Shown: piece after piece, positions 1-64,000 of the stretch | Layout of the letters: each line of letters starts with the position of its first letter | Position numbering within the stretch: position 1 is the stretch's first letter | NCBI GenBank assembly: GCA_945881875.1 | Contig: CAMCVH010000001.1 | Location: 496,001-560,000, forward strand | Source: Polynucleobacter meluiroseus | Lineage (GTDB): Bacteria; Pseudomonadota; Gammaproteobacteria; Burkholderiales; Burkholderiaceae | Length of the DNA stretch: 64,000 bases | Direction of reading: 5' to 3' | Notes under the pieces: model-generated | Told to the model about the DNA's origin: nothing | The model's database searches: none | The model's input: only the letters and a program-made list of their open reading frames with translations | Made by a program: the position numbers and the translations under genes

Positions 1-544
1 GAACTTGCATCGGGCTAGTGTGCGTACGTAACAGCAATGGTTTATTTTTTTCATCGACACCTTCAACATAGAAGGTATCTTGCATTGATCTTGCTGGATG
101 ATTTTCTGGGCTATTAAGTGCCGTGAAATTGAACCAATCGTTTTCAATTTCAGGACCATCAGCCACATCAAATCCAATGGATCTGAAAATTTGTTCAACA
201 CGTTCCCAAGTGCGCATGACAGGATGCAAACTACCGACATCTTGACCGCGACCAGGCAAAGTCACATCAATAGCTTCGGCACTTAAACGCGCTTCTAAAA
301 CGGCATCCGCTAAAGCTTGACGACGCTCATTAAGCGCTGCTTCTACGGCTGATTTAATTTGGTTGATTTCTGCGCCGGCTGCTTTGCGTGCCTCAGGATC
401 TAACGCACCTAGCGACTTCAGACGCTCTGTGAGAATTCCGGATTTACCGAGGTAGCGTGCCTTGGCGTCTTCGAGGGCCGCCGAATCGGCGGCACCATCG
501 AAGTCCCGCTTGGCATCCTCGACAACTTGGTCGAGTGAAACCAT
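1..544 (-). CDS. pheS: Phenylalanine-tRNA ligase alpha subunit, 5' part (cut by window edge)
   Basis: This is the N-terminal 181 or so codons of the alpha subunit of phenylalanyl-tRNA synthetase, which charges tRNA-Phe in an alpha2beta2 complex with PheT. Reading from ATG at 544, the protein begins [17 protein letters not shown], forms the usual N-terminal coiled coil, and reaches the class II core motif [12 protein letters not shown] followed by [12 protein letters not shown], which is diagnostic of PheS. The gene runs off the left edge; pheT presumably follows. It starts 13 bp after rplT, so it is co-transcribed with the thrS-infC-rpmI-rplT block. The first 35 or so codons (about 440-544) are clearly richer in G and C than the rest. 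Confidence 0.95.
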
Positions 545-557
545 ATGCGGGCCCTAC

Positions 558-917
558 TTACGCTGCTACTACTGTTTTGATACGAGCGACTAAAGCAGCA
601 AATGCTGGCTTGTCGTTGATCGCCATGTCAGATAGAACCTTACGGTCTAACTCAACACCAGATCTCTTCATACCATTCATGAAGACGCTGTATGTCACGT
701 CGTACTGACGAACAGCAGCATTGATACGTGCAATCCACAAAGCACGGAATACGCGCTTCTTATTACGACGGTCGCGATAGGCGTACTGACCTGCACGCAT
801 AACCGCTTGTTTAGCAATACGGAATACATTCTTACGACGGCCACGGTAACCCTTGGCAGCATCGATAACTTTTTTATGACGGGCTCTAGCTGTAACCCCG
901 CGTTTGACTCTTGGCAT
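558..917 (-). CDS. rplT: 50S ribosomal protein L20
   Basis: L20 is a primary rRNA-binding protein needed for early 50S assembly and, in several bacteria, a translational repressor of its own operon. The 119-residue protein starts [31 protein letters not shown] in pattern, giving the very basic N-terminal extension typical of L20, and ends in the globular domain with [19 protein letters not shown]. Length is normal for the family. It lies 23 bp after rpmI and 13 bp before pheS, so it sits in the conserved infC-rpmI-rplT-pheS operon. The start ATG is the only sensible one and gives the canonical MPRVK end. Confidence 0.98.
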
Positions 918-940
918 TTGATTCTCCTATTCGTCTGAGG

Positions 941-1138
941 TTAAGCGTAAGGCATCATAGCGCGTACTGATTTCACATCTGAATCATGTACGGCAACTGC
1001 ACCGCGAAGGTGACGTTTATTCTTCGTCGTCTTCTTGGTAAGAATATGGCGCTTGAACGCTTGACCACGTTTAATAGAACCGCCTGCGCGAACTCTAAAA
1101 CGCTTAGCTGCACCGCTTTTCGTTTTCATCTTGGGCAT
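941..1138 (-). CDS. rpmI: 50S ribosomal protein L35
   Basis: L35 is a small, basic structural protein of the large ribosomal subunit. The 65-residue product begins [16 protein letters not shown] and ends VRAMMPYA, both family hallmarks. An in-frame ATG exists 21 bp upstream (MNEKGAV), but the canonical MPKMKTKSG start at 1138 is preceded by GGGAG about 6 nt away, so I chose the shorter form. The gene follows infC after a 148-bp gap that probably carries a regulatory leader, and is followed closely by rplT. Confidence 0.97.
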
Positions 1139-1286
1139 AACTGCTCCCTTTTCATTCATATGTACGACTTAGGTGGCAATCGACGATTGCACTTCTCTTA
1201 CCCAGACATACTTCTTAATAAGACTTTCGTCTTTCTCCGGTCAAACTTACATTCGCCGGGTTGCTACAAACTACTGTTACCAGTAA
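1139..1286 (-). promoter_or_regulatory. infC-rpmI intergenic leader with hairpins (possible L20 autoregulatory region)
   Basis: This 148-bp gap is long for an operon whose other gaps are 13-41 bp. On the minus strand it contains a perfect 6-bp stem with a 3-nt loop at 1176-1190 (GCAATC/GATTGC), a 4-bp ACTG/CAGT stem near 1271-1282 and a GAC/GTC mini-hairpin near 1222-1231. In E. coli the infC-rpmI region carries the mRNA structure to which L20 binds to repress rpmI and rplT. Position and structure suggest a counterpart here, but I cannot model a pseudoknot by eye. Confidence 0.4.
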
Positions 1287-1808
1287 TTATTTCTTCTTAA
1301 TGGGAGAAAGAACCATCACCATCTGGCGCCCCTCCATCTTTGGAAACTGTTCTACAGAACCAAACGGCTCCAAGTCAGCTTTCAATCTTTCTAACATGCG
1401 CACACCAATTTCTTGGTGGGCTAATTCTCTACCTCGAAAACGCAAAGTGATTTTAGTTTTATCACCCTCTTCTAAGAACTTCGTTAGATTGCGCAACTTA
1501 ACGTTGTAGTCACCATCATCAGTACCTGGGCGGAACTTAACTTCCTTAACCTGGACCACCTTTTGCTTTAACTTAGCTTCGTGAGCTTTTTTAGCTTCTT
1601 GGTATTTGAATTTGCCGTAATCCATCACACGACAAACTGGAGGTACTGCCGTAGGGGCAATCTCCACCAAATCTAATTCACTCTCTTCAGCCAGTTTTAA
1701 TGCATCAGGTAGAGATACAACACCTAATGGTTCACTGTCGTTGCCAATCAATCGTATCTCGGAGGCAGTAATTTCCCGATTAATACGATGTGTTTTCTCA
1801 GTAGCTAT
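1287..1808 (-). CDS. infC: Translation initiation factor IF-3, ATA start codon
   Basis: IF-3 binds the 30S subunit, keeps 50S off and proofreads start codon and initiator tRNA. The protein reads (I)[19 protein letters not shown], then the N-terminal domain with [19 protein letters not shown], the linker [19 protein letters not shown], and the C-terminal domain with [15 protein letters not shown] and a lysine-rich end: 173 residues, normal for the family. No ATG, GTG or TTG lies where homologues start; the codon there is ATA (1808-1806), preceded by AAAGGAA about 8 nt upstream. Non-standard starts in infC are a known autoregulatory device, because IF-3 itself disfavours them. A TTG at 1751 would delete 19 conserved residues and is unlikely. 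thrS ends 41 bp upstream. Confidence 0.93.
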
Positions 1809-1849
1809 TTCGCGTTTCCTTTAAAAATTTATAAAAAATCCTATACACC

Positions 1850-3772
1850 TCAGGCAAGCTGGGGTCCGACCTTCTGGGAAACATCCTGTTGGAGTCGGGC
1901 AATGAAATCGTCGATCGGCATAACACCTAGATCAAGACCACCTCTGGCGCGTACGGCCACCGCATTTGCTTCAGATTCTTTATCACCTACAACCAACAAA
2001 TAAGGAACCTTCTGCATTGCGTGCTCGCGTATTTTAAGCGTTATTTTCTCGTTACGCAAATCAGACTCAGCCCTAAATCCTTGTTTTTTGAGGATTTGCT
2101 GAACTTTTTGGGCATATTCGGCTGAATTTCCTGAAATATTCATGACTACGCACTGAATTGGTGCAAGCCAGGTAGGCATGGCTCCAGCGTGGTTTTCGAT
2201 CAAAATACCGATAAATCGCTCCAAAGAACCCACAATTGCTCGGTGCAACATCACTGGAACTTTACGGTCGTTGTCAGCTGAAACATATTCAGCACCTAAG
2301 CGAAGTGGCATTGAAAAGTCGACTTGCATCGTGCCACATTGCCATGAACGACCAATGGAATCTTTCAAATGATATTCAATCTTTGGACCATAAAAAGCGC
2401 CCTCACCTGGCAACTCTTCCCAATCTTGATTCGATGCTTTCAGGGCATTTCTGAGCGCTGCTTCTGCTTTATCCCAAATGGCATCGTCACCAACGCGCTT
2501 AGCAGGACGCAAAGCGAGCTTTACTGCCACTTCAGTAAATCCAAAATCGTTATAAACCTCACGAACTGCTTTATCAAAAGCAGCTACTTCTGATTGGATT
2601 TGATCTTCTGTACAGAAAATATGACCATCATCTTGCGTAAAACCACGCACACGCATTAAACCGTGCAAGGCTCCTGAAGATTCATTACGGTGACATTGAC
2701 CAAACTCACCATAACGCAATGGAAGTTCACGGTAGCTGTGTAATCCTGCGTTATAAATCTGAACGTGGCCAGGACAGTTCATCGGCTTAAGAGCGTAAGC
2801 ACGATTCTCTGACTCCGTCGTGAACATATTGTCTTTGTAGTTTTCCCAGTGACCTGACTTCTCCCACAAACCACGATCTAAGATTTGAGGTGCTTTGACC
2901 TCTTGATAATCGTTGTCTTGGTAAACGCGGCGCATGTACTGCTCCACCTGCTGCCAAATCGTCCAGCCCTTAGGGTGCCAGAAGATCAAGCCAGGAGCTT
3001 CTTCTTGGAAATGGAATAGATCTAATTGTTTACCTAATTTACGATGGTCACGCTTCTCAACCTCTTCCAACATGTGCAAGTAAGCTTCTTGATCTTCTTT
3101 TTTAGTCCAAGCCGTGCCGTAAATACGCTGCAACATCTCATTGTTGCTATCACCGCGCCAATAAGCGCCAGCAACCTTCATGAGTTTGAATACTTTTAAC
3201 TTACCAGTGGATGGTACGTGTGGACCACGACAGAGATCGGTGAATCCACCTTCTGAGTAAAGCGATACATCCTCATTCGAAGGAATGCGCTCGATCAGCT
3301 CAGCCTTGTAGGTTTCGCCTAAGCCTTTGAAGTATTGAACTGCTTCATCACGACTGACAACGCGACGCTCAACCATCTCGTCTTTTTTAGCTAACTCAGC
3401 CATGCGCTTTTCAATAGCAGCTAAGTCATCAGGTGTAAAAGGACGGCTGTAGGCGAAGTCATAATAGAAACCAGACTCAATTACAGGGCCAATAGTTACC
3501 TGTGCTTCGGGATAGAGCTCTTTGACGGCATAAGCTAGTAAATGCGCTGTTGAATGGCGAATTACTTCAAGACCCTCTGGGTCTTTATCAGTAACGATTG
3601 CTAGATTGATATCAGAATTGATGAGGTAACTGGTGTCAACCAATTGATCATTGACCTTGCCTGCCAAAGCGGCTTTAGCTAAACCAGCACCAATGCTTTG
3701 CGCCACTTCAGCAACGGTTAACGGAGCGGGATACTCACGCTTCGATCCATCAGGTAATGTGACAACAACCAT
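1850..3772 (-). CDS. thrS: Threonine-tRNA ligase
   Basis: ThrRS charges tRNA-Thr and edits mischarged serine. The 640-residue protein shows the full domain order: N-terminal TGS domain (about 1-61), editing domain with HSTAH and the later TDLCRGPHV metal-binding pair, class II catalytic core with the [25 protein letters not shown] motif 2 region, and a C-terminal anticodon-binding domain (from about residue 540). Length is standard. The ATG at 3772 has GGAG 5 nt upstream. It is the first protein gene of the thrS-infC-rpmI-rplT-pheS operon and is preceded by a terminator-like hairpin and tRNA-Val. Confidence 0.98.
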
Positions 3773-3781
3773 ATCAACTCC

Positions 3782-3835
3782 AAAAAAACGGCGCGGTGCT
3801 CTGGGATCTTTTTTGAACCTAGGACATTCCGCGCC
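3782..3835 (-). terminator. Terminator-like hairpin in front of thrS (tRNA terminator or attenuator)
   Basis: On the minus strand a perfect GC-rich 7-bp stem (GGCGCGG at 3835-3829 with CCGCGCC at 3796-3790) encloses a loop of about 32 nt and is followed by G and seven T residues (3788-3782). The thrS Shine-Dalgarno begins directly after the T run. It can end the tRNA-Val transcript, and any transcript that begins upstream of it would have to read through to reach thrS. Confidence 0.6.
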
Positions 3836-3857
3836 TATATCGTTACATCTAATTCGT

Positions 3858-3934
3858 TGGTAGGCTCGACTGAATTCGAATCAGCGACCTCTTCCATGTC
3901 AAGGAAGCGCTCTAACCAACTGAGCTACGAGCCT
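3858..3934 (-). tRNA. tRNA-Val (anticodon GAC)
   Basis: The minus strand folds as a full 77-nt tRNA: acceptor AGGCTCG pairs with CGAGCCT, D arm GCTC/GAGC, anticodon stem CTTCC/GGAAG around loop TTGACAT with anticodon GAC, a 5-nt variable region, T arm GCTGA/TCAGT around TTCGAAT, and an encoded CCA end. GAC reads GTC and GTT valine codons. It lies between relA and thrS, 29 bp after the relA stop. Confidence 0.97.
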
Positions 3935-3963
3935 ATTAAGTCGTACAGTTTATCACTTGTTGG

Positions 3964-5904
3964 CTACTTTCTTCTTGCTTCTGTCACACCTTTTACTTCC
4001 ATGAGGGCTGCCATGGCAGCTTGTAAACCATCCGTTGATGGAATCTCAATGGTGAACTGCATACTTGCCAAACCCTTGCGAGACTGAGTCTTAACACCTG
4101 TGACATTGATTTTCAAACGAGAAAATACTTCAGATATGTCTTTCAACAAGCCTTGGCGATCAAGAGCCATGAGAGCTACATCAACCGGGAACAATGCTTT
4201 GTTTGAGTTTTCTGACTGATGACCCCACTCAGTGAGAACAACCCGCTCTGAAGCTCTTGCCAATAACTGCTTAAAAGTTCGGCAATCTGTTCTATGTATA
4301 GATACACCGCGACCACGCGTGACAAAGCCACTGATGGGGTCGGGTGGCACAGGTCGGCAGCAGCGTGACAACTGAGTCAATAGAGAATCAACCCCTACTA
4401 CCAATACACCGCCATGCGTCGACTTCGCTCTACTCTTACGTAAAATGATGTCAGGCAGTTCCGCTTTGGGAGTTTCAGTCTCGGCATCTTCTTTGGGGCT
4501 ATCTTTATGGTTACCCTCTTGTTCTGCCTGTTGAGCGGTAAACCAAGCTCTTACTTTAGAGCGTGCTCGGTGGCTCGCTAAGTAACCGCGCTCAAGATTT
4601 AACCAATCCATAGAGGGACCACCCAGCTTGACCGAAATAATGTCGACGGTTTGTCCGTTTTTTAAACGAGTATCCAAGGGCACCATCGCACCATCGACAC
4701 GCGCACCACGACAACGATGACCTAAGTCTGTATGAACAGAGTAAGCAAAATCAATGGGCGTAGATCCTTCCTCTAAAGGAACTACTTGTCCAAGAGGTGT
4801 TAAAACATAGATGTGATCATCGAGATCTTGGCTCTTGAGTTGATCCCAAGCATCCTCTTTCCAAGCGATTAATTGTCTGGCCCAAGCAATTCTTTGGTCA
4901 TATTCATCTTTTGCACTGATAGTGCCTGCGTAACCTTGCTTACCAGCCTCTTTGTAACGCCAGTGAGCAGCTAGTCCATATTCAGCCTGTTGATGCATGT
5001 CATGAGTTCTTACTTGAACCTCAAATGAAACCCCTTCCGAATCCATGACAACCGTATGTAAAGATTGATAACCGTTTGGTTTAGGTCTTGCGATGTAATC
5101 GTCAAACTCTTTAGGAACAGGTTGCCATACATGATGAACAATGCCTAAGGCTGCGTAACAATCTTTAACATCATTAACTAAAATTCTAAAAGCCCTAACG
5201 TCATAGAGCTGGGCAAAATCCAAGGCCTTACCTTGCATCTTTTTCCAAATGCTATAAATATTTTTTGGTCGCCCTTGAACTTCGAATTGAATACCAGCAA
5301 CTTTCAACTCCCCCTCTAATTGCCCAATGATGTGCCCAACAAAATCCTCTCGCTCGATTCTTTTCGAATCAAGTAATTTAGCTATCTGTTGATAGGTGTC
5401 AGGGGTCAGGCAGCGAAAAGCTAAATCCTCCATCTCCCATTTGATTTGCCAAATACCTAAACGATTCGCAAGAGCTGCATCAACGTCCAAAATATTTTTT
5501 GCCCAAGATGCCTCAGTATTAATTTTTTGCGAGGTGACCCAGCGCAAAGTCTGAACTACTGAAGCTAAATGTAAGAGCACAACTCGTAAATCATGTGCAA
5601 ATGCCAAAAGCATTTTTCTTAGCACTTCAACTTGCGCTTGAGCACTTTGACCTAACTGACTGGATGATTGCTTAGCAATTTTTATCTGAGCTGCTTTCAA
5701 ACCACGATAGCCTAAAACCAATTGAGCGACTTCTTGACTCAGCTGTTTTTCTAAAGCTTCTTTGTTCAGAACGGAATCTAAATGTTTGGCTGCTACGCAG
5801 CTCGCTTCATCAAGCCTCAGTGATTGAAGAATCTCTTGCACACCTTGAGCATGTGCTTCTGAATCCTCACCAAATAATGAATCTGAATTAACTAAAGAAC
5901 TCAC
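3964..5904 (-). CDS. relA: GTP pyrophosphokinase RelA ((p)ppGpp synthetase)
   Basis: RelA makes (p)ppGpp on ribosomes stalled with uncharged tRNA. The synthetase domain is clear (RPKNIYSIWKKM, YDVRAFRILV, and EFDDYIARPKPNGYQSLHT, the acidic EXDD version typical of RelA rather than of bifunctional Rel/SpoT). A TGS domain (DHIYVLTPLGQVVPLEEGS), a zinc-finger-like region with RCCRPVPPDP, and a C-terminal ACT domain follow. The N-terminal hydrolase-like domain lacks the catalytic HD pair (AAKHLDSV region), so it should be synthesis-only. No ATG is available: a TTG at 5910 and a GTG at 5904 are in frame; GTG has AGGTAG at a better distance. Either start overlaps the upstream hydrolase gene. Confidence 0.93.
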   Translation of the reverse strand: MSSLVNSDSLFGEDSEAHAQGVQEILQSLRLDEASCVAAKHLDSVLNKEALEKQLSQEVAQLVLGYRGLKAAQIKIAKQSSSQLGQSAQAQVEVLRKMLLAFAHDLRVVLLHLASVVQTLRWVTSQKINTEASWAKNILDVDAALANRLGIWQIKWEMEDLAFRCLTPDTYQQIAKLLDSKRIEREDFVGHIIGQLEGELKVAGIQFEVQGRPKNIYSIWKKMQGKALDFAQLYDVRAFRILVNDVKDCYAALGIVHHVWQPVPKEFDDYIARPKPNGYQSLHTVVMDSEGVSFEVQVRTHDMHQQAEYGLAAHWRYKEAGKQGYAGTISAKDEYDQRIAWARQLIAWKEDAWDQLKSQDLDDHIYVLTPLGQVVPLEEGSTPIDFAYSVHTDLGHRCRGARVDGAMVPLDTRLKNGQTVDIISVKLGGPSMDWLNLERGYLASHRARSKVRAWFTAQQAEQEGNHKDSPKEDAETETPKAELPDIILRKSRAKSTHGGVLVVGVDSLLTQLSRCCRPVPPDPISGFVTRGRGVSIHRTDCRTFKQLLARASERVVLTEWGHQSENSNKALFPVDVALMALDRQGLLKDISEVFSRLKINVTGVKTQSRKGLASMQFTIEIPSTDGLQAAMAALMEVKGVTEARRK

Positions 5905-6889
5905 GGGCAATCGCTACCTGTTCTGGCGTTATAAATGCGGGCGCATGTCCAACCCCAGGAATTTCTAGACTTCTCGTGCGCGGACGACGGCGACACATTT
6001 CAGTCACGGTTTTAGCTGAGAGTAAGTCCGAGTTTGCCCCGCGAACAACCAGCATGTCTGCTTGAATAGCATCAAAAGCTTTCCAAGTCATCATCTCACC
6101 CATAGCTGCAGTGACTTTATTCAAAGCGGCAAATGGTTTTGAAATATCTGGGTCATAGTGGACTTTCCATCCTGAGCCATCTTGAACCAAGTGAGGGCCG
6201 TTGTAATCTCTCCATTGCTCAGGTGTGAAATCACCAAAAGGGGCGCAAAAACGATTAAGGTAAATCAGTCCTTCTTCTTTGGTCGCAAAATGCAATGGCT
6301 TACCAACATAATCACCCAAACGTTTTAGAGACTCTGGCTCTATTCTTGGACCAACATCATTGATGATCATCCTGCTAATAGGTGAATTTTTTTGGCTGGC
6401 CATAAAGATACCAATCAAGCCACCCATCGAAGTTCCAAACCAGTCTACCTTCTGAACACCTAATCTATTCACTAGAGCCGACATATCAGCCACGTATTGC
6501 GGTAAACCATAAAGCATGGAGTTGTCTAACCAATCCGAATCTCCTCGCCCCACAATATCAGGACAAATCACTCGATAGCGATCACTCATCGCTTTTGCAA
6601 GAACATTAAAGTCACTACCGCGACGTGTTAAACCATGAACACAAATCAAAACATTTTGATTATCGGGGTCACCCCACTCGTGATAAGCCATTCGATGTGA
6701 GCCAGATGAGCTGGCACATTGAATGTAGTGAGTTTGAGAGAGAGGAGCCTGTGGTGTTACTGTTTCTTCAACAGGAATAGGATGGCTTAATTTGACTGGC
6801 TCAGATATATTCTCAGTGACTGTAGGAGTGGCGCTCTCAGTCTTCGTGCCAACCAATCGCTTAAGAAGATTCTTTAAGCCTTCCAGCAT
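5888..6889 (-). CDS. Alpha/beta hydrolase
   Basis: A 333-residue alpha/beta-hydrolase-fold protein of unknown substrate. It shows the oxyanion region VLICVHGLTRRGSDF, the nucleophile elbow GTSMGG (Ser) and the C-terminal histidine in GVGHAPAF, so the catalytic triad looks intact. The first 60 or so residues are a polar, low-complexity leader rich in T, E and P, without a clear signal peptide. The ATG at 6889 overlaps the stop of the 3-hydroxybutyrate dehydrogenase gene (TAATG), which argues for translational coupling and for a role linked to hydroxybutyrate or polyester metabolism, for example an oligomer or thioester hydrolase. That role is inference only. Confidence 0.85.
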   Translation of the reverse strand: MLEGLKNLLKRLVGTKTESATPTVTENISEPVKLSHPIPVEETVTPQAPLSQTHYIQCASSSGSHRMAYHEWGDPDNQNVLICVHGLTRRGSDFNVLAKAMSDRYRVICPDIVGRGDSDWLDNSMLYGLPQYVADMSALVNRLGVQKVDWFGTSMGGLIGIFMASQKNSPISRMIINDVGPRIEPESLKRLGDYVGKPLHFATKEEGLIYLNRFCAPFGDFTPEQWRDYNGPHLVQDGSGWKVHYDPDISKPFAALNKVTAAMGEMMTWKAFDAIQADMLVVRGANSDLLSAKTVTEMCRRRPRTRSLEIPGVGHAPAFITPEQVAIAREFFS

Positions 6890-7668
6890 TATTGAGCAGC
6901 CCAACCACCATCCATATTCCAAGCCACACCACGTATCTGGGTAGCTGCTGGACTACAGAAGAAAACTGCTAAAGCTGCCAATTGCTCAGGTGTCACAAAT
7001 TCACCGGAGGGTTGTTTTTCAGAGAGTAATAATTTTTTAGCTTCTTCATTACTTACTTTTTCTTTTTCAGCTCTTGCATCGACTTGTTTTTGAACAAGAG
7101 GGGTCAACACCCAACCCGGACAAATTGCATTACAAGTAATGCCTGTTTGAGCATTTTCTAAGGCTGTCACTTTGGTCAGTCCAACAATACCGTGCTTGGC
7201 TGCAACGTATGCTGATTTTTGAGCTGATGCAACCAATCCATGCACAGAAGCTATGTTAATGATGCGCCCCCAATTACGCTGCTTCATGACCGGCATAGCT
7301 AAACGCGTTGTATGAAAAGCAGAAGTTAAATTAATAGCGATGATGGCGTCCCAGCGGTCCACCGGAAAATCTTCGATATTAGCCACATGCTGAATGCCGG
7401 CGTTATTAACCAAAATATCAACGCCGCCAAATCGCTTTTCAGCAAACCTCATCATGTCTTCAATCTCTAAAGCTTTGCTCATATCAGCACCGTGATACTC
7501 CACCTCAACGCCTAAGGCTTTAACTTGCGTAATAGCAGCATCTTTTTCACCGAAGCCATTCATGATGATGTTGGCACCCTGCTCTGCAAGAGCGATGGCA
7601 ATACCTAAACCAATACCACTGGTTGAACCAGTCACTAGTGCTGTTTTACCTTCTAGCATTTTCATCAT
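6889..7668 (-). CDS. bdhA: 3-hydroxybutyrate dehydrogenase (SDR family)
   Basis: This short-chain dehydrogenase most resembles BdhA, which oxidises D-3-hydroxybutyrate to acetoacetate with NAD. It has the TGSTSGIG cofactor motif, NNAG, and the catalytic S-Y-K set (NIASVHG, YVAAKHG), and the long AQTGITCNAICPGWVLTPLVQKQ stretch seen in BdhA; 259 residues is normal. ATG at 7668 follows AGGAG by 8 nt. Downstream it is coupled to the hydrolase; upstream, after 52 bp, is a cation-efflux gene and then scoBA, whose product activates the acetoacetate made here to acetoacetyl-CoA. Together they form a ketone-body or PHB-degradation unit. Confidence 0.9.
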   Translation of the reverse strand: MMKMLEGKTALVTGSTSGIGLGIAIALAEQGANIIMNGFGEKDAAITQVKALGVEVEYHGADMSKALEIEDMMRFAEKRFGGVDILVNNAGIQHVANIEDFPVDRWDAIIAINLTSAFHTTRLAMPVMKQRNWGRIINIASVHGLVASAQKSAYVAAKHGIVGLTKVTALENAQTGITCNAICPGWVLTPLVQKQVDARAEKEKVSNEEAKKLLLSEKQPSGEFVTPEQLAALAVFFCSPAATQIRGVAWNMDGGWAAQ

Positions 7669-7720
7669 TCTGATGACTCCTGTTATTTTTTACTATTACT
7701 TGTTATTTTATTTATTTTAA

Positions 7721-8629
7721 TTAACTTGGCATTTCAGGTTGTATCGTGACGTGATCAATATCATATTTTTCTAACAACATTTTATTGATGAGATCCAATG
7801 TTATTGGCCAGTCTTGAAGATCACGTACTTCCACATGACCAATCAATGCTGGATGACCTGGTGTCATTTCCCAAACGTGCAAGTCATGAACAGCTAATAC
7901 TCCTGGAATCTTAGCAAGATCCTGTCCCACTGAAACGTAATCAATGTGATGAGGTACACCCTCCATCAGAAAGTGATATGACTCTCTTAATACATCGGAT
8001 GTTGAACGGAGAACTAAAACGCATACAAATAAAGATAAGATTGGATCAATGGGCATCCAGCCCGTAAAGTGAATCACCAAACCAGCAATCAAAGCAGCTA
8101 CAGATCCTAATAGGTCACCCATCACATGAACCAAAGCTGCTTTGGTATTAACACTTTTTTTATCTTTCGATAAAACCCAAGCAACAATGATGTTAATCAC
8201 CAAACCGATGATGGCTACGATCGTGACGGTGAGACCTTTAACTTCATGTGGATCTCTAAACCTTGTTAACGCTTCATAAGCAATCCACGCAACCAACACC
8301 AACATGGCCAAACCGTTGATGAATGCGGCCAGTGATTCTGCTCTGCCAAAACCAAATGAATGTTTTGCTGAGGGTGGTCGCTTGGCAATGATTTGAGCAA
8401 GAAGTGCCAAGCCCAATGCAACAGCGTCGGTCACCATATGCCCTGCGTCAGAAATCAAGGCTAAAGAGTTAGCCCAGAAACCTGCAAAAGCCTCAATACC
8501 AGCAAATGTAAAAGTTAATAAAACGGCTATGACTAAGATAGATTTATTGTGGTCTTCTCGATAATGAAGATGTTTTGCGTCCCCCCTTTTGTGGGCATGC
8601 AATTGATCAAGGGGACTTGTTGAGCTCAT
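7721..8629 (-). CDS. Cation diffusion facilitator transporter (Zn/Co/Cd type)
   Basis: A 302-residue CDF family membrane protein exporting divalent metal in exchange for protons. Six membrane segments are visible, with the metal-site pattern SDAGHMVTD in TM2 and HVMGD in TM5, and a C-terminal cytoplasmic domain containing the HDLHVW motif. A His-rich start (LHAHKRGDAKHLHYREDH) may bind metal. The ATG at 8629 overlaps the scoB stop (TGATG), so it is translated from the sco transcript. Placement of a metal exporter between acetoacetate genes is odd and has no obvious functional reason. An upstream in-frame start (8656) would lie inside scoB and is less likely. Confidence 0.9.
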   Translation of the reverse strand: MSSTSPLDQLHAHKRGDAKHLHYREDHNKSILVIAVLLTFTFAGIEAFAGFWANSLALISDAGHMVTDAVALGLALLAQIIAKRPPSAKHSFGFGRAESLAAFINGLAMLVLVAWIAYEALTRFRDPHEVKGLTVTIVAIIGLVINIIVAWVLSKDKKSVNTKAALVHVMGDLLGSVAALIAGLVIHFTGWMPIDPILSLFVCVLVLRSTSDVLRESYHFLMEGVPHHIDYVSVGQDLAKIPGVLAVHDLHVWEMTPGHPALIGHVEVRDLQDWPITLDLINKMLLEKYDIDHVTIQPEMPS

Positions 8630-9279
8630 CAGAGAGCACTTGTATCTAGTTTGCAACCAGTCTTAGCCACAACCTCTTCTTTGCTAACCCCTGGCGCCAA
8701 CTCTAATAACTTCATGCCAGTTGGTGTGACATCCATTACAGCTAAATCAGTAATGATGCGACTAACCACGCCAACCCCAGTTAATGGCAGCGTGCACTTT
8801 GGCAAGATCTTGATATCTTCAGTGCCATCTTTTTTCTTAGCCACGTGCTCCATCAAGACCACCACGTGTTTAACGCCAGCAACTAAATCCATGGCACCGC
8901 CCATGCCTTTGACCATCTTGCCGGGAATCATCCAGTTAGCTAAGTCTCCAAATTCGCTGACTTGCATCGCTCCTAAAATAGCGATGTTGATTTTGCCGCC
9001 ACGAATCATTCCAAATGAATCTGCCGATGAAAAAATAGCAGATCCAGGCAGGGTTGTAATTGTTTGCTTACCAGCATTAATCAGATCCGCATCTACTTGA
9101 TCATGTGTTGGAAATGGGCCAATACCTAATAAACCATTTTCAGATTGCAACCAAACTTCAATATCTGACGGTACATGGTTAGCAACTAAAGTTGGCAAGC
9201 CAATACCTAAGTTAACGTAGTAACCGTCTTTTAATTCTTTTGCTGCACGAGCAGCCATCTCGTCACGAGTCCATGCCAT
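8629..9279 (-). CDS. scoB: Succinyl-CoA:3-ketoacid CoA-transferase subunit B
   Basis: The B subunit of the two-component CoA-transferase that moves CoA from succinyl-CoA to acetoacetate. The 216-residue protein shows the family pattern [17 protein letters not shown] and the catalytic glutamate in SENGLLG, and ends with the [16 protein letters not shown] segment. It lies 11 bp after scoA and overlaps the CDF gene. With scoA and bdhA it lets the cell use 3-hydroxybutyrate or acetoacetate as carbon. Length and motifs are normal. Confidence 0.95.
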
Positions 9280-9290
9280 GATTTTTTTCC

Positions 9291-9989
9291 TTAAGCCTGA
9301 GTTACAGTGCGCTGTTCAATGCGCTTCTCTGGATTCTTGTTCATCACAATTCTGTGCACATAAATACTTGGAGTGTGAACATCAGCTGGTTCAAAGCTAC
9401 CGTTCTCAACAATTTCTTCTACTTCTACAACGGTGATCTTTGCAGCCATGGCACACATCGGATTGAAGTTTCTTGCTGTATGACGGTAGATGAGATTGCC
9501 AGCTTTATCTGCTTTCCATGCTTTAACCAAAGCAATATCTGCGATTAACGCGCGTTCCATGACATATTTCTCACCATCAAACTCTCGGACTTCTTTACCA
9601 TCAGCAACAATGGTGCCGACGCCTGTTTTAGTAAAAAATGCAGGGATACCGCTCCCACCTGCTCTTAGTTTTTCAGCCAGAGTTCCTTGGGGGGTGAATT
9701 CAAGCTCTAGTTCACCAGCTAAATATTGACGCTCAAACTCTTTGTTTTCACCAACATAAGAAGAAATCATTTTTTTGATTTGACGTGTTTCTAATAATTG
9801 CCCAAGGCCAAAACCATCAACGCCCGCATTATTAGAAATAGCAGTGAGGTTCTTTGCGCCAGTATCACGAAGGGCTGCAATTAAAGCTTCTGGAATTCCA
9901 CATAGGCCAAATCCACCAACAGCAAATGTTTGACCATCTTTAACAATATCAGCCAAAGCTTCTTTAGCTGAACCAAAAACCTTATTCAT
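9291..9989 (-). CDS. scoA: Succinyl-CoA:3-ketoacid CoA-transferase subunit A
   Basis: The A subunit partner of ScoB. It has the N-terminal CoA-binding loop [14 protein letters not shown] and the [15 protein letters not shown] segment typical of subunit A; 232 residues. ATG at 9989 is preceded by AAGGAG at 6 nt; a TTG one codon upstream is not needed. It is the promoter-proximal gene of the scoA-scoB-CDF-bdhA-hydrolase-relA run. The 237-bp region between it and the divergent ETF-QO gene should hold both promoters. Confidence 0.95.
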
Positions 9990-10151
9990 CAAAAACTCCT
10001 TGTTGGATTAAATCCAGATATATGACTACCGAATTGCACAGTTATATAGCATTGGGTTGACGAGGGCTTGACTTAATTTCAGGCAAAACCTGTAGTTATT
10101 CTTTTAAAAATCAGAAAACCATTCAACATCAATGGCTTATATTAAACTTTG

Positions 10152-10199
10152 AGTACTTAAACATGTAAAAAAATATAAAATAAAAGTCTAAGTACTTAA
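10152..10199. repeat. Direct repeat AGTACTTAA x2 upstream of ETF-QO
   Basis: The 9-mer AGTACTTAA, whose core AGTACT is palindromic, occurs at 10152-10160 and again at 10191-10199, 39 bp apart (nearly four helical turns). Both copies lie in the divergent region between scoA and the ETF-QO gene, just before the latter's start. The pattern suits a pair of operator half-sites for a regulator of fatty-acid or ketone-body genes, but could be chance in AT-rich DNA. Confidence 0.3.
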
Positions 10200-10226
10200 T
10201 AGCTTAGCTTATTTTAGAATGACACC

Positions 10227-11900
10227 ATGATCACCACCCCTGAAATCCTTTCCCAATTTGGTCCAAGAGAATCTATGGACTATGACGTGGTTATCGTGGG
10301 CGGTGGTCCAGCTGGTTTATCGGCAGCTATTCGTTTAAAACAGCTAGCTTCTGAAAAAGGTACAGATATTTCTGTTTGCGTTCTTGAAAAAGGTTCTGAA
10401 GTCGGTGCGCATATTTTGTCAGGTGCAGTCATGGATCCCATCGGCATCAATGAACTGATCCCTGATTGGAAGAGTAAAGGCGCTCCACTTCATACCGCAG
10501 TATCTGAAGATCGCTTCATGTTTCTAACAGAAACAAAGTCTTTAACAACACCTAACTGGCTCTTGCCTGAGTGTTTCCAGAATCACGGTAACTATATTGT
10601 GAGCTTGGCAAATTTCACAAGATGGTTGGGTGCTGAAGCTGAAAGTGTTGGTGTTGAAATTTTCCCAGGCTTTGCTGCTGCCGAAATTATTTATGGTCAA
10701 AATGGTGAGGTGACTGGCGTTGCCACAGGTAATATGGGCATTGGTAAAGATGGCCAAGTCACTGATCAATTTCAAATCGGCATGGAGTTGCGCGGTAAAT
10801 ACACTTTGTTTGCTGAGGGTTCTCGTGGTCATTTAGGTAAACAACTAATTTCTAAATATGCTTTAGATGCCAATTGTGATCCACAAAGTTATGGTCTTGG
10901 TATCAAAGAGTTGTGGGAAATCGATCCAGCTAAACATCAAGCAGGTCTTGTGATCCATACGGCAGGATGGCCTCTGTCTTCTGATACTTATGGCGGATCT
11001 TTTTTATATCATTTAGAAAATAATCAAGTAGCCGTTGGTTTCGTGGTGGGCTTGTCTTATAGCAATCCCTACCTCAGCCCCTTTGAAGAGTTCCAACGCT
11101 ATAAATTACACCCATCGATTCGACACTTCTTTGAAGGCGGTAAACACATTGGTTATGGCGCCAGATCTTTAACGGCAGGTGGCTTAAACAGCTTACCTAA
11201 AACAGTTTTTCCTGGTGGTGCATTAATCGGTTGCGATGCCGGCTTCCTCAATGCCTCTCGCATCAAGGGTAGCCACACCGCCATTAAGACCGGTATGTTA
11301 GCCGCTGAAGCGGCTTTTGATGCTTTGCAAGCAGGCCGATCAGCAGATGAGTTGGACGCTTACCCCGTTGCTTTTACAAAGAGTTGGTTACATACAGAAC
11401 TTAAAAAAGCACGTAACTTCAAACCATGGATGTCTAAAGGACTTTATCTAGGCACGCTAATGGTTGGCATCGAGCAAAAGTTATTGGGCGGAAATGTACC
11501 ATGGACGATTCATCAACAGCACGCTGATCATGAATGTTTAAAGCCCGCCTCAGAGTGCACGCCTATTGAATATCCAAAGCCTGACGGAAAAATTACTTTT
11601 GATAAATTATCTTCAGTATTTATTTCTAATACCAATCATGCAGAGAATCAGCCGGCACATTTAACGTTGAAGGATGCTTTAGTACCGACAAGTATTAATT
11701 TACCTTTGTACGATGGCCCGGAACAACGCTACTGCCCTGCTGGCGTTTATGAGTACATCCCAACACCTCAAGGTCAACAATTACAGATCAATGCGCAAAA
11801 TTGTGTTCACTGTAAAACTTGTGACATCAAAGATCCAACTCAAAATATTGTTTGGTTAAACCCTGAAGGTGGCGGCGGTCCTAATTACACGAGCATGTAA
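10227..11900 (+). CDS. Electron transfer flavoprotein-ubiquinone oxidoreductase
   Basis: A membrane-associated FAD and [4Fe-4S] enzyme that passes electrons from ETF (from acyl-CoA and amine dehydrogenases) to ubiquinone. The 557-residue protein has the N-terminal dinucleotide fold VVIVGGGPAGLSAAIRL, the long FAD/quinone domain with HLSGA-type motif (AHILSGAVMDP), and a C-terminal ferredoxin-like end with the cluster cysteines in YCPAGVYEY and CVHCKTCDIKDP. Size is standard for ETF-QO. It is divergent from the ketone-body operon, a fitting neighbour, since beta-oxidation feeds both. No strong Shine-Dalgarno is visible; the ATG at 10227 gives a normal N-terminus. Confidence 0.96.
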   Translation: MITTPEILSQFGPRESMDYDVVIVGGGPAGLSAAIRLKQLASEKGTDISVCVLEKGSEVGAHILSGAVMDPIGINELIPDWKSKGAPLHTAVSEDRFMFLTETKSLTTPNWLLPECFQNHGNYIVSLANFTRWLGAEAESVGVEIFPGFAAAEIIYGQNGEVTGVATGNMGIGKDGQVTDQFQIGMELRGKYTLFAEGSRGHLGKQLISKYALDANCDPQSYGLGIKELWEIDPAKHQAGLVIHTAGWPLSSDTYGGSFLYHLENNQVAVGFVVGLSYSNPYLSPFEEFQRYKLHPSIRHFFEGGKHIGYGARSLTAGGLNSLPKTVFPGGALIGCDAGFLNASRIKGSHTAIKTGMLAAEAAFDALQAGRSADELDAYPVAFTKSWLHTELKKARNFKPWMSKGLYLGTLMVGIEQKLLGGNVPWTIHQQHADHECLKPASECTPIEYPKPDGKITFDKLSSVFISNTNHAENQPAHLTLKDALVPTSINLPLYDGPEQRYCPAGVYEYIPTPQGQQLQINAQNCVHCKTCDIKDPTQNIVWLNPEGGGGPNYTSM

Positions 11901-11950
11901 CTTTCTTAGTGTAAGGTTTTATCCATTCACCACATCTCTTCAAAATCACT

Positions 11951-12898
11951 ATGGCTAAGATAAAACTTTTGCACTTATTTGCATACTCTTTATTGGGTAT
12001 GCTGCTTTCTCCGCCACTTCATGCAAAAGACTTTGTATTTACTGCCATTGGTGATCAACCCTATGGCAGCTATGAGCCATTTGTTAAATTGATTCAAAAA
12101 ATTAATCAACAAAAAAATAGTCAATTCACCATACACGTTGGAGATATTAAAAACGGTGGAAGTGAGTGCTCTGATAAGACTTTTTCAGATATTAAGAAAA
12201 TGTTTGATAGCTTTCAAAAGCCATTGATTTATACACCAGGAGACAACGAATGGACTGATTGTCACCGCCAATCCAATGGCGCCTATGAGCCAACGGAAAG
12301 ATTAGAGAAAATCAGACAATTATTCTTTAAAGAGCCTATTAGCTTGGGTATTGAATCCATTAAGCTTCAAAGTCAATCCAAGTTAAGTCAGGAGAAATCT
12401 ATTTATGTTGAAAATCTCCGCTGGTCAAAAGACAACATCTTATTGATGACTCTTCATCAGGTGGGATCAAATAACAATTTAGATCCTAAAATTCCTGGCG
12501 CCATCAAAGAATATGAGGCTCGTAATCAAGCCAATATGCAATGGCTTGAAAGTAGTTTTGCTCTGGCAAAGCAGCAAAACAATGCGGCTATCGTCATCGC
12601 CATGCAAGCGGATACCTTTCATCCAAAAGCTCCGAAAGTATCAGGATTTAGCGACTTTATAGCCAGCATTGAAAAGTTAGCCCTAGAATTTAATAAACCA
12701 GTTTTATTAATCCAGGGAGATTCTCATGAGTTTGTTGTTGATCATCCATTGCAAAAAATAAACAATCATTCCAATTACAATGTCATTCGCTTAGTTGTTC
12801 CAGGTGCAAATTTGACAGAAGCGGTCGAGGTAAAGATTAATTCAAACAAGAAGGATGCTGCGGAATTTTTTACTTTTAAGAGATATTCGATTCATTAA
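11951..12898 (+). CDS. Secreted metallophosphoesterase
   Basis: A 315-residue calcineurin-like phosphoesterase. A signal peptide is evident (KIKLLHLFAYSLLGMLL, cleavage near LHAKDF), placing it in the periplasm or outside. Metal-binding motifs are GDQPY (in place of GDxH), HVGDIKNGG and TPGDNEWTDC, with a late GDSHEF. Family members are annotated only as metallophosphoesterases; substrate is unknown. It follows ETF-QO by 50 bp on the same strand and is convergent with the MFS gene, with only 7 bp between stops and no clear terminator. Confidence 0.85.
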   Translation: MAKIKLLHLFAYSLLGMLLSPPLHAKDFVFTAIGDQPYGSYEPFVKLIQKINQQKNSQFTIHVGDIKNGGSECSDKTFSDIKKMFDSFQKPLIYTPGDNEWTDCHRQSNGAYEPTERLEKIRQLFFKEPISLGIESIKLQSQSKLSQEKSIYVENLRWSKDNILLMTLHQVGSNNNLDPKIPGAIKEYEARNQANMQWLESSFALAKQQNNAAIVIAMQADTFHPKAPKVSGFSDFIASIEKLALEFNKPVLLIQGDSHEFVVDHPLQKINNHSNYNVIRLVVPGANLTEAVEVKINSNKKDAAEFFTFKRYSIH

Positions 12899-12905
12899 TC
12901 TATTT

Positions 12906-14054
12906 TTAGATTTCTTTGCTCTTGACGCGTTGCATGCATACGTATCCAAAGAAGCTGGCAAGCGCTGCCAATCCAAAGACGTGCTCAGGTGCCCAGTGCT
13001 CCCAAATCCAACCAGCGCATAATCCTCCAACTGTTCCGCCGATGCCATATGACACAGTGATGTAAAGGGCTTGGCCTCTACCTTGAAGCGGTCCTGAAAA
13101 CCATGTTTGCAACATCTTAATGCTGGCACTGTGATGAGCGCCAAAGGTGGCGGCGTGCATGAGTTGCGCAATGACTAGAACAATGACATTGGGGTAATAC
13201 GCCATTAATGCAAAGCGCAGAACTGCAATTAAGTAAGTTGTGATTAATATTTGTTTAGTGCTAAATCTCGCAAAAAAGTGGCTTTGGTAGAAAAAGAAAA
13301 TAACTTCTGCTAATACGCCCAACATCCACAGCAAACCAATTTCTGCTTTTGAATAACCTAATTTGTCTAAATACAAAGAATAGAAAACGTAAAAGCAGGC
13401 GTGGGCAAAAATCATCCAAAAATTAGCTGACAAAAACCACTGTAGATATTTATCTTTTAGAACTACCGAGAATTTGATGACTACCTGCTCAACCACTTCC
13501 ATCTTGGGTTCTCTTAACAACATGGTGAGTGCCGTCATGACGATCAAAGCACTTAAACCAAACCAAGGCAAACTCTGAATGCCATAAGCCTCAAACCAAG
13601 CACCTACAGACATGACCATGGTGATGAATCCCAATGATCCCCATAAACGCAGGCGCCCGTAGCGCTTGTCAAAACCATTGTCTTGATGAAGTGCATGGAC
13701 TGTTGCCGCTTCACCTAAAGGCATCAAACTACTGATGACGATATTGAGCAAGAAAATCCAAACTAATAAAGCTATGTAATCTTCTAAAAAGAAAATTGCT
13801 GAGAAAATAAAACAAGCTGCGAGTGAGGTCATTCTGATAATGCCCAAACGATCTCGGCGCATATCAGCTAACCAGCCCCATGCGAATGGACCCATGATTC
13901 TGGTAATTTGAAACATCGACATCAATGCCGCGATTTCGATTGGGCTCATACCTTTGCTTGCAAAGTACAAGCTCGAGTAAGGAGACATCAAACCTATATA
14001 GGCAAAGTAAGAAAAGAAGAAGGCTGCAAAAGCCAGTCGCACAAGACCGGTCAT
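12906..14054 (-). CDS. MFS transporter (phenylpropionate-permease-like)
   Basis: A 12-segment major facilitator of 382 residues, most like the small PPP/HcaT-type group (3-phenylpropionate permease family). Visible are the N-terminal YFAYIGLMSPYSSLYFASKG and the loop motif GWLADMRRDRLG between TM2 and TM3. The substrate cannot be told from sequence. ATG at 14054 has GAGG at 6 nt; a TTG codon directly before it is an alternative. It sits 13 bp after aroC and may be co-transcribed with it. Confidence 0.85.
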   Translation of the reverse strand: MTGLVRLAFAAFFFSYFAYIGLMSPYSSLYFASKGMSPIEIAALMSMFQITRIMGPFAWGWLADMRRDRLGIIRMTSLAACFIFSAIFFLEDYIALLVWIFLLNIVISSLMPLGEAATVHALHQDNGFDKRYGRLRLWGSLGFITMVMSVGAWFEAYGIQSLPWFGLSALIVMTALTMLLREPKMEVVEQVVIKFSVVLKDKYLQWFLSANFWMIFAHACFYVFYSLYLDKLGYSKAEIGLLWMLGVLAEVIFFFYQSHFFARFSTKQILITTYLIAVLRFALMAYYPNVIVLVIAQLMHAATFGAHHSASIKMLQTWFSGPLQGRGQALYITVSYGIGGTVGGLCAGWIWEHWAPEHVFGLAALASFFGYVCMQRVKSKEI

Positions 14055-14067
14055 CAACAGCCTCTAA

Positions 14068-15168
14068 TTAGGGGCGTTGCGCTGAAATGCGAGGCGTATC
14101 AACCTGAACATCGCCACATTGGGCACGATGGCGTAAAACATGATCCATGATCACCAATGCCAACATAGCTTCGGCAATCGGTGTTGCACGGATACCAACA
14201 CATGGGTCATGGCGACCCTTGGTCTGAACTGTTGTAGGTTGTCCAGCACGATCTAAAGATTGCTTTGGTGACATGATGGATGAAGTAGGCTTGATCGCAA
14301 TCGACACAACGATATCTTGGCCACTACTAATGCCACCTACAGTACCACCTGCATTATTGCTAGCAAAACCATCCGCAAACATTTCGTCACCGTGCTCACT
14401 ACCTTTTTGAGTCACACTCTTAAAGCCCGCACCCATCTCGACACCTTTGACAGCATTGATACCCATCATGGCATGAGAAATATCAGCATCTAACTTATCA
14501 AAAATAGGTTCACCCATACCAACAGGTACACCAGTAGCAACTACTGTTAAGCGCGCTCCGCATGAGTCGCCTGCTTTACGCAAGCTGTCCATATAGTTTT
14601 CTAGCTCAGGGATGATGCTGGCATTAGCCGCAAAAAAAGGATTTTGGGGAATATGACTGGCATCCTCAAAAGGAATTTCAATACTGCCTAACTGGGTCAT
14701 ATATCCATAAAACTTGATACCGTATTGTTCAGCTAACCATTTTTTAGCCACAGCAGCGGCAGCAACAACCGGAGCCGTTAATCGCGCTGATGAACGTCCG
14801 CCACCACGGGGGTCACGAATACCGTATTTGTGCCAATAAGTGTAATCAGCATGTCCTGGTCTGAATGTGTCTAGGATGTTGCCGTAATCTTGACTACGTT
14901 GATCTGTATTACGAATCATCAACGCTATAGGAGTGCCTGTGGTTTTACCTTCAAACACACCCGATAGAATTTCTACCTTGTCTTCTTCTTGACGTTGGGT
15001 CACATGCCGAGATGTTCCTGGCCTACGGCGATCCAAGTCACCCTGAATATCTTCAACCGATAAAGTCATCCCTGGCGGACAACCATCGATAACGGCGCCT
15101 ATTGCAGGTCCATGAGATTCACCAAAAGTGGTGATACGAAATAAGTGTCCAAGTGTGCTTCCAGCCAT
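14068..15168 (-). CDS. aroC: Chorismate synthase
   Basis: AroC converts 5-enolpyruvylshikimate-3-phosphate to chorismate, using reduced FMN, at the end of the shikimate pathway. The 366-residue protein has the three signatures: [18 protein letters not shown], the [21 protein letters not shown] stretch around residue 122-143, and [18 protein letters not shown] near the C-terminus. Length is normal. A TATAAT-like -10 on the minus strand (15227-15222) and a GGGG/CCCC hairpin (15200-15213) lie in the upstream gap, which otherwise shows nothing. Confidence 0.97.
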
Positions 15169-15276
15169 GCCTACATTATGGCATTGGTCTGGGACGATGG
15201 GGGAATTTACCCCGCGCTTTTATTATAAAAAGATCAAATTTATTAGATTTATTTTGCTTGCTTAGCTTCTACAGGT

Positions 15277-15735
15277 TTACTTATTTTGAGTTGAAGCTTC
15301 TTCAGTCGGCCAATCTTGAATATAGGCTTTCAGCATGGTGTTTTCAAAGCTTTGCGCCTCAACAACCGCCTTTGCAACGTCATAAAAAGAAATGATGCCC
15401 ATGAGAGTAGTGTCATCCATGACAGGAAGATAACGAACGTGCTGTTCTAGCATCATGCGTCGCGCCTCATCTAAGTCAGTTTCTAATGTACAGGTCAATG
15501 GCGCTTGATCCATCACCTCACCCACCTGAACCGCACCCAATGCACCATGACTTTTAGCAAGCGTTTCAATCACCTCTCGGAAAGTCAGGATACCGACCAA
15601 TTTGGCGTGTTCCATAACAACCAGCGATCCAATGTCTTTTTCAGCCATCACATGAACAGCCGCAGCAAGAGACGTCTCAGGAGAGACTGTGAAAAGGGTC
15701 GCCCCTTTAAAACGCAAAATATCACTGACTTTCAT
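15277..15735 (-). CDS. CBS-domain protein
   Basis: A 152-residue protein made of two CBS domains (about 7-62 and 72-130), with the repeated pattern DIGSLVVMEHAKLVGILTFREV and HVRYLPVMDDTTLMGIISFYDVAKAV. Such stand-alone pairs bind adenine nucleotides or NAD(H) and act as energy sensors; the partner is unknown. It sits alone between aroC (108 bp) and yihY (124 bp), both on the same strand; neither gap shows a clear terminator. Confidence 0.9.
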   Translation of the reverse strand: MKVSDILRFKGATLFTVSPETSLAAAVHVMAEKDIGSLVVMEHAKLVGILTFREVIETLAKSHGALGAVQVGEVMDQAPLTCTLETDLDEARRMMLEQHVRYLPVMDDTTLMGIISFYDVAKAVVEAQSFENTMLKAYIQDWPTEEASTQNK

Positions 15736-15859
15736 AAACGACTCCCTCTTTAGTGGTGACGATGATGAACTTAGTCTATCAGCAGAACGGTCCTCAGGCT
15801 AGCCATTTCCATCAGTGCTTACCCTTTTTAATCCACTTACTGAATATCTTTGAAGTTAT

Positions 15860-16699
15860 TTACTTGGAGCGCTCCCACGCTCTAACAATGGGCATATTCG
15901 CCACGATGGTGGCTCCCACAAGGGTGACCCACCAGGTGACGTAAATCCAAATCAAGAACAAAGGCAATATGGCAAACGCGCCATAAACTGTTTTGTAAAC
16001 GGGGAAATTGGCTGCAAACCAAGCAAACGCAAACTTAGCTATTTCAAAAACCATACCAGCCCATGCGGCGCCCCAAAGAGCATCTGACCACTGGACTTTT
16101 TCATAGGGCAATATTTTATAAACGACTAAAAACGACATGATCGACAAGATGATCGGGAACACCGCTGCGACAAAATTAAATCCAACACTGAGGGGGCCAA
16201 TCCACCCTTTGGAAGAACTCAATACCATTGAGCTGAGATAAATACTCAATCCAAGCAATAAAGGTCCCAAGATAGTGGCAATTGAATAAATACCCAATCT
16301 TTTAAAGAACGGCCGAGGATTTTGCACATTCCAAATTCTATTGAAGGCATTTTCTACAGTGATTAATGTGAAAAAGATGCCGATGATCAAACCCACTGAT
16401 CCAAAAATGGTTAATCCCTTAGCTTTCATCGCAAATTGGTTCAAATAGACCAGTACAGGGTCGCCAATGCTCCCAGGAATGAGCGTATCAGAGAGCCAAT
16501 TTTGAAAAGATACTCTGAGGCTTAAGAAGCGTGGCATAACGGCAAGCATGGCAAAAGAAACCGTTACCATAGGGACTATCGACAAAATAGTGGTAAATGA
16601 GAGGCTTCCAGCCATTTCATTGATACGACTTACCTTAGCGCGCTGGCGCATATAGTGGAAAAAATCGAGAATAGAGTCTTTATGACGAATTACTTGCAC
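15860..16699 (-). CDS. YihY/virulence factor BrkB family membrane protein
   Basis: An inner-membrane protein of the YihY/BrkB family with six predicted membrane segments. The family pattern is clear: EMAGSLSFTTILSIVPMVTVSFAML, the GSIGDPVLVYLNQF region and FNRIWNVQNPRP. These proteins were once annotated as RNase BN; their function is unsettled. The start is uncertain: a GTG at 16750 would overlap the divergent wrbA by 11 bp, while the GTG at 16699 (V-Q-V-I-R) gives a family-like N-terminus and leaves a 40-bp divergent promoter gap. I chose the latter. Confidence 0.85.
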   Translation of the reverse strand: MQVIRHKDSILDFFHYMRQRAKVSRINEMAGSLSFTTILSIVPMVTVSFAMLAVMPRFLSLRVSFQNWLSDTLIPGSIGDPVLVYLNQFAMKAKGLTIFGSVGLIIGIFFTLITVENAFNRIWNVQNPRPFFKRLGIYSIATILGPLLLGLSIYLSSMVLSSSKGWIGPLSVGFNFVAAVFPIILSIMSFLVVYKILPYEKVQWSDALWGAAWAGMVFEIAKFAFAWFAANFPVYKTVYGAFAILPLFLIWIYVTWWVTLVGATIVANMPIVRAWERSK

Positions 16700-16721
16700 G
16701 GCTCTATCATAAGCAAGATAA

Positions 16722-17351
<630 letters not shown>

Positions 17352-17369
17352 AAAGAAAGTAGTTGGTTC

Positions 17370-17804
17370 ATGAATACCCCAGTCCATTTATATCCCCTGC
17401 TGGAATCGCAAGCTAAGTGGCGCCAAATAGCATGGTGGTCATGGTTCGCTTTAGTGATCTTGTGCATTTTGTGGGAAGCTGTTTTGGCTCCTATCAAACC
17501 AGGTGGTTCATGGGCGGTGATCAAAGTTATACCTCTTCTTTTTGCGCTCAAAGGTATTTGGCAGGGTAACAGTTACACCATGCAATGGGCATCCATGCTG
17601 GTCATGCTTTATTTCATGGAAGGTGTTGTACGACTCACTGATCCAAGTCTATCTGGCTATTTAGCTGGACTTGAAGTCTTACTCAGTTTAATAACTTACT
17701 TTGCCCTATTAGCCTACTTAAAGCCTTTAAAGAAAGTAGCTAAGCAGAAAAAGTTGGAACTTGAAAAGCTGGAGAAAGAACAAGAAGCTAAAGAACTAAA
17801 ATAA
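17370..17804 (+). CDS. DUF2069 membrane protein
   Basis: A 144-residue inner-membrane protein with four hydrophobic segments and the DUF2069 pattern WEAVLAPIKPGGSW and FMEGVVRL. The last 25 residues are a charged K/E-rich helix that probably extends into the cytoplasm. Function is unknown. It follows wrbA by 18 bp and precedes the GlcD-type oxidase by 40 bp, suggesting one transcription unit ending at the terminator near 19301. Confidence 0.85.
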   Translation: MNTPVHLYPLLESQAKWRQIAWWSWFALVILCILWEAVLAPIKPGGSWAVIKVIPLLFALKGIWQGNSYTMQWASMLVMLYFMEGVVRLTDPSLSGYLAGLEVLLSLITYFALLAYLKPLKKVAKQKKLELEKLEKEQEAKELK

Positions 17805-17844
17805 CAATAAATACTTTAATAAGAAAAAATACATCGAGGAAGAC

Positions 17845-19272
17845 ATGGCTTTAACAGATCAAGAATTAATTAGTGCATTTCAAAAAATAGTTGGGGCTGA
17901 ACAAGTTATTACCTCTCCAGTTGATCTTGAACCTTACCTCGTCGATTGGCGCAAACGTTATCGCGGACAAGCTATTGCAGCATTGCGCCCCGCTTCTACC
18001 CAAGAAGTATCAGAGATTGTCAAACTGTGCGTAACTCATCAAATTGCGATCGTGCCTCAGGGTGGCAACACAGGATTATGTGGAGGCGCAACGCCCAATC
18101 CAACGGGTCGTCAGATTGTCATAACGACGAAGCGTATGAATAAAATCCTAGCAATTGATACCTCTAACCAAACAATGACTGTTGAAGCAGGCGTCATTTT
18201 ACAAACCCTTCAAGAGGAAGCAGCTAAAGCTGGTCGTTACTTCCCTCTCAGCCTAGGAGCTGAGGGTAGTTGCATGATTGGTGGCAATTTATCAACCAAT
18301 GCTGGTGGTACATCAGTTTTAAGATACGGCAATGCCAGAGAGCTTTGCTTGGGACTTGAAGTAGTTTTGCCTAATGGTGAAATCCTCAATAGTTTGAGAG
18401 GCTTGCGCAAAGACAATACTGGTTACGACTTAAGAGATTTATTTATTGGTGCCGAGGGCAGTCTTGGCATCATCACTGCCGCAGTGATGAAGTTGTTTCC
18501 TACTCCAGTGGCTCAATGGACAGCACTTGTTGCCACTCCAAGTGCTGAAGGCGCTATTGAGTTACTCAATCGTTTCCAGGCAGGCGCTTCCGCACAGCTC
18601 ACAGGTTTTGAAATGATGTCTCAGGAGAGCCTAGCTCTTTTGAAGCACTACTACCCTGCTCTTGCCAGTCCATTAGCCGGTGAAAATCCGTATGAGGTTT
18701 TGGTAGAAATATCAGATTACGAGAGTTCTGAGCATGCCATGCAACTCATGGAAACAATCCTTGAAGGCGCTTTAGAGTCAGGATGCGCCAGTGATGCAAT
18801 CATTGCAAGCAATATTGCTCAAGCCAGAAAATTTTGGGATATGCGCGAACATGTGCCGCTTGCTCAGGCTGATGATGGGCCGAACATCAAACATGATGTG
18901 TCACTTCCTATTTCAGCTATCCCTGAGTTCGTAAAAGTCTGCGATGCTTTACTTAAAGAGAAGTACCCCAATAGTCGCATCATTAATTACGGTCATTTAG
19001 GCGACGGCAATTTGCATTACAACATTGCAGGACCGAGCTCTAGTGAAACTGAAAGTTTTTTCAGCGCTCATAACGACGATATCCAAGCCCTAATCTATAT
19101 TGAGGTTGAAAGGTTGAGTGGCTCGATCTCAGCTGAACATGGTGTTGGACAACAAAAAGTGGATTACTTAAAGGGGCATCGTGGTGAAGCTGCTTTTAAT
19201 CTGATGCATGCTATTAAAAAAGCGATTGACCCCAACAATTTAATGAACCCAGGCAAGGTCATCAATTTGTAA
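17845..19272 (+). CDS. FAD-linked oxidase, GlcD/D-2-hydroxyacid dehydrogenase type
   Basis: A 475-residue VAO-family flavoprotein. The PCMH FAD domain (about 40-215) contains IVPQGGNTGLCGGATP and the later GNLSTNAGGTSVLRYGNARE and GAEGSLGIIT; the C-terminal FAD-oxidase domain ends with NYGHLGDGNLHYNI, EHGVGQQKVDYL and NPGKVINL. The pattern fits D-2-hydroxyglutarate or D-lactate/glycolate dehydrogenases acting on D-2-hydroxyacids; exact substrate unresolved. GAGGAAG precedes the ATG. A strong bidirectional terminator follows the stop. Confidence 0.9.
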   Translation: MALTDQELISAFQKIVGAEQVITSPVDLEPYLVDWRKRYRGQAIAALRPASTQEVSEIVKLCVTHQIAIVPQGGNTGLCGGATPNPTGRQIVITTKRMNKILAIDTSNQTMTVEAGVILQTLQEEAAKAGRYFPLSLGAEGSCMIGGNLSTNAGGTSVLRYGNARELCLGLEVVLPNGEILNSLRGLRKDNTGYDLRDLFIGAEGSLGIITAAVMKLFPTPVAQWTALVATPSAEGAIELLNRFQAGASAQLTGFEMMSQESLALLKHYYPALASPLAGENPYEVLVEISDYESSEHAMQLMETILEGALESGCASDAIIASNIAQARKFWDMREHVPLAQADDGPNIKHDVSLPISAIPEFVKVCDALLKEKYPNSRIINYGHLGDGNLHYNIAGPSSSETESFFSAHNDDIQALIYIEVERLSGSISAEHGVGQQKVDYLKGHRGEAAFNLMHAIKKAIDPNNLMNPGKVINL

Positions 19273-19300
19273 ATTGTTATTGACTCATGATCAGTTATAA

Positions 19301-19329
19301 AAAAACGCCACATCAGTGGCGTTTTTTTT
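19301..19329. terminator. Bidirectional rho-independent terminator
   Basis: CGCCAC-ATCA-GTGGCG (19306-19321) is flanked by an A run before and eight T residues after, so it works on both strands. It ends the wrbA-DUF2069-oxidase unit and the convergent winged-helix gene. Confidence 0.9.
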
Positions 19330-19346
19330 GGGTGACACTTATTTAC

Positions 19347-19697
19347 TTATTTAGCAGTTGCTTCAATCATGCAGTTTGAAATTTGAGAAAAATATTTCAA
19401 TGCATTTTCTGTTGGCTCAATATATTTTTTACGGCCGTCAGTCTCAATCACGTAAGTCACCATATCTTTGTCACGTAATTGCTTTAAACGTGCATGCAAA
19501 GTTGCAGGTGAGCCAATCTCACGCTTAGCAATTGCATCGCTTACCAAAAGGCGCTCGCCTTTTTTCCACTTAGAGGCCACTTCGTTTAAAAGCTGGTTCT
19601 CAGTCGCATCTAACTTCGGGAAGTTAGGAAGTTCCTCAACAGAACGAACTAGATTGAGGAAGAGAAAGTAGATCTCTTGTAAATCTTTATTTTTCAC
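19347..19697 (-). CDS. Small winged-helix (MarR-like) DNA-binding protein
   Basis: A 116-residue protein with a winged-helix fold: a first helix block (LQEIYFLFLNLVRSVEEL), a recognition region IAKREIGSPATLHARLKQLRDKDMV and a wing with ETDGRKKYIEPTENALKYF. It resembles short MarR-type regulators; ligand and targets are unknown. No ATG begins this domain; a GTG at 19697 with GGAG 11 nt upstream is the best start, and the longer reading frame to 19817 is AT-rich leader with no homologous look. It is convergent with the oxidase gene and divergent from icd across 375 bp. Confidence 0.75.
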   Translation of the reverse strand: MKNKDLQEIYFLFLNLVRSVEELPNFPKLDATENQLLNEVASKWKKGERLLVSDAIAKREIGSPATLHARLKQLRDKDMVTYVIETDGRKKYIEPTENALKYFSQISNCMIEATAK

Positions 19698-19829
19698 TAG
19701 GTTTAAGTCTCCATTAATACTTCTATTTATAATTGTATACAAATAATTAATAAATATAACAAAAATGACATATTTATTATCAGTAAAATTGCTTACTAAT
19801 AAATCTATAAAAATCAATGCACTAAATAT

Positions 19830-19849
19830 AATGTTCTTTAAGGAACATT
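19830..19849. promoter_or_regulatory. Inverted repeat AATGTTC-N6-GAACATT (candidate operator)
   Basis: A perfect 7-bp inverted repeat with a 6-bp spacer, immediately followed by a TATAAAAT-like -10, lies midway in the 375-bp gap between the winged-helix gene and icd. It looks like an operator over a promoter. The rest of the gap (19698-19829 and 19850-20072) is very AT-rich and shows no other clear element apart from a GAGGAATT ribosome site before icd. Confidence 0.4.
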
Positions 19850-20072
19850 CTATAAAATATAAAATAAAAAATATTTAATAGATTATTGGCTTTAGAGTGA
19901 ATATTGCTATTGCGGGTTATTTTAAGGGGTGATTGACGTGAGATTGTGCGAACTAAGACAAGTTAAGGCTGAAGTTGCTCAAAAAACAAACACCTAGATA
20001 AAATATGCAAGGGTAGTCAAAGCTTGAGGGCTTAAAATTGGCACAGTAATCAAAAATTAAGAGGAATTATCA

Positions 20073-22301
20073 ATGGCTTCAAAGAAATCAAAGATTGTTT
20101 ACACGCTCACAGACGAAGCGCCCTATTTAGCAACTGCATCTTTTCTACCGATCATTCGAAGATTCACAGCTCCTGCGGACATTGAAGTTGTTGAAAGTGA
20201 CATCTCAGTCGCAGCCAGGATCATTGCTGCCTTTCCAGAAAAGCTGAAAGAAGATCAGAAAATTGCTGACAATTTAAGTGAGCTTGGCAAGATGACTTTG
20301 TTGCCAGAAACAAACATTATCAAATTACCTAATATCAGCGCTGCTGTTGGTCAGTTGAAAATAGCTATCAAAGAATTGCAATCTCATGGCTATGACATCC
20401 CTGACTTTCCGGAAGACCCGCAAAACGATGCTGAGAAAGAAATTCTTAAGCGCTACTCTAAGTGTTTAGGTAGTGCTGTTAACCCAGTTCTACGTGAAGG
20501 TAACTCAGACCGTCGCGCTCCAGCTGCTGTGAAACGTTATGCTCGTAAAAATCCACACTCAATGGGTAAGTGGAGCCAAGCATCACGCACCCACGTGTCA
20601 CATATGCATGGCGGTGACTTTTACTCTAGCGAAAAATCAATGGTGATACCAAGTGCCTGCAATGTTCGCATGGACTTGGTCACAAAGACTGGTAAAACCA
20701 TCGTTCTAAAAGAGAAAATCCCTCTTTTAGAAGGCGAAATCATTGACAGCATGTTCATGAGCAAAAAAGCTTTGTGCAAGTTTTACGAAGATGAGATACA
20801 AGATGCTTATGAAACTCGTGTGATGTTCTCTCTTCACGTTAAAGCAACGATGATGAAAGTGTCTCACCCGATTGTTTTCGGTCACGCTGTGAAGATTTTC
20901 TATAAAACTGCATTTGATAAACATGCCGCCCTATTTAAAGAATTAGGCGTTAATGCCAACAATGGTTTAAGCAGCGTCTATGAAAAGATTGCGACGCTTC
21001 CAAGCTCTAAGCGTGAAGAGATCATCAATGATCTCCATGCTTGTCATGAGCATCGCCCAGAATTGGCGATGGTTGATTCAGCCAAAGGTATTACCAACCT
21101 CCACTCCCCTAATGATGTGATTGTGGATGCCTCCATGCCGGCCATGATCAGAATTGGCGGCAAGATGTGGGGTGCTGATGGTCGTCCAAAAGACACTAAG
21201 GCTGTGATGCCGGAAAGTACTTTTGCTCGTATCTATCAAGAAATGATTAATTTCTGCAAAACTCACGGCAACTTTGACCCGACAACCATGGGTAGCGTGC
21301 CTAACGTCGGCCTGATGGCTCAACAAGCCGAAGAGTATGGCTCTCACGACAAGACATTTGAGATCGCTGAAGCAGGTATTGCTCGAGTTGTGACGATTGA
21401 TGGTGAAGTATTACTAGAGCAAAATGTTGAAGAAGGCGATATCTGGCGCATGTGCCAATGTAAAGATGCTCCGATTAGAGATTGGGTCAAATTAGCAGTC
21501 ACACGTGCTCGTCAATCCAATACGCCAGCTGTATTTTGGTTAGATGAGTACCGCCCTCATGAAAACGAGTTGATCAAAAAAGTGAATCGCTATCTTAAAG
21601 ATCACGATACAACCGGTCTTGATATCGAGATCATGTCTCAAACACGTGCGATGCGTTACACACTAGAGCGCATCATTCGTGGCAAAGACACGATTTCTGT
21701 AACAGGTAATATTTTGCGTGACTACCTCACAGATTTATTCCCTATTCTTGAGTTAGGTACCAGTGCAAAAATGCTTTCAATCGTTCCATTAATGAATGGT
21801 GGTGGCTTGTTTGAGTCTGGTGCAGGTGGTTCAGCTCCAAAACATGTCAAACAATTGGTTGAAGAAAATCACTTACGCTGGGACTCTTTAGGTGAGTTTT
21901 TGGCCTTAGCAGTTTCAATTGAAGATATTGGTATTAAAAACAACAATAGCAAAGCCAAGTTGTTAGCCAAGACTTTAGATGAGGCGACGGGTCAATTACT
22001 AGAGAACAGAAAATCTCCTTCATCACGTACAGGTGAATTAGATAACCGTGGTAGCCAATTCTATTTAGCGATGTACTGGGCACAAGCACTGGCAGCACAA
22101 ACTGAAGATAAGGAGCTACAAGCTCACTTTGCGCCAATGGCCAAGCAACTGGCTGATAACGAAGAGAAGATCATTGGTGAGCTGAATGCCGCTCAAGGTA
22201 AACCTGTAGATATTGGTGGTTACTTCAAGCCTGATATGAAGAAGCTTGAAGCAGTGATGCGCCCTAGCGCCACATTGAACGCCATCATTAACGGCAAGTA
22301 A
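20073..22301 (+). CDS. icd: Isocitrate dehydrogenase (NADP+), monomeric type
   Basis: A TCA-cycle enzyme oxidising isocitrate to 2-oxoglutarate with NADP. At 742 residues it is the monomeric IDH family, unrelated in sequence length to the 45-kDa dimeric enzyme. Recognisable are [21 protein letters not shown] at the N-terminus, [22 protein letters not shown], the [11 protein letters not shown] segment, and [33 protein letters not shown] precedes the ATG. It has its own terminator. Whether a dimeric IDH is also present elsewhere cannot be seen. Confidence 0.96.
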
Positions 22302-22317
22302 TTAGATTCTGTATGAC

Positions 22318-22352
22318 AAAAGCCGGGAGTCTTTAGGACTTCCGGCTTTTTT
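22318..22352. terminator. Rho-independent terminator after icd
   Basis: AGCCGGGAGTC and GACTTCCGGCT (22321-22347) pair with one mismatch around a short loop; A residues precede and seven T residues follow. It serves icd and probably the convergent SOUL gene. Confidence 0.88.
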
Positions 22353-22390
22353 TATTTGTATTTAATACTGATCATTTAAGATGGTTGATC

Positions 22391-23047
22391 TTACTGAACT
22401 GGAATCATGACTTCGTTTCTTCTCCACCAAGGCAATATCCATGGCGGGTTATAACGAGCTAATTGAGGCGCGCCATTAGGGGTGATGTTTTGTGTTTTGA
22501 TCCAAGCGTTTAATTCTTCAGTTCGGGATGTTAGCTTCTCATCATCTACCAAGCCTGAGAATCTTATAACAGCCATCTTTTTAGCTGGCACTTCTTTGAT
22601 CTGAATTTGTGGATTATTAGGCTTAGGTAATGTGTCCATGCGATAGCTACTTGGCATGATGAAGTAGAACACCCATTGACGTTTATCAGCTTCAGATACC
22701 TTCTGCTCGACAACAACAGGTGCCGTCATAGCAATTTTTGCTGACTGCTCCTCCATGACAACTGGTGCAGTCATCGCAATCTTCTCAGACTGTTTGGCTT
22801 GCTTTTGATTATTACCAAATATGAAATCAGCAACTAATTTGAAACCTTTACTAGATGCTTCACTCATCGATCCTTCGACAGTCACTTCTGCAATCAGCTG
22901 ATTTTGATATTGGCGAATTTCAAAATTTTCAGATTTCCTAATGACTTCATAAGTTGGTTCTTCAGTTGCCATAGCAGTGGGTGCCTTTAGACTCAATAAG
23001 AGAATGACTAGGTAAATGACTTTATTGAGATGGTTCGATGGTTTCAT
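22391..23047 (-). CDS. SOUL-family haem-binding protein, exported
   Basis: A 218-residue SOUL/HBP-family protein. A signal peptide covers the first 27 or so residues (VIYLVILLLSLKAPTAMA), so it is periplasmic. The domain begins YEVIRKSENFEIRQYQNQLIAEV and ends NAWIKTQNI and RYNPPWILPWWRRNEV. The family motif KIAMTAPVV is present twice, 15 residues apart, as a tandem duplication. ATG at 23047 is chosen over a TTG two codons upstream. The function of bacterial SOUL proteins is not well established. It lies 43 bp after the nemA-like gene and may share its transcript. Confidence 0.85.
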   Translation of the reverse strand: MKPSNHLNKVIYLVILLLSLKAPTAMATEEPTYEVIRKSENFEIRQYQNQLIAEVTVEGSMSEASSKGFKLVADFIFGNNQKQAKQSEKIAMTAPVVMEEQSAKIAMTAPVVVEQKVSEADKRQWVFYFIMPSSYRMDTLPKPNNPQIQIKEVPAKKMAVIRFSGLVDDEKLTSRTEELNAWIKTQNITPNGAPQLARYNPPWILPWWRRNEVMIPVQ

Positions 23048-23090
23048 ATTCAAAAAGGTTCAATCTATTAGTAAGAACTTCTCAAACGTA

Positions 23091-24185
23091 TTAGCTAAGT
23101 GCCGGATAATCTGTATAGCCTGCCGGGCCTGGCAAATAAAAGGTATTGGGGTCAGCTTTATTTAAAGGTGCATTGGCTTTTAGTCTTTGTACTAAATCAG
23201 GGTTGGCGATAAACAGACGACCAAACGCAACAGCGTCGGCATGACCGGTTTCTACCGCATCAATAGCCATCTGACGATCATAGCCATTATTGGCGATATA
23301 AGTCCCCTTAAAGGTCTCTCTAGCCCATTGATTGTCAAAGCCTGGCACATCACGTGAACCACCGGTAGACCCCTCAATAAAGTGAATGAAAGCTATTCCA
23401 CGCTTATTGAGTGCTTTAACTAAATGGCCAAATACTGATTGTGGCTTGCTATCAGAGATGTCATTGAATGGGGTGACTGGTGATAAACGGATGCCTACAC
23501 GCCCTGCTCCAATTTCTTTAGCAACTGCATCGACTATCTCTAAGGCGAAGCGACATCTATTTTCAATTGATCCGCCATAATTATCAGTTCTATGGTTAGT
23601 GCTATCTCTAATAAATTGATCAATCAAATACCCATTAGCACCATGGATCTCAACACCATCAAAACCAGCACGTATGGCATTAGCAGCACCACAACGGAAT
23701 TGTTCAACAACTTGAGCAATTTCTGATTCGGTTAATGCGTGCGGAGTTGGAATATCCACCTTACCTGCATGGGTGTAAGCCACCGCATTGGGGGCAATTG
23801 CTGAAGGTGCAATAGGCTCTTCACCACCCGTTAAATCAGAATGGGAAATACGTCCCACGTGCCAAATTTGAGCAATGATTTTTGAACCTGCATCATGAAC
23901 TGCTTTAGTAATTAATTTCCACCCGTCAACTTGAGCATCAGAGTAAATACCAGGAGTAGCCATATATCCCTTGCCAGCTGGTGAGACCTGAGTTCCCTCA
24001 CTGATGATCAAACCCGCATTGCTACGTTGACGGTAATAATCAATGTTCATAGCGCTACCAGGAATATCCCCAGCAGGCTCATCCGCACGACAACGAGTCA
24101 AAGGCGCCATCACCACACGGTTAGCTAACTCGATATCGCCAATACGTATCGGTTGAAATAGTTTTTCTGAATGCTGGTTTGACAC
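23091..24185 (-). CDS. Old yellow enzyme family alkene reductase (NemA-like)
   Basis: An FMN enzyme of 364 residues that reduces activated C=C bonds with NAD(P)H. It has ANRVVMAPLTRCRAD at the start, AQIWHVGRISH, the active-site pair in VEIHGANGYLIDQF, and TDNYGGSIENRCRF. It matches N-ethylmaleimide reductase-type proteins; natural substrate unknown. The start is GTG at 24185 with GGAG 7 nt upstream. It is the first gene of a short unit with the SOUL gene downstream. Confidence 0.92.
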   Translation of the reverse strand: MSNQHSEKLFQPIRIGDIELANRVVMAPLTRCRADEPAGDIPGSAMNIDYYRQRSNAGLIISEGTQVSPAGKGYMATPGIYSDAQVDGWKLITKAVHDAGSKIIAQIWHVGRISHSDLTGGEEPIAPSAIAPNAVAYTHAGKVDIPTPHALTESEIAQVVEQFRCGAANAIRAGFDGVEIHGANGYLIDQFIRDSTNHRTDNYGGSIENRCRFALEIVDAVAKEIGAGRVGIRLSPVTPFNDISDSKPQSVFGHLVKALNKRGIAFIHFIEGSTGGSRDVPGFDNQWARETFKGTYIANNGYDRQMAIDAVETGHADAVAFGRLFIANPDLVQRLKANAPLNKADPNTFYLPGPAGYTDYPALS

Positions 24186-24242
24186 AGGGAGTCTCCGTTT
24201 TTTATTGTTTGTTTTTGTGTTTATGTTATCGATGTTTTAAGC

Positions 24243-24968
24243 TCAATTGTAGTCGCCAAAGGATGATGTCCTTAAAATAGCTTGGCGAGCTTGATCAGCT
24301 GTCTCTTGGCGAGAGCCCTGAGCTAATTGAGGTGCGCACACTTCAATATGGGCCACGATCTGATCTGATTGCATAATTAGCTTAAGAGAATCGATCAGTC
24401 CCATATCACCAATAAAAGCTGTTCTATCAGAGTATTTTTGGTTTTCTTGATAGCTAAGTGCAATTGGCACAATCTTTAACTCTGAATGAGCCACCGCTTC
24501 AAATAAGTTACTTCTGAATTCTAAAAGTTGGCGGCCATCACTGGATGTTCCCTCTGGAAAAATACAAACTGGCTGCCGCGCCTGAAGTTGGCTTTTAATT
24601 TCCTGAATCACTCTTTTCAAATCTGATAGTTTTTCTCTTTTGACAAAAATAGTGCCGATCATTTTTGCAATCCATCCAAAGATAGGCCAATTGGCAACAT
24701 TCGCTTTAGCAACAAAAACTACAGGTTTCATCGTATTAATGACATGAATATCTAACCAAGAGATGTGATTTGAAACCACTAAAAAGCCTTGTTGACTATC
24801 AATGAAAGTCTGATCCCCATGGATAACTACTTTAATTTTTAATATTTTTAATAGTCGTCGTGACCAAGATTGAATGAAATGAGCCCTGATTTGTGGGCTC
24901 AGGAACACAAAAAATAACAGCTTTAGCAACGCGCTGAGCACATGAAGGATGAGTAATAAAGGTTTCAT
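24243..24968 (-). CDS. Lysophospholipid-type acyltransferase, candidate OlsA
   Basis: A PlsC-family O-acyltransferase of 241 residues with an N-terminal membrane helix (LLLILHVLSALLKLLFFVFL), the catalytic HX4D in NHISWLDI and the substrate motif FPEGTSSDG. The family acylates lysophosphatidic acid, but also lyso-ornithine lipid (OlsA). Here it is divergent from plcP-agt-olsB across a shared, nearly palindromic Pho box, so I infer the OlsA role: adding the second acyl chain to the product of the neighbouring OlsB. An ordinary PlsC role is the alternative. The ATG at 24968 is chosen because longer starts would run through the Pho box. Confidence 0.8.
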   Translation of the reverse strand: MKPLLLILHVLSALLKLLFFVFLSPQIRAHFIQSWSRRLLKILKIKVVIHGDQTFIDSQQGFLVVSNHISWLDIHVINTMKPVVFVAKANVANWPIFGWIAKMIGTIFVKREKLSDLKRVIQEIKSQLQARQPVCIFPEGTSSDGRQLLEFRSNLFEAVAHSELKIVPIALSYQENQKYSDRTAFIGDMGLIDSLKLIMQSDQIVAHIEVCAPQLAQGSRQETADQARQAILRTSSFGDYN

Positions 24969-24989
24969 AGTGTGAAGAATCTCATATGA

Positions 24990-25020
24990 CTGTGTCATCA
25001 ATATGACACAGATTTGACAT
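24990..25020. promoter_or_regulatory. Bidirectional Pho box between olsA-like gene and plcP
   Basis: On the plus strand GTGTCAT, ATGACAC and TTGACAT follow each other every 11 bp (24992-25020); on the minus strand the same bases read ATGTCAA, GTGTCAT, ATGACAC at the same period. The centre is a 9-bp inverted repeat CTGTGTCAT-CAAT-ATGACACAG (24990-25011). The PhoB consensus is CTGTCAT repeated every 11 bp, so one site can serve both divergent genes. Confidence 0.75.
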
Positions 25021-25055
25021 CTTACTTTAAAATATGTCAGGCTAAATATCAACTC

Positions 25056-25883
25056 ATGAATCAATACAGAGCGATTTGGATCTCAGACATCCACCTAGGC
25101 ACAGCAGGTTGCCAAGCGAAGTATCTCCTAGATTTCTTAAAACACAATGAGGCCGATAAGTTTTACTTAGTTGGCGACATCATTGATGGCTGGCAACTCA
25201 GAAAACGCTGGTACTGGCCACAATCACATAATGACGTGGTTCAAAAATTATTACGTAAGGCACGTAAAGGTGCAGAGGTCATCTATATTCCTGGCAACCA
25301 CGATGAGATGGCTCGTCAGTTTATTGGTATGAACTTGGGTGACATTCGTATTGAGGGAGAGGTCATTCACGTGATGGCTGATGGCAGACGTCTATGGGTC
25401 ACTCATGGCGACCTATTTGACGGGGTGATGCAATACGCTAAATGGTTGGCCTATGTGGGCGACTCACTTTATACATTCATTTTATGGGTCAACCGTTGGT
25501 TCAACAATATTAGAACCAGGTTGGGGCTTAACTACTGGTCTTTGTCCCAATACCTCAAGCACTCTGTCAAAAATGCAGTCAGTTTTATTGCTGATTTTGA
25601 AAAGATCATGGCACGTGAAGCGCGTATTAGAGGCTGTGATGGTGTCGTATGTGGTCATATCCATAAAGCAGAAATACGCATGATCGATAACATCTTGTAC
25701 TGCAATGATGGCGACTGGGTAGAAAGTCTAACGGCGCTAGTAGAAGATATGAATGGCGAGCTCAGAATTGTTCACTGGCCCATCATACTAGAGGACAAAA
25801 AAGAAAGTATTGCGATGAGCACTGAAGTTGAAACAACTCAGATCGCTACTTCAATGAATCAAACTAAGGTGGAGACTGTATGA
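25056..25883 (+). CDS. plcP: PlcP-type phospholipase C (metallophosphoesterase)
   Basis: PlcP degrades phospholipids to diacylglycerol during phosphate starvation, freeing phosphate and giving the acceptor for glycolipid synthesis. The 275-residue protein has the metallophosphoesterase set DIHLG, GDIIDGW, GNHDE and CGHIHKAE, plus the segment YWPQSHNDVVQKLLRKARKG and LGLNYWSLSQYLKHSVKNAV, which I recognise from rhizobial PlcP. Such proteins are often misannotated as LpxH (UDP-2,3-diacylglucosamine hydrolase). ATG at 25056 lies 36 bp after the Pho box; an upstream in-frame ATG at 25014 falls inside the box. The stop overlaps the agt start (ATGA). Confidence 0.88.
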   Translation: MNQYRAIWISDIHLGTAGCQAKYLLDFLKHNEADKFYLVGDIIDGWQLRKRWYWPQSHNDVVQKLLRKARKGAEVIYIPGNHDEMARQFIGMNLGDIRIEGEVIHVMADGRRLWVTHGDLFDGVMQYAKWLAYVGDSLYTFILWVNRWFNNIRTRLGLNYWSLSQYLKHSVKNAVSFIADFEKIMAREARIRGCDGVVCGHIHKAEIRMIDNILYCNDGDWVESLTALVEDMNGELRIVHWPIILEDKKESIAMSTEVETTQIATSMNQTKVETV

Positions 25884-26896
25884 AGATTATGATCGTCACG
25901 GATGCATGGGAGCCACAAGTAAACGGTGTTGTTAGAACACTTAAGCAAACAATGCATGAGCTTAGAAAACTAGGTCATGAAATTGAAATGATTACACCGC
26001 TTGGATTCAAAACAATTCCATGCCCTACCTACCCTGATATCTCTCTATCACTTTTTCCAGGTAAAAAAGTCGTACAAAAAATGACGGATTTTGAACCAGA
26101 TGCCATTCATATTGCCACTGAGGGGCCTCTTGGTATTGCAGCAAGATCTTATGCCCTTAAAAATAAGCTTCCATTTACCACGGCCTATCACACGCGCTTC
26201 CCAGAGTATGTTAAGGCCAGAACTGGTATCCCTCTAGCAATCACTTATAAATTTTTACGCTGGTTCCATGATCCATCGTTGGCATTAATGGCACCAACAG
26301 AAGTTGTGATTAAAGATCTTAAGCACTATGGTTTTACCAATACAGTTCTTTGGACAAGAGGTGTTGATCTGGATGTTTTTAAAATGCAAGAATCCAGAAC
26401 TCTTGATTCTGATCCCCCAATCTTCTTGTGTGTAGGGCGTGTCGCCGTTGAAAAGAATATTGAGGCATTTTTAGAGCTAAAACTTCCAGGATCTAAATGG
26501 GTTGTTGGTGATGGTCCAGCACTTGAATGGCTCAAGAATAAATACCCTCATGTGAATTACTTAGGTGTTTTACAGCAAGAGGCACTGGCAAAGGTCTACG
26601 CTGCTGCTGATGTATTTGTGTTCCCAAGTAAGACTGATACCTTCGGCTTGGTTTTACTTGAAGCCATGGCTTGCGGTTTGCCAGTGGCAGCCTTCCCAGT
26701 CACAGGTCCTATCGATGTTTTGGGAGATTCTGAGGCTGGTGTAATGCGTGAGAATCTACAAGAAGCTTGTTTATTAGCTTTAAGAATCCCCAAAGCGGAA
26801 GCAAGGAAGCATGCTGAGAAATTTTCCTGGAAAGTTGCCAGCGAACAGTTTCTTGACCACTTAAAGCCTAAAAGTAGTCATACAACTGTCAATTAA
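25880..26896 (+). CDS. agt: Agt-type glycosyltransferase (diacylglycerol glycosyltransferase)
   Basis: A family-4, GT-B fold glycosyltransferase of 338 residues. Agt enzymes put glucose or glucuronic acid on diacylglycerol to make the glycolipids that replace phospholipids. The protein opens IVTDAWEPQVNGVVRTL, continues CPTYPDISLSLFPG, and has HIATEGPLGIAAR, TAYHTRFPEYVKARTGIP, LWTRGVDLDVF, VGRVAVEKN and the donor motif SKTDTFGLVLLEAMACG. This sequence pattern and the 4-bp overlap with plcP make the Agt call strong; the sugar specificity cannot be read. Its 3' end carries the Pho box for olsB. Confidence 0.87.
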   Translation: MKIMIVTDAWEPQVNGVVRTLKQTMHELRKLGHEIEMITPLGFKTIPCPTYPDISLSLFPGKKVVQKMTDFEPDAIHIATEGPLGIAARSYALKNKLPFTTAYHTRFPEYVKARTGIPLAITYKFLRWFHDPSLALMAPTEVVIKDLKHYGFTNTVLWTRGVDLDVFKMQESRTLDSDPPIFLCVGRVAVEKNIEAFLELKLPGSKWVVGDGPALEWLKNKYPHVNYLGVLQQEALAKVYAAADVFVFPSKTDTFGLVLLEAMACGLPVAAFPVTGPIDVLGDSEAGVMRENLQEACLLALRIPKAEARKHAEKFSWKVASEQFLDHLKPKSSHTTVN

Positions 26897-26914
26897 TAGT
26901 CATCAATTTGACAT
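26886..26914 (+). promoter_or_regulatory. Pho box upstream of olsB, inside the 3' end of agt
   Basis: CTGTCAA-TTAA-TAGTCAT-CAAT-TTGACAT gives three PhoB half-sites with an exact 11-bp period. It overlaps the last agt codons and stop. A TATATT -10 follows at 26925-26930, 10 bp after the last unit, which is the usual Pho promoter spacing. Confidence 0.78.
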
Positions 26915-26966
26915 AAATTCTATTTATATTTGAAGATATTATTAAGTTTAAATAAAAGGCGAGTAT

Positions 26967-27884
26967 ATGAAAGATCTACCAAATCCATGGTTATCGCTGA
27001 CTGACTCACTCACTAAGCCTAGTCTAGTTAAAACAATCATGAAAAAGAATCCTTTCAAAAAGATCTTTAAAGAGAAGATTGCTCGCTTACTCCCAGTAAA
27101 ATCCTTAAAAAATCCTAATGCTCAAGTTGAAATCGGTGCTCCTGCGGTTCATTCCAACTCAGCCAAGCAAAGCCCTATTTCTATTAGCTGGGCACGCCAT
27201 CAAGATGAAGTACGTGAAGCCCAGCGTTTACGTTATAAAGTATTTGCCGAAGAAATGGGTGCAACGTTAAAGCCATCTGCTGAGGGTTTAGACGTTGATA
27301 TTTTTGATGATTTCTGCGAGCACTTAATCATTCGAGACACTGAGTCACTCAAAGTGATCGGTACTTACCGCGTATTACCACCGCACCAAGCTAAGCAAAT
27401 GGGTTGCTTCTATTCAGACTCAGAGTTTGATTTGACACGTTTACGTCACCTCCGTCACAAGATGGTTGAAGTAGGACGTTCATGTGTTCACCGTGATTAC
27501 CGCTCTGGTGGAGTAATTATGGCTTTGTGGAGTGGTTTAGGTCAGTACATGAAGAAGAATGATTACGAAATCATGTTGGGTTGCGCTAGTGTTCAAATGG
27601 TTGATGGTGGTCACTACGCTGCTAGTTTGTCAACCATGCTGAACGCAAGCCACTTAACTGACATTGAATACCGTGTGTTCCCTCGTTTAGCCCTTCCTGT
27701 TGAAGAATTAAATAATCAACTTGAAGTTGAGCCGCCTGCTTTGATCAAAGGTTATTTACGTCTTGGCGCTAAGGTTTGTGGCAATCCAGCTTGGGATCCT
27801 GACTTTAATACGGCTGATTTCCTCACCATGTTGCGCATGGAGGATATTCACCCAAGATATGCAAAGCACTTTTTAGGTCAATAA
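26967..27884 (+). CDS. olsB: OlsB-type N-acyltransferase (ornithine lipid synthesis)
   Basis: A GNAT-fold acyltransferase of 305 residues. OlsB transfers a 3-hydroxyacyl group from acyl-ACP to ornithine, the first step to phosphorus-free ornithine lipid. Key segments are EAQRLRYKVFAEEMGA, DIFDDFCEHLIIRD, IGTYRVLPPHQAKQ, FYSDSEFDL, EVGRSCVHRDYRSGG and LGCASVQMVDG. The first 70 residues form a basic, weakly conserved extension. GGCGAG lies before the ATG. It follows plcP-agt but has its own Pho box. Annotation as hemolysin-like GNAT is common for this family; context favours OlsB. Confidence 0.83.
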   Translation: MKDLPNPWLSLTDSLTKPSLVKTIMKKNPFKKIFKEKIARLLPVKSLKNPNAQVEIGAPAVHSNSAKQSPISISWARHQDEVREAQRLRYKVFAEEMGATLKPSAEGLDVDIFDDFCEHLIIRDTESLKVIGTYRVLPPHQAKQMGCFYSDSEFDLTRLRHLRHKMVEVGRSCVHRDYRSGGVIMALWSGLGQYMKKNDYEIMLGCASVQMVDGGHYAASLSTMLNASHLTDIEYRVFPRLALPVEELNNQLEVEPPALIKGYLRLGAKVCGNPAWDPDFNTADFLTMLRMEDIHPRYAKHFLGQ

Positions 27885-27910
27885 CTTTTAGTTCAGTTGA
27901 TTAATATAGA

Positions 27911-27943
27911 AAGAGCCCTTCAATTGAAGGGCTCTTATTTTTT
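27911..27943. terminator. Bidirectional terminator between olsB and ppx
   Basis: AAGAGCCCTTC and its exact complement (27911-27936) form a long perfect stem around AATT, followed by ATTTTTTT on the plus strand. It ends olsB and the convergent ppx. Confidence 0.9.
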
Positions 27944-27951
27944 TACTTTAA

Positions 27952-29499
27952 TTAAATCAATTCAATCTGATATTCTCGGCCGATTTTTTGCCAATCAACT
28001 GATTCCTTTTCAAGACCAAATTGAGTCAGCGGATTGTTCTTAGACCACTCTTTGCCAACTTTGAGTGAAAAGCCCCCTTCAATTTCTCTGACTTCAATAT
28101 CAGGCATGCTCTCATCATCTCGTCTGCGACAAATAACGTGAGCCAACCTCAAACAAAACAACATGCGCCAATCGATATAAGCGGATCCCACAGAGATCTT
28201 TCCAAGCTTACCCGTGTGGCCAAGCAATAGAGCAGCCATTCGCGCTTGATCTAATCTTGAAAATCCAGGCATATCAGCATGAGTGGCAATATAAGCGGAG
28301 TGTTTGTGATAGCCATTATGCGTGATACTTAAACCGATTTCGTGAAGCTTAGCGGCCCAAGAAAGGATGTTCGCATTGTCTTTGCGATCCCCACTTTTAG
28401 GTTTGGGGAATTGATCTAAGAAGTGAACTGCCACCTCACTGACTCTTTTGGCTTGCTGTCTGTCTACACCATAACGCTGCATAAATTGCTCTATAGTCAC
28501 AAATCGCATATCGTGATGTTGGGCTCTTCCCATCAAGTCATAAAGAACACCTAATCTTAAAGCGGCCTCAGTGACTTCCATACGATCGATTTCTAATTCT
28601 TCAAATGCAGCGATCATGATGGCTAAACCGCCAGGTAAGACTGGCTTGCGGTCACCTTTGAGGCCAACCAAATTGGATTGGTCTATGAACTCATTTTCCA
28701 TTAATGCTTTTTTAAGTAGCTGCAGACCTTCTTTGGTGATAACTCCACCAGCACCATTGACCGGTAAATCATGCGGCACGCCATCAAAACCGTTTTGTGC
28801 AATCAGTTCAGCAATCGCTCTGGCAGTTCCTGATGAGCCAATTGCTTGCTTCCAACCCATTTTTTTAAATTGGGATGAAATCGCTTGAATCTCACGTCTT
28901 GCTGCTGTTTGAGCTAGTTTGAAACTATGGGCATCTACCAAACCGTTGGGGAAATACTCTTGGCTATAAGAAACACAGCCGATGTAAAGAGACTCGAGTA
29001 ATTTAGGCTCATAGCCTTCACCAATAATGAACTCTGTGGATCCGCCACCAATATCTAACACAAATCTCTTGCCATCACATGTTGGGGCATCATGCGCTGC
29101 CCCGATATAAATTAATCGAGCTTCCTCTCGGCCAGCAACAACCTCAATGGGGAACCCCAGAAGTTTTTCTGCTTCTTTTATGAAAGTATCTGCGTTACGA
29201 GCCACTCGCAGTGTGTTGGTCGCAACCACCCTTACTTTTTTAGGGTCAAAGTTTCTTAATCTATCGCCAAATCGGTGAAGAGCTTTTAAACCTCTGGCAA
29301 TGGATTTTTCATCTAATCTTTTATCCTCTGTAAGACCAGCTGCCATACGAACTGACTCTCTGAGAGTGTCAATTGGCTGAACCTGAGTCCCTGAAGCTGA
29401 TTTGATCACTCTAGCAATAACCATGCGAAAGCTGTTGGACCCAAGGTCAACTGCGGCTACAAATTCTTCAGTAGGGAGGTTAGGGCTTGTTGATAACAA
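27952..29499 (-). CDS. ppx: Exopolyphosphatase / pppGpp phosphohydrolase
   Basis: Ppx hydrolyses terminal phosphates from polyphosphate and related members act on pppGpp. The 515-residue protein has the actin-like phosphate loops AAVDLGSNSFRMVIARV and VLDIGGGSTEFIIGEG, and a C-terminal HD-like domain (ILSWAAKLHEIGLSITHNGYHKHS). No ATG is available near the N-terminus; the best start is TTG at 29499, giving MLSTSPNLPTEEF. It is divergent from ppk1, with two Pho-like sites between them, pairing polyphosphate synthesis and breakdown. Confidence 0.93.
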   Translation of the reverse strand: MLSTSPNLPTEEFVAAVDLGSNSFRMVIARVIKSASGTQVQPIDTLRESVRMAAGLTEDKRLDEKSIARGLKALHRFGDRLRNFDPKKVRVVATNTLRVARNADTFIKEAEKLLGFPIEVVAGREEARLIYIGAAHDAPTCDGKRFVLDIGGGSTEFIIGEGYEPKLLESLYIGCVSYSQEYFPNGLVDAHSFKLAQTAARREIQAISSQFKKMGWKQAIGSSGTARAIAELIAQNGFDGVPHDLPVNGAGGVITKEGLQLLKKALMENEFIDQSNLVGLKGDRKPVLPGGLAIMIAAFEELEIDRMEVTEAALRLGVLYDLMGRAQHHDMRFVTIEQFMQRYGVDRQQAKRVSEVAVHFLDQFPKPKSGDRKDNANILSWAAKLHEIGLSITHNGYHKHSAYIATHADMPGFSRLDQARMAALLLGHTGKLGKISVGSAYIDWRMLFCLRLAHVICRRRDDESMPDIEVREIEGGFSLKVGKEWSKNNPLTQFGLEKESVDWQKIGREYQIELI

Positions 29500-29549
29500 A
29501 ATATTGCTTTAATTATTTAATTTTATATTTTTTGTAACTTTAACAGATT

Positions 29550-29567
29550 ATGACTTTATTATGACAT
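29550..29567 (-). promoter_or_regulatory. Candidate Pho box for ppx
   Basis: On the minus strand ATGTCAT-AATA-AAGTCAT (29567-29550) gives two PhoB half-sites 11 bp apart, followed by a TATAAA-like -10 about 20 bp on. The site faces ppx. Confidence 0.55.
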
Positions 29568-29593
29568 CATAATTACAATCTAAATTGGCAAAA

Positions 29594-29611
29594 ATGTCAT
29601 ATAGTTGACAT
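29594..29611 (+). promoter_or_regulatory. Candidate Pho box for ppk1
   Basis: ATGTCAT-ATAG-TTGACAT gives two half-sites 11 bp apart facing ppk1, ending 23 bp before its ATG. A GAATAT sequence (29616-29621) could be the -10, which would leave a very short leader. Confidence 0.6.
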
Positions 29612-29634
29612 AATTGAATATCAAACTAAAGGGT

Positions 29635-31719
29635 ATGACTAATAATATTCCATTACTGAACCGCGAACTAGGTGTACTAGAGTTTAATTCCAGAGTACTT
29701 GAGCAGGCTGAAAACCTCAAAACACCTTTGTTAGAGCGCTTGAGATTCGTTTGTATTGTTTCTAGCAACATGGATGAGTTCTTTGAAATCCGCATGTCGG
29801 GCATTAAAGAACATATCAAGAGCAATCCCAAAAGTAAAACTGATGATGGCATGTCTATCTCAGAGGCTTACGATATTGTGGTTGAAAAAGCCCATGCCCT
29901 AGTTGAAAGAAAATATAGGCTTTTAAAAGAGGATATTCTTCCAAAAATTGCAAGACAGGGAGTGACATTCCTCAGCCATGATGAATGGACCGTCGCCCAA
30001 AGAAATTGGGCCAAAGAGTTTTTCAATACGGAACTTGTGCCGCTATTGACACCGATCGCTTTAGATCCAGCGCACCCCTTCCCTAAAGTTATTAATAAGA
30101 GTCTTAACTTTTTTGTAACTTTAGAGGGGGAAGATGCTTTCGGTAGAAGTGCTGAGTTGGCTGTAGTTCAAGCACCGCGCTCATTACCCAGGGTAGTCAT
30201 GATGCCCAAGCATTTGTCAGGGGATACGCAAGGTTTTGTTTTGCTATCTTCATTCATGCTAGCTTTTGTTCCAGAGTTGTTCCAGGGAATGAAAGTCACC
30301 GGCTGCCACCAATTTAGAGTGACTCGCAATTCTGATTTGTTTGTTTCTGAAGACGACATCACCGATTTACGAGCTGCTCTTCAAGGCGAATTACCCTCAC
30401 GCCACTTAGGCGATGCTGTTCGCTTAGAGATCAAGTCTGATATGCCTCAAGCACTAACGTTCTATCTGCTAGAGGTTGAGGATCTTAATCCTCAGGATTG
30501 TTATCGAGTTGATGGTCCAGTCAATTTAGTTCGTTTAGTACAAGTTCCAGATTTAATTGATCGACCAGATCTTAAGTTCCCTGAACACACACCTAAGAAA
30601 TCTGTCACCTTCCATGCTATTAGTGACATTTTTGAGCAACTAGCAAAAGAAGATATTCTTTTGCACCATCCCTATCAAAGCTTTGACCCTGTATTAGAAA
30701 TGCTCAGAGCTGCAGCAAAAGACCCTAAGGTTTTGGCGATCAAACAAACTGTTTATCGAACAGGCGATCAGTCTTTGGTGATGGACGCTTTGATGGAGGC
30801 AGCTCGCAACGGCAAGGAAGTGACCGTTGTAGTTGAGCTATTAGCCAGATTTGATGAGCAAACCAATATCTCATGGGCAGCCAAATTAGAGGCCGTTGGC
30901 GCTCACGTTGTCTACGGTGTCGTTGGCCATAAGTGCCACGCAAAGATGTTACTAGTAGTTCGCAAAGAGGTTATTCCAGGTACTGGTCGCAGAAAAGATA
31001 AAACTGTTCTCAAACGTTATGCTCATTTAGGTACTGGTAACTACCACCCTAAAACAGCCAAGCTCTATAGTGACTTCGGCTTGATGACCTCTAACCCTGA
31101 GATTTGTGAAGACATGCACCATGTCTTTATGCAACTCACAGGTACAGGTCATAGAACTGATCTTAAGAAATTATGGCAGTCTCCCTTTACGATGCATAAA
31201 GAATTAATAGCTCATATTCAGGCAGAAGCTACAGCTGCTAAAGCTGGTAAAAAAGCTAACATCATCGCCAAGATGAATGCATTGCTCGAGCCCACAATTA
31301 TTCAAGAGCTTTATAAAGCGTCGCAAGCTGGCGTTAAGATCGAGTTGATTATTCGAGGCGTTTGCGCACTTAAGCCAGGCGTGCCAGGTTTATCAGACAA
31401 TATCAAAGTAAGATCAATCATCGGTCGCTTCTTAGAACACCACCGTATTTATTATTTCTATGCCAATGGTGAAGAGACTTTGTATCTTTCATCTGCTGAC
31501 TGGATGGATCGCAACCTATTCCGTCGTGTAGAGGTGGCTTTCCCAGTTCTTGATAAGAAACTAAAAGCGCGCGTGATTAAAGAAGGTTTGAGAATGCTTC
31601 TTAAAGACAACTCTACGGCATGGCAAATGAATTCTGAGGGTGCCTATGCTCAAGTGAAGCCAAGGGCAGGAACTGTGCCCTTCATTGGTCAAAAAGAATT
31701 AGTTAAGCTTTTGGCTTGA
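29635..31719 (+). CDS. ppk1: Polyphosphate kinase 1
   Basis: Ppk1 makes polyphosphate from ATP reversibly. The 694-residue protein has the N-terminal domain NRELGVLEFNSRVLEQA, the SSNMDEFFEIR segment, and the two phospholipase-D-like domains with HHPYQSFDPVLEML, KQTVYRTG, GHKCHAKMLLVV (the autophosphorylated histidine region), LGTGNYHPKTAKLYSDFG and LEHHRIYYF. ATG at 29635 is preceded closely by AAAGGG; an in-frame TTG lies 21 bp upstream. Its 3' end overlaps the convergent phoR by 21 bp. Confidence 0.95.
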   Translation: MTNNIPLLNRELGVLEFNSRVLEQAENLKTPLLERLRFVCIVSSNMDEFFEIRMSGIKEHIKSNPKSKTDDGMSISEAYDIVVEKAHALVERKYRLLKEDILPKIARQGVTFLSHDEWTVAQRNWAKEFFNTELVPLLTPIALDPAHPFPKVINKSLNFFVTLEGEDAFGRSAELAVVQAPRSLPRVVMMPKHLSGDTQGFVLLSSFMLAFVPELFQGMKVTGCHQFRVTRNSDLFVSEDDITDLRAALQGELPSRHLGDAVRLEIKSDMPQALTFYLLEVEDLNPQDCYRVDGPVNLVRLVQVPDLIDRPDLKFPEHTPKKSVTFHAISDIFEQLAKEDILLHHPYQSFDPVLEMLRAAAKDPKVLAIKQTVYRTGDQSLVMDALMEAARNGKEVTVVVELLARFDEQTNISWAAKLEAVGAHVVYGVVGHKCHAKMLLVVRKEVIPGTGRRKDKTVLKRYAHLGTGNYHPKTAKLYSDFGLMTSNPEICEDMHHVFMQLTGTGHRTDLKKLWQSPFTMHKELIAHIQAEATAAKAGKKANIIAKMNALLEPTIIQELYKASQAGVKIELIIRGVCALKPGVPGLSDNIKVRSIIGRFLEHHRIYYFYANGEETLYLSSADWMDRNLFRRVEVAFPVLDKKLKARVIKEGLRMLLKDNSTAWQMNSEGAYAQVKPRAGTVPFIGQKELVKLLA

Positions 31720-33021
31720 ACTCATAGCTGAGCTTAAGCGTAGCTTAGTCAGAGTCAGAGAAAACCGACTGCCCTGACCTAGAACAGATTGAATTTTAAG
31801 ATCACCTTGATGGCGACTGATCACATGTTTCACAATCGCCATACCTAAGCCTGTACCACCAGTTTCTCTAGAGCGGCTGCGATCAATTCTATAAAAACGT
31901 TCTGTTAAGCGCGGGATATGCTCCTCAGCAATACCAGGACCGGTATCGGTCACTGAGAACTCAGCACCACTATCAGTATCTTCCCAAACAACATCGATCT
32001 TGCCACCCTCTGGTGTGTAGCGCACGGCATTAAAAACCAAGTTGCTAAATGCTGAATACATCTCAGACTCATCACCCAAGATATTTTTATCAGTTTTGTT
32101 CTCAAAAGTAATTTGATGATGCCCCTGAGATAAGCCCTCGGCATCAACTTTCAATCGCGCAAATAGCATGCTCATATTGAAAGCTTGAGAAATCGGCGGC
32201 TCAGGATTACCCTCTAGCTTAGCCAAAGTTAATAGATCATCTACGAGAGTTTTCATGCGCCCTGTTTGAGTATTCATCAACTCAAGATAACGCTCTCTAT
32301 CTTCTGGACTTGGGTTGAGCTCTTGAACTGTTTCTAAAAATCCAGACAGTACAGTTAATGGTGTTTTTAACTCGTGTGAGACGTTTGCGACAAAGTCTCG
32401 CCTCATGGCGTCAGTCTTTTCAATTTGAGAAACATCTTGCGACAAAATGAGTTTTTGTTTATCACCGTAAGGAAATATCTGAACATCCAATGTGTATTCT
32501 TCAAATAGACCCATATTGGTCAATCGAATCGGATCACGATAATTTTGGCGAACAATGTATTGAACAAAAGCTGGCTTACGCAAAATATGGGTGATTCTTT
32601 GCAAAGCATCACGTCTGGCATTCAATCCAAAGTGAGAGCCAGCAATCGCATTACACCATTCCATTTGATCATCTTCATTCAGCATCACAACACCACTAGG
32701 CGATGCCTGAATCGCTTGAATAAAACGTTGATGTTGTTGCTCAACATCGATCACTTGATCGCGCCAAGCTCTGGTTAACTTATGAAGTCTGTAATAGATT
32801 TCACCCCAAATACCCATGGCTCGGGGTATATCGTCATATTTTGGAGTTAGCAGTATTTTTGATAATTTGGAAGCATGCCAAATTTGATAAGTTAACAAAA
32901 TTGATAAGCAAATAACTGCCGTTACCCAACCAGCAGTACTGCTGATCACTTTGCTAACAAGCCATGCCAAAAGGAAGACACCGATTGCAGTAGTAATTAA
33001 ACGGGTTTGAATGGACAACAT
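31699..33021 (-). CDS. phoR: Phosphate regulon sensor histidine kinase PhoR
   Basis: The membrane sensor kinase that phosphorylates PhoB under phosphate limitation and is held inactive by Pst-PhoU. The 440-residue protein has two N-terminal membrane segments with almost no periplasmic loop, a PAS domain (about 100-195), the H box RRDFVANVSHELKTPLTVLSGF, and the ATPase boxes SNLVFNAVRYTPEGG, DTGPGIAEEHI and TGGTGLGMAIVKHV. It is separated from phoB by 381 bp that hold a small plus-strand ORF, an unusual spacing, since phoB and phoR normally adjoin. Confidence 0.95.
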   Translation of the reverse strand: MLSIQTRLITTAIGVFLLAWLVSKVISSTAGWVTAVICLSILLTYQIWHASKLSKILLTPKYDDIPRAMGIWGEIYYRLHKLTRAWRDQVIDVEQQHQRFIQAIQASPSGVVMLNEDDQMEWCNAIAGSHFGLNARRDALQRITHILRKPAFVQYIVRQNYRDPIRLTNMGLFEEYTLDVQIFPYGDKQKLILSQDVSQIEKTDAMRRDFVANVSHELKTPLTVLSGFLETVQELNPSPEDRERYLELMNTQTGRMKTLVDDLLTLAKLEGNPEPPISQAFNMSMLFARLKVDAEGLSQGHHQITFENKTDKNILGDESEMYSAFSNLVFNAVRYTPEGGKIDVVWEDTDSGAEFSVTDTGPGIAEEHIPRLTERFYRIDRSRSRETGGTGLGMAIVKHVISRHQGDLKIQSVLGQGSRFSLTLTKLRLSSAMSSSQKLN

Positions 33022-33091
33022 AGGTGATATCTTAACAAGGCTTTGTAAGATTCAAAAAAATTCAAAAAAAGTACTTCAGATTGTCAAATTT

Positions 33092-33109
33092 GATCGATAC
33101 GATTCGATC
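33092..33109. promoter_or_regulatory. Inverted repeat GATCGA-N6-TCGATC between phoR and small ORF
   Basis: A perfect 6-bp inverted repeat with a 6-bp spacer lies 70 bp upstream of phoR and directly before the AAGGAG of the small plus-strand ORF. It may be an operator. A TTGTCAAA sequence just before it (33081-33088) resembles one PhoB half-site, but no second unit sits 11 bp away. Confidence 0.35.
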
Positions 33110-33124
33110 TCTAAGGAGTTAACT

Positions 33125-33331
33125 TTGACATATATGATAATTAGTAAATCTACCATCCATCAAGATCCGATTGAGGCTAACCAAGCCAGCTTGGAGCAGT
33201 CTCAAAGTGATCACATGACCTTCTCCGAAGAGAAATTCAAACAAGATTTAATTTATTACGCTTTTTTGATTACAAGCTCGAAATATCTCGAAGTTTCATA
33301 TCTTCCAAAAAGATTTTCGGAAGAAGATTGA
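33125..33331 (+). CDS. Small hypothetical protein between phoR and phoB
   Basis: I do not recognise this protein. A TTG start at 33125 is placed 6 nt after a perfect AAGGAG; it gives 68 residues beginning MTYMIISKSTIHQDPIEANQ in outline and ending PKRFSEED. It is hydrophilic except for a short stretch (LIYYAFLITSS), has no Cys and no signal peptide. ATG at 33134 is a second possible start. It lies on the strand opposite phoB and phoR and is flanked by an inverted repeat and an AT-rich hairpin. The good ribosome site favours a real gene; lack of homology evidence keeps confidence modest. Confidence 0.45.
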   Translation: MTYMIISKSTIHQDPIEANQASLEQSQSDHMTFSEEKFKQDLIYYAFLITSSKYLEVSYLPKRFSEED

Positions 33332-33365
33332 TTCTATTTTTGGAAGTTGGTAAATGACATTGCTA

Positions 33366-33395
33366 AATACTTAACTAAATCATTAATTAAGTATT
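33366..33395. terminator. AT-rich hairpin between the small ORF and phoB
   Basis: AATACTTAA (33366-33374) and TTAAGTATT (33387-33395) form a perfect 9-bp stem around a 12-nt loop, after the small ORF and 8 bp beyond the phoB stop. There is no T run, so it may be a weak terminator or 3'-end stabiliser rather than a classic terminator. Confidence 0.4.
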
Positions 33396-33402
33396 CAGAT
33401 AT

Positions 33403-34113
33403 TTAGGCTAGCACAGGGCTCTTGGTAAGACGGTAACCGCTGCCACGAACTGTTTCTATTAAGTTCTGGCACTCAGCAGGTGCTAAAGAGGCTCTGAGAC
33501 GCTTGATATGGACGTCTACAGTTCTTTCTTCAACGAACACATGATCACCCCATACTTTGTCTAAAAGCTGGCCACGAGAGTGGACACGCTCAGGGTGCGT
33601 CATTAAGAAATGAAGTAATCTAAATTCAGTGGGGCCCAAATCTAAGGTCACGTCACTCGTACCATTAGTAGCTGTAACGCGGTGAGACACTGGATCAAGT
33701 TTTAAATGATTCACTTGAACCATCTCATCCGCCAATTGCGGTGCTCTTCTTCTGAGAACAGCTTTAATTCTAGCAACCAGCTCTTTGGGTGAGAAAGGCT
33801 TAGTCATGTAATCATCAGCACCAGACTCAAGACCAGCAATCTTATCCATCTCTTCACCTCTTGCTGTTAGCAAGATAATTGGAATGTCTTTGGTCCGCTC
33901 ATTGCTGCGTAGTTCTTTAGCGAACTGTATGCCTGACTTACCAGGAAGCATCCAGTCGAGCACTACCAAATCTGGCAATACCTCTTTCATCAACTGTGAT
34001 GCCTGATCAGTCTGAAAAGCCCTGATCGGCATAAATCCAGCATGACTCAAATTAACAGCAATTAGTTCTGCTATCGAAGGTTCATCTTCAACGATGAGTA
34101 TGCTACTTGCCAT
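33403..34113 (-). CDS. phoB: Phosphate regulon response regulator PhoB
   Basis: An OmpR-family regulator that binds Pho boxes. The receiver domain has the acidic pair ED at residues 9-10, the phospho-acceptor Asp53 in VVLDWMLPG, T in LLTARG and K in MTKPFSPKEL; the C-terminal winged helix holds LDLGPTEFRLLHFLMTHPERVHSRGQLLDKVWG. At 236 residues it is standard. It starts 2 bp after phoU ends, so it belongs to the pst-phoU-phoB transcript. It is the presumed reader of the Pho boxes listed in this window. Confidence 0.97.
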   Translation of the reverse strand: MASSILIVEDEPSIAELIAVNLSHAGFMPIRAFQTDQASQLMKEVLPDLVVLDWMLPGKSGIQFAKELRSNERTKDIPIILLTARGEEMDKIAGLESGADDYMTKPFSPKELVARIKAVLRRRAPQLADEMVQVNHLKLDPVSHRVTATNGTSDVTLDLGPTEFRLLHFLMTHPERVHSRGQLLDKVWGDHVFVEERTVDVHIKRLRASLAPAECQNLIETVRGSGYRLTKSPVLA

Positions 34114-34115
34114 AA

Positions 34116-34820
34116 TTAGTTATTTGCCTCTTGTGATAACTGATCATGAGGAAGATGGCGAACATCAGTACCCTTAACGATATAGATAACAAATTCAGCA
34201 ATATTCTTGGCATGGTCACCAATACGCTCGACGGCTTTAGCAATAAACAACATATCTAACGCTACAGAAATCGTGCGTGGATCTTCAGCCATGTAACTCA
34301 CTAGCTTACGAACAAAAGCTCTGAACTCATCGTCAATTTCTTTATCCTCGTAGACAACTTCAACTGCAGTCTTGGTGTCTAACCTAGCGAAACAATCCAA
34401 GCTACGGCGTAACAATGAAACGGCCATCTGACCTGACAAGCGGATCTCTGCCACGTTAATGCCATGAGATGCACTGTCCTCTAGAATATGTTTTGTTCTT
34501 CTTGCGATGCGGTCAGCTTCATCACCAGCACGCTCTAAGTTAGTGATAGCCTTTGAAATAGCCATGACCAAGCGTAAGTCGCGAGCTGTTGGTTGGCGGC
34601 GTGCAATGAGCTCGGTACACATAGAGTCGATTTCGATTTCAAAATCATTGACTTCACTCTCACGTGCCATGACTTGATCAGCTAAGTCACCGTCTAAGTT
34701 AGCAAAAGCACGCATCGCTGTAGCGACCTGTGACTCAACTACTCCACCCATCTCTAGTAACTTGCCGCATACTGAGTTGAGATCATTATCAAATTGTGAC
34801 GATAAGTGTTTATCTGGCAT
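34116..34820 (-). CDS. phoU: Phosphate signalling protein PhoU
   Basis: PhoU links the Pst transporter to PhoR and keeps the Pho response off when phosphate is plentiful. The 234-residue protein has two three-helix PhoU repeats, with metal-binding E/D clusters such as NLERAGDEADRIAR and KAVERIGDHAKNIAEF at equivalent places. It is the family's usual length. It lies between pstB (40 bp) and phoB (2 bp). Confidence 0.96.
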   Translation of the reverse strand: MPDKHLSSQFDNDLNSVCGKLLEMGGVVESQVATAMRAFANLDGDLADQVMARESEVNDFEIEIDSMCTELIARRQPTARDLRLVMAISKAITNLERAGDEADRIARRTKHILEDSASHGINVAEIRLSGQMAVSLLRRSLDCFARLDTKTAVEVVYEDKEIDDEFRAFVRKLVSYMAEDPRTISVALDMLFIAKAVERIGDHAKNIAEFVIYIVKGTDVRHLPHDQLSQEANN

Positions 34821-34860
34821 TTCTTTCTCCTAATTCTTACTTAATAGCTTGGCTATTTAA

Positions 34861-35649
34861 TTAACCGAAGCGGCCGGTAATGTAGTCTTCTGTTTCTTTA
34901 CGTTTTGGCTTAACAAAAATTTCATCAGTTTTACCAAATTCAACCATTTCACCCAAATACATATAAGCAGTGAAGTCAGAAACACGAGCTGCTTGTTGCA
35001 TGTTATGCGTAACAATGGCAATCGTATAGTCTTTCTTTAGCTCGTGAACCAATTCTTCAACTTTTGCAGTTGAAATAGGGTCCAAAGCAGATGTTGGCTC
35101 GTCTAATAACAAGATGGATGGTTTAACTGAAACGCCACGTGCAATACATAAACGCTGCTGCTGACCACCAGACAATGACAAACCACTTTGATTCAACTTG
35201 TCTTTAACTTCGCCCCACAAGGCAGCTTTAGTCAATGACCACTCAACTCGCTCATCCATCTCTGCGCGAGATAAAGACTCATATAAGTTAACGCCAAATG
35301 CGATGTTGTCATAAATGGACATCGGGAACGGTGTTGGCTTTTGGAAAATCATACCGATTCTTGATCTCAACAAGTTCAAGTCTTGTTTAGGATCAAGGAT
35401 GTTGTTTTCGTAAAAATTGATTTCGCCTTCAGCACGCTGACCAGGATATAGGTCATACATGCGATTTAAAGTACGCAACAAAGTTGATTTACCACAACCA
35501 GAAGGTCCGATAAATGCCGTGACGTGTTTTTCGGCAATATCTAAGTTAACATTTTTAAGACCTAAAAAAGTACCATAGTAGAAATTTAGATTTCTAATTT
35601 CTAAAGCACTTTTAAGACCAGTTGGCGTATTTTGATTTGTGTCTGTCAT
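34861..35649 (-). CDS. pstB: Phosphate ABC transporter ATP-binding protein PstB
   Basis: The ATPase of the high-affinity phosphate importer. Visible are Walker [10 protein letters not shown], the Q-loop in [21 protein letters not shown] (split family signature), the ABC signature LSGGQQQR, Walker [14 protein letters not shown] and the switch histidine in [14 protein letters not shown]. 262 residues, standard. It follows pstA by 49 bp in pstSCAB-phoU-phoB. Confidence 0.97.
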
Positions 35650-35698
35650 AGTTTTTCCTTGGGAGGTTTGTACGTACTTGTACTTCTCGCTTATTTAC

Positions 35699-36562
35699 TT
35701 ATCCTTGAACTTTCTCTCTAAACACCACACGTGTGATGATGTTTAAGCTGAGAACTACTAATGTGATGAGCAATGCTCCGCCCCAGGCTAGATCCACCCA
35801 ATTGTCATAGGGGCTCATAGCGAACTGGAAAATGACCACTGGCAAGTTAGCCATTGGTGCATTCATATTGGTTGAGAAGAATTGGTTGTTAAGGGCAGTG
35901 AACAACAATGGAGCTGTTTCACCACTCACACGAGCAACCGCTAAAAGAATACCGGTAATCACACCGCTTCTAGCTGCTGTTAATGTCACGCTGTAAGCAA
36001 CTTTCCATCTTGGTGCGCCCAATGCATAAGCTGCCTCACGCAAACTGATAGGCACCAATTGCAACATATTTTCTGTTGTTCTGACGACTACCGGTATGGC
36101 AATTAATGACAGTGCAACCGTACCAGCCCAACCAGAGAAATGTTGTACTTGGGCCACAATCACTGCGTAAACAAACAGACCAATCACAATCGATGGTGCT
36201 GACAACATGATGTCATTAACAAAACGAGTGATTGAAGCAATTTTACTGCTCGCACCATATTCAGAAAGATAGATACCAGCCAAGATACCAATCGGTGTAC
36301 TGATCAATGTACAACTCAGCACAATCATCAAGCTACCAACGATCGCATTAGCCAAGCCACCACCGTCAGAGCCTGGCGCTGGAGTACTTTGTGTAAACAT
36401 ATTGAGATCAATGGCTGAGAATCCTTTAACAAATAAGATACTCAAAATCCATAAAAGGAACACCATGCCTAAAAGCATAGCCGACATGGATAAGAAAAGA
36501 CCAACTTGATTACTGCGCTTACGTTTTGCGTATAAGCCAGGGTTTTTAATTTCAATCATCAT
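35699..36562 (-). CDS. pstA: Phosphate ABC transporter permease PstA
   Basis: One of the two membrane subunits of the Pst importer, 287 residues with six membrane segments. It has the periplasmic-side segment [20 protein letters not shown] and the ABC-coupling loop [19 protein letters not shown] (EAA motif). The start overlaps the pstC stop by 4 bp (ATGA); a second ATG follows at once. Substrate is inorganic phosphate, with arsenate as a known adventitious substrate of this transporter family. Confidence 0.95.
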
Positions 36563-37545
36563 GTTTTCTTTCCTTGTCCAGCTTCCATTCTTGCAAGCAT
36601 TAATTTTGCTAGGGCTAAAACCACAAAAGTAATAATGAACAATGCAAGACCTAATGCAAAGAGTGATGAGTAATGTAAGCCCGGCTCAGCTTCGCCGAAC
36701 TCATTAGCCAATGTGGACGCAATCGAGTTACCAGGTGCAAACAATGAAGCGGATAACTTGTGTGCATTACCAATCACAAAAGTCACAGCCATGGTTTCGC
36801 CTAAGGCTCTACCTAGGCCTAACATCACGCCACCGATAACGCCTGTTTTGGTATATGGCAGAACAATTTTGTTAACTACTTCCCATGTTGTGCAGCCCAT
36901 ACCATAAGCAGATTCTTTCAAGATGGGCGGCACAATTTCGAAAACATCTCGCATCACAGATGCAATAAATGGCAAGATCATCATGGCTAAAATAAGACCC
37001 GCACACAAGATACCAATACCATTGAAAGCGCCAGTAAACAAGTAACTTAATCCGGGTACTTGACCAAGAGTGTTAGCTAATCCTGGCTGAACATACTCAG
37101 CAAACAATGGCGCAAAAATAAATAAACCGAACATACCGTAAATAATAGAAGGTACAGCGGCAAGCAACTCAACCGCTGTTCCGAGAGGTCTTCTTAATTG
37201 AGCCGGGCACGTCTCAGTTAAAAAGACAGCAATACCAAAACTCAAAGGGACAGCTATCAATAGCGCTATGAGTGCAGTAACTACGGTACCGAAAATAGCA
37301 ATCAAACCACCGAATTGATTATTAATAATGTCCCATTCAATCGTGAAAAAGAAACCCAATCCAAATTCACGTAAAGCAGGCCATGCACTAATAATCAAAG
37401 AAATAATGATGCCGATCAGAGCAAACAGCACTGTCATGGCAAAAAATAAAGTTGACTTGTGGAAGATGAAGTCTTGAATTCTTTGTCTCTTCAGAATTCT
37501 TTCAGCTTGCGGTGTCAACATGTCAGATAACTGACTGGTATCCAT
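36559..37545 (-). CDS. pstC: Phosphate ABC transporter permease PstC
   Basis: The partner permease of PstA. The 328-residue protein has an N-terminal cytoplasmic stretch, about six membrane segments and the EAA loop [23 protein letters not shown]. The family segment [19 protein letters not shown] is present. It is coupled to pstA by a 4-bp overlap and follows pstS by 68 bp, a gap without a clear terminator. Confidence 0.95.
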
Positions 37546-37613
37546 ATATATCCTAGTATTAAAGAAAATAGCTCTTACGAGCTATTTCCTATATTTACTC
37601 AACAACTAACTAA

Positions 37614-38642
37614 TTACTTAGTCTTAACTTGGTTCCAAACACTCTTACGAATGAAGTCTGTTGTAGCGTCAGGCATTGGCACGTAGTCCAAATCAGCAGC
37701 CATCTTCTTACCTTCTTTGAAAGCAAAGTCAAAGAACTTCAATACTTCAGCAGAGTTAGCTTTGTTAGCTGGATCTTTGTACATCAAAATGAATGATGCA
37801 CCAGTGATCGGCCATGACTTAGCACCTGGAGCGTTAGTAATGAATGCGCCCATACCTGGAATCTTTGCCCAGTCTGTACCTGCTGCAGCTGCAGCAAATG
37901 TCTCATCATCAGGCTTAACTGTTTGACCAGCGGCGTTAACCAAATTGAAATACGGTGTACCGTTTTTCTTAGTGTATGCGTACTCTACATAACCGATTGA
38001 GTTCTTCACACGGCTAACGTTAGCAGCAACACCTTCGTTACCTTTACCACCGATTGAAGAAGCAGCTGGCCACTTAACAGCAGCACCAGCACCTACAGTA
38101 CTCTTCCAATCAGCATTAACTTTAGCTAGGTAGTCAGTGAAAATCGCTGTTGTACCTGAACCGTCAGCACGGTGAACTACTGTGATAGTTGCATCAGGCA
38201 ATTTAACACCTGGGTTTAAGTCAGCAATTTTCTTGTCGTTCCAGTTAACGATGTAACCCATGAACATTTGTGCCAAAACATCGCCAGTTACTTTCAACTG
38301 ACCAGGCTTGATGCCATCAACGTTCAAAATAGGTACCACACCACCAATAATTGCTGGGAACTGAACCATACCGTCTTTTTCTAACTCTTCAAACTTAACA
38401 GGGTTATCAGTTGCACCGAAGTCTACAGTCTTAGCTTTGATCTGCTTGATACCACCTGAAGAACCGATTGACTGGTAGTTCAAACCGTTATTTGTTTTAG
38501 CTTTGTAAGCCTCAGCCCATTTAGCGTAGATTGGGTAAGGGAATGTAGCGCCAGCGCCAGTAATATCGGCAGCCATAGCTGTTGTAACTGTTGAAAGTGC
38601 AATAGCACCTGCGACTAATGTTTTGGTAAATAAAGATTTCAT
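37614..38642 (-). CDS. pstS: Periplasmic phosphate-binding protein PstS
   Basis: The substrate-binding protein of the Pst system. A signal peptide (MKSLFTKTLVAGAIALSTVT, cleaved near AMA-ADITGAG) is followed by the mature start TGAGATFPYPIYAKWAEAY, and phosphate-contact segments IGSSGGIKQI, FGATDNP and HRADGSGTT. The ATG at 38642 has AGGAAAAAA directly upstream; longer in-frame starts would include the Pho box region and spoil the signal peptide. The mature protein is 342 residues before processing. It heads the pst operon behind a strong Pho box. Confidence 0.96.
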   Translation of the reverse strand: MKSLFTKTLVAGAIALSTVTTAMAADITGAGATFPYPIYAKWAEAYKAKTNNGLNYQSIGSSGGIKQIKAKTVDFGATDNPVKFEELEKDGMVQFPAIIGGVVPILNVDGIKPGQLKVTGDVLAQMFMGYIVNWNDKKIADLNPGVKLPDATITVVHRADGSGTTAIFTDYLAKVNADWKSTVGAGAAVKWPAASSIGGKGNEGVAANVSRVKNSIGYVEYAYTKKNGTPYFNLVNAAGQTVKPDDETFAAAAAGTDWAKIPGMGAFITNAPGAKSWPITGASFILMYKDPANKANSAEVLKFFDFAFKEGKKMAADLDYVPMPDATTDFIRKSVWNQVKTK

Positions 38643-38697
38643 TTTTTTCCTCATTAAATGACGCATATCGCGACAGAGATGAAGATACAGAGTGTTT

Positions 38698-38726
38698 ATG
38701 AAAGTTTTGTGACATTTACCAGACAT
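38698..38726 (-). promoter_or_regulatory. Pho box of the pst operon
   Basis: On the minus strand ATGTCTG-GTAA-ATGTCAC-AAAA-CTTTCAT (38726-38698) gives three half-sites with an exact 11-bp period, about 56 bp before the pstS ATG. This is the best internal reference for what a Pho box looks like in this genome. Confidence 0.8.
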
Positions 38727-38792
38727 CAAGTAATTGAAGTCTTAGTGGACTTTATTTACATAAATATTATATTAATCAGTAATTTATAAAAC

Positions 38793-38822
38793 AAAATAGC
38801 CCTTAGGTTAAAGAGCTATTTT
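38793..38822. terminator. Terminator between acr3 and the pst promoter
   Basis: AAAATAGCCCTT and AAGAGCTATTTT pair with one mismatch around AGGTTA, with T-rich flanks. It lies 38 bp after the acr3 stop and separates the arsenic operon from the pst promoter. Confidence 0.7.
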
Positions 38823-38859
38823 CTTAGTTTCTGTTGGGGTCACTATGATTTATGGCGTA

Positions 38860-39894
38860 TTACTTGCTGCAAGCAGCGCCCTTTTCGTACCAAGATTTTG
38901 ACTGATTGACCCATCTCACCACCAAAAGCATGACCGGCACTTCAATGAGTACCCCAACAACTGTGGCTAGAGCAGCACCAGAATGGAATCCGAATAAGCT
39001 AATCGCCGCAGCTACAGCTAATTCAAAGAAATTGGATGCGCCAATTAAAGCTGAAGGACAAGCTACATTGTGTTTTTCACCTACGGCACGATTCAACCAA
39101 TAAGCTAAAGCAGAATTGAAAAACACCTGAATGAGAATCGGTACCGCTAATAAAGCAATCACTAGTGGTTGATTAATGATGGCTTCACCCTGGAAAGCGA
39201 ATAAAAGTATCAAAGTTACTAACAGTGCTGTGATAGACCATGGGCCAATTTTTTTCATCACAGACTCAAACATCTCTGGTCCACGAGCTAACAAGGACTT
39301 TCTTAATAGTTGAGCCAAGATGACTGGGATGACGATGTACAAAACAACTGACGTTAATAAAGTATCCCAAGGAACCGTGATAGCTGAAACGCCTAACAAG
39401 AATGCTACCAATGGGGCAAATGCAACCACCATGATGGCGTCATTAAGAGCAACCTGAGACAAAGTAAATAATGGATCACCATTGGTCAAACGACTCCATA
39501 CAAACACCATTGCTGTACAAGGTGCTGCAGCTAACAAAATTAAACCAGCTATATAACTATCGATTTGATCAGCTGGCAAATAAGGCGCAAATATCTGGCG
39601 AATAAATAACCAAGCTAGAAATGCCATTGAGAAAGGTTTAACTAACCAGTTGATGAACAAGGTAACACCGATACCCTTAACATGCTGACGCATTTGATTC
39701 AAAGCACCAAAGTCAACTCTGACTAACATGGGGATGATCATGACCCAGATTAAAAAACCTACTGGGATATTGACATTGGCAAACTCCATACTTCCCAGTA
39801 ACTGGAATGCATCTGGAAAAAATTGACCTAAGGCAATACCAACAACGATACAAATAAAAACCCATACCGTTAGATAACGTTCAAAAATATTCAT
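38860..39894 (-). CDS. acr3: Arsenite efflux transporter ACR3
   Basis: A ten-segment membrane exporter of arsenite (and perhaps antimonite). The 344-residue protein has the conserved cysteine segment LLAAAPCTAMVFVWSRLTNGDP in TM4 and the family stretch SALIGASNFFELAVAAAISLFG with the catalytic-site glutamate. It is the last gene of arsR-arsI-arsC-acr3 and 18 bp after arsC. ArsC supplies its substrate by reducing arsenate. Confidence 0.95.
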   Translation of the reverse strand: MNIFERYLTVWVFICIVVGIALGQFFPDAFQLLGSMEFANVNIPVGFLIWVMIIPMLVRVDFGALNQMRQHVKGIGVTLFINWLVKPFSMAFLAWLFIRQIFAPYLPADQIDSYIAGLILLAAAPCTAMVFVWSRLTNGDPLFTLSQVALNDAIMVVAFAPLVAFLLGVSAITVPWDTLLTSVVLYIVIPVILAQLLRKSLLARGPEMFESVMKKIGPWSITALLVTLILLFAFQGEAIINQPLVIALLAVPILIQVFFNSALAYWLNRAVGEKHNVACPSALIGASNFFELAVAAAISLFGFHSGAALATVVGVLIEVPVMLLVVRWVNQSKSWYEKGAACSK

Positions 39895-39912
39895 GTAGTT
39901 TGTGCCAGATTT

Positions 39913-40404
39913 TTAGTTATTGATAGCTATGTTTTTAAGTTCTGCACTTAATGACATGGCATCTAATTTTTCAAGAGGTAAGTTCAGTAGGATCTCAATG
40001 CGCTTCTTCAAACCTAATTCAACTGCTTGGAATGCTGCTCGCTTAGCGTCATCACCGCCTTCAACAGCTGAAGGATCAGGGTAACCCCAATGGGCTGTTG
40101 CTGGCTTACCTGGCCAGAATGGGCAAACTTCTCCTGCTGCGTTATCGCAAACAGTGATGATGAAATCCATTTGAGGAGCATCAGCTTGGGCATACTCATC
40201 CCAACTCTTGGACCTCAACTTACTTAAGTCGTAGTTCAGCTTTTCAGCGATCTCAACTGCAAAAGGATTGACCTTACCACCCGGCGTTGAACCTGCTGAG
40301 TAGCCAATAAATTTACCATTGGAGATTTGAGTTGCTAGAACCTCACCAAGAACGCTGCGTGCTGAGTTGTGGGTACACAAAAAAAGAATGTTGTATGTTT
40401 TCAT
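39913..40404 (-). CDS. arsC: Arsenate reductase, thioredoxin-coupled (low-MW phosphatase fold)
   Basis: ArsC reduces arsenate to arsenite. The P-loop CTHNSAR (Cys10-X5-Arg16) and the two further cysteines in TVCDNAAGEVCPFWPG mark the thioredoxin-coupled type. The 163-residue protein has an extra C-terminal helix of about 25 residues beyond the core. It lies between arsI (58 bp) and acr3 (18 bp). Confidence 0.95.
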   Translation of the reverse strand: MKTYNILFLCTHNSARSVLGEVLATQISNGKFIGYSAGSTPGGKVNPFAVEIAEKLNYDLSKLRSKSWDEYAQADAPQMDFIITVCDNAAGEVCPFWPGKPATAHWGYPDPSAVEGGDDAKRAAFQAVELGLKKRIEILLNLPLEKLDAMSLSAELKNIAINN

Positions 40405-40462
40405 GATTTATATTTCTTAGGTTTTTAAAAAAATAGGTTTTGTAATTTTTGTTAAGTCTATG

Positions 40463-40957
40463 TTAGCCACATTTATTTTTAGTGCTTATGGAGCCAATCG
40501 AAACTGTGGATACACTTGCCATAGATGCAGGGGTGCAACATGCATTTGCGGCACTTGCGGCATCTGCGCTCTCAACAGGAGCCTCGTTAAAAACCGGAAT
40601 ACTATCCAAGGTATGGAATGTTTCCCAAGGAATACCTGATGGATCGTTAACCCAGTACTTGTCAGATTTCGCATAACAACAGGCGGTGCCCTCTTCTTCG
40701 ACAAGTTCTGTTTGCAATTGATCTAATCTGGTTTTCATTTCAACCAAACCATCAGCGGCATCCACTTGAATACCAAGATGATTAAGTCCTACTGCTGCAC
40801 CTCTTGCAGAAATTGCAAAGTTGACCTTAGGGTCTTCCAATTGCCATTTTGCGTAATCTTGCTTATGAACCGTTGGTTCAGTACCAAACATCTTTGAGTA
40901 AAAGGCAACGCTTTCTTCAATTCCTTTTACTGCTACGTGAATATGCATACGTTTCAT
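40463..40957 (-). CDS. arsI: ArsI/CadI-type glyoxalase-fold protein (candidate organoarsenical C-As lyase)
   Basis: ArsI is a non-haem-iron extradiol dioxygenase-like enzyme that cleaves carbon-arsenic bonds of trivalent methyl- and aromatic arsenicals. The 164-residue protein opens MKRMHIHVAVKGIEESVAFYSK, has the metal ligands His (HIHV), His (LNHLGIQV) and Glu (IPWETFH), and the vicinal cysteine pair in TACCYAKSDKYWVNDP that binds arsenic in ArsI. A C-terminal tail of about 35 residues, rich in Ala and Ser, carries another CC pair and a final Cys. The start overlaps the arsR stop (ATGA). CadI-like cadmium binding is the alternative. Confidence 0.82.
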   Translation of the reverse strand: MKRMHIHVAVKGIEESVAFYSKMFGTEPTVHKQDYAKWQLEDPKVNFAISARGAAVGLNHLGIQVDAADGLVEMKTRLDQLQTELVEEEGTACCYAKSDKYWVNDPSGIPWETFHTLDSIPVFNEAPVESADAASAANACCTPASMASVSTVSIGSISTKNKCG

Positions 40958-41295
40958 ATTGTTTCCTTAGTTTCTAATTTTTTATCTTTTAACGATTCTG
41001 GAGTACATGATTGACCACCACAGCAATTAAAAAGAAGGAATTCCATCAGCGATTCAACTTGTTCAGCATGAGGTCGATAGATGAGATTTCTACTTTGGCG
41101 CTCTACTAAGATCAAATTGGCTTGATAAAGCTCTTTTAGATGAAACGAGAGGGTGGCAGCCGGAATACCTAGGCATTCTTTAATATCTGATGGCGTAACG
41201 CCCTCAGAGCCCCTCTGAACGATAAGGCGGAAGATATTCAACCTTGATTCTTGACCAAGGGCTAAGAGTAATTGGACGGCATCTGTATTTTTCAT
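40954..41295 (-). CDS. arsR: ArsR-family metalloregulator
   Basis: A 113-residue winged-helix repressor released by arsenite. The recognition region is TPSDIKECLGIPAATLSFHLKELYQANLI, and the likely As(III) site is a C-terminal cysteine cluster, FNCCGGQSC, rather than the CVC of E. coli ArsR; this arrangement is seen in other environmental ArsR types. It is the first gene of the arsenic operon and overlaps arsI by 4 bp. A Pho-like site lies 22 bp upstream of its start. Confidence 0.92.
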   Translation of the reverse strand: MKNTDAVQLLLALGQESRLNIFRLIVQRGSEGVTPSDIKECLGIPAATLSFHLKELYQANLILVERQSRNLIYRPHAEQVESLMEFLLFNCCGGQSCTPESLKDKKLETKETI

Positions 41296-41317
41296 AGTTC
41301 GATAATAATGGAATTAT

Positions 41318-41335
41318 GTGACATTTGCATGACAC
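41318..41335 (-). promoter_or_regulatory. Candidate Pho box upstream of arsR
   Basis: On the minus strand GTGTCAT-GCAA-ATGTCAC (41335-41318) matches two PhoB half-sites at 11-bp period. Further upstream AAGTCAC-AAAA-GTTTCAC (41376-41359 region) repeats the pattern more weakly. The 147-bp gap up to the small plus-strand gene also holds the ars promoter; nothing else is clear in it. Confidence 0.6.
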
Positions 41336-41442
41336 ACCCAAGCTTTACAGCCTCATATGTGAAACTTTTGTGACTTGTCTTATTTATATTGTTTTAGTTG
41401 AATACATCATTGAAACTATCTTTTACGTAAAAGGGAGTGATT

Positions 41443-41640
41443 ATGTATACGTATGAAGATGCTGTAAAACAATTACAAGAGACTGGATCAATTAGTTTAA
41501 TTAATTTTAAAGAATTACCTTATGAAGATCTTGAAGAACTTCTTGAGGAAGTCAAAAAATGGTGTGTTTACTCTAATGGTAATAAAGACAAATTAGAGAA
41601 AAAATCCAAAAAGAAAGACAAAAAGAAGAAGAAAAAGTAA
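41443..41640 (+). CDS. Small protein with poly-lysine tail
   Basis: A 65-residue protein that I recognise only as a conserved-looking small hypothetical. An acidic, helical N-terminal half (TYEDAVKQLQETGSISL, YEDLEELLEEVKKW) is followed by a tail of almost pure lysine from about residue 45 on. The charge split suggests nucleic-acid or ribosome contact by the tail. AAGGGAG lies 5 nt before the ATG, and a good terminator follows, so it is a real single-gene unit. It is divergent from arsR; no functional link is shown. Confidence 0.7.
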   Translation: MYTYEDAVKQLQETGSISLINFKELPYEDLEELLEEVKKWCVYSNGNKDKLEKKSKKKDKKKKKK

Positions 41641-41660
41641 TTTAAGAGATTAGTTTTATG

Positions 41661-41692
41661 AGCCAGCTAAAGATACTTCAGCTGGCTTTTTT
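41661..41692 (+). terminator. Rho-independent terminator after the lysine-tailed gene
   Basis: AGCCAGCT (41661-41668) and AGCTGGCT (41680-41687) form an 8-bp stem around an 11-nt loop, followed by six T residues. Confidence 0.85.
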
Positions 41693-41800
41693 CATTTAAG
41701 AAGCTCTTAAGAAACTCTTTATTAAGGTCATTTCTTCAAATGAACCACCCCTGCCTTTCTATTAGATAATATGTACAAATCATATATATCGGGTATTTCG

Positions 41801-42670
41801 ATGCTGTTTCATCTAAAAAAAGTCGGTTTTACCCTGGCAATTCTTCCTAGTGTCGCCATGGCTGTTGACCTTTATCCTAATGACGGCATTGCCCCACCCC
41901 CTGGCATCCAAATGATCCAGATCAATTACCAGCGCATTGAGCGGGATGATTTTTACAGTAATGGGATTAAAACTCGTACTGGTGGAGAAATAGTTAACAC
42001 CCAAATGCAACTTAAATACGGTCGCTCTTTTGAACTGAATACCCTACCAGGTTTCTTTTATATTCAAGCGCCACTGACAGAGATTTCCACATCAGGCAGC
42101 TCATCAGCTTTTACAGCCAACTCTGGCGCTGGTGATACCTCTTTTGCTTTTGCACTTTGGCCTTACGTTAATCGTGATGCCGAGAAATATATGGGTGTTG
42201 CAGGATATCTAACTGTTCCTACAGGAAGTTACGATAGCCAAAAGCACTTTAATCCTGGTGAAAATCGCTATCGATGGGCTCTTCAAGCAGGCTATGAGCA
42301 ATCAATGAGCAAGAGAGTTAATTGGATGTCAGCCATTGATGTTCTTTGGTATGGTGAAAACGACGATAAAGCCATCACTCACGAAAAGCTCAAACAGAAA
42401 GCACTTTACAGCGCTCAAACTGCCTTTATCTATAAGTTCAATTCCACCTACAGTAGTGCCATTGGTTATTTCTATAGCGTAGGCGGTGAAACCAGTCTCA
42501 ATGGAGTCAGCCAAGGAGATAGCACTCAGAGCCATCGCTATCAACTCAGTGGGATAGGTAACTTTCCTTTTGGTCATATCTCTTTGCAGTACGGTCAAGA
42601 ACTCAGTACTAAGAATGGCTTCATAGAAGATAGTCGCTGGATCTTAAGATTGACTAAAATCTTTAGATAG
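41801..42670 (+). CDS. Outer-membrane beta-barrel protein (phenol MetA-like)
   Basis: A 289-residue exported protein resembling the 'MetA pathway of phenol degradation' outer-membrane family. A signal peptide (LFHLKKVGFTLAILPSVAMA) precedes alternating aromatic/polar strands such as GFFYIQAPLTEIST, YMGVAGYLTVPTGSYD and RYRWALQAGYEQS, and the chain ends in ILRLTKIFR with a terminal-region Phe, typical of barrels. Possible role is channel or transport of small hydrophobic compounds; not established. I chose the ATG at 41801, which has GGG upstream and gives a compact signal peptide; 41771 is an in-frame alternative. Confidence 0.8.
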   Translation: MLFHLKKVGFTLAILPSVAMAVDLYPNDGIAPPPGIQMIQINYQRIERDDFYSNGIKTRTGGEIVNTQMQLKYGRSFELNTLPGFFYIQAPLTEISTSGSSSAFTANSGAGDTSFAFALWPYVNRDAEKYMGVAGYLTVPTGSYDSQKHFNPGENRYRWALQAGYEQSMSKRVNWMSAIDVLWYGENDDKAITHEKLKQKALYSAQTAFIYKFNSTYSSAIGYFYSVGGETSLNGVSQGDSTQSHRYQLSGIGNFPFGHISLQYGQELSTKNGFIEDSRWILRLTKIFR

Positions 42671-42697
42671 TTACCTCAAAAAACTACGAAGTGTCTC

Positions 42698-42714
42698 TCA
42701 ATAACTTTTATTGA
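42698..42714. terminator. Weak hairpin between the barrel protein and umuC
   Basis: TCAATAA-CTT-TTATTGA forms a perfect 7-bp, AT-only stem in the 47-bp convergent gap. It may end either transcript weakly. Confidence 0.35.
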
Positions 42715-42717
42715 CTC

Positions 42718-44004
42718 TTAGTAAGCAATCGGCAACTGATTCCAATTGGTTGTATAACTGGGTGATCTATTGTCTGAGCGCATGGCCCAAGCTTGCTTAG
42801 TGCCCATGGCAGCAGACTTAATTAAATTGCTGCCAAAACGGGCATTGATCTCATCAATAGTTTTCATGAGCTCGGCTGATTGCCCTTTAGCTTCCATATC
42901 TTCAAACAAAGATTGTTGTACGACAGGCTTATCTGATAAAAGATTCAGTACAACACCTGCCTTTTTGTATCTAAAACCACCTCGAAATATCTTACTCAAG
43001 CCACTCATGGCCGCAGCTGTCAGCTCTAAAGAATCATCTGTTGGATCGGGCAATGGCACCATAATACTTTGAGCATATTGAGGTTCGCCTCTCATAAACC
43101 CATTAGTTTGAATGAATACGGTGATGGCGCCCGTCACAGAGTTTTGAAGTCGTAGTTTTTCAGCTGCTCTAGCAATATGAGTTGCAACAGCTTCTGATAA
43201 CTCATTAAAACTTGTAACTAATTTACCGAAACTGCGAGAAGCAATAATTTGTTGCTTAGGCGGTGATACCTCTTCTAGATTTAAACAAGAAACACCCCGT
43301 AACTCATAACAAAGTCGCTCCATCACCACACCAAATTGCAAGCGTATGACTTGGGGCGATATTTGTAATAAATCAAATACCGTTTTAATACCCATCAGCT
43401 GTAAACGTTTAGCAATTTTTTGTCCTACACCCCACACCTCTCCAACTGATACCTCAGTCATCCATTGATGCAGGTCTTGTTTAGTCATGGTACTGAGATC
43501 ACACACCCCTTGCCACTGAGGATGTTTTTTGGCTAGGTGATTAGCGAATTTAGCTAATGTCTTAGTCGGTGCAATGCCCACACAAACTGGTAAGCCAGTC
43601 CAATCTTTAACACGATCCTTGACTGTTAAACCCAAGTGTGTAGGATCGGTGTAGAGCTTCATGACCGCATCTATTTTCAAGAAACTTTCATCAATGCTAT
43701 AGACCTCTAGATTAGGTGTGAACTGACGTAACACTTCAACAACTCGGTTGCTCATATCACCATAGAGCGTGTAATTAGATGAGTAAGCTAAAACGCCATG
43801 CGTTTTGGCTAGGTCTTTGATCTGAAACCAAGGTGTTCCCATCTTCACACCGAGCGCTTTAACTTCTGCACTTCTGGCAACAGCACAGCCATCATTATTA
43901 GATAAGACCACCATGGGTACATTTTCTAATTTAGGGGCAAAGACTCTTTCGCAAGAAACATAAAAATTATTAACATCAACTAAAGCGAATAAATGCGATG
44001 ACAT
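42718..44004 (-). CDS. umuC: DNA polymerase V catalytic subunit UmuC
   Basis: A Y-family error-prone polymerase used in SOS translesion synthesis with processed UmuD. The 428-residue protein has the catalytic acidic motifs FALVDVNNFYVSCERVF and YSIDESFLKID, and LSNNDGCAVARSAEVKALGV, which fit UmuC rather than DinB. The C-terminal little-finger region (about 240-350) is present. It starts 2 bp after umuD and shares its LexA-controlled promoter. Confidence 0.95.
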   Translation of the reverse strand: MSSHLFALVDVNNFYVSCERVFAPKLENVPMVVLSNNDGCAVARSAEVKALGVKMGTPWFQIKDLAKTHGVLAYSSNYTLYGDMSNRVVEVLRQFTPNLEVYSIDESFLKIDAVMKLYTDPTHLGLTVKDRVKDWTGLPVCVGIAPTKTLAKFANHLAKKHPQWQGVCDLSTMTKQDLHQWMTEVSVGEVWGVGQKIAKRLQLMGIKTVFDLLQISPQVIRLQFGVVMERLCYELRGVSCLNLEEVSPPKQQIIASRSFGKLVTSFNELSEAVATHIARAAEKLRLQNSVTGAITVFIQTNGFMRGEPQYAQSIMVPLPDPTDDSLELTAAAMSGLSKIFRGGFRYKKAGVVLNLLSDKPVVQQSLFEDMEAKGQSAELMKTIDEINARFGSNLIKSAAMGTKQAWAMRSDNRSPSYTTNWNQLPIAY

Positions 44005-44006
44005 TT

Positions 44007-44492
44007 TTAGTTCCTCGCTGAATGACTAGAGTAGCGACGAACAACACCAACTACCACACCCCAAATTTGTAATTCAGAGCCCTCTTCAAATGTGATGGCT
44101 GGATAGTCTGGATTTTCAGGGCGAAGTTCAATACGCCCCCTGTATTTGTAGAGCCGCTTGATGGTGTACTCCCCATCAACCACGGCGACCACAATATCTT
44201 TATGTTTGGCTTTTAAAGCGCGATCCACCACTACCTTATCGCCATCATGGATGCCAGCCACAATCATTGATTCACCTCTCACAGTAAACATGAAAGTGGC
44301 TGGCTTATTCTGTACTAAGTAATTATTAAGATCTAAGCCGTCTTCAGCGTAGTCCCCTGCTGGACTTGGAAATCCCGCTGAAATACGGTGTGATAACAAC
44401 TTGATTTCAAATGTCTTAAATTCCCCCGTAAGGCTTACCGGCTCTTGTTGGAGAGTCTTTTGGACTAGAGGAGTTGAAGTTAGATGATTCAT
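44007..44492 (-). CDS. umuD: UmuD, self-cleaving SOS mutagenesis protein
   Basis: UmuD cleaves itself when RecA is active; the product joins UmuC in DNA polymerase V. The 161-residue protein has the cleavage region AGFPSPAGDYAEDGLDLN (cut expected at Ala-Gly, as Cys-Gly in E. coli), the catalytic Ser in VRGESMIVAGI and the catalytic Lys in VDGEYTIKRLY. The N-terminal arm is longer than in E. coli UmuD by about 20 residues. A perfect LexA box lies 6-25 bp before the start. Confidence 0.94.
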   Translation of the reverse strand: MNHLTSTPLVQKTLQQEPVSLTGEFKTFEIKLLSHRISAGFPSPAGDYAEDGLDLNNYLVQNKPATFMFTVRGESMIVAGIHDGDKVVVDRALKAKHKDIVVAVVDGEYTIKRLYKYRGRIELRPENPDYPAITFEEGSELQIWGVVVGVVRRYSSHSARN

Positions 44493-44497
44493 AGTAA

Positions 44498-44517
44498 TAC
44501 TGTATATTTATACAGTA
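44498..44517 (-). promoter_or_regulatory. LexA (SOS) box of umuDC over the -10 element
   Basis: TACTGTATATTTATACAGTA carries the CTGT-N8-ACAG LexA consensus as a full palindrome apart from the centre. On the minus strand TTGACA, a 16-bp spacer and TATAAA place the box over the -10, so LexA would block the promoter. The rest of the 148-bp divergent gap holds the promoter of the DUF3422 gene, with no other clear site. Confidence 0.93.
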
Positions 44518-44640
44518 TACATAAAATTTGTCAAATTCAACAAATTAAGCTCTTATCAACTCATTCAGCATGTAAGTTGATCTCTTATTGCGATACAGTA
44601 GAGCTAATCAAGAATCGATTGAATAAAACTATAAAAGCCT

Positions 44641-45990
44641 ATGCAAAAATACGATCATCCACTTAGAACCGCACTCCACGAAGAGATTCACTCAAGACCT
44701 CCTGTGGCCTTGTGGCCTCGTGATCGTATTTTGAATCAAGCGTTTTTATTAGACTCCAAAGATCGTGCCAGGCAGATTGAATGGATCAAATCAATTTGTA
44801 AAAAAATGCATCAATCTGCTGAAGATGGCGATGTTCAAAGTTACAGGATGGTTGAACTTCAAGCTGCGCCCAAGCGCATGATTATTAAATGGGAACTCCA
44901 TGGTGAGTTCGCATCTATCTCTGCAGTTGTTCAGCAAAATAATCTGCTTGAAGAGGCTCACATTAAAAGTCGTCCAGGCGTAGAAGCTCAAGTCAATGCC
45001 GTTTTAACCGGTTTGGGTGTGGCACCCCTACATGAATCAGGCGGACTCAGAATTGCTGCCATTGATATCGCTTTTGAAGATCGTGAACTTTTTAGTGATG
45101 CTGAACAAGTGTCTAGCCTCTTCTCAGGAAACACTTTATTAGGTAGCCATATCTTAAGTAGTAAAAAAGCCCAACTATGGACGGATTTACAAATTAATGA
45201 AGATGGTTATATCTCTTACTTAGTGCCTCATGCAGGGATGGGTTCAAGACAAGCGGGACGTGTGGCAAGGCGCATTACAGAAACTGAAACTTATCGCATG
45301 GCATCAATGATGGCTTTCCCTGTAGCAAAAGGCTTATCTCATCCATTGCGACTTGCTGAAGCAGAGTTAGCAGATCTTTCAAAAGAAATCTCTACGGCGC
45401 AAAATGCAGAATCCATGAGTCCTGATCAGGATGGTCATTTTTTACAACGTATTTCAATCTTAGCTTCAAAGATTGAAGAGTGGATTTCTGAGCATGGCTT
45501 ACGCTTTACTGCTGCTGAGGCGTATAGCCAATTAGTTATTAAAAATTTAGAAGAGCTCCATGAGACTGCCATACCTGGCGTGCAAACTCTGTCAGAATTC
45601 ATGGATCGTCGTTTTGCACCCGCTATGAGTACTTGCTCATGGACACAGCGTCGCTTAAGAGAACTATCAGACAGAATTTCTAGAACAACACAAATTTTAC
45701 GTACGCGCATTGAGTATGTGAATGAGAGTCAAACTCAACAATTACTATCTAGCATGGACCAACGCGCCCAGCTACAAATGAGGCTTCAGGAGACCGTTGA
45801 AGGATTATCAGTTTTGGTACTCACCTATTACGCTGTCAGCTTAATCATCTTTATGGTGAAAGGTGTTAATACTTTCCAATTAGGCATATCACCTGAATTG
45901 ATTGGTGCAATTTGCACCCCTCTCATTGCTTATGGCATCTATCGGGTTAATCGGATCAGAAGAAAGCGTTTTAAGAAGTCTGCGCAGTAA
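44641..45990 (+). CDS. DUF3422 membrane-anchored protein
   Basis: A 449-residue protein of the DUF3422 family. The N-terminus HPLRTALHEEIHSRPPVAL is the family hallmark; a long soluble middle contains predicted helices (ETETYRMASMMAF, LHETAIPGVQTLSEFMDRRFAPAMSTC in outline) and two hydrophobic segments lie at the C-terminus (VLVLTYYAVSLIIFMV and IGAICTPLIAYGIY), so the bulk probably faces the cytoplasm. Function is unknown. It is divergent from umuDC across 148 bp. Confidence 0.85.
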   Translation: MQKYDHPLRTALHEEIHSRPPVALWPRDRILNQAFLLDSKDRARQIEWIKSICKKMHQSAEDGDVQSYRMVELQAAPKRMIIKWELHGEFASISAVVQQNNLLEEAHIKSRPGVEAQVNAVLTGLGVAPLHESGGLRIAAIDIAFEDRELFSDAEQVSSLFSGNTLLGSHILSSKKAQLWTDLQINEDGYISYLVPHAGMGSRQAGRVARRITETETYRMASMMAFPVAKGLSHPLRLAEAELADLSKEISTAQNAESMSPDQDGHFLQRISILASKIEEWISEHGLRFTAAEAYSQLVIKNLEELHETAIPGVQTLSEFMDRRFAPAMSTCSWTQRRLRELSDRISRTTQILRTRIEYVNESQTQQLLSSMDQRAQLQMRLQETVEGLSVLVLTYYAVSLIIFMVKGVNTFQLGISPELIGAICTPLIAYGIYRVNRIRRKRFKKSAQ

Positions 45991-46051
45991 TCACTTAAGT
46001 AATCATTGAAGTAATAAATGATTAATCTTGGTCTATTAAGGTAAGACTTGT

Positions 46052-46396
46052 ATGTTGGGGAAAATACGCCAAAAGCTCCTCACTCAGCAACAACCCGAAG
46101 AGTTCAAGCGAGTGGAGTTGCTGTGCCCTATTTGTGATCGGCCTATTCCTGATTCGCAAAAAGATGCGCATCATTTCATTCCAAAATCAAAAGGTGGAAA
46201 AGCAACCGAGTACTTACATCGGATTTGCCATCGACAAATCCATGCACTATTTACAGAAACTCAGCTAGCTAGAGAGTTAAATACCGCTGAGGCCATTAAA
46301 GAACGGCAGGAGATACAAAAGTTCATTGCTTGGGTAAAAAACAAACCCAATCATTTTTACCAAAGATCATCAAAAAGTAATTTAATTCGTCGATAA
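46052..46396 (+). CDS. HNH-family small nuclease-like protein
   Basis: A 114-residue protein with an HNH/treble-clef zinc motif: CPICDRPIP, then DAHHFIPKSKGGK, then HRICHRQIHALF. This gives the four-cysteine or C2-C/H set and the catalytic HH expected of an HNH nuclease. Stand-alone HNH proteins of this size occur in many chromosomes without a known role. It lies 61 bp after DUF3422 and is convergent with the FAD oxidoreductase (13 bp). Confidence 0.8.
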   Translation: MLGKIRQKLLTQQQPEEFKRVELLCPICDRPIPDSQKDAHHFIPKSKGGKATEYLHRICHRQIHALFTETQLARELNTAEAIKERQEIQKFIAWVKNKPNHFYQRSSKSNLIRR

Positions 46397-46409
46397 ATAT
46401 TGCTGCTAA

Positions 46410-47432
46410 TTAGAGCGTATCAATGCTATCCATGAGGCTCAATCTCTGCGCTAAGGTATGACCACTCATCCAAGCACCTTCAACGGTTGAGTTTCTAAGC
46501 CAGTCACCACATAAACTCATATTGAGATGAGTATCTATAACAAAGTTGGTCTCACTGGGAGTTTCTAGTTTGGAATAACGCCACAAATGTGTTTGATACA
46601 AGTCACACTCTGCACCGGTTAATTCTTTAAATCCCTTTAATAAGAGTGCCTCAGCTTCTGGTTGACTCAAATCTATATTTTCTAGTGACCAATCTGAGCT
46701 AGCTTGCGCTACCCATGACTCATAAAGAGACCTTCCAGGCTTATTACTATCTCGTGCTATCCATGAAAACAGATGGCTCTGAACAAAAGCGCCATCGAAA
46801 TCAAGCTTTAAAGGGGTTTTAAGATAGGCCATCAATGTCCAACATGGCAACATCACTACTTGGTCACATGTCTCAGTTAATTGATCTGAATACTCACCGA
46901 TCAATACTTTAGCTTGCGGTGAAGGAATCGCCAGAACAACATGATCAAATTCTTGAGGTAATAACCCTTGCTCTTTAGATACCAATTGCCAAGTACCATT
47001 TTTATTCTTAGAACCTCGTAAAGGTTTATTCCACTTCAGTTCAGTGATGGTATGTAATAGCGATATGTTTAAAGTGCTAGCCAAATACTTCGCAGGTGCG
47101 CTCATGGTTGGCACACCAACGTAACGATTTCTTTCGCTTTTGAGATCTGTGATGTTGCCATTATCCAAAGAAACAATCTTGCCACCCCATGCTTTTGCAT
47201 TACCAGAGGCTTCCCACTTTTTCACTTCTTCTGCAAAGCGCTCATCTTTAACCGTGAAATACTGGGCCCCATGGTCAGCACCCCACTCTTGATAGTAGCG
47301 ATGGCTCATACGGCCACCCACACCTCTACTCTTATCAAAAATAGAAACTTCAAAGCCACATTTCACCAGCTCTGTTGCACAGGCTAAACCTGAAATACCC
47401 GCACCGATAATGGCAATTCTTTGTTGATTCAT
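46410..47432 (-). CDS. NAD(P)/FAD-dependent oxidoreductase (amine-oxidase/renalase-like)
   Basis: A 340-residue flavoprotein with an N-terminal dinucleotide fold IAIIGAGISGLACATELVKCGFEV, the second FAD motif DKSRGVGGRMSHRYYQEWGADHGAQYFTVKDE in outline, and a C-terminal FAD contact LSLCGDWLRNSTVEGAWMSG. It resembles the renalase-like group of amine-oxidase-fold proteins. Substrate is unknown. It is 16 bp after the exonuclease/GIY-YIG gene and in the same direction as the photolyase homologue, a pairing I recall in other bacteria but have not checked. Confidence 0.85.
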   Translation of the reverse strand: MNQQRIAIIGAGISGLACATELVKCGFEVSIFDKSRGVGGRMSHRYYQEWGADHGAQYFTVKDERFAEEVKKWEASGNAKAWGGKIVSLDNGNITDLKSERNRYVGVPTMSAPAKYLASTLNISLLHTITELKWNKPLRGSKNKNGTWQLVSKEQGLLPQEFDHVVLAIPSPQAKVLIGEYSDQLTETCDQVVMLPCWTLMAYLKTPLKLDFDGAFVQSHLFSWIARDSNKPGRSLYESWVAQASSDWSLENIDLSQPEAEALLLKGFKELTGAECDLYQTHLWRYSKLETPSETNFVIDTHLNMSLCGDWLRNSTVEGAWMSGHTLAQRLSLMDSIDTL

Positions 47433-47448
47433 GAATAGTCTTTATTTC

Positions 47449-48888
47449 CTAAAATGTTTGTTCTGAAATACTTTTTGCTGAAGGTATCTGAATAATAAGA
47501 TCCTTTGAATAATTCTTTAAAGCTTTTTTGATAATTTTGTATATATCTAAATCAAACTCTGGTTGACCGTCTTCTAATAACTCATATACTTCATTTTCAT
47601 CAATAGCAGTACCCAAGTAACACCAATGATCGAATATGTGTAAATCGCCTTCTTCTTTAATAGCAATGGCGCCCGAATAAGGCCAAGTGTTGATTTTTAA
47701 TTTTTGTAGTGCTGTTTTAAGTTTTAAATTATGTATTTGTGGTGATTCCTCACCAATACAAGCTCCGTTGCACTTTTTAACATGATAACCAAAGCAAGAG
47801 CCGCCTTGTTGTAATTTTTCAAATCCCAACAAGCCCTCACACAGTTGGTTCTTTTTGGCAATGGCTTGCAAAGCTTTAAGCGCCTCTCGTTTGCTATAAA
47901 ACAAACCATAAAGATTCTTTTGCTTACCAGGCTGTAAGTCATGATGATTCACTAAGCTCATTTTGATATGTTGAGTTTCAGTTAAAGGCGCAGCCGGATC
48001 AAAGTCTTCATCCATGCGCCATGCGCATAGGTCTTTAGACTTCCTCAGCTTGATATTAAAGCTAGGTAGCTTTTCTTTAATGAGTCGAGATTCTAATAAA
48101 AGTGCTCCTAACTCTCCACCTGTTTCAATCCAATCAATATCTCTCACTTGAAGAGAGATTTTCATTTCTTTACGAATTGTTAGCGCTGAGTAAAAGTGCC
48201 CCATGACTCTAGACTTGATATCGTTACTTTTACCGATATAAAGAGTTTGTTTATTTTCTGCATAAAAAATATAAACACCTGGCTTATTGGGTAATTCATC
48301 CACCATCTCGCGATCAATGTGAGGAGGCAAGCTGGGGCGGCCTAATAAGAACTGTACTTCCTCTAATAGGCGCTCACGTCCAAACAATACTTCACAGCGT
48401 TGCCAAAATTGATGAATGAGCTGTGCATCACCTAAAGCTCTATGGCGAGCGCTGACATGAAGGTCATGAACCCTGATCAATGTATCTAAGTTATGTCTAG
48501 CTTGGTCAGGAAAAAGGCGTCTTGAAAGCTTAACGGTACAAAGTACCTTTGGCTGAAAATCAATGCCGACTCTTTTGAACTCATCTCTAATAAAGCCATG
48601 ATCAAAACGGGCATTGTGCGCAATAAATATTTTGTCTTTGAGTTCAATGAAAAGGTCTTGGGCGATATCTTCAAAACGTGGCTGAGTTGCAACCATCTCA
48701 GGCGTGATGCCGGTTAATTGTTGAATATTTTGGGGGATGTAACTGTCAGGGTTGACTAAAGTTGACCACTCGCTGACTTCTTTGTCATCCAAGGTCAAAA
48801 TACCAATTTCAGTGATGCGATCTATGTGAGACCGAGAACCGGTGGTCTCGATATCAACAAAAGCAAAAATAGAATCGCTCGCAGGCAT
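47449..48888 (-). CDS. Exonuclease (DnaQ-like) fused to GIY-YIG nuclease domain
   Basis: A 479-residue two-domain nuclease. Residues about 7-170 form a DEDDh 3'-5' exonuclease (FAFVDIETTGS, HNARFDHGFI, HRALGDAQLIHQF). From about residue 200 a GIY-YIG domain of the UvrC/Cho kind begins, with PGVYIFYAENKQTLYIGKSNDIKSRV and later the catalytic E in GGELGALLLESRLIKEKLP. The C-terminal part carries a UvrC-like CHCG region (GYHVKKCNGACIGEE). Such fusions are annotated as DNA polymerase III epsilon-like; a repair role is inferred. It is the middle gene of photolyase-nuclease-FAD oxidoreductase. Confidence 0.88.
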   Translation of the reverse strand: MPASDSIFAFVDIETTGSRSHIDRITEIGILTLDDKEVSEWSTLVNPDSYIPQNIQQLTGITPEMVATQPRFEDIAQDLFIELKDKIFIAHNARFDHGFIRDEFKRVGIDFQPKVLCTVKLSRRLFPDQARHNLDTLIRVHDLHVSARHRALGDAQLIHQFWQRCEVLFGRERLLEEVQFLLGRPSLPPHIDREMVDELPNKPGVYIFYAENKQTLYIGKSNDIKSRVMGHFYSALTIRKEMKISLQVRDIDWIETGGELGALLLESRLIKEKLPSFNIKLRKSKDLCAWRMDEDFDPAAPLTETQHIKMSLVNHHDLQPGKQKNLYGLFYSKREALKALQAIAKKNQLCEGLLGFEKLQQGGSCFGYHVKKCNGACIGEESPQIHNLKLKTALQKLKINTWPYSGAIAIKEEGDLHIFDHWCYLGTAIDENEVYELLEDGQPEFDLDIYKIIKKALKNYSKDLIIQIPSAKSISEQTF

Positions 48889-48965
48889 TTAAGGGTATTT
48901 CAAAGTTTTGGAAAGATAACAATTATGCTACCGAGCTCAAATTTTAGCTATCGATAACCTCAGGT

Positions 48966-50258
48966 TTAAAGCCAGTGTTTTCTATAAGCACCATCAGGAT
49001 CATGGTCACGCATCTGCTTACCTACATTAAAGGGTCTACCGCCCCTTGGATCGGTGCCACGTCCAGCGATGTATAACCAATTACCTTGATTGCTATAAAC
49101 ATCATAATCAATCAATTGCGACTCAAACCAAGCAGCTCCCGCTCTCCAGTCTCCACCCATATCGTAGATCCAGTAACTCGCCACAATCTGTCGCATGCGG
49201 TTAGACATAAACCCAGTTGAAGATAGTTCGGTCATGGCAGCATTGATAAATGAATCTTTTGTTTGGCCATTGATCCATTGATTGAATTGGCTCACATTTA
49301 ACTTACCAATGAGCTGATCAGTCAGGCCCGTTCGATAAAAAAGCTTTTTTCCGTATTTAAATGGTAAGAATGAAAAGTAGTCACGCCAAAGAAGTTCAAA
49401 CCATATCCAGTAAGTGCTTTCGTTAGCACCATGCTGCTTTTCATATTGACTTAATCGTTGCGCAATGGATCTGGCCGAGGAACACCCATGAGCCAACCAT
49501 GGAGAAAACTTAGTTGAGTAGTCCATACCCAATAATTGGTTACGAGTCTGTTTGTAAGTATCAGGCAGACGACGTTCGAAATATTGCTCAATGTGTAATG
49601 AAGCAGCTGTTTCACCACCTTCGAAAATGAGTTCAGCGTTATCTGCTGCGTTAACTGTTATTTCTTTTTTATTATCTATTCTCAGATTATTTAGGTTTTG
49701 GTTTTGATTAATCTGATTTAGCTCATCTGGCAAAGGTGGAATAGTGCTGGGTGGTAATACAGGTTTTGCGAATTTAAGCTTGGCGTTTTCAATCTTTTGT
49801 CGAAAAGCAGTAAACATATCGGGCATTTGTTCTAAGGCGAACGGAAGATCCTTAGGATCCAACATGCTAGATTGCCAAAGCTGTTTAACAGTGACGTTTT
49901 GTTTGTTCAGCAGATTAACATCGCTATTCTCTTCAGGTGCTTCAATAGCTTGGCAGTACACATCTGCATCCCCAAGTATTTTTATCAATTCAGGAATGAT
50001 CTCTTCAGGTAGTCCTGAAAATTCTAATAAATCAGATCCTTTTTCTAAAAGCTGTTTTTTAAGATCCAAGATGGATTCTTGTAAAAACTGTTGAGAATAT
50101 GAACCTTTTTTAGAAAAACCCCATTTTGTGTCGGCTTTATTCCTAGGATGATGAATATATATAGGTAATAAGGCTTCACTATCTAAGCAAGCAGTTACAA
50201 AAGCTGGGTTATCTATTAGGCGAAGATCGCCTCTGAACCAGTAAATAATTTTTTTCAC
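48966..50258 (-). CDS. Cryptochrome/photolyase family protein, DASH-like
   Basis: A 430-residue FAD-binding photoreceptor or photolyase. The N-terminal antenna domain begins IIYWFRGDLRLIDNPAFV; the FAD domain has YSTKFSPWLAHGCSS, WFELLWRDYFSFL, SSTGFMSNRMRQIVASYWIYDMG in outline, and the DASH-like GNWLYIAGRGTDPRGG. In the usual TG-x-P-x-x-D-A segment this protein reads TKDSFINA, replacing Gly-Pro and the Asp. DASH proteins repair pyrimidine dimers in single-stranded DNA. The start is GTG at 50258. It heads the unit with the nuclease fusion 77 bp downstream. Confidence 0.88.
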   Translation of the reverse strand: MKKIIYWFRGDLRLIDNPAFVTACLDSEALLPIYIHHPRNKADTKWGFSKKGSYSQQFLQESILDLKKQLLEKGSDLLEFSGLPEEIIPELIKILGDADVYCQAIEAPEENSDVNLLNKQNVTVKQLWQSSMLDPKDLPFALEQMPDMFTAFRQKIENAKLKFAKPVLPPSTIPPLPDELNQINQNQNLNNLRIDNKKEITVNAADNAELIFEGGETAASLHIEQYFERRLPDTYKQTRNQLLGMDYSTKFSPWLAHGCSSARSIAQRLSQYEKQHGANESTYWIWFELLWRDYFSFLPFKYGKKLFYRTGLTDQLIGKLNVSQFNQWINGQTKDSFINAAMTELSSTGFMSNRMRQIVASYWIYDMGGDWRAGAAWFESQLIDYDVYSNQGNWLYIAGRGTDPRGGRPFNVGKQMRDHDPDGAYRKHWL

Positions 50259-50297
50259 AATAAAATCAGAGCCTTGAGTATTTGACCGGTGTTTTAA

Positions 50298-50315
50298 GTG
50301 TCAATGATGTGTCAA
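50298..50315 (+). promoter_or_regulatory. Perfect 11-bp direct repeat GTGTCAA (Pho-like) upstream of the LON-domain gene
   Basis: GTGTCAA-TGAT-GTGTCAA gives two identical 7-mers with an 11-bp period, the PhoB geometry. A TACTAT -10 candidate at 50333-50338 lies 17 bp after the second unit. The 203-bp gap between photolyase and LON genes shows no other clear element. Confidence 0.4.
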
Positions 50316-50461
50316 ATTTGATGAAGTTACATACTATACGACTGCATCAAATATTGCTTTAGACCATTATTGATGGGGTCCTAAAAGTAATTCGGGGGTG
50401 TTAAAGATAGGTACTTTATGGAACATCAGCAAAGATAGAGCAAATCCTTTAAATTAGGTGC

Positions 50462-51115
50462 ATGACAACACCTGAACAAAAAACAATTCCACTATTTCCA
50501 CTAGGCACCATTCTTTTTCCGGATGGCATCATTCCTTTGAAGATTTTTGAAGCTCGTTATCTTGATATGATTAAACGCTGCTTCCGTGAAGGCACTCCTT
50601 TTGGGGTGATTAGCATTATTAACATTGATAGTGATGACTCCGAAACAGGTAATCAAGTATCTGTCCAAAAGAGTTTCTCTGAAATTGGTACTTTAGCAAT
50701 GATCGAGGATTTTGATCCAGTGCAACCAACCGTGTACATGATTAGATCAATTGGTACTCAACGCTTTAAGCTTCTAAGTGCCCGCCAAGAATCAGATGGC
50801 TTGTGGGTAGGTGACGTTGAAATGCTTGAGAATGATCGATCCATCCCGGTTCCACCGGAACACCAAAATGTAGCTGATTTGCTTCATGAAATGATCCATG
50901 TCATTCAAAGTCAAAATTTGATTGAAGAGCCCTTATTTAAAGAACCTACTGACCCCAATGATTGCGGCTGGGTTGCCAATCGATTAGCTGAGTTACTTCC
51001 GCTTTCTCTACCAGTGAAAAATCACCTCTTGGGACAAACCAATCCAAGAGTACGCCTTGATCTGATTACTGAAATTATTGAGGATGATGACTTAAGAAAG
51101 TTAGTCGTTCATTAA
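50462..51115 (+). CDS. LON N-terminal (substrate-binding) domain protein
   Basis: A 217-residue stand-alone LON substrate-binding domain without ATPase or protease. It begins IPLFPLGTILFPDGIIPLKIFEARYLDMIKRC, the family signature, followed by the beta-rich core with YMIRSIGTQRFKLL. Such proteins are widespread and their role is unclear; they may act as protein-binding adaptors. It starts behind the GTGTCAA repeat and is followed after 2 bp by the MpaB-like gene. Confidence 0.9.
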   Translation: MTTPEQKTIPLFPLGTILFPDGIIPLKIFEARYLDMIKRCFREGTPFGVISIINIDSDDSETGNQVSVQKSFSEIGTLAMIEDFDPVQPTVYMIRSIGTQRFKLLSARQESDGLWVGDVEMLENDRSIPVPPEHQNVADLLHEMIHVIQSQNLIEEPLFKEPTDPNDCGWVANRLAELLPLSLPVKNHLLGQTNPRVRLDLITEIIEDDDLRKLVVH

Positions 51116-51117
51116 TA

Positions 51118-51978
51118 ATGATTCATGAGCTAATCCGTCAATCAATTAGAGATATGGTGGGTGGCGGAGGTCCGCCAGTGGCTTTTTTGAGTCCCCCCGG
51201 TGACCGTGGGCTATTAGGTCCAGAATCAATTGCGTGGAAAGTCCATGCAGACTTTATTTCAATGATGATTGGCGGCATCAGCTCTCTGATCTTACAAGCG
51301 CTTCATCCAAAAGCTTTGGCTGGTGTTTGGGATCACTCAAGTTTTAGGGAAGATCTTAAAGGGCGACTCGGTAGAACTGCTTATTTTATTGCTGCAACCA
51401 CTTATGGCTCGACCGAGATGGCTGAGAACATCATTGAACGCGTCAATCTCATCCATACCAAAGTCAGTGGTACAGATGAGCTAGGACAACCCTACCATGC
51501 CACTGACCCTCACTTACTGGCATGGGTTCACTTAACTGAAACCAGGAGCTTTATGAGCTCTTTTGAACATCACCGCCAAGAACAACTGACTGCAATACAA
51601 AAAGATCAATATTTTTTAGAAATGAAAATGCTTGGTGAAAAAATGGGAGCCATTGATTTACCAAGTAACTATGCCCATACAGAATCAGCTATCCACTCTT
51701 ATTCGTCAGAATTACACTTTGGCGAACGCGCCAAAAGTATCATTGATTTATTAGAGAACTTTCCAGGCCCATTTCGCTCTAAAGTTTTTATCAAATTAAT
51801 CAGTCGTGCGGGATTTTTAAACTTACCTAATTGGGTTTACCCCGTCATTGGCAGATCTGTTCCCAATGACTTAGAGCGTTATGCGGTCAAGAAGAGTATT
51901 AATCTGATCGCCATACCTGTCAGAGAAGCACTTAAAGATAGTGTGGCAGCTCACTCTCTTCGTCGAATTTATGGGTAA
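51118..51978 (+). CDS. MpaB/DUF2236-type oxygenase-like protein
   Basis: A 286-residue protein of the DUF2236 group, which includes rubber oxygenase Lcp (haem b) and fungal MpaB. The family segments GPESIAWKVHADFISMMIGGISSLILQALHPKALAGVWDHS in outline, FIAATTYGSTEMAE and DPHLLAWVHLTETRSF are clear, including the histidine that binds haem in Lcp (LQALHP). Substrate is unknown. It starts 2 bp after the LON gene and is 34 bp before DUF4149. Confidence 0.85.
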   Translation: MIHELIRQSIRDMVGGGGPPVAFLSPPGDRGLLGPESIAWKVHADFISMMIGGISSLILQALHPKALAGVWDHSSFREDLKGRLGRTAYFIAATTYGSTEMAENIIERVNLIHTKVSGTDELGQPYHATDPHLLAWVHLTETRSFMSSFEHHRQEQLTAIQKDQYFLEMKMLGEKMGAIDLPSNYAHTESAIHSYSSELHFGERAKSIIDLLENFPGPFRSKVFIKLISRAGFLNLPNWVYPVIGRSVPNDLERYAVKKSINLIAIPVREALKDSVAAHSLRRIYG

Positions 51979-52012
51979 GATGATTCAAATAATTTATATA
52001 TAAAGGTAGAAA

Positions 52013-52384
52013 ATGATCACCAATTATTTAATTGCAGGCATGGTAGGCATCATGCTATTTTTTACAGTAGTGGTTGCACCTACCGTTTTTAAAGTATTGC
52101 CTGTTGAGTGGTCTAGCGCTTACGTCAGAAGCTTCTTCCCTAAGTACTATGCCTCTCTTGGCATTATTACTATTATTTGTGTTTTCATCGAAACAGAAGC
52201 GCTTAACAAGATACTTCTAGCGATCTGCGCCAGCTTGTTTGCTTTCACTTTGTTTTATCTCACTGATAAGATCAATCAAGCTAAAGATAGCGGCCAGACT
52301 CGCCAATTCCATGTTTTACATGTCTTAAGTGTTGTGATTAATCTGTTACAACTTGTTATTTTTATTTACCTTCTAGCGGCCTGA
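52013..52384 (+). CDS. DUF4149-type membrane protein
   Basis: A 123-residue inner-membrane protein with four hydrophobic helices and the TMEM205/DUF4149 look (GIMLFFTVVVAPTVFKVLP, then RSFFPKYYASLGIITI). Function is not known. AAAGGTAG precedes the ATG. It lies between the MpaB-like gene and a small exported protein that begins 2 bp after its stop. Confidence 0.8.
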   Translation: MITNYLIAGMVGIMLFFTVVVAPTVFKVLPVEWSSAYVRSFFPKYYASLGIITIICVFIETEALNKILLAICASLFAFTLFYLTDKINQAKDSGQTRQFHVLHVLSVVINLLQLVIFIYLLAA

Positions 52385-52386
52385 AT

Positions 52387-52737
52387 ATGATAACAATACA
52401 TTTATCCAAAGCTTTAATAACTTTTACATTTTTAGTAGCTTCGTCATTAGCTTTTGTCAGCGCTCCGCGCGCAAATACTGGGAAGGATGTTGGCACATCT
52501 AATTACCGTGCTGCTTGCATTAAAAAACAAGTTCAAATGCATGAGAAGCTCAAGAATGTTCCTGCTGAGGCTTTCCATCCTTTCTGCGACTGTACCTCTA
52601 AGTTTCTTCTTAATACTCTCAGTCCATCTCAATTGAGCGAATTAAGTAAAGGGGATAAAAAGCCATCTTGGTTACCAGCGGTTGAAAAGTCAGCAGCTGA
52701 GGCTTGCTTGGCACCAATGCCTAAGCTTCAGGTTTAG
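52387..52737 (+). CDS. Small exported protein with three cysteines
   Basis: I do not recognise this 116-residue protein. A signal peptide (LITFTFLVASSLAFVSAPRA) suggests a periplasmic product. The mature part has cysteines in RAACIKKQ, HPFCDCTSKFL and EACLAPM, able to form disulfides, and helices between them. It follows DUF4149 by 2 bp and overlaps the convergent Cys-rich gene by 17 bp. Confidence 0.7.
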   Translation: MITIHLSKALITFTFLVASSLAFVSAPRANTGKDVGTSNYRAACIKKQVQMHEKLKNVPAEAFHPFCDCTSKFLLNTLSPSQLSELSKGDKKPSWLPAVEKSAAEACLAPMPKLQV

Positions 52738-52906
52738 ATTCAGGCTTGTTTGCTGGGCTAGCCTCGTCAGAATCATCAGCTTCCATCATTTTTAGAGTCG
52801 GGGCAACCATTTTTTCGCCGTTCCAAACCTGACCGCACCAGCACTCGCCCTGATCATTGATAATGCATACGCCTGACCCACAACATCTTTTATCTGGTGT
52901 ACTCAT
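52721..52906 (-). CDS. Small Cys-rich protein
   Basis: A 61-residue cytoplasmic protein with an N-terminal cysteine cluster (KRCCGSGVCIINDQGECWCGQVW: five Cys in about 20 residues) and an acidic, proline-rich tail (ADDSDEASPANKPESKPE). The cluster could bind zinc or an Fe-S centre. Its start ATG has GAGGCTGC upstream. It overlaps the 3' end of the exported-protein gene on the other strand. Function is unknown. Confidence 0.65.
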   Translation of the reverse strand: MSTPDKRCCGSGVCIINDQGECWCGQVWNGEKMVAPTLKMMEADDSDEASPANKPESKPEA

Positions 52907-52993
52907 AGCAGCCTCTTTAATATTAAAAATGATTAATACGTCTATTCTAGAGTTTTTAGCGTCAATGCGCTCTTATTCGCTTAGTTGTCAGTG

Positions 52994-53626
52994 ATGATGC
53001 AATCTTTACTTTTTAATCATCCACATCAAGATACAACCCATACTGTCTTAGAGAAGGATGGTCGGGTAGAGTACATGCCGAGGTTTTTCAATGAGGATCA
53101 AAGCACTCTTTTATTTGATCAACTGCTTCAATCTTTAGATTGGCAGGCTGATCAAATAATGATGTTTGGCAAAATGATCACTACTAAGAGAAAAGTAGTC
53201 TGGGTTGGAGACTCTGATTGTTCCTATACCTACTCAGGTGTCAAAAAGAATCCGGAAGCTTGGACACCTGAGCTTTTACAAATGAAAGCTCAACTTGAAA
53301 AACTAGCTGGTTGCGTATTTAACTCTTGCTTACTCAATCTTTACCATAGTGGCGAAGAAGGCATGGGCTGGCACAGCGATGATGAAAAAGAATTAGATCC
53401 TAAAGCTCCCATTGCTTCAATTAGCTTGGGGGCTAGTCGTAAGTTTGCTTTTAGGCATAAGATAGACAAAACAAAAGCTTCGATTATTCTGGAGAATGGC
53501 AGTGTTTTAATGATGCAACCCCCAACGCAAGAATATTGGTCACACAGTTTGGTCACTACAAAATTAGCTACTCCTGCAAGAATTAATCTCACTTTTAGAT
53601 CGATCAAGAATGAATCAAGAAAATAA
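52994..53626 (+). CDS. alkB: AlkB-like alkylated-DNA repair dioxygenase
   Basis: A 2-oxoglutarate/Fe(II) dioxygenase that removes methyl groups from 1-methyladenine and 3-methylcytosine. The 210-residue protein has HxD in GMGWHSDDEKELD, the distal His in QEYWSHSLV and the 2OG-binding Arg in ARINLTFR; the NLYHSGEEGMGWH context is typical of AlkB2/3-like bacterial enzymes. Several starts are possible (TTG 52985, GTG 52991, ATG 52994, ATG 52997). It overlaps the DCC gene by 17 bp. Confidence 0.9.
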   Translation: MMQSLLFNHPHQDTTHTVLEKDGRVEYMPRFFNEDQSTLLFDQLLQSLDWQADQIMMFGKMITTKRKVVWVGDSDCSYTYSGVKKNPEAWTPELLQMKAQLEKLAGCVFNSCLLNLYHSGEEGMGWHSDDEKELDPKAPIASISLGASRKFAFRHKIDKTKASIILENGSVLMMQPPTQEYWSHSLVTTKLATPARINLTFRSIKNESRK

Positions 53627-54005
53627 GCTAGAAGTACTTAAAGTTCTTTATGACGGCGCCTGCCCTCTTTGTAAAAGAGAGATTGCTCATGTCAAGGGTT
53701 TGTCTGACAGAGATCAGAACAGTTCTCTGTCATTTATAGATATCAGTCAAAACTCATCTGAAACGCTTTGTTATGCAGCTGATCGTGAAAAGCTATTAGC
53801 GCGCTTCCATGTTGAAAAATCAGATGGCACACGCATTGATGGCGCAGCTGCTTTTGTAGCGATGTGGGATCGATTGCCAGGCTGGCGCTGGCTTTCTAAG
53901 ATCGCTAAATTACCAGGTGTTCTTTTTATTTTAGAAATGTCTTACAGAGGATTTTTAGTCATCAGACCTCGTATGCAATCTTTGGCGAGACGTTTAGATA
54001 AGTAG
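53610..54005 (+). CDS. DCC family (DUF393) thiol-oxidoreductase-like protein
   Basis: A 131-residue protein named after the D-x-x-C-x-x-C motif, here LYDGACPLCKREIAHV, a thioredoxin-like fold. The C-terminal part (DGAAAFVAMWDRLPGWRWLSKI) is family-typical. Function is unknown. It overlaps the end of alkB by 17 bp and so is probably co-translated with it. It is convergent with the FolB-like gene, 18 bp away. Confidence 0.85.
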   Translation: MNQENKLEVLKVLYDGACPLCKREIAHVKGLSDRDQNSSLSFIDISQNSSETLCYAADREKLLARFHVEKSDGTRIDGAAAFVAMWDRLPGWRWLSKIAKLPGVLFILEMSYRGFLVIRPRMQSLARRLDK

Positions 54006-54023
54006 TTCTAAGTCTCTTAACTT

Positions 54024-54407
54024 CTAGCGCATTGAATGCAATGTAGCTTGGTCAACGGATACCTTCACACCTAAGCTACCCGATCCTCGTCTGACAGGAC
54101 CTTTTCTTAAGCTTATTTCAAGTGCATGAATGGCTTGATACTTGGCACAGGCTTGAACGATACGAGTCATAAGTCTCTCTTGGGTATCGTAATGACCATC
54201 AGCAGCAATCAAATCAATTTCAATAATGAGCGGATCATAATCAAAAACATGATCCATACCATCTTGTGGAATTAGTACAAGTTTTGGGTCAATCCAAAGC
54301 GTCAAATCAAGCAAATGATCATCAGGCACGACATCATCTGGGCCATAAGTACCAATTTTTGTATCTAGTTTTAAATCTTTTAATTCAATAGAAGCTTGAT
54401 GCAGCAT
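54024..54407 (-). CDS. FolB-like (dihydroneopterin aldolase family) protein
   Basis: A 127-residue tunnelling-fold protein resembling dihydroneopterin aldolase. It starts QASIELKDLKLDTKIGTY, has VFDYDPLIIEI and the C-terminal LRKGPVRRGSGSLGVKVSV with the active-site-region lysine. FolB makes 6-hydroxymethyl-dihydropterin for folate. Divergence from standard FolB is appreciable, so it may be a paralogue with another pterin substrate. It is divergent from the glycosyltransferase across 156 bp, which shows no strong site. Confidence 0.75.
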   Translation of the reverse strand: MLHQASIELKDLKLDTKIGTYGPDDVVPDDHLLDLTLWIDPKLVLIPQDGMDHVFDYDPLIIEIDLIAADGHYDTQERLMTRIVQACAKYQAIHALEISLRKGPVRRGSGSLGVKVSVDQATLHSMR

Positions 54408-54563
54408 GTGATCGACCTTTTGTAGTTTTTAATAGTTTTTGATATGAGCATTAATAGGTAAGATTTGATTATTCATGAATTTTGACAATTGTGTGAAAAG
54501 CAGTTTTTTGACTTATTGATGTGTCACTGAAAGAATGATTGATTCATGGTCTAATTCATTTCT

Positions 54564-55217
54564 ATGATTACAGTTGTTATAGCCTCTTATCGTTACGGCC
54601 ACCTTGCAGCACATTGCATCGAGTCCTTACTATCCCAAACCCAAGCACCGGCAAAGATTTTATTTGTGGATGATGGTTGGGGAGATTGTCAGCATCTACC
54701 AATTTTGTATCCAAACGTTGAATTCGTCCTTCGTCCTGAGAACTTAGGAACTGTTAATAATTTTCAAGATATGCTAGCCAGAGTTGATACAGAATATGTA
54801 CTCTTTATCGGAGCTGATAATTGGCTGAGATCCGATGCTATTGAGCTACTCTCTCATGCTAAAACAGATATTGTTACTTATGACATTGTTGTTACAGGTG
54901 AGCTCAAAGATGAAATCTTAGTTCGTGTTCCCGGTGAAACTGAGCCACATCAAGGTGACTTGTATTGGGATCGCCAAAATCTACACCACGGTTCAATGCT
55001 TTACAGGACATCGATGGGTAAAAAGATTGGTTACGAAAAGAGATTCGAGGACGGTCATCACCCTCAAGAAGATTGGAACCTATGGGACAAGATGCTAGAG
55101 TTGGGCGCTACTGTTACCAGCTTACAAGAAGGTTTGCTGTTTTACAGACGCCATCGCGAGAATTTCCTCAAATATGGAGACCCAGCTTTAACTGCAGACG
55201 CTAGAAGTAGCAGTTGA
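54564..55217 (+). CDS. Family 2 glycosyltransferase
   Basis: A 217-residue GT-A glycosyltransferase. The N-terminus VVIASYRYGHLAAHCIESLLSQTQAPAKILFVDDGWGD contains the nucleotide-binding DD; GADNWLRSDA stands at the usual metal-binding DxD place, and HHPQEDWNLWDKML holds the catalytic-base ED. No membrane segment. It is a single-gene unit ended by a strong terminator; donor and acceptor are unknown. Confidence 0.85.
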   Translation: MITVVIASYRYGHLAAHCIESLLSQTQAPAKILFVDDGWGDCQHLPILYPNVEFVLRPENLGTVNNFQDMLARVDTEYVLFIGADNWLRSDAIELLSHAKTDIVTYDIVVTGELKDEILVRVPGETEPHQGDLYWDRQNLHHGSMLYRTSMGKKIGYEKRFEDGHHPQEDWNLWDKMLELGATVTSLQEGLLFYRRHRENFLKYGDPALTADARSSS

Positions 55218-55240
55218 AGCTTCCTTCATAAAAGTCCTGC

Positions 55241-55279
55241 AAAAAAAATCAGCTTCATGGTTAGTGAAGCTGATTTTTT
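55241..55279. terminator. Bidirectional terminator after the glycosyltransferase
   Basis: AATCAGCTTCA and TGAAGCTGATT pair perfectly around TGGTTAG, preceded by an A run and followed by a T run. It ends the glycosyltransferase and the convergent Rrf2 gene. Confidence 0.9.
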
Positions 55280-55301
55280 ATTAAGTTTTGTTCAGATTTT
55301 T

Positions 55302-55847
55302 TTAAGAAATCTTAGCTTTGTTAGATGAGCAAAGAGCCCAAGAGAATACTGAGTTAGCAATGAACTTCTTTTTCTGAACAGCCTCACGCTTAGCTGCAAT
55401 TGCTTTCTTTTGAATCGCAGCAGCAACTTTGGTTGAGGTCTTTTCTTTCTTTTGCTTAATTGCTGATGGATTTAATTTGTCTTGGTTCTGTTGAACCAAC
55501 ATGCCTAAATTAATGCTATCCATATGTTCCAACATAAATGTCTCTAATGAGGACCAAAGCTCATTCGCTTCATTAGTCTTAGTGTTACTGTAATCAATCG
55601 CAATCACAATATCTTTTAAGCTGATTTGGTTGGCATCTCTGGCTAAAACATAGCCGCCGCCGGGACCTCTAAAGCTGTTAACAACTTCAGCTTTTCGCAA
55701 TGAAGCAAATAACTGCTCTAAATAAGATAAAGAAATGTCACGTCTCTCAGCAATTTCAGCCAAAGAAACAACTCCACCGTCTTTGGAGTGAAGAGCTAAA
55801 TCAATTAAGGCTGTAACTGCTGCACGGCTTTTAGTTGTAATACGCAT
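55302..55847 (-). CDS. Rrf2-family regulator lacking the Fe-S cysteines
   Basis: A 181-residue IscR/Rrf2-type regulator. The DNA-binding part is classic: MRITTKSRAAVTALIDLALHS, then SLSYLEQLFASLRKAEVVNSFRGPGGGYVLARD. IscR-type members bind [2Fe-2S] through three cysteines in the 90-106 region; here that region (YSNTKTNEANELWSS) has none, and the only Cys is near the C-terminus. The tail (about 125-165) is lysine/alanine-rich and helical. A perfect inverted repeat sits over its own promoter, so it probably represses itself. The signal it senses is unknown. Confidence 0.88.
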   Translation of the reverse strand: MRITTKSRAAVTALIDLALHSKDGGVVSLAEIAERRDISLSYLEQLFASLRKAEVVNSFRGPGGGYVLARDANQISLKDIVIAIDYSNTKTNEANELWSSLETFMLEHMDSINLGMLVQQNQDKLNPSAIKQKKEKTSTKVAAAIQKKAIAAKREAVQKKKFIANSVFSWALCSSNKAKIS

Positions 55848-55872
55848 GAAATCACTATACCTTAACTGGAAA

Positions 55873-55894
55873 AATTTGCAATTGAGTGCAAATT
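55873..55894. promoter_or_regulatory. Operator of the Rrf2 gene: AATTTGCA-N6-TGCAAATT
   Basis: A perfect 8-bp inverted repeat with a 6-bp spacer. On the minus strand TTGCAA (inside the right half), a 16-bp spacer and TATAGT form a good -35/-10 pair 10 or so bp before the ATG, so binding would block the promoter. The remaining gap to phnX (55895-55979) shows no clear terminator for the phosphonate operon. Confidence 0.65.
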
Positions 55895-55979
55895 GCCATA
55901 AGTTATATAGAAATTAAGTAACCACGAAAAAATAAATATGCAATATTTTCAATGGCTTACACATCTCAATAAGAAATAT

Positions 55980-56792
55980 TTATTGATTCACCACTTTAGG
56001 AAATTGATTTTGACTGAGATTCTGATTGATCTTATCAACAATGGGTAATAAATCAGCCACAGAATCAATAACAAAGTCAGGCTTCATGGCAGCCATCCGA
56101 TCTCGTGCAATTTGAACCAATGACGCTTTCTCAAGTTCTGGGAGTTGATTGAACTCTTCCAAAGACAATCCTAATGCATTGCCAGTTACTGCAACACCTA
56201 CAGTCCAACATCCAAAATTCTTACCCTCATCAATACCTGGTTGGGTATCATCAACTTTAATCATTTGGTGAGGTTGATCGATACCAAAAAAATCTGCGCA
56301 TCGCTTCATCATCTGTGGACTTGGTCTGCCACTTGGCGTATCACCAGAACACAATGAAATTTCAGGTCTATAACCCTGTTTTGCCGCAAGAGGCTCAAGC
56401 ACATCCATCAGCTCCCTCACATAACCTGTAGTTGATCCAATTCTAATATCGTTAAATTCAAGATGATGAACCACGTCGACTACACCCGGAATCACATCAG
56501 AACATTCAATTAAGCTCACTTTATTCATTGGAATAAACTCATTGAGTAGCTTATCGATATCCGCAGCTATAGATTCTCTTTGATAAGTATTGAACCACTG
56601 ACTTTTCACATGAGGCATTTCAAGAAGCTCTTGAATATGATCCCACTTGTTCAGCCCCATTGGAACTCTGGCATCATCAATCGTAATATCTAAGCCATTT
56701 TTTTTAAACAGTTTTACAAAAGCCTCCATAGGTGCTCTGCTACCAAAGTCTACTGTTGTTCCAGCCCAATCGAAAATTACCGCTTTAATCAT
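55980..56792 (-). CDS. phnX: Phosphonoacetaldehyde hydrolase (phosphonatase)
   Basis: PhnX splits phosphonoacetaldehyde to acetaldehyde and phosphate. This 270-residue HAD-fold enzyme has the nucleophile Asp8 in IFDWAGTTVDFG, the Schiff-base Lys49 in PMGLNKWDHI (the same 41-residue distance as Asp12-Lys53 of the Bacillus enzyme), SGDTPSGRPSPQM and VDDTQPGIDEG, so it is a canonical phosphonatase. ATG at 56792 follows the stop of the FAD gene by 2 bp. It is the last gene of the operon. The usual upstream partner PhnW (AEP transaminase) is absent. Confidence 0.95.
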   Translation of the reverse strand: MIKAVIFDWAGTTVDFGSRAPMEAFVKLFKKNGLDITIDDARVPMGLNKWDHIQELLEMPHVKSQWFNTYQRESIAADIDKLLNEFIPMNKVSLIECSDVIPGVVDVVHHLEFNDIRIGSTTGYVRELMDVLEPLAAKQGYRPEISLCSGDTPSGRPSPQMMKRCADFFGIDQPHQMIKVDDTQPGIDEGKNFGCWTVGVAVTGNALGLSLEEFNQLPELEKASLVQIARDRMAAMKPDFVIDSVADLLPIVDKINQNLSQNQFPKVVNQ

Positions 56793-56794
56793 TT

Positions 56795-57934
56795 TTATAT
56801 CCAATCATCAAAATTGTCTTTTGCTAAACCAAAAGCTGTACTTGCACCTGTACCACTGGTAACAACCGCTACTCTTAAAGAGTCTGAAACCTTCTCAATG
56901 ATGGCATCTTGTTGACTTGAAGATGGATAGACACCAGTCCAACGCTCCAAAACCTTAAATTGAGAAAAATTAATTGTTTGCCCCAAAAGCTCAATAATTA
57001 ACTGATCGATTCTGTCTTTGGCAAAAACATCTTCAACATTGCCATATTGATGAGAATCACCAATCACAAGACTACCGTCTGAACTTTGAACGGCAATTAA
57101 ATGGATACCTTCTTTTAAAAATTCAGGCATTTCTTTTTGGATTTTTACTTTTAGCGCTAAAGCCTCTGGTAAATCTGCCCACCCAAGATACCGAGCAAGA
57201 CTATTGTCAGTCATCACAGAACCAGGAAGGATGATGTGGTCGTCAACTTTTACTCTTAACATTTGTAATGTGCATAACTGAATATCATGCTGAGCTAAAT
57301 ATTTTTTTGCAATCCCGCTTAAGTCAGCACCTGGACAAATCACAACTTTTTCAGTATAAAAAGTTCCGGCCGACGTATGAATCTGTGAGTCATCACAAGA
57401 AAATACTTCTGCTCCCCAACAAAAATCAACCTTTAAGGAAGAGCTTAACCAATCAGCCATCATTGGAATGGCTTCACGAGACTCAACACGAAACTCATGA
57501 GGGCTGTAAAGCAAACCTGCCGCATGATCAAGCCGAAGCGCTGAGATATTTTTAAATCCTAAACTTTCTAAGTGAGAAAAATCCTTCGGCCTGAATAACT
57601 GGCAATCAGCTCCCATATCAGTATTTAAAAATGCACTAGCAACATCCAATGCCTCTGGTCTCTGGCAAACGATCCAGCTTCCTCTATGGATAATTGGAAT
57701 ACCCGCCTTTTCTGAAATGGATGCCCAAACATCTCTCGAATATCTAGCTCTTCTCCAAGTGTCTTTACTTGACTGTCCGGAAACCGTTATAAATCCAAAG
57801 TTTCTAACGGATGCTCCAACACAAGATTGATTTTTCTCAATAATCAGAACTGATAGGCCCCTTTGAACTGCCTCGTAGGCGTGCGCCATACCAACAATTC
57901 CAGCACCAACAATCACTAAATCATATTTCTTCAT
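56795..57934 (-). CDS. Phosphonate-associated FAD oxidoreductase (TIGR03364-like)
   Basis: A 379-residue DAO-fold flavoprotein: DLVIVGAGIVGMAHAYEAVQRGLSVLIIEK, then CVGASVRNFGFI, SPHEFRVESREAIPMMADWL in outline, ICPGADLSG, LQMLRVKV, VIGDSHQYGNVEDVF and RWTGVYPSSS. This matches the family recorded as TIGR03364, found beside phosphonate genes and proposed to deaminate an aminophosphonate oxidatively; related enzymes have been reported to act on N-methylated 2-aminoethylphosphonate (recalled, not looked up). Here it sits between the dehydrogenase (4 bp) and phnX (2 bp), so it may make phosphonoacetaldehyde in place of PhnW. Confidence 0.87.
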   Translation of the reverse strand: MKKYDLVIVGAGIVGMAHAYEAVQRGLSVLIIEKNQSCVGASVRNFGFITVSGQSSKDTWRRARYSRDVWASISEKAGIPIIHRGSWIVCQRPEALDVASAFLNTDMGADCQLFRPKDFSHLESLGFKNISALRLDHAAGLLYSPHEFRVESREAIPMMADWLSSSLKVDFCWGAEVFSCDDSQIHTSAGTFYTEKVVICPGADLSGIAKKYLAQHDIQLCTLQMLRVKVDDHIILPGSVMTDNSLARYLGWADLPEALALKVKIQKEMPEFLKEGIHLIAVQSSDGSLVIGDSHQYGNVEDVFAKDRIDQLIIELLGQTINFSQFKVLERWTGVYPSSSQQDAIIEKVSDSLRVAVVTSGTGASTAFGLAKDNFDDWI

Positions 57935-57938
57935 ATTC

Positions 57939-59003
57939 TTAATTTGATCCTAGAAAATTTTTACCTCTTGGAGACTGTTTTGCCTGCTCAATTTTGATAA
58001 TTTGCCCTTGAGTAAGATGATATGGATCAGATGCTGGAATGCCAAGTGACTTAAGCCAATCCAATAATCCCTTAGGTGATGATAAATGCTGACCTAAAGC
58101 AATCTCAAGAGAATCATTCATCAAACTTTGATGAGGTAGTTCTTTTGCTATTTTCAATACGATTGGCAACCAAATGGCGCATGCAAAGCCATGGCTAAAT
58201 TGATGATGGATTGTTTCATCATATGAAAGTGCATGAACAAGTGAAGTTTGAGTTTTTGCCATGGCAAGTCCAGCCAAAAGAGAAGCTTCGCTCATTTCTT
58301 TTCGGGCTTCAGAATTATTGATATTGATGAGCAATAAAGGAAGGTTATTGCAAATTTTTTGAATAGCTTTGATCGCTTGATCCCTAGTTTCAGCGGTAGC
58401 ATTCTTATTCCAAATAGACTCCATGGCATGAGAAAGAGCGTCTAATCCTGAATCTCTAGTTAACACCCAGGGAGCTCCAAAACATAATTGATGGTCAATC
58501 ATTGCTTGATCTGCATAAACTTCTGTCCCAAAGAAAGAATGCTTTTTATGAGAGTTGAAGTCCCAAATCGTTGCAGTGCCAGTCACTTCACTGCCAGTAC
58601 CAGCCGTCGTTGGCGCTAAGATTAATGGATGCTTATTAACAAAATCAGGAATTAAATTCAATGGTGAATCTAACTGGCTTTTGAACCAACTTTTTTCAAG
58701 TGTAGTGAATCGAATGACTTTAGCAAAATCCATTAAGCTTCCGCCCCCAATACCTAAAATAACTGAATGGGGATCTTTTACAGTTAAGGAAAATTGCTCA
58801 TGCATAGCAGCCACTTGATTCAACTCAGGCATTCCGTAGTGATATGTTTGCTGAGTAAGAATTCGACTACCTAAATTACTTTTGATATTTCTTAAGAATC
58901 CATTATCAATCTCAGGAATATGCCAAAGATGGATATTTCTGTTGGGGTATAAATGACACAACTCTTCGATTGAGTTTGAGCCAATATAAATATTAGGCTT
59001 CAT
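57939..59003 (-). CDS. Phosphonate-associated iron-containing alcohol dehydrogenase
   Basis: A 354-residue group III iron alcohol dehydrogenase. It has the NAD-binding GIGGGSLMDFAKVI, APTTAGTGSEVT, and the metal ligands in GLDALSHAMESI, VHALSY and HHQFSHGFACAIW. It fits the subgroup linked with phosphonate genes, whose biosynthetic relatives reduce phosphonoacetaldehyde to 2-hydroxyethylphosphonate (PhpC). In this catabolic operon the reverse reaction, feeding PhnX from 2-hydroxyethylphosphonate, is the likely role; disposing of acetaldehyde made by PhnX is an alternative. It lies 2 bp after phnE and 4 bp before the FAD gene. Confidence 0.85.
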   Translation of the reverse strand: MKPNIYIGSNSIEELCHLYPNRNIHLWHIPEIDNGFLRNIKSNLGSRILTQQTYHYGMPELNQVAAMHEQFSLTVKDPHSVILGIGGGSLMDFAKVIRFTTLEKSWFKSQLDSPLNLIPDFVNKHPLILAPTTAGTGSEVTGTATIWDFNSHKKHSFFGTEVYADQAMIDHQLCFGAPWVLTRDSGLDALSHAMESIWNKNATAETRDQAIKAIQKICNNLPLLLININNSEARKEMSEASLLAGLAMAKTQTSLVHALSYDETIHHQFSHGFACAIWLPIVLKIAKELPHQSLMNDSLEIALGQHLSSPKGLLDWLKSLGIPASDPYHLTQGQIIKIEQAKQSPRGKNFLGSN

Positions 59004-59005
59004 TT

Positions 59006-59818
59006 CTAGCTTGTTAGACGCCTTAAAAAAGAAGAAATCAAATCAATAATAGTCACTGTAACAATTAAGATAATTAAAACTGCGCATGTCTCAGCATATT
59101 GAAAGCCTCGGATCACTTCATAAAGGATAACTCCTATACCGCCGGCGCCGACCATGCCAACAACTGATGCTGATCGAACATTTGATTCAAATCTGTAGAG
59201 CGAGTAAGAAATCCACAATGGCATGACTTGTGGAAGAATTCCAAAAACAATCTCTGCGATGGGGTGGCTTCCAGTAGCTCGAATACCCTCAACAGGTCTT
59301 GAATCTACAGCTTCAACGGCTTCAGAGAATAATTTAGCCAAAGTACCAGTTGTATGTACAAAAAGAGCTAAAACTCCTGCAAACGGCCCTAAACCAACAG
59401 CCACAATGAATAACATAGCAAATACCATCTCATTGATGGCACGCAAAGCATCCATTAAACGTCTGAGTGGTTGATATATCCAAGGCTTGACAACATTTGA
59501 TGAACTTAAAAGGCCTAGTGGCACAGCAAAAATAATTGCTAGTAAAGTTCCCCAAATAGCTATTTGAACGGTTACCAACATTTCGGAAACGTATAGCTTC
59601 CAATCTTTAAAACTTGGCGGGAAAAAATCCTTGGTGTAGGTCGCCATATTCCCAGAATCTTTGATCAAGTCCATGGGGCGAATTTCTGCCCCATGCCATG
59701 ACCATGCTAAAACTAAAAAAAATACTGCCCAACCAATGTAATAAGTAAAACCAGGTCTCTGAGCTAAGGCTCTCGCCTTAGCTTTATCAATAGATTCAGG
59801 ACTTGGAATACTTGTCAC
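59006..59818 (-). CDS. phnE: Phosphonate ABC transporter permease PhnE
   Basis: The membrane subunit of the PhnCDE importer. The 270-residue protein has an N-terminal cytoplasmic part, about six membrane segments and the family segments [30 protein letters not shown] and [25 protein letters not shown] in outline. The start is a GTG placed directly after the phnD stop codon, so translation is probably coupled. One PhnE only, so the channel should be a homodimer. Confidence 0.93.
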
Positions 59819-60763
59819 TTACTTAAGTTTTGCTAATGCAGCATCAATTTCAGCAAATTTCTTTGTCTTTTCAGCATCAGAAATTGTTGTATCAGCTTGT
59901 ATCTTGCTACGATCCTTAAATAACTCAAGTTGACGAATTGGATTCAATTGAGCATTTGTAGAGGCTCTAAAACCAGCGTAGTTATAGATATTCTTAAGAA
60001 CATCTTTTTCAGCTTGATTGGTCTTAGCGTAGTTAAGAACAAACTTTCTGATTTTTTCCTTAGTGTCTTTGTCTAAGTCTGTTCTCCATACAAACGGATC
60101 ACTCGGAATCAAAGGGCTTTTCCATACAACACGGATTTCTTTTGCCAATTCAGGCTTAGTTGCTTCTAAACGACCCATATCTTCAGTGTTGTTTGTTGCA
60201 ACATCAAGTTGCTTAGCAAGGATAGCTTGGATATTTGCGCCATGACTTGCATTTCTTACTGTTTTAAAAGTGTCACGAGCTTCGATTTTTCGTTGCGCGA
60301 AAATGTAATAAGACGGCACTAAAAAACCAGAAGTTGAGTTAGGATCACCAATACCAAAATTAATATTTTTACCGTTTTTGATAACGTCATCTAGAGTCTT
60401 ATAAGGAGAATCCTTATGCGTAATCAAAAGTGCGTGATAACCCCAAGTACCGTCAGCGTAACCAACTTGCGCGAATACCTCACCGCTTGCACGATCAACA
60501 GCTTCCATTGCAGCTTTATTACCATACCAAGCTACTTGAATTTTATTAAAACGCATGGCTTCAATAACACCTGCATAGTCTGGGGCATAGAATGATTTAA
60601 CAGTCAAACCAGTTGCTTTTTCCATATCACGGAAAAACGGCTCCCAACGATCACGCTGAGCTGTAGCAGAGTCAGTTGCAATAATTCCAAAACTAATTTC
60701 TTTTGCAAAGACAGAAACTGTACTTAATGCCAGCATTCCAATAACAATTGCTTTTTTTAACAT
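59819..60763 (-). CDS. phnD: Phosphonate ABC transporter substrate-binding protein PhnD
   Basis: The periplasmic phosphonate-binding protein, 314 residues with a signal peptide (KKAIVIGMLALSTVSVFA). Family segments: FGIIATDSATAQRDRWEPFF, KSFYAPDYAGVIEAMRFNKIQVAWYGNKAAMEAV in outline, GIGDPNSTSGFLVP and KSPLIPSDPFVWR. The TDSA and STSG loops form the phosphonate pocket in PhnD, which prefers 2-aminoethylphosphonate. AGGAG lies 5 nt before the ATG. It is 15 bp after phnC. Confidence 0.95.
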   Translation of the reverse strand: MLKKAIVIGMLALSTVSVFAKEISFGIIATDSATAQRDRWEPFFRDMEKATGLTVKSFYAPDYAGVIEAMRFNKIQVAWYGNKAAMEAVDRASGEVFAQVGYADGTWGYHALLITHKDSPYKTLDDVIKNGKNINFGIGDPNSTSGFLVPSYYIFAQRKIEARDTFKTVRNASHGANIQAILAKQLDVATNNTEDMGRLEATKPELAKEIRVVWKSPLIPSDPFVWRTDLDKDTKEKIRKFVLNYAKTNQAEKDVLKNIYNYAGFRASTNAQLNPIRQLELFKDRSKIQADTTISDAEKTKKFAEIDAALAKLK

Positions 60764-60778
60764 AAAAACTCCTATTTA

Positions 60779-61624
60779 TTAATTAACAAGAACTAACTGC
60801 GGACGCTTTACTTCATCTGAATGTGATAACTCATCATCCATTTCAATATCCCCTACTTGGGATCCATATAGATTCGCTAAAGATTCTCTAGACAAATCAT
60901 TTGTTTTTCCATCAAATACCAAAGACCCTCGATTGAGTGCAATGGTTCTGTCGCAAAACTTTCTAGCAATAGCTACCTGATGCAGGCTGGTAACTAAAGT
61001 TAGTCCAAACTGCTGACTTAGATTGACAATTAAATCCATGACTTTTCTTGCGGACTCAGGATCGAGAGATGCGACTGGTTCATCAGCAAGTAATAGTTTT
61101 GAACCTTTCACCAAGGCTCTCGCAATCGCAACTCGTTGCTGCTGACCTCCTGATAAAGTAGATGATCGTTGATAGGCATAATCGACCATTCCTACTTTTT
61201 CTAAAGCATCTAGAGCAAGAGCTTTTTCATCCATCGTGAATCGTCTGAGTACTAATTGGAAAATATTTTTCTGAGGTCCAAGCCCAATGAGTACGTTAGT
61301 AATGACATCTAACTGATTAACTAAATTGAACTGTTGGAATATCACGCCAATCGAGGATCTAATTTCACGGACGTTTTCGCTAGTTTTGCCATTTATCTGA
61401 ATGATATGATCATTAACAGTAATTGGACCACTACAAGTATCTAGTCTTTCTAATCCACAGATTGCCCGAATGAGGGTTGACTTACCTGAACCAGAGGCGC
61501 CAAGTAAGGCAACTGTTTCGCCTTGATTGACGGAGATAGAAACATTTTTTAAAGCGATGGTCTTTCGCTCTGATCCAGAAAATGTCTTGTTTGCATTGTC
61601 GACAATAAGCATTTGATCACTCAC
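60779..61624 (-). CDS. phnC: Phosphonate ABC transporter ATPase PhnC
   Basis: The ATPase of the importer, 281 residues. Walker A GASGSGKST, Q-loop FQQFNLVNQLDVITNVLIG, signature LSGGQQQR, Walker B KLLLADEPVASLDP and switch region TSLHQVAIARKFCDR are present; QQFNLV is typical of PhnC. The C-terminus is longer than usual by an acidic tail (GDIEMDDELSHSDE). A GTG start overlaps the stop of the PhnZ-like gene by 4 bp; ATG at 61612 is an alternative. Confidence 0.94.
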   Translation of the reverse strand: MSDQMLIVDNANKTFSGSERKTIALKNVSISVNQGETVALLGASGSGKSTLIRAICGLERLDTCSGPITVNDHIIQINGKTSENVREIRSSIGVIFQQFNLVNQLDVITNVLIGLGPQKNIFQLVLRRFTMDEKALALDALEKVGMVDYAYQRSSTLSGGQQQRVAIARALVKGSKLLLADEPVASLDPESARKVMDLIVNLSQQFGLTLVTSLHQVAIARKFCDRTIALNRGSLVFDGKTNDLSRESLANLYGSQVGDIEMDDELSHSDEVKRPQLVLVN

Positions 61625-62175
61625 GAACAGCTCACCATCAAATCGTTAAGCTCACTAAGCACTTCTTCTTTGCTTAGCAAACTACATTCTGAATCTTTTG
61701 CTTGATCATCCCATCGGCGGAGCGCTATTGCATCCAGAGCAAATGGCTTAGATAAAAAGTTTTGGCATTCCTCGATAGATAAAGGACCACCCTGCAAGGC
61801 TAAACTTCTAATAGAATCCGATGAAAGCTTTTCTGAATAACTACTGTCTGTTGCGACTAAATATCTCTTTGCTTCAACATGAAGGGCAATGGGTGCAAAT
61901 ACGGCTTCAGGAAACAAATGCTTTAAAAAATTACTCCCAACCAGCTCATGGCGATCATTGTGACCTTTGAGTGTGGGGGTTTCACCTTCTTTTGATAGTA
62001 AATGGCCAATATCATGAAGCCAAGCAGCTAATTGCAATTTAAGAGATGCGCTATTTGTTTTTGCTAGCTGTCCACATTGCCAAGCATGTTCAATCTGACT
62101 AACACCTTCACCAAAATAGGACAAATCACCATTTGTGCGATAAATGTTGTCAATTTGCCTGAAAATTTCACTCAT
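61621..62175 (-). CDS. PhnZ-like HD-domain phosphonate oxygenase
   Basis: PhnZ is a di-iron HD-fold oxygenase that cleaves (R)-2-amino-1-hydroxyethylphosphonate to glycine and phosphate. This 184-residue protein keeps every residue that I know to matter in PhnZ: Tyr20 and Glu23 (YFGEGVSQIEH), His30, His54-Asp55 (WLHDIGH), His58, His76 (DRHE), His99 and Lys103 (LHVEAKRYL), and Asp156 (RRWDD). The segment LQGGPLSIEEC also matches. The partner hydroxylase PhnY is not present. It is the first gene of the phosphonate operon and overlaps phnC (GTGA), so its product is tied to phosphonate uptake. Confidence 0.9.
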   Translation of the reverse strand: MSEIFRQIDNIYRTNGDLSYFGEGVSQIEHAWQCGQLAKTNSASLKLQLAAWLHDIGHLLSKEGETPTLKGHNDRHELVGSNFLKHLFPEAVFAPIALHVEAKRYLVATDSSYSEKLSSDSIRSLALQGGPLSIEECQNFLSKPFALDAIALRRWDDQAKDSECSLLSKEEVLSELNDLMVSCS

Positions 62176-62310
62176 CCATGTAATTTCTCACGCCTGTGTT
62201 TCAAATGTATTTCAGATTGGTTAAAACATGAAAAATAATATGACGGCTATAAAATACTGCTAAGTAAATGAATTTAAATAGTTTTTTATATGATTAATTA
62301 TATAAATAAA

Positions 62311-62332
62311 AAACCACCCGAGGGTGGTTTTT
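62311..62332. terminator. Bidirectional terminator between the unknown gene and the phosphonate operon
   Basis: AAACCACC-CGA-GGGTGGTTT forms an 8-bp stem flanked by an A run and a T run. It ends the phoX/unknown transcript. The gap from here to 62175 should hold the phosphonate operon promoter; no convincing Pho box is visible (best units CCGTCAT and TTTTTCA). Confidence 0.88.
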
Positions 62333-62363
62333 ATGGTTTATTGAATAACGGAATATTAGGATA

Positions 62364-62924
62364 TTACTTATACATTGACTTTTTAACCCAAGAAATCTTC
62401 TTCATCATTTTCTTAAAGGCTTCTTGTTTGATTTCCTCACGAACAAAGTCAATCATTTGATCAGTTTTTTCAGAGTGCTTCTTAGGTGTATCAATCTTAG
62501 CGGATGCTTTAAAATCATGAAACTTACCGCCATCAAGCACCAAATATCTTACTGAGCACTTACTGATAGGTAGGTTATAGGCCTGATTACAAACGATGAG
62601 TTGTTTATCTAAGGCACTAGCAAAAAATAAGATGTGATTTTGCAAGTCATCTAATTTTTCTGGAGCGCTAAAGATCGTGAATCCAGTCGAAGGAGCTTCC
62701 CATTCTGAATCATCTGAATACCATAGCTCTTCAATGTCATCTTCCTGGTTAACTTTTTTAGCTTCTGTGGTGTTTAATCCATAAAAAACACGATATACAG
62801 AGTAGTTGTCACCTGGGCCATATTTATTTTCATCAGCAATGAATCTGTTGTTGATCTCAGTATTAAGGGATTCAACCGCGGGATTGCCGATCAAAGTCAA
62901 ACGATTCACGAAAGTTTTAGACAT
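62364..62924 (-). CDS. Hypothetical protein (unrecognised)
   Basis: I do not recognise this 186-residue cytoplasmic-looking protein. It begins SKTFVNRLTLIGNPAVESLNTEINNRF, has an aromatic, acidic middle (DIEELWYSDDSEWEAPS) and a lysine-rich helical end (QEAFKKMMKKISWVKKSMYK). The start (N-x-L-T-L-x-G) and W-x-A/S-P middle faintly recall phage Api92-like/DUF1281 ferredoxin-fold proteins, but the likeness is too weak for a call. TTTCCTCC (GGAGGAAA on its strand) precedes the ATG. It lies 57 bp after the phoX-like gene with no terminator between, so it may be co-transcribed. Confidence 0.7.
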   Translation of the reverse strand: MSKTFVNRLTLIGNPAVESLNTEINNRFIADENKYGPGDNYSVYRVFYGLNTTEAKKVNQEDDIEELWYSDDSEWEAPSTGFTIFSAPEKLDDLQNHILFFASALDKQLIVCNQAYNLPISKCSVRYLVLDGGKFHDFKASAKIDTPKKHSEKTDQMIDFVREEIKQEAFKKMMKKISWVKKSMYK

Positions 62925-62981
62925 TTTTCCTCCATTGATTTATGAGAAGCATACCTCAAATGAATAAGCCAATCGCTAAAA

Positions 62982-64000
62982 TCATGAACCAACTACTTTT
63001 CCATCATTACGCCATATAGCAATCGTCGCTGATCTAGGTCTAGTAAAGCTATTTTTATCAGGCCAATTTGAAATTGCTTGTGGGGTTTGAGGGTTTGAGC
63101 GCTCAGATGGAGACTCACCAGGATGCTGAATATTGACGAACATCGTTTTCATGTCAGGCGTCATATCTATACCAGTTACTTCGCACCCTTTAGGACCTAT
63201 CAAAAAGCGTCTAAATTCTTTAGTCTTTGGATCAGAGGCGTACATGGCATTGTTAGTTATTTGAGCGTATGCGCCTTTACCAAGCGCTGAAGTAGATATA
63301 TCTGTTTGAGTCCACAAGATACCGCGCTTATCAAACCATAGGCCATCAGGCGAACCAAGTGTATCCCCGATGACATTGCCGCGCAAATGAGGTTCAGTAC
63401 TGTTAGGATCTCCCGCAAGGGTGTAAATCTCCCACTTAAATACAGTGCTTGAACTATCTCCGTTAGCCTCACTCCAACGGACGATATGCCCCATTAAGTT
63501 ATTGGCTCTTGGATTAGCTGCATTAAGATTGACCTTAGTTCCACGATCGGAATTATTTGTCAAAGTGACATACACATCTTGGTTATTCGGATTGACAGCT
63601 ACCCACTCCGGACGGTCCATTGATGTGGCACCAACAAAGTCAGCGGCTAATCGAGCATGAATCAGAATATAGGCTTGATCATTAAATCCATTTGCGGCTG
63701 TTAAGCCATTACGGTTATGTTCAAGAGCAATCCAACGACCAGTTCCATCAGCATCATAACGCGCCACATACAAAGTGCCATTATCTAGCAAGTCTTTGTT
63801 ATTTGACTGATTAACTGGGTCATATGATTTTTTGCTGACAAATTTATAAACATATTCGCTTCTTTGATCATCACCCATGTAAACAACAACTTTTTTGTTT
63901 TTAGCAATTGTTAATGCGGCACCTTCATGCTTAAAACGACCCAAAGCTGTTCGCTTAATAGGAGTTGACTTCGGATCTTTAGGATCAATCTCAACAACCC
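62982..64000 (-). CDS. phoX: PhoX-like alkaline phosphatase (DUF839), C-terminal part, cut by window edge
   Basis: PhoX enzymes are exported Ca/Fe-dependent phosphomonoesterases induced by phosphate starvation. The frame is open to the right edge and reads VVEIDPKDPKSTPIKRTALGRFKHEGAAL in outline, then VVVYMGDDQRSEYVYKFVS, GTLYVARYDADGTGRW, GSPDGLWFDKRGILWTQTD and FVNIQHPGE, all typical of the DUF839/PhoX C-terminal half. The N-terminus, Tat signal and promoter lie outside the window. It adds phosphate-ester use to the phosphonate operon beside it. Confidence 0.88.
   Translation of the reverse strand, partial: VVEIDPKDPKSTPIKRTALGRFKHEGAALTIAKNKKVVVYMGDDQRSEYVYKFVSKKSYDPVNQSNNKDLLDNGTLYVARYDADGTGRWIALEHNRNGLTAANGFNDQAYILIHARLAADFVGATSMDRPEWVAVNPNNQDVYVTLTNNSDRGTKVNLNAANPRANNLMGHIVRWSEANGDSSSTVFKWEIYTLAGDPNSTEPHLRGNVIGDTLGSPDGLWFDKRGILWTQTDISTSALGKGAYAQITNNAMYASDPKTKEFRRFLIGPKGCEVTGIDMTPDMKTMFVNIQHPGESPSERSNPQTPQAISNWPDKNSFTRPRSATIAIWRNDGKVVGS

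Follow-up and report, generated by a model that had tools for sequence, protein, structure and literature searches.

The seven-gene operon on the minus strand of the window, the whole 64,000-nucleotide stretch of DNA from the freshwater bacterium Polynucleobacter meluiroseus that was analysed, probably encodes a phosphonatase pathway free of PhnW, with two entries into PhnX, an amine entry through a flavoprotein and an entry from 2-hydroxyethylphosphonate (HEP) through an iron-type alcohol dehydrogenase (Fe-ADH), and with an HD-domain oxygenase working separately. PhnCDE would import phosphonates. The PbfD-type flavoprotein would oxidatively deaminate N-methyl-2-aminoethylphosphonate (N-methyl-AEP) and/or AEP to phosphonoacetaldehyde, as shown in relatives, while the Fe-ADH would oxidise HEP with NAD(P)+ to the same aldehyde. 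Members of the PhnX family convert phosphonoacetaldehyde to acetaldehyde and phosphate, and PhnX here would split the product of both entries; this irreversible step would help to drive the unfavourable oxidation of the alcohol. The first-pass annotation had proposed this scheme, and its overall reading was partly borne out: the flavoprotein entry is supported and was already published for PbfD, the Fe-ADH entry is supported by context, tree and residues, and the HD branch is likely.

The genes run from 62175 to 55980 in the transcription order PhnZ-like HD enzyme, phnC, phnD, phnE, Fe-ADH, TIGR03364 flavoprotein and phnX, with gaps of at most 15 bp in the ORF list of the window (Table 1). The run was as first described, with every ORF at its expected place and strand and the spacing confirmed. 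The HD gene and phnC overlap by 4 bp, and the gaps that follow are 15 bp (phnC-phnD), 0 bp (phnD-phnE), 2 bp (phnE-Fe-ADH) and 4 bp (Fe-ADH-flavoprotein). The flavoprotein gene directly precedes phnX, with a 10 bp overlap if the TTG start is used or a 2 bp gap with the in-frame ATG at 56792.

Table 1. Operon features in the window; bit scores and cut-offs refer to NCBIfam profiles.
Feature	Coordinates	Strand	Evidence
PhnZ-like HD-domain diiron oxygenase (PhnHD / Phn-HD)	61621..62175	-	TIGR03276 210.6 bits, cut-off 214.6
phnC, phosphonate ABC transporter ATPase	60779..61624	-	TIGR02315 269.9 bits, cut-off 266.1
phnD, phosphonate-binding protein	59819..60763	-	TIGR03431 314.5 bits, cut-off 261.1
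phnE, permease	59006..59818	-	TIGR01097 299.8 bits, cut-off 216.7
Iron-type alcohol dehydrogenase, proposed 2-hydroxyethylphosphonate dehydrogenase	57939..59003	-	TIGR03405 226.7 bits, cut-off 423.7
PbfD-type FAD amine oxidoreductase (TIGR03364, alias HpnW)	56795..57934	-	TIGR03364 398.4 bits, cut-off 285.1
phnX, phosphonoacetaldehyde hydrolase	55980..56792 (ATG start; TTG 56804 possible)	-	TIGR01422 321.1 bits, cut-off 220
Terminator-like hairpin, parts operon from upstream gene	62309..62332	-	10-pair stem, T-rich tail

The two terminator-like sites upstream of the operon are both strands of a single hairpin (mean of 0.0 in shuffled sequences), and a search for such a site at the 3' end of the operon found none. 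A scan with what we take to be the Pho box consensus gave 12 matches in the window with up to 3 mismatches, against 7.04 expected (12 were reached in 5 of 100 shuffles), and none of them precedes the operon. PhnD was close to a solved PhnD (3p7i, E 7.1e-96). The order PhnD-PhnE-Fe-ADH-flavoprotein-PhnX could be seen again in other genomes of the genus, with contig ends cutting two loci, and among 151 genomes, an Fe-ADH of at least 46% identity and the flavoprotein both occur in the same nine, one of which is the own genome; because of this recurrence and co-occurrence, the arrangement is not due to chance.

The search for phnW covered the own genome (97% complete) and drawn members of the genus genome-wide, and the other loci within 7 kb. 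Profile search of the own genome gave a best phnW score of 21.1 bits, where the cut-off is 400.8, so a functional phnW elsewhere, one half of what would tell against the first reading, was not found in this genome. PhnW references from six loci likewise gave zero matches at E 1e-5 in L022-L118 or the window. In the own genome, phnY and phnA were not found over cut-off, PF05721 (PhyH-type), presumably the family of PhnY*, had no match, and neither did phnJ (PF06007), for which the E. coli control was positive.

Alignment of PhnX to solved PhnX revealed that the FDWAGTT and MGLxK motifs are kept, as are the residues that we take to be the Schiff-base lysine and the nucleophile aspartate. The claim that the flavoprotein feeds PhnX in place of a PhnW-type entry is supported by its score over the TIGR03364 cut-off and by published work: according to the available passages of PMC10590968, PbfD, a TIGR03364 member, converts both N-methyl-AEP and AEP to phosphonoacetaldehyde and can stand in for PhnW, and PbfD1 is annotated as TIGR03364. 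This half of the scheme is thus already published in that source. The flavoprotein might serve N-methyl-AEP almost exclusively, leaving AEP of no use to the bacterium as a phosphorus source, since the same passages report AEP to be disfavoured about 400-fold by PbfC and 18-fold by PbfD1. We regard this as rather unlikely; the tested member of the PbfD2 subgroup accepts AEP only 4-fold less well, and PbfD2 genes lie mostly in clusters without phnW (PMC10590968, available passages), as does the window gene.

For the Fe-ADH, neighbours within 7 kb were counted at 91 loci (the window, L024, L026, L030, L031 and L033-L118), excluding L001-L021 (short stretches), L022, L023, L025 and L027-L029 (contigs already counted under another id) and L032 (the second ADH of G027, at 39%). 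The relatives' loci are the best 80 of 496 confirmed relatives, and alignment A2 held the window and 43 of these 80. Many of the 91 loci are close kin, for example nine near-identical Bradyrhizobium rows, so the counts are not independent, and presences are lower bounds because contigs end near the gene in some loci.

The tree of the 91 loci revealed a window clade of 39 rows and 52 PsrA-like rows, the latter in two groups (24 and 28) unjoined on the tree, with clade borders unsure near the long rows L045, L115, L069 and L094. No phnW was found within 7 kb of the Fe-ADH at any of the 91 loci. Of the PsrA-like rows, at least 17 of 52 had PhnX and at least 23 of 52 had PhnA with PhnY within 7 kb, never both, and the partner switched at least five times on the tree, as counted on a quick-method tree with long branches meeting and weak branches kept. 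Phosphonoacetaldehyde is the substrate common to PhnX and PhnY. In the window clade, at least 32 of 39 loci held PhnX within 7 kb and 34 held pbfD.

This adjacency to PhnX would also suit an enzyme that turns the acetaldehyde released by PhnX into ethanol, thereby disposing of it and recycling NADH, and the related Fe-ADHs AdhE and EutG act on acetaldehyde. Such a main role is very unlikely and was rejected on gene context. The 23 PsrA-like loci with PhnA and PhnY have no PhnX nearby, and PhnY and PhnA yield acetate, not acetaldehyde, so that an acetaldehyde reductase would be without substrate there. Further, pbfD-PhnX clusters without the Fe-ADH exist, and the signature residues are common to the window-clade and PsrA-like sets. 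Window-clade ADHs are also kept in six genomes that lack PhnX beside the ADH, and PhnX was over cut-off in 0 of these 6, a weak absence because they are metagenome assemblies by title; PhnA was over cut-off in four of them, a sub-cut-off PhnA piece occurred in one and an adjacent PhnA-PhnY pair in two. Because most loci of the window clade have PhnX, acetaldehyde is a possible second substrate there.

Alternatively, the Fe-ADH could take another hydroxyalkylphosphonate or reduce phosphonoacetaldehyde to HEP, limiting toxic or excess aldehyde. PhpC, a biosynthetic phosphonoacetaldehyde reductase, is an Fe-type ADH (PMC9381506, available passages), and a Vibrio relative is annotated as such a reductase. 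This reading is improbable, as most clusters hold PhnX or PhnY and PhnA and many hold uptake genes, all of which a reductase would oppose, and the products of most other alcohols would probably not suit PhnX or PhnY.

Several loci fit HEP oxidation less easily. One genome (L043) has PhnA over cut-off and neither PhnX nor PhnY, and at L180, outside the 91 loci, a PsrA-like ADH lies about 6 kb from phnW; both speak against HEP oxidation. Twelve PsrA-like loci lack both modules within 7 kb. In line with HEP oxidation, PhnA was found elsewhere in five of these genomes and PhnX elsewhere in two others, but in the remaining five (L072, L091, L097, L112 and a Vibrio plasmid searched alone) neither was over cut-off; the contigs of L091 and L097 stop about 2.7 kb beyond the ADH. 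One window-clade ADH (L053) had none of the phosphonate genes looked for nearby. The Fe-ADH and pbfD are separable, because each is found with PhnX without the other: clusters of Comamonas antarctica and Agrobacterium hold Fe-ADH and PhnX without annotated pbfD or phnW, and pbfD and PhnX occur without the Fe-ADH at three plasmid loci and four of eight other Burkholderiales loci.

The Fe-ADH was over cut-off for PF00465 and PF25137 and has the iron-type (group III) ADH fold with four metal ligands. Its best solved match by profile was 6jko, titled sulfoacetaldehyde reductase. Structural alignment of the predicted model (pLDDT 94.9) with 6jko gave Z 38.8 over 342 residues (rmsd 3.1, 24% identity), although 6jko shares this rank with many other Fe-ADHs (Z 37.8-38.8) and structure alone does not single it out. 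Residues were compared in the rows of at least 340 aa, which are 30 of the 39 window-clade rows and all 52 PsrA-like rows, and in seven general Fe-ADHs of the genus. D188, H192, H257 and H271, which correspond to the metal-binding residues of 6jko, are invariant in 82 of 82 rows. Thr257 of 6jko is required for isethionate oxidation (PMC6616044), and T253 of the window enzyme aligns with it; this position is T in 30/30 window-clade and 52/52 PsrA-like rows and V in 7/7 general Fe-ADHs. Gene context, tree and residues support the first proposal that the Fe-ADH would feed PhnX from HEP. On balance, the window clade and the PsrA-like Fe-ADHs appear somewhat more likely than otherwise to form a widespread family of HEP dehydrogenases serving PhnX or PhnY and PhnA; because the two PsrA-like groups do not come together on the tree, one function for one family leans on the shared residues.

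Filing the window enzyme as PsrA was rejected: it lies far under the cut-off of TIGR03405, the PsrA equivalog, as do five other window-clade members scanned (212.6-290.2 bits), and is therefore not a curated PsrA equivalog. In the nearest relative, the Fe-ADH is 86% identical against 94-99% for phnCDE, pbfD and phnX (84% for the HD enzyme). This faster change and the low TIGR03405 score may reflect a relaxed or changed specificity, which counts against the HEP reading.

The HD enzyme narrowly misses the TIGR03276 (PhnHD) cut-off, and its nearest solved sequences are PhnZ and TmpB. Y20, E23, H30, H54, D55, H58, H76, H99, K103, R153 and D156 are invariant in 31 sequences, the window included; by match to PhnZ, we take H30, H54, D55, H76, H99 and D156 to be the six metal ligands and K103 and R153 to bind the phosphonate. 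The kept PhnZ residues make the proposed separate branch for 1-hydroxy compounds likely. The oxygenase alone would cleave an imported (R)-1-hydroxyphosphonate, most likely (R)-HAEP, with uptake from outside suggested because a PhnY*-type oxygenase to make it was not found in the genome. PhnZ relatives adjoin phnWX or phnWAY (PMC8154272, available passages), and TIGR03276 proteins occur in organisms without PhnY* (PMC11203657, likewise). The latter source also raises a possible supply of PhnHD by HpnW, and the HD gene and pbfD are frequent in the window clade (30 and 34 of 39 loci), which would suit an HD enzyme working on a product of other operon enzymes. We consider this highly improbable, given that a PhyH-family oxygenase was not found in the own genome. 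We know of no operon enzyme that makes a 1-hydroxyphosphonate.

To our knowledge, HEP use has so far been known only via C-P lyase, with ethylene release. C-P lyase converts HEP to ethylene (PMC5649143, available passages), and as much as 20% of the phosphorus in marine dissolved organic matter of high molecular weight is methylphosphonate and HEP esterified to polysaccharides (PMC9381506, available passages). If the family reading is true, it would define a hydrolytic, ethylene-free route for HEP in Alpha-, Beta- and Gammaproteobacteria; because such a route would give phosphate without ethylene, HEP use could escape gas measurements, and gene surveys counting only phnJ, phnW or phnA could miss it as well. 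The named family PsrA, for which the open literature searched yielded no published test and no origin of the name, would gain a function as well. TIGR03405 appears in one paper, whose subject is ribosomal peptides that carry two amino termini, and both gene names occur in PMC6754898 in unrelated passages, as far as the available text of each goes. No published test of the HEP entry was found in the open literature searched, subscription papers being outside its scope, and a HEP dehydrogenase was met there only in PMC12366243, whose available passages reject the hypothesis for PbfF, of another protein family. The main text of the 2023 phosphonate degradation review (PMC10574752) lacks the terms HEP, hydroxyethylphosphon- and alcohol dehydrogenase, and in the available passages of PMC10590968 "alcohol dehydrogenase" is only an assay coupling enzyme.

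Among known systems, the classical PhnW-PhnX pathway requires PhnW, of which the own genome has none over cut-off, and the C-P lyase pathway requires PhnJ, for which the genome gave no match. The window HD enzyme keeps what we take to be the metal and phosphonate-binding residues of PhnZ, as in the PhnY*-PhnZ and TmpA-TmpB oxidative pathways; however, these have a PhyH-type hydroxylase, and none was found in the own genome. The PbfD-PhnX pathway is similarly PhnW-free, with a PbfD-type flavoprotein supplying PhnX, but the window transcription unit has in addition the Fe-ADH and HD oxygenase (PMC10590968, available passages). HD enzyme, flavoprotein and phnX together are already published in the Achromobacter cluster of HpnW, PhnX and PhnHD, with phnW outside the cluster; that cluster differs in its PhnSTU-type transporter, LysR and a phnW elsewhere in the genome, and the available text of PMC11203657 gives no Fe-ADH among the seven genes named, an eighth cistron being unnamed. 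BkTauF (6jko) shares the fold and the equivalents of Thr257 and Phe/Tyr265 with the window Fe-ADH, and the isethionate that it forms corresponds to HEP with a sulfonate in place of the phosphonate, but it acts on sulfonates in another gene context and is 24% identical in the structural alignment (PMC6616044). The PsrA / Phn_Fe-ADH clusters (TIGR03405; for example Comamonas antarctica, Ensifer, Leisingera) share one Fe-ADH family with the same signature residues, and their Fe-ADH adjoins PhnX or PhnA and PhnY; however, on the tree these rows lie apart from the window clade, and they are 32-36% identical to the window Fe-ADH (19 rows aligned). LysR accompanies 47 of 52 PsrA-like loci but 0 of 39 window-clade loci.

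All seven genes of the minus-strand run described in the first-pass annotation were recovered, with spacings of -4, 15, 0, 2, 4 and -10 bp in transcription order; the last of these, between the flavoprotein gene and phnX, becomes +2 bp with the ATG at 56792 as the start of phnX. PhnC, PhnD, PhnE, PhnX and the TIGR03364 flavoprotein (PbfD or HpnW) all scored above their NCBIfam cut-offs, while the PhnZ-like HD protein fell just under that of TIGR03276 (210.6 vs 214.6 bits) and the iron alcohol dehydrogenase (Fe-ADH) far under that of TIGR03405 (PsrA; 226.7 vs 423.7 bits). No terminator-like site could be found between phnX and the downstream Rrf2 regulator gene. Compared with the nearest relative (loci L003 / L022), Fe-ADH (86%) and HD (84%) were faster-changing, and phnC (95%), phnD (99%), phnE (98%), pbfD (94%) and phnX (95%) slower-changing.

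Features of the operon region and of compared loci
Sequence	Position	Strand	Feature	Remark
Window	62982-63998	-	PhoX alkaline phosphatase (PF05787)	Two genes upstream of operon; truncated by window edge
Window	62332-62309		Terminator-like hairpin	Between operon and upstream gene
Window	62175-55980	-	Seven-gene phosphonate operon	HD, phnC, phnD, phnE, Fe-ADH, flavoprotein, phnX
Window	55302-55847	-	IscR-like Rrf2 regulator (below IscR cut-off)	Same strand, 132 bp downstream of phnX
L043	3.2-9.9 kb		Window-like operon	Phosphonoacetate hydrolase PhnA in place of PhnX
L053	9.0-10.1 kb		Window-clade Fe-ADH	Neighbours include glycosyltransferase, class III aminotransferase, acetyltransferase
L104	4067-5056	-	Window-clade Fe-ADH straight after phnCDE	No pbfD or phnX nearby; likewise L090, L103; in L104 a PhyH-family dioxygenase adjoins the cluster

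The absence of phnW, claimed in the first-pass annotation, held genome-wide: in profile searches of the organism's own assembly (1.53 Mb, 97% complete) the best PhnW match reached 21.1 bits against a cut-off of 400.8. The same searches gave no match to PhnA, PhnJ or the PhyH family, to which the PhnY*-type hydroxylases belong, and the best PhnY match remained at 295.4 bits (cut-off 635.65). Because the genome is without PhnW, though PhnW is common in the wider taxonomic family (above cut-off in 86 of 200 genomes), phosphonoacetaldehyde for PhnX should come from another source, as far as a 97% complete assembly can show. The flavoprotein had been proposed as that source, and such a replacement of PhnW is already established in print: PbfD enzymes oxidise N-methyl-AEP (AEP, 2-aminoethylphosphonate) to phosphonoacetaldehyde, one of the two tested also oxidises AEP efficiently, pbfD is found with phnX alone, and PbfD1 is annotated as TIGR03364 (available text of PMC10590968). 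One in-frame TAG was seen in the pbfD copy of genome G023 (L026 / L129).

A flavoprotein match (E 1e-60 or better) was present in 9 of 151 genomes of the genus, and the same nine carried an Fe-ADH at least 46% identical to that of the window. Gene context was compared within 7 kb of the Fe-ADH at 91 loci of the family, 80 of which were the best 80 of 496 relatives in named genomes. The window enzyme fell in a clade of 39 rows (SH-aLRT 96), and the other 52, PsrA-like, rows formed two groups (24 and 28) without supported joining. Neighbours in the window clade were pbfD (34), PhnC (34), PhnX (32), HD (30) and PhnA (5), with no PhnY or LysR; among the PsrA-like rows LysR occurred in 47, pbfD in 2, HD in 1, PhnX in 17 and PhnA plus PhnY in 23, the two modules never together. 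PhnW was near the gene at none of the 91 loci. The switch between PhnX and PhnY plus PhnA required at least five changes on the tree, against a mean of 13.1 and a least value of 7 for shuffled labels; neighbouring rows therefore tend to agree, as kin would. Phosphonoacetaldehyde is the one substrate common to PhnX and PhnY. Since the same enzyme is kept beside either module, its role is most simply the supply of phosphonoacetaldehyde. Acetaldehyde reduction as the main role was also considered and rejected on gene context, as beside PhnY and PhnA such an enzyme would be without substrate.

The AlphaFold2 model of the window Fe-ADH was confident (pLDDT 94.9) and had the Fe-ADH fold. The best solved match by profile was 6jko (E 1.1e-63), titled as a Bifidobacterium kashiwanohense sulfoacetaldehyde reductase, with which many Fe-ADHs tie by fold comparison alone. 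Isethionate is the sulfonate analogue of 2-hydroxyethylphosphonate (HEP). In the reductase, isethionate oxidation is nearly lost upon T257A or F265A substitution, and several homologues have Tyr in place of Phe265 (available text of PMC6616044). With the metal histidine common to both sequences as reference point in the profile alignment, Thr257 corresponds to T253 and Phe265 to Y261 of the window enzyme. T253 was Thr in 30/30 window-clade and 52/52 PsrA-like rows and Val in 7/7 general Fe-ADHs of the genus; Y261 (30/30 and 51/52) is non-discriminating, because the general enzymes also carry Tyr (7/7). Ten further residues (T145, W147, S156, W198, N199, T251, S260, T264, C275 and G347) were common to both sets in at least 92% of rows and missing from the seven general enzymes. 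These shared signatures suggest, by homology and short of proof, that both sets act on one substrate.

PhnX was lacking near seven of the 39 window-clade genes (L034, L043, L053, L069, L090, L103, L104); the L034 contig stops inside the flavoprotein gene. The genomes of the other six, metagenome assemblies of unstated completeness, were searched by profile and gave no PhnX over the cut-off; all had weak matches (at most 51 bits vs 220), as did 14 controls, none above cut-off. PhnA was above cut-off in four of the six, PhnY in two, adjoining PhnA on the same contig, and the L069 genome held a PhnA piece under cut-off. The metagenome assembly of L043 had neither PhnX nor PhnY over cut-off; that of L053 had none of PhnX, PhnA and PhnY, and no phosphonate genes were found near its Fe-ADH. 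Twelve PsrA-like loci had neither module nearby; PhnA lay elsewhere in five of these genomes and PhnX in two others. For the remaining five, the L091 and L097 contigs stop about 2.7 kb beyond the Fe-ADH gene, a third locus is on a plasmid that was searched by itself, and L072 and L112 have no such explanation.

At L026, L029/L042, L040 and L044 the operon ended in PhnX then PhnA (TIGR02335 above cut-off in L026, assigned by similarity in the others), which would bring an extra phosphonoacetate branch. The Fe-ADH and pbfD modules are separable, each being seen with PhnX in the absence of the other: Fe-ADH with PhnX and no annotated pbfD at L113 and L118, and pbfD with PhnX on plasmids L155-L157 and at four (L173, L176-L178) of eight other Burkholderiales pbfD loci from 300 genomes searched. 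Fe-ADH adjoined pbfD at none of these eight; L175 had pbfD beside PhnY, L179 and L180 had phnW near, and L174 neither. As an exception, a stretch of about 8 kb at L180 held a PsrA-like Fe-ADH, LysR, phnW and a pbfD relative; among the examined loci, Fe-ADH and phnW lay near each other at this one alone. In the L063 (Pseudomonas) and L065 (Comamonas) assemblies, a PgtP/GlpT-like MFS transporter, scoring under the family cut-offs, lay between Fe-ADH and the PhnX or PhnA-PhnY genes and is a candidate HEP transporter.

The nearest solved relatives of the HD enzyme were PhnZ and TmpB. The residues that bind metal and phosphonate in PhnZ were invariant in 31 HD sequences, the window included. In the available text of PMC8154272, phnZ is reported for 15 of 1,186 phnWX clusters and for 24 of 75 phnWAY clusters, and is connected with the 1-hydroxyphosphonate (R)-HAEP; that of PMC11203657 describes pseudomonads with TIGR03276 proteins but without PhnY*. 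A PhnY*-less, (R)-HAEP-cleaving reading would fit the window operon too.

Alongside the observed genes, order, families, absences and contexts, a route may be proposed. Phosphonates would enter via PhnCDE; the flavoprotein would convert N-methyl-AEP or AEP, and Fe-ADH with NAD(P)+ would convert HEP, to phosphonoacetaldehyde; PhnX would cleave this in an irreversible step pulling alcohol oxidation forward, and the HD enzyme would cleave (R)-HAEP. The association of Fe-ADH with phosphonate genes is not new, as it is contained in the NCBI family name Phn_Fe-ADH; a tested function for that family was not found in the open-licence papers searched. For PbfF, HEP oxidation was considered and then excluded by assay (available text of PMC12366243). 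Clusters of HpnW (TIGR03364), PhnX and PhnHD with no phnW within the cluster are described in the available text of PMC11203657. Were the Fe-ADH missing, the window operon would count as an ordinary PbfD-PhnX-PhnHD cluster; its presence makes the operon a variant with a likely alcohol entry.
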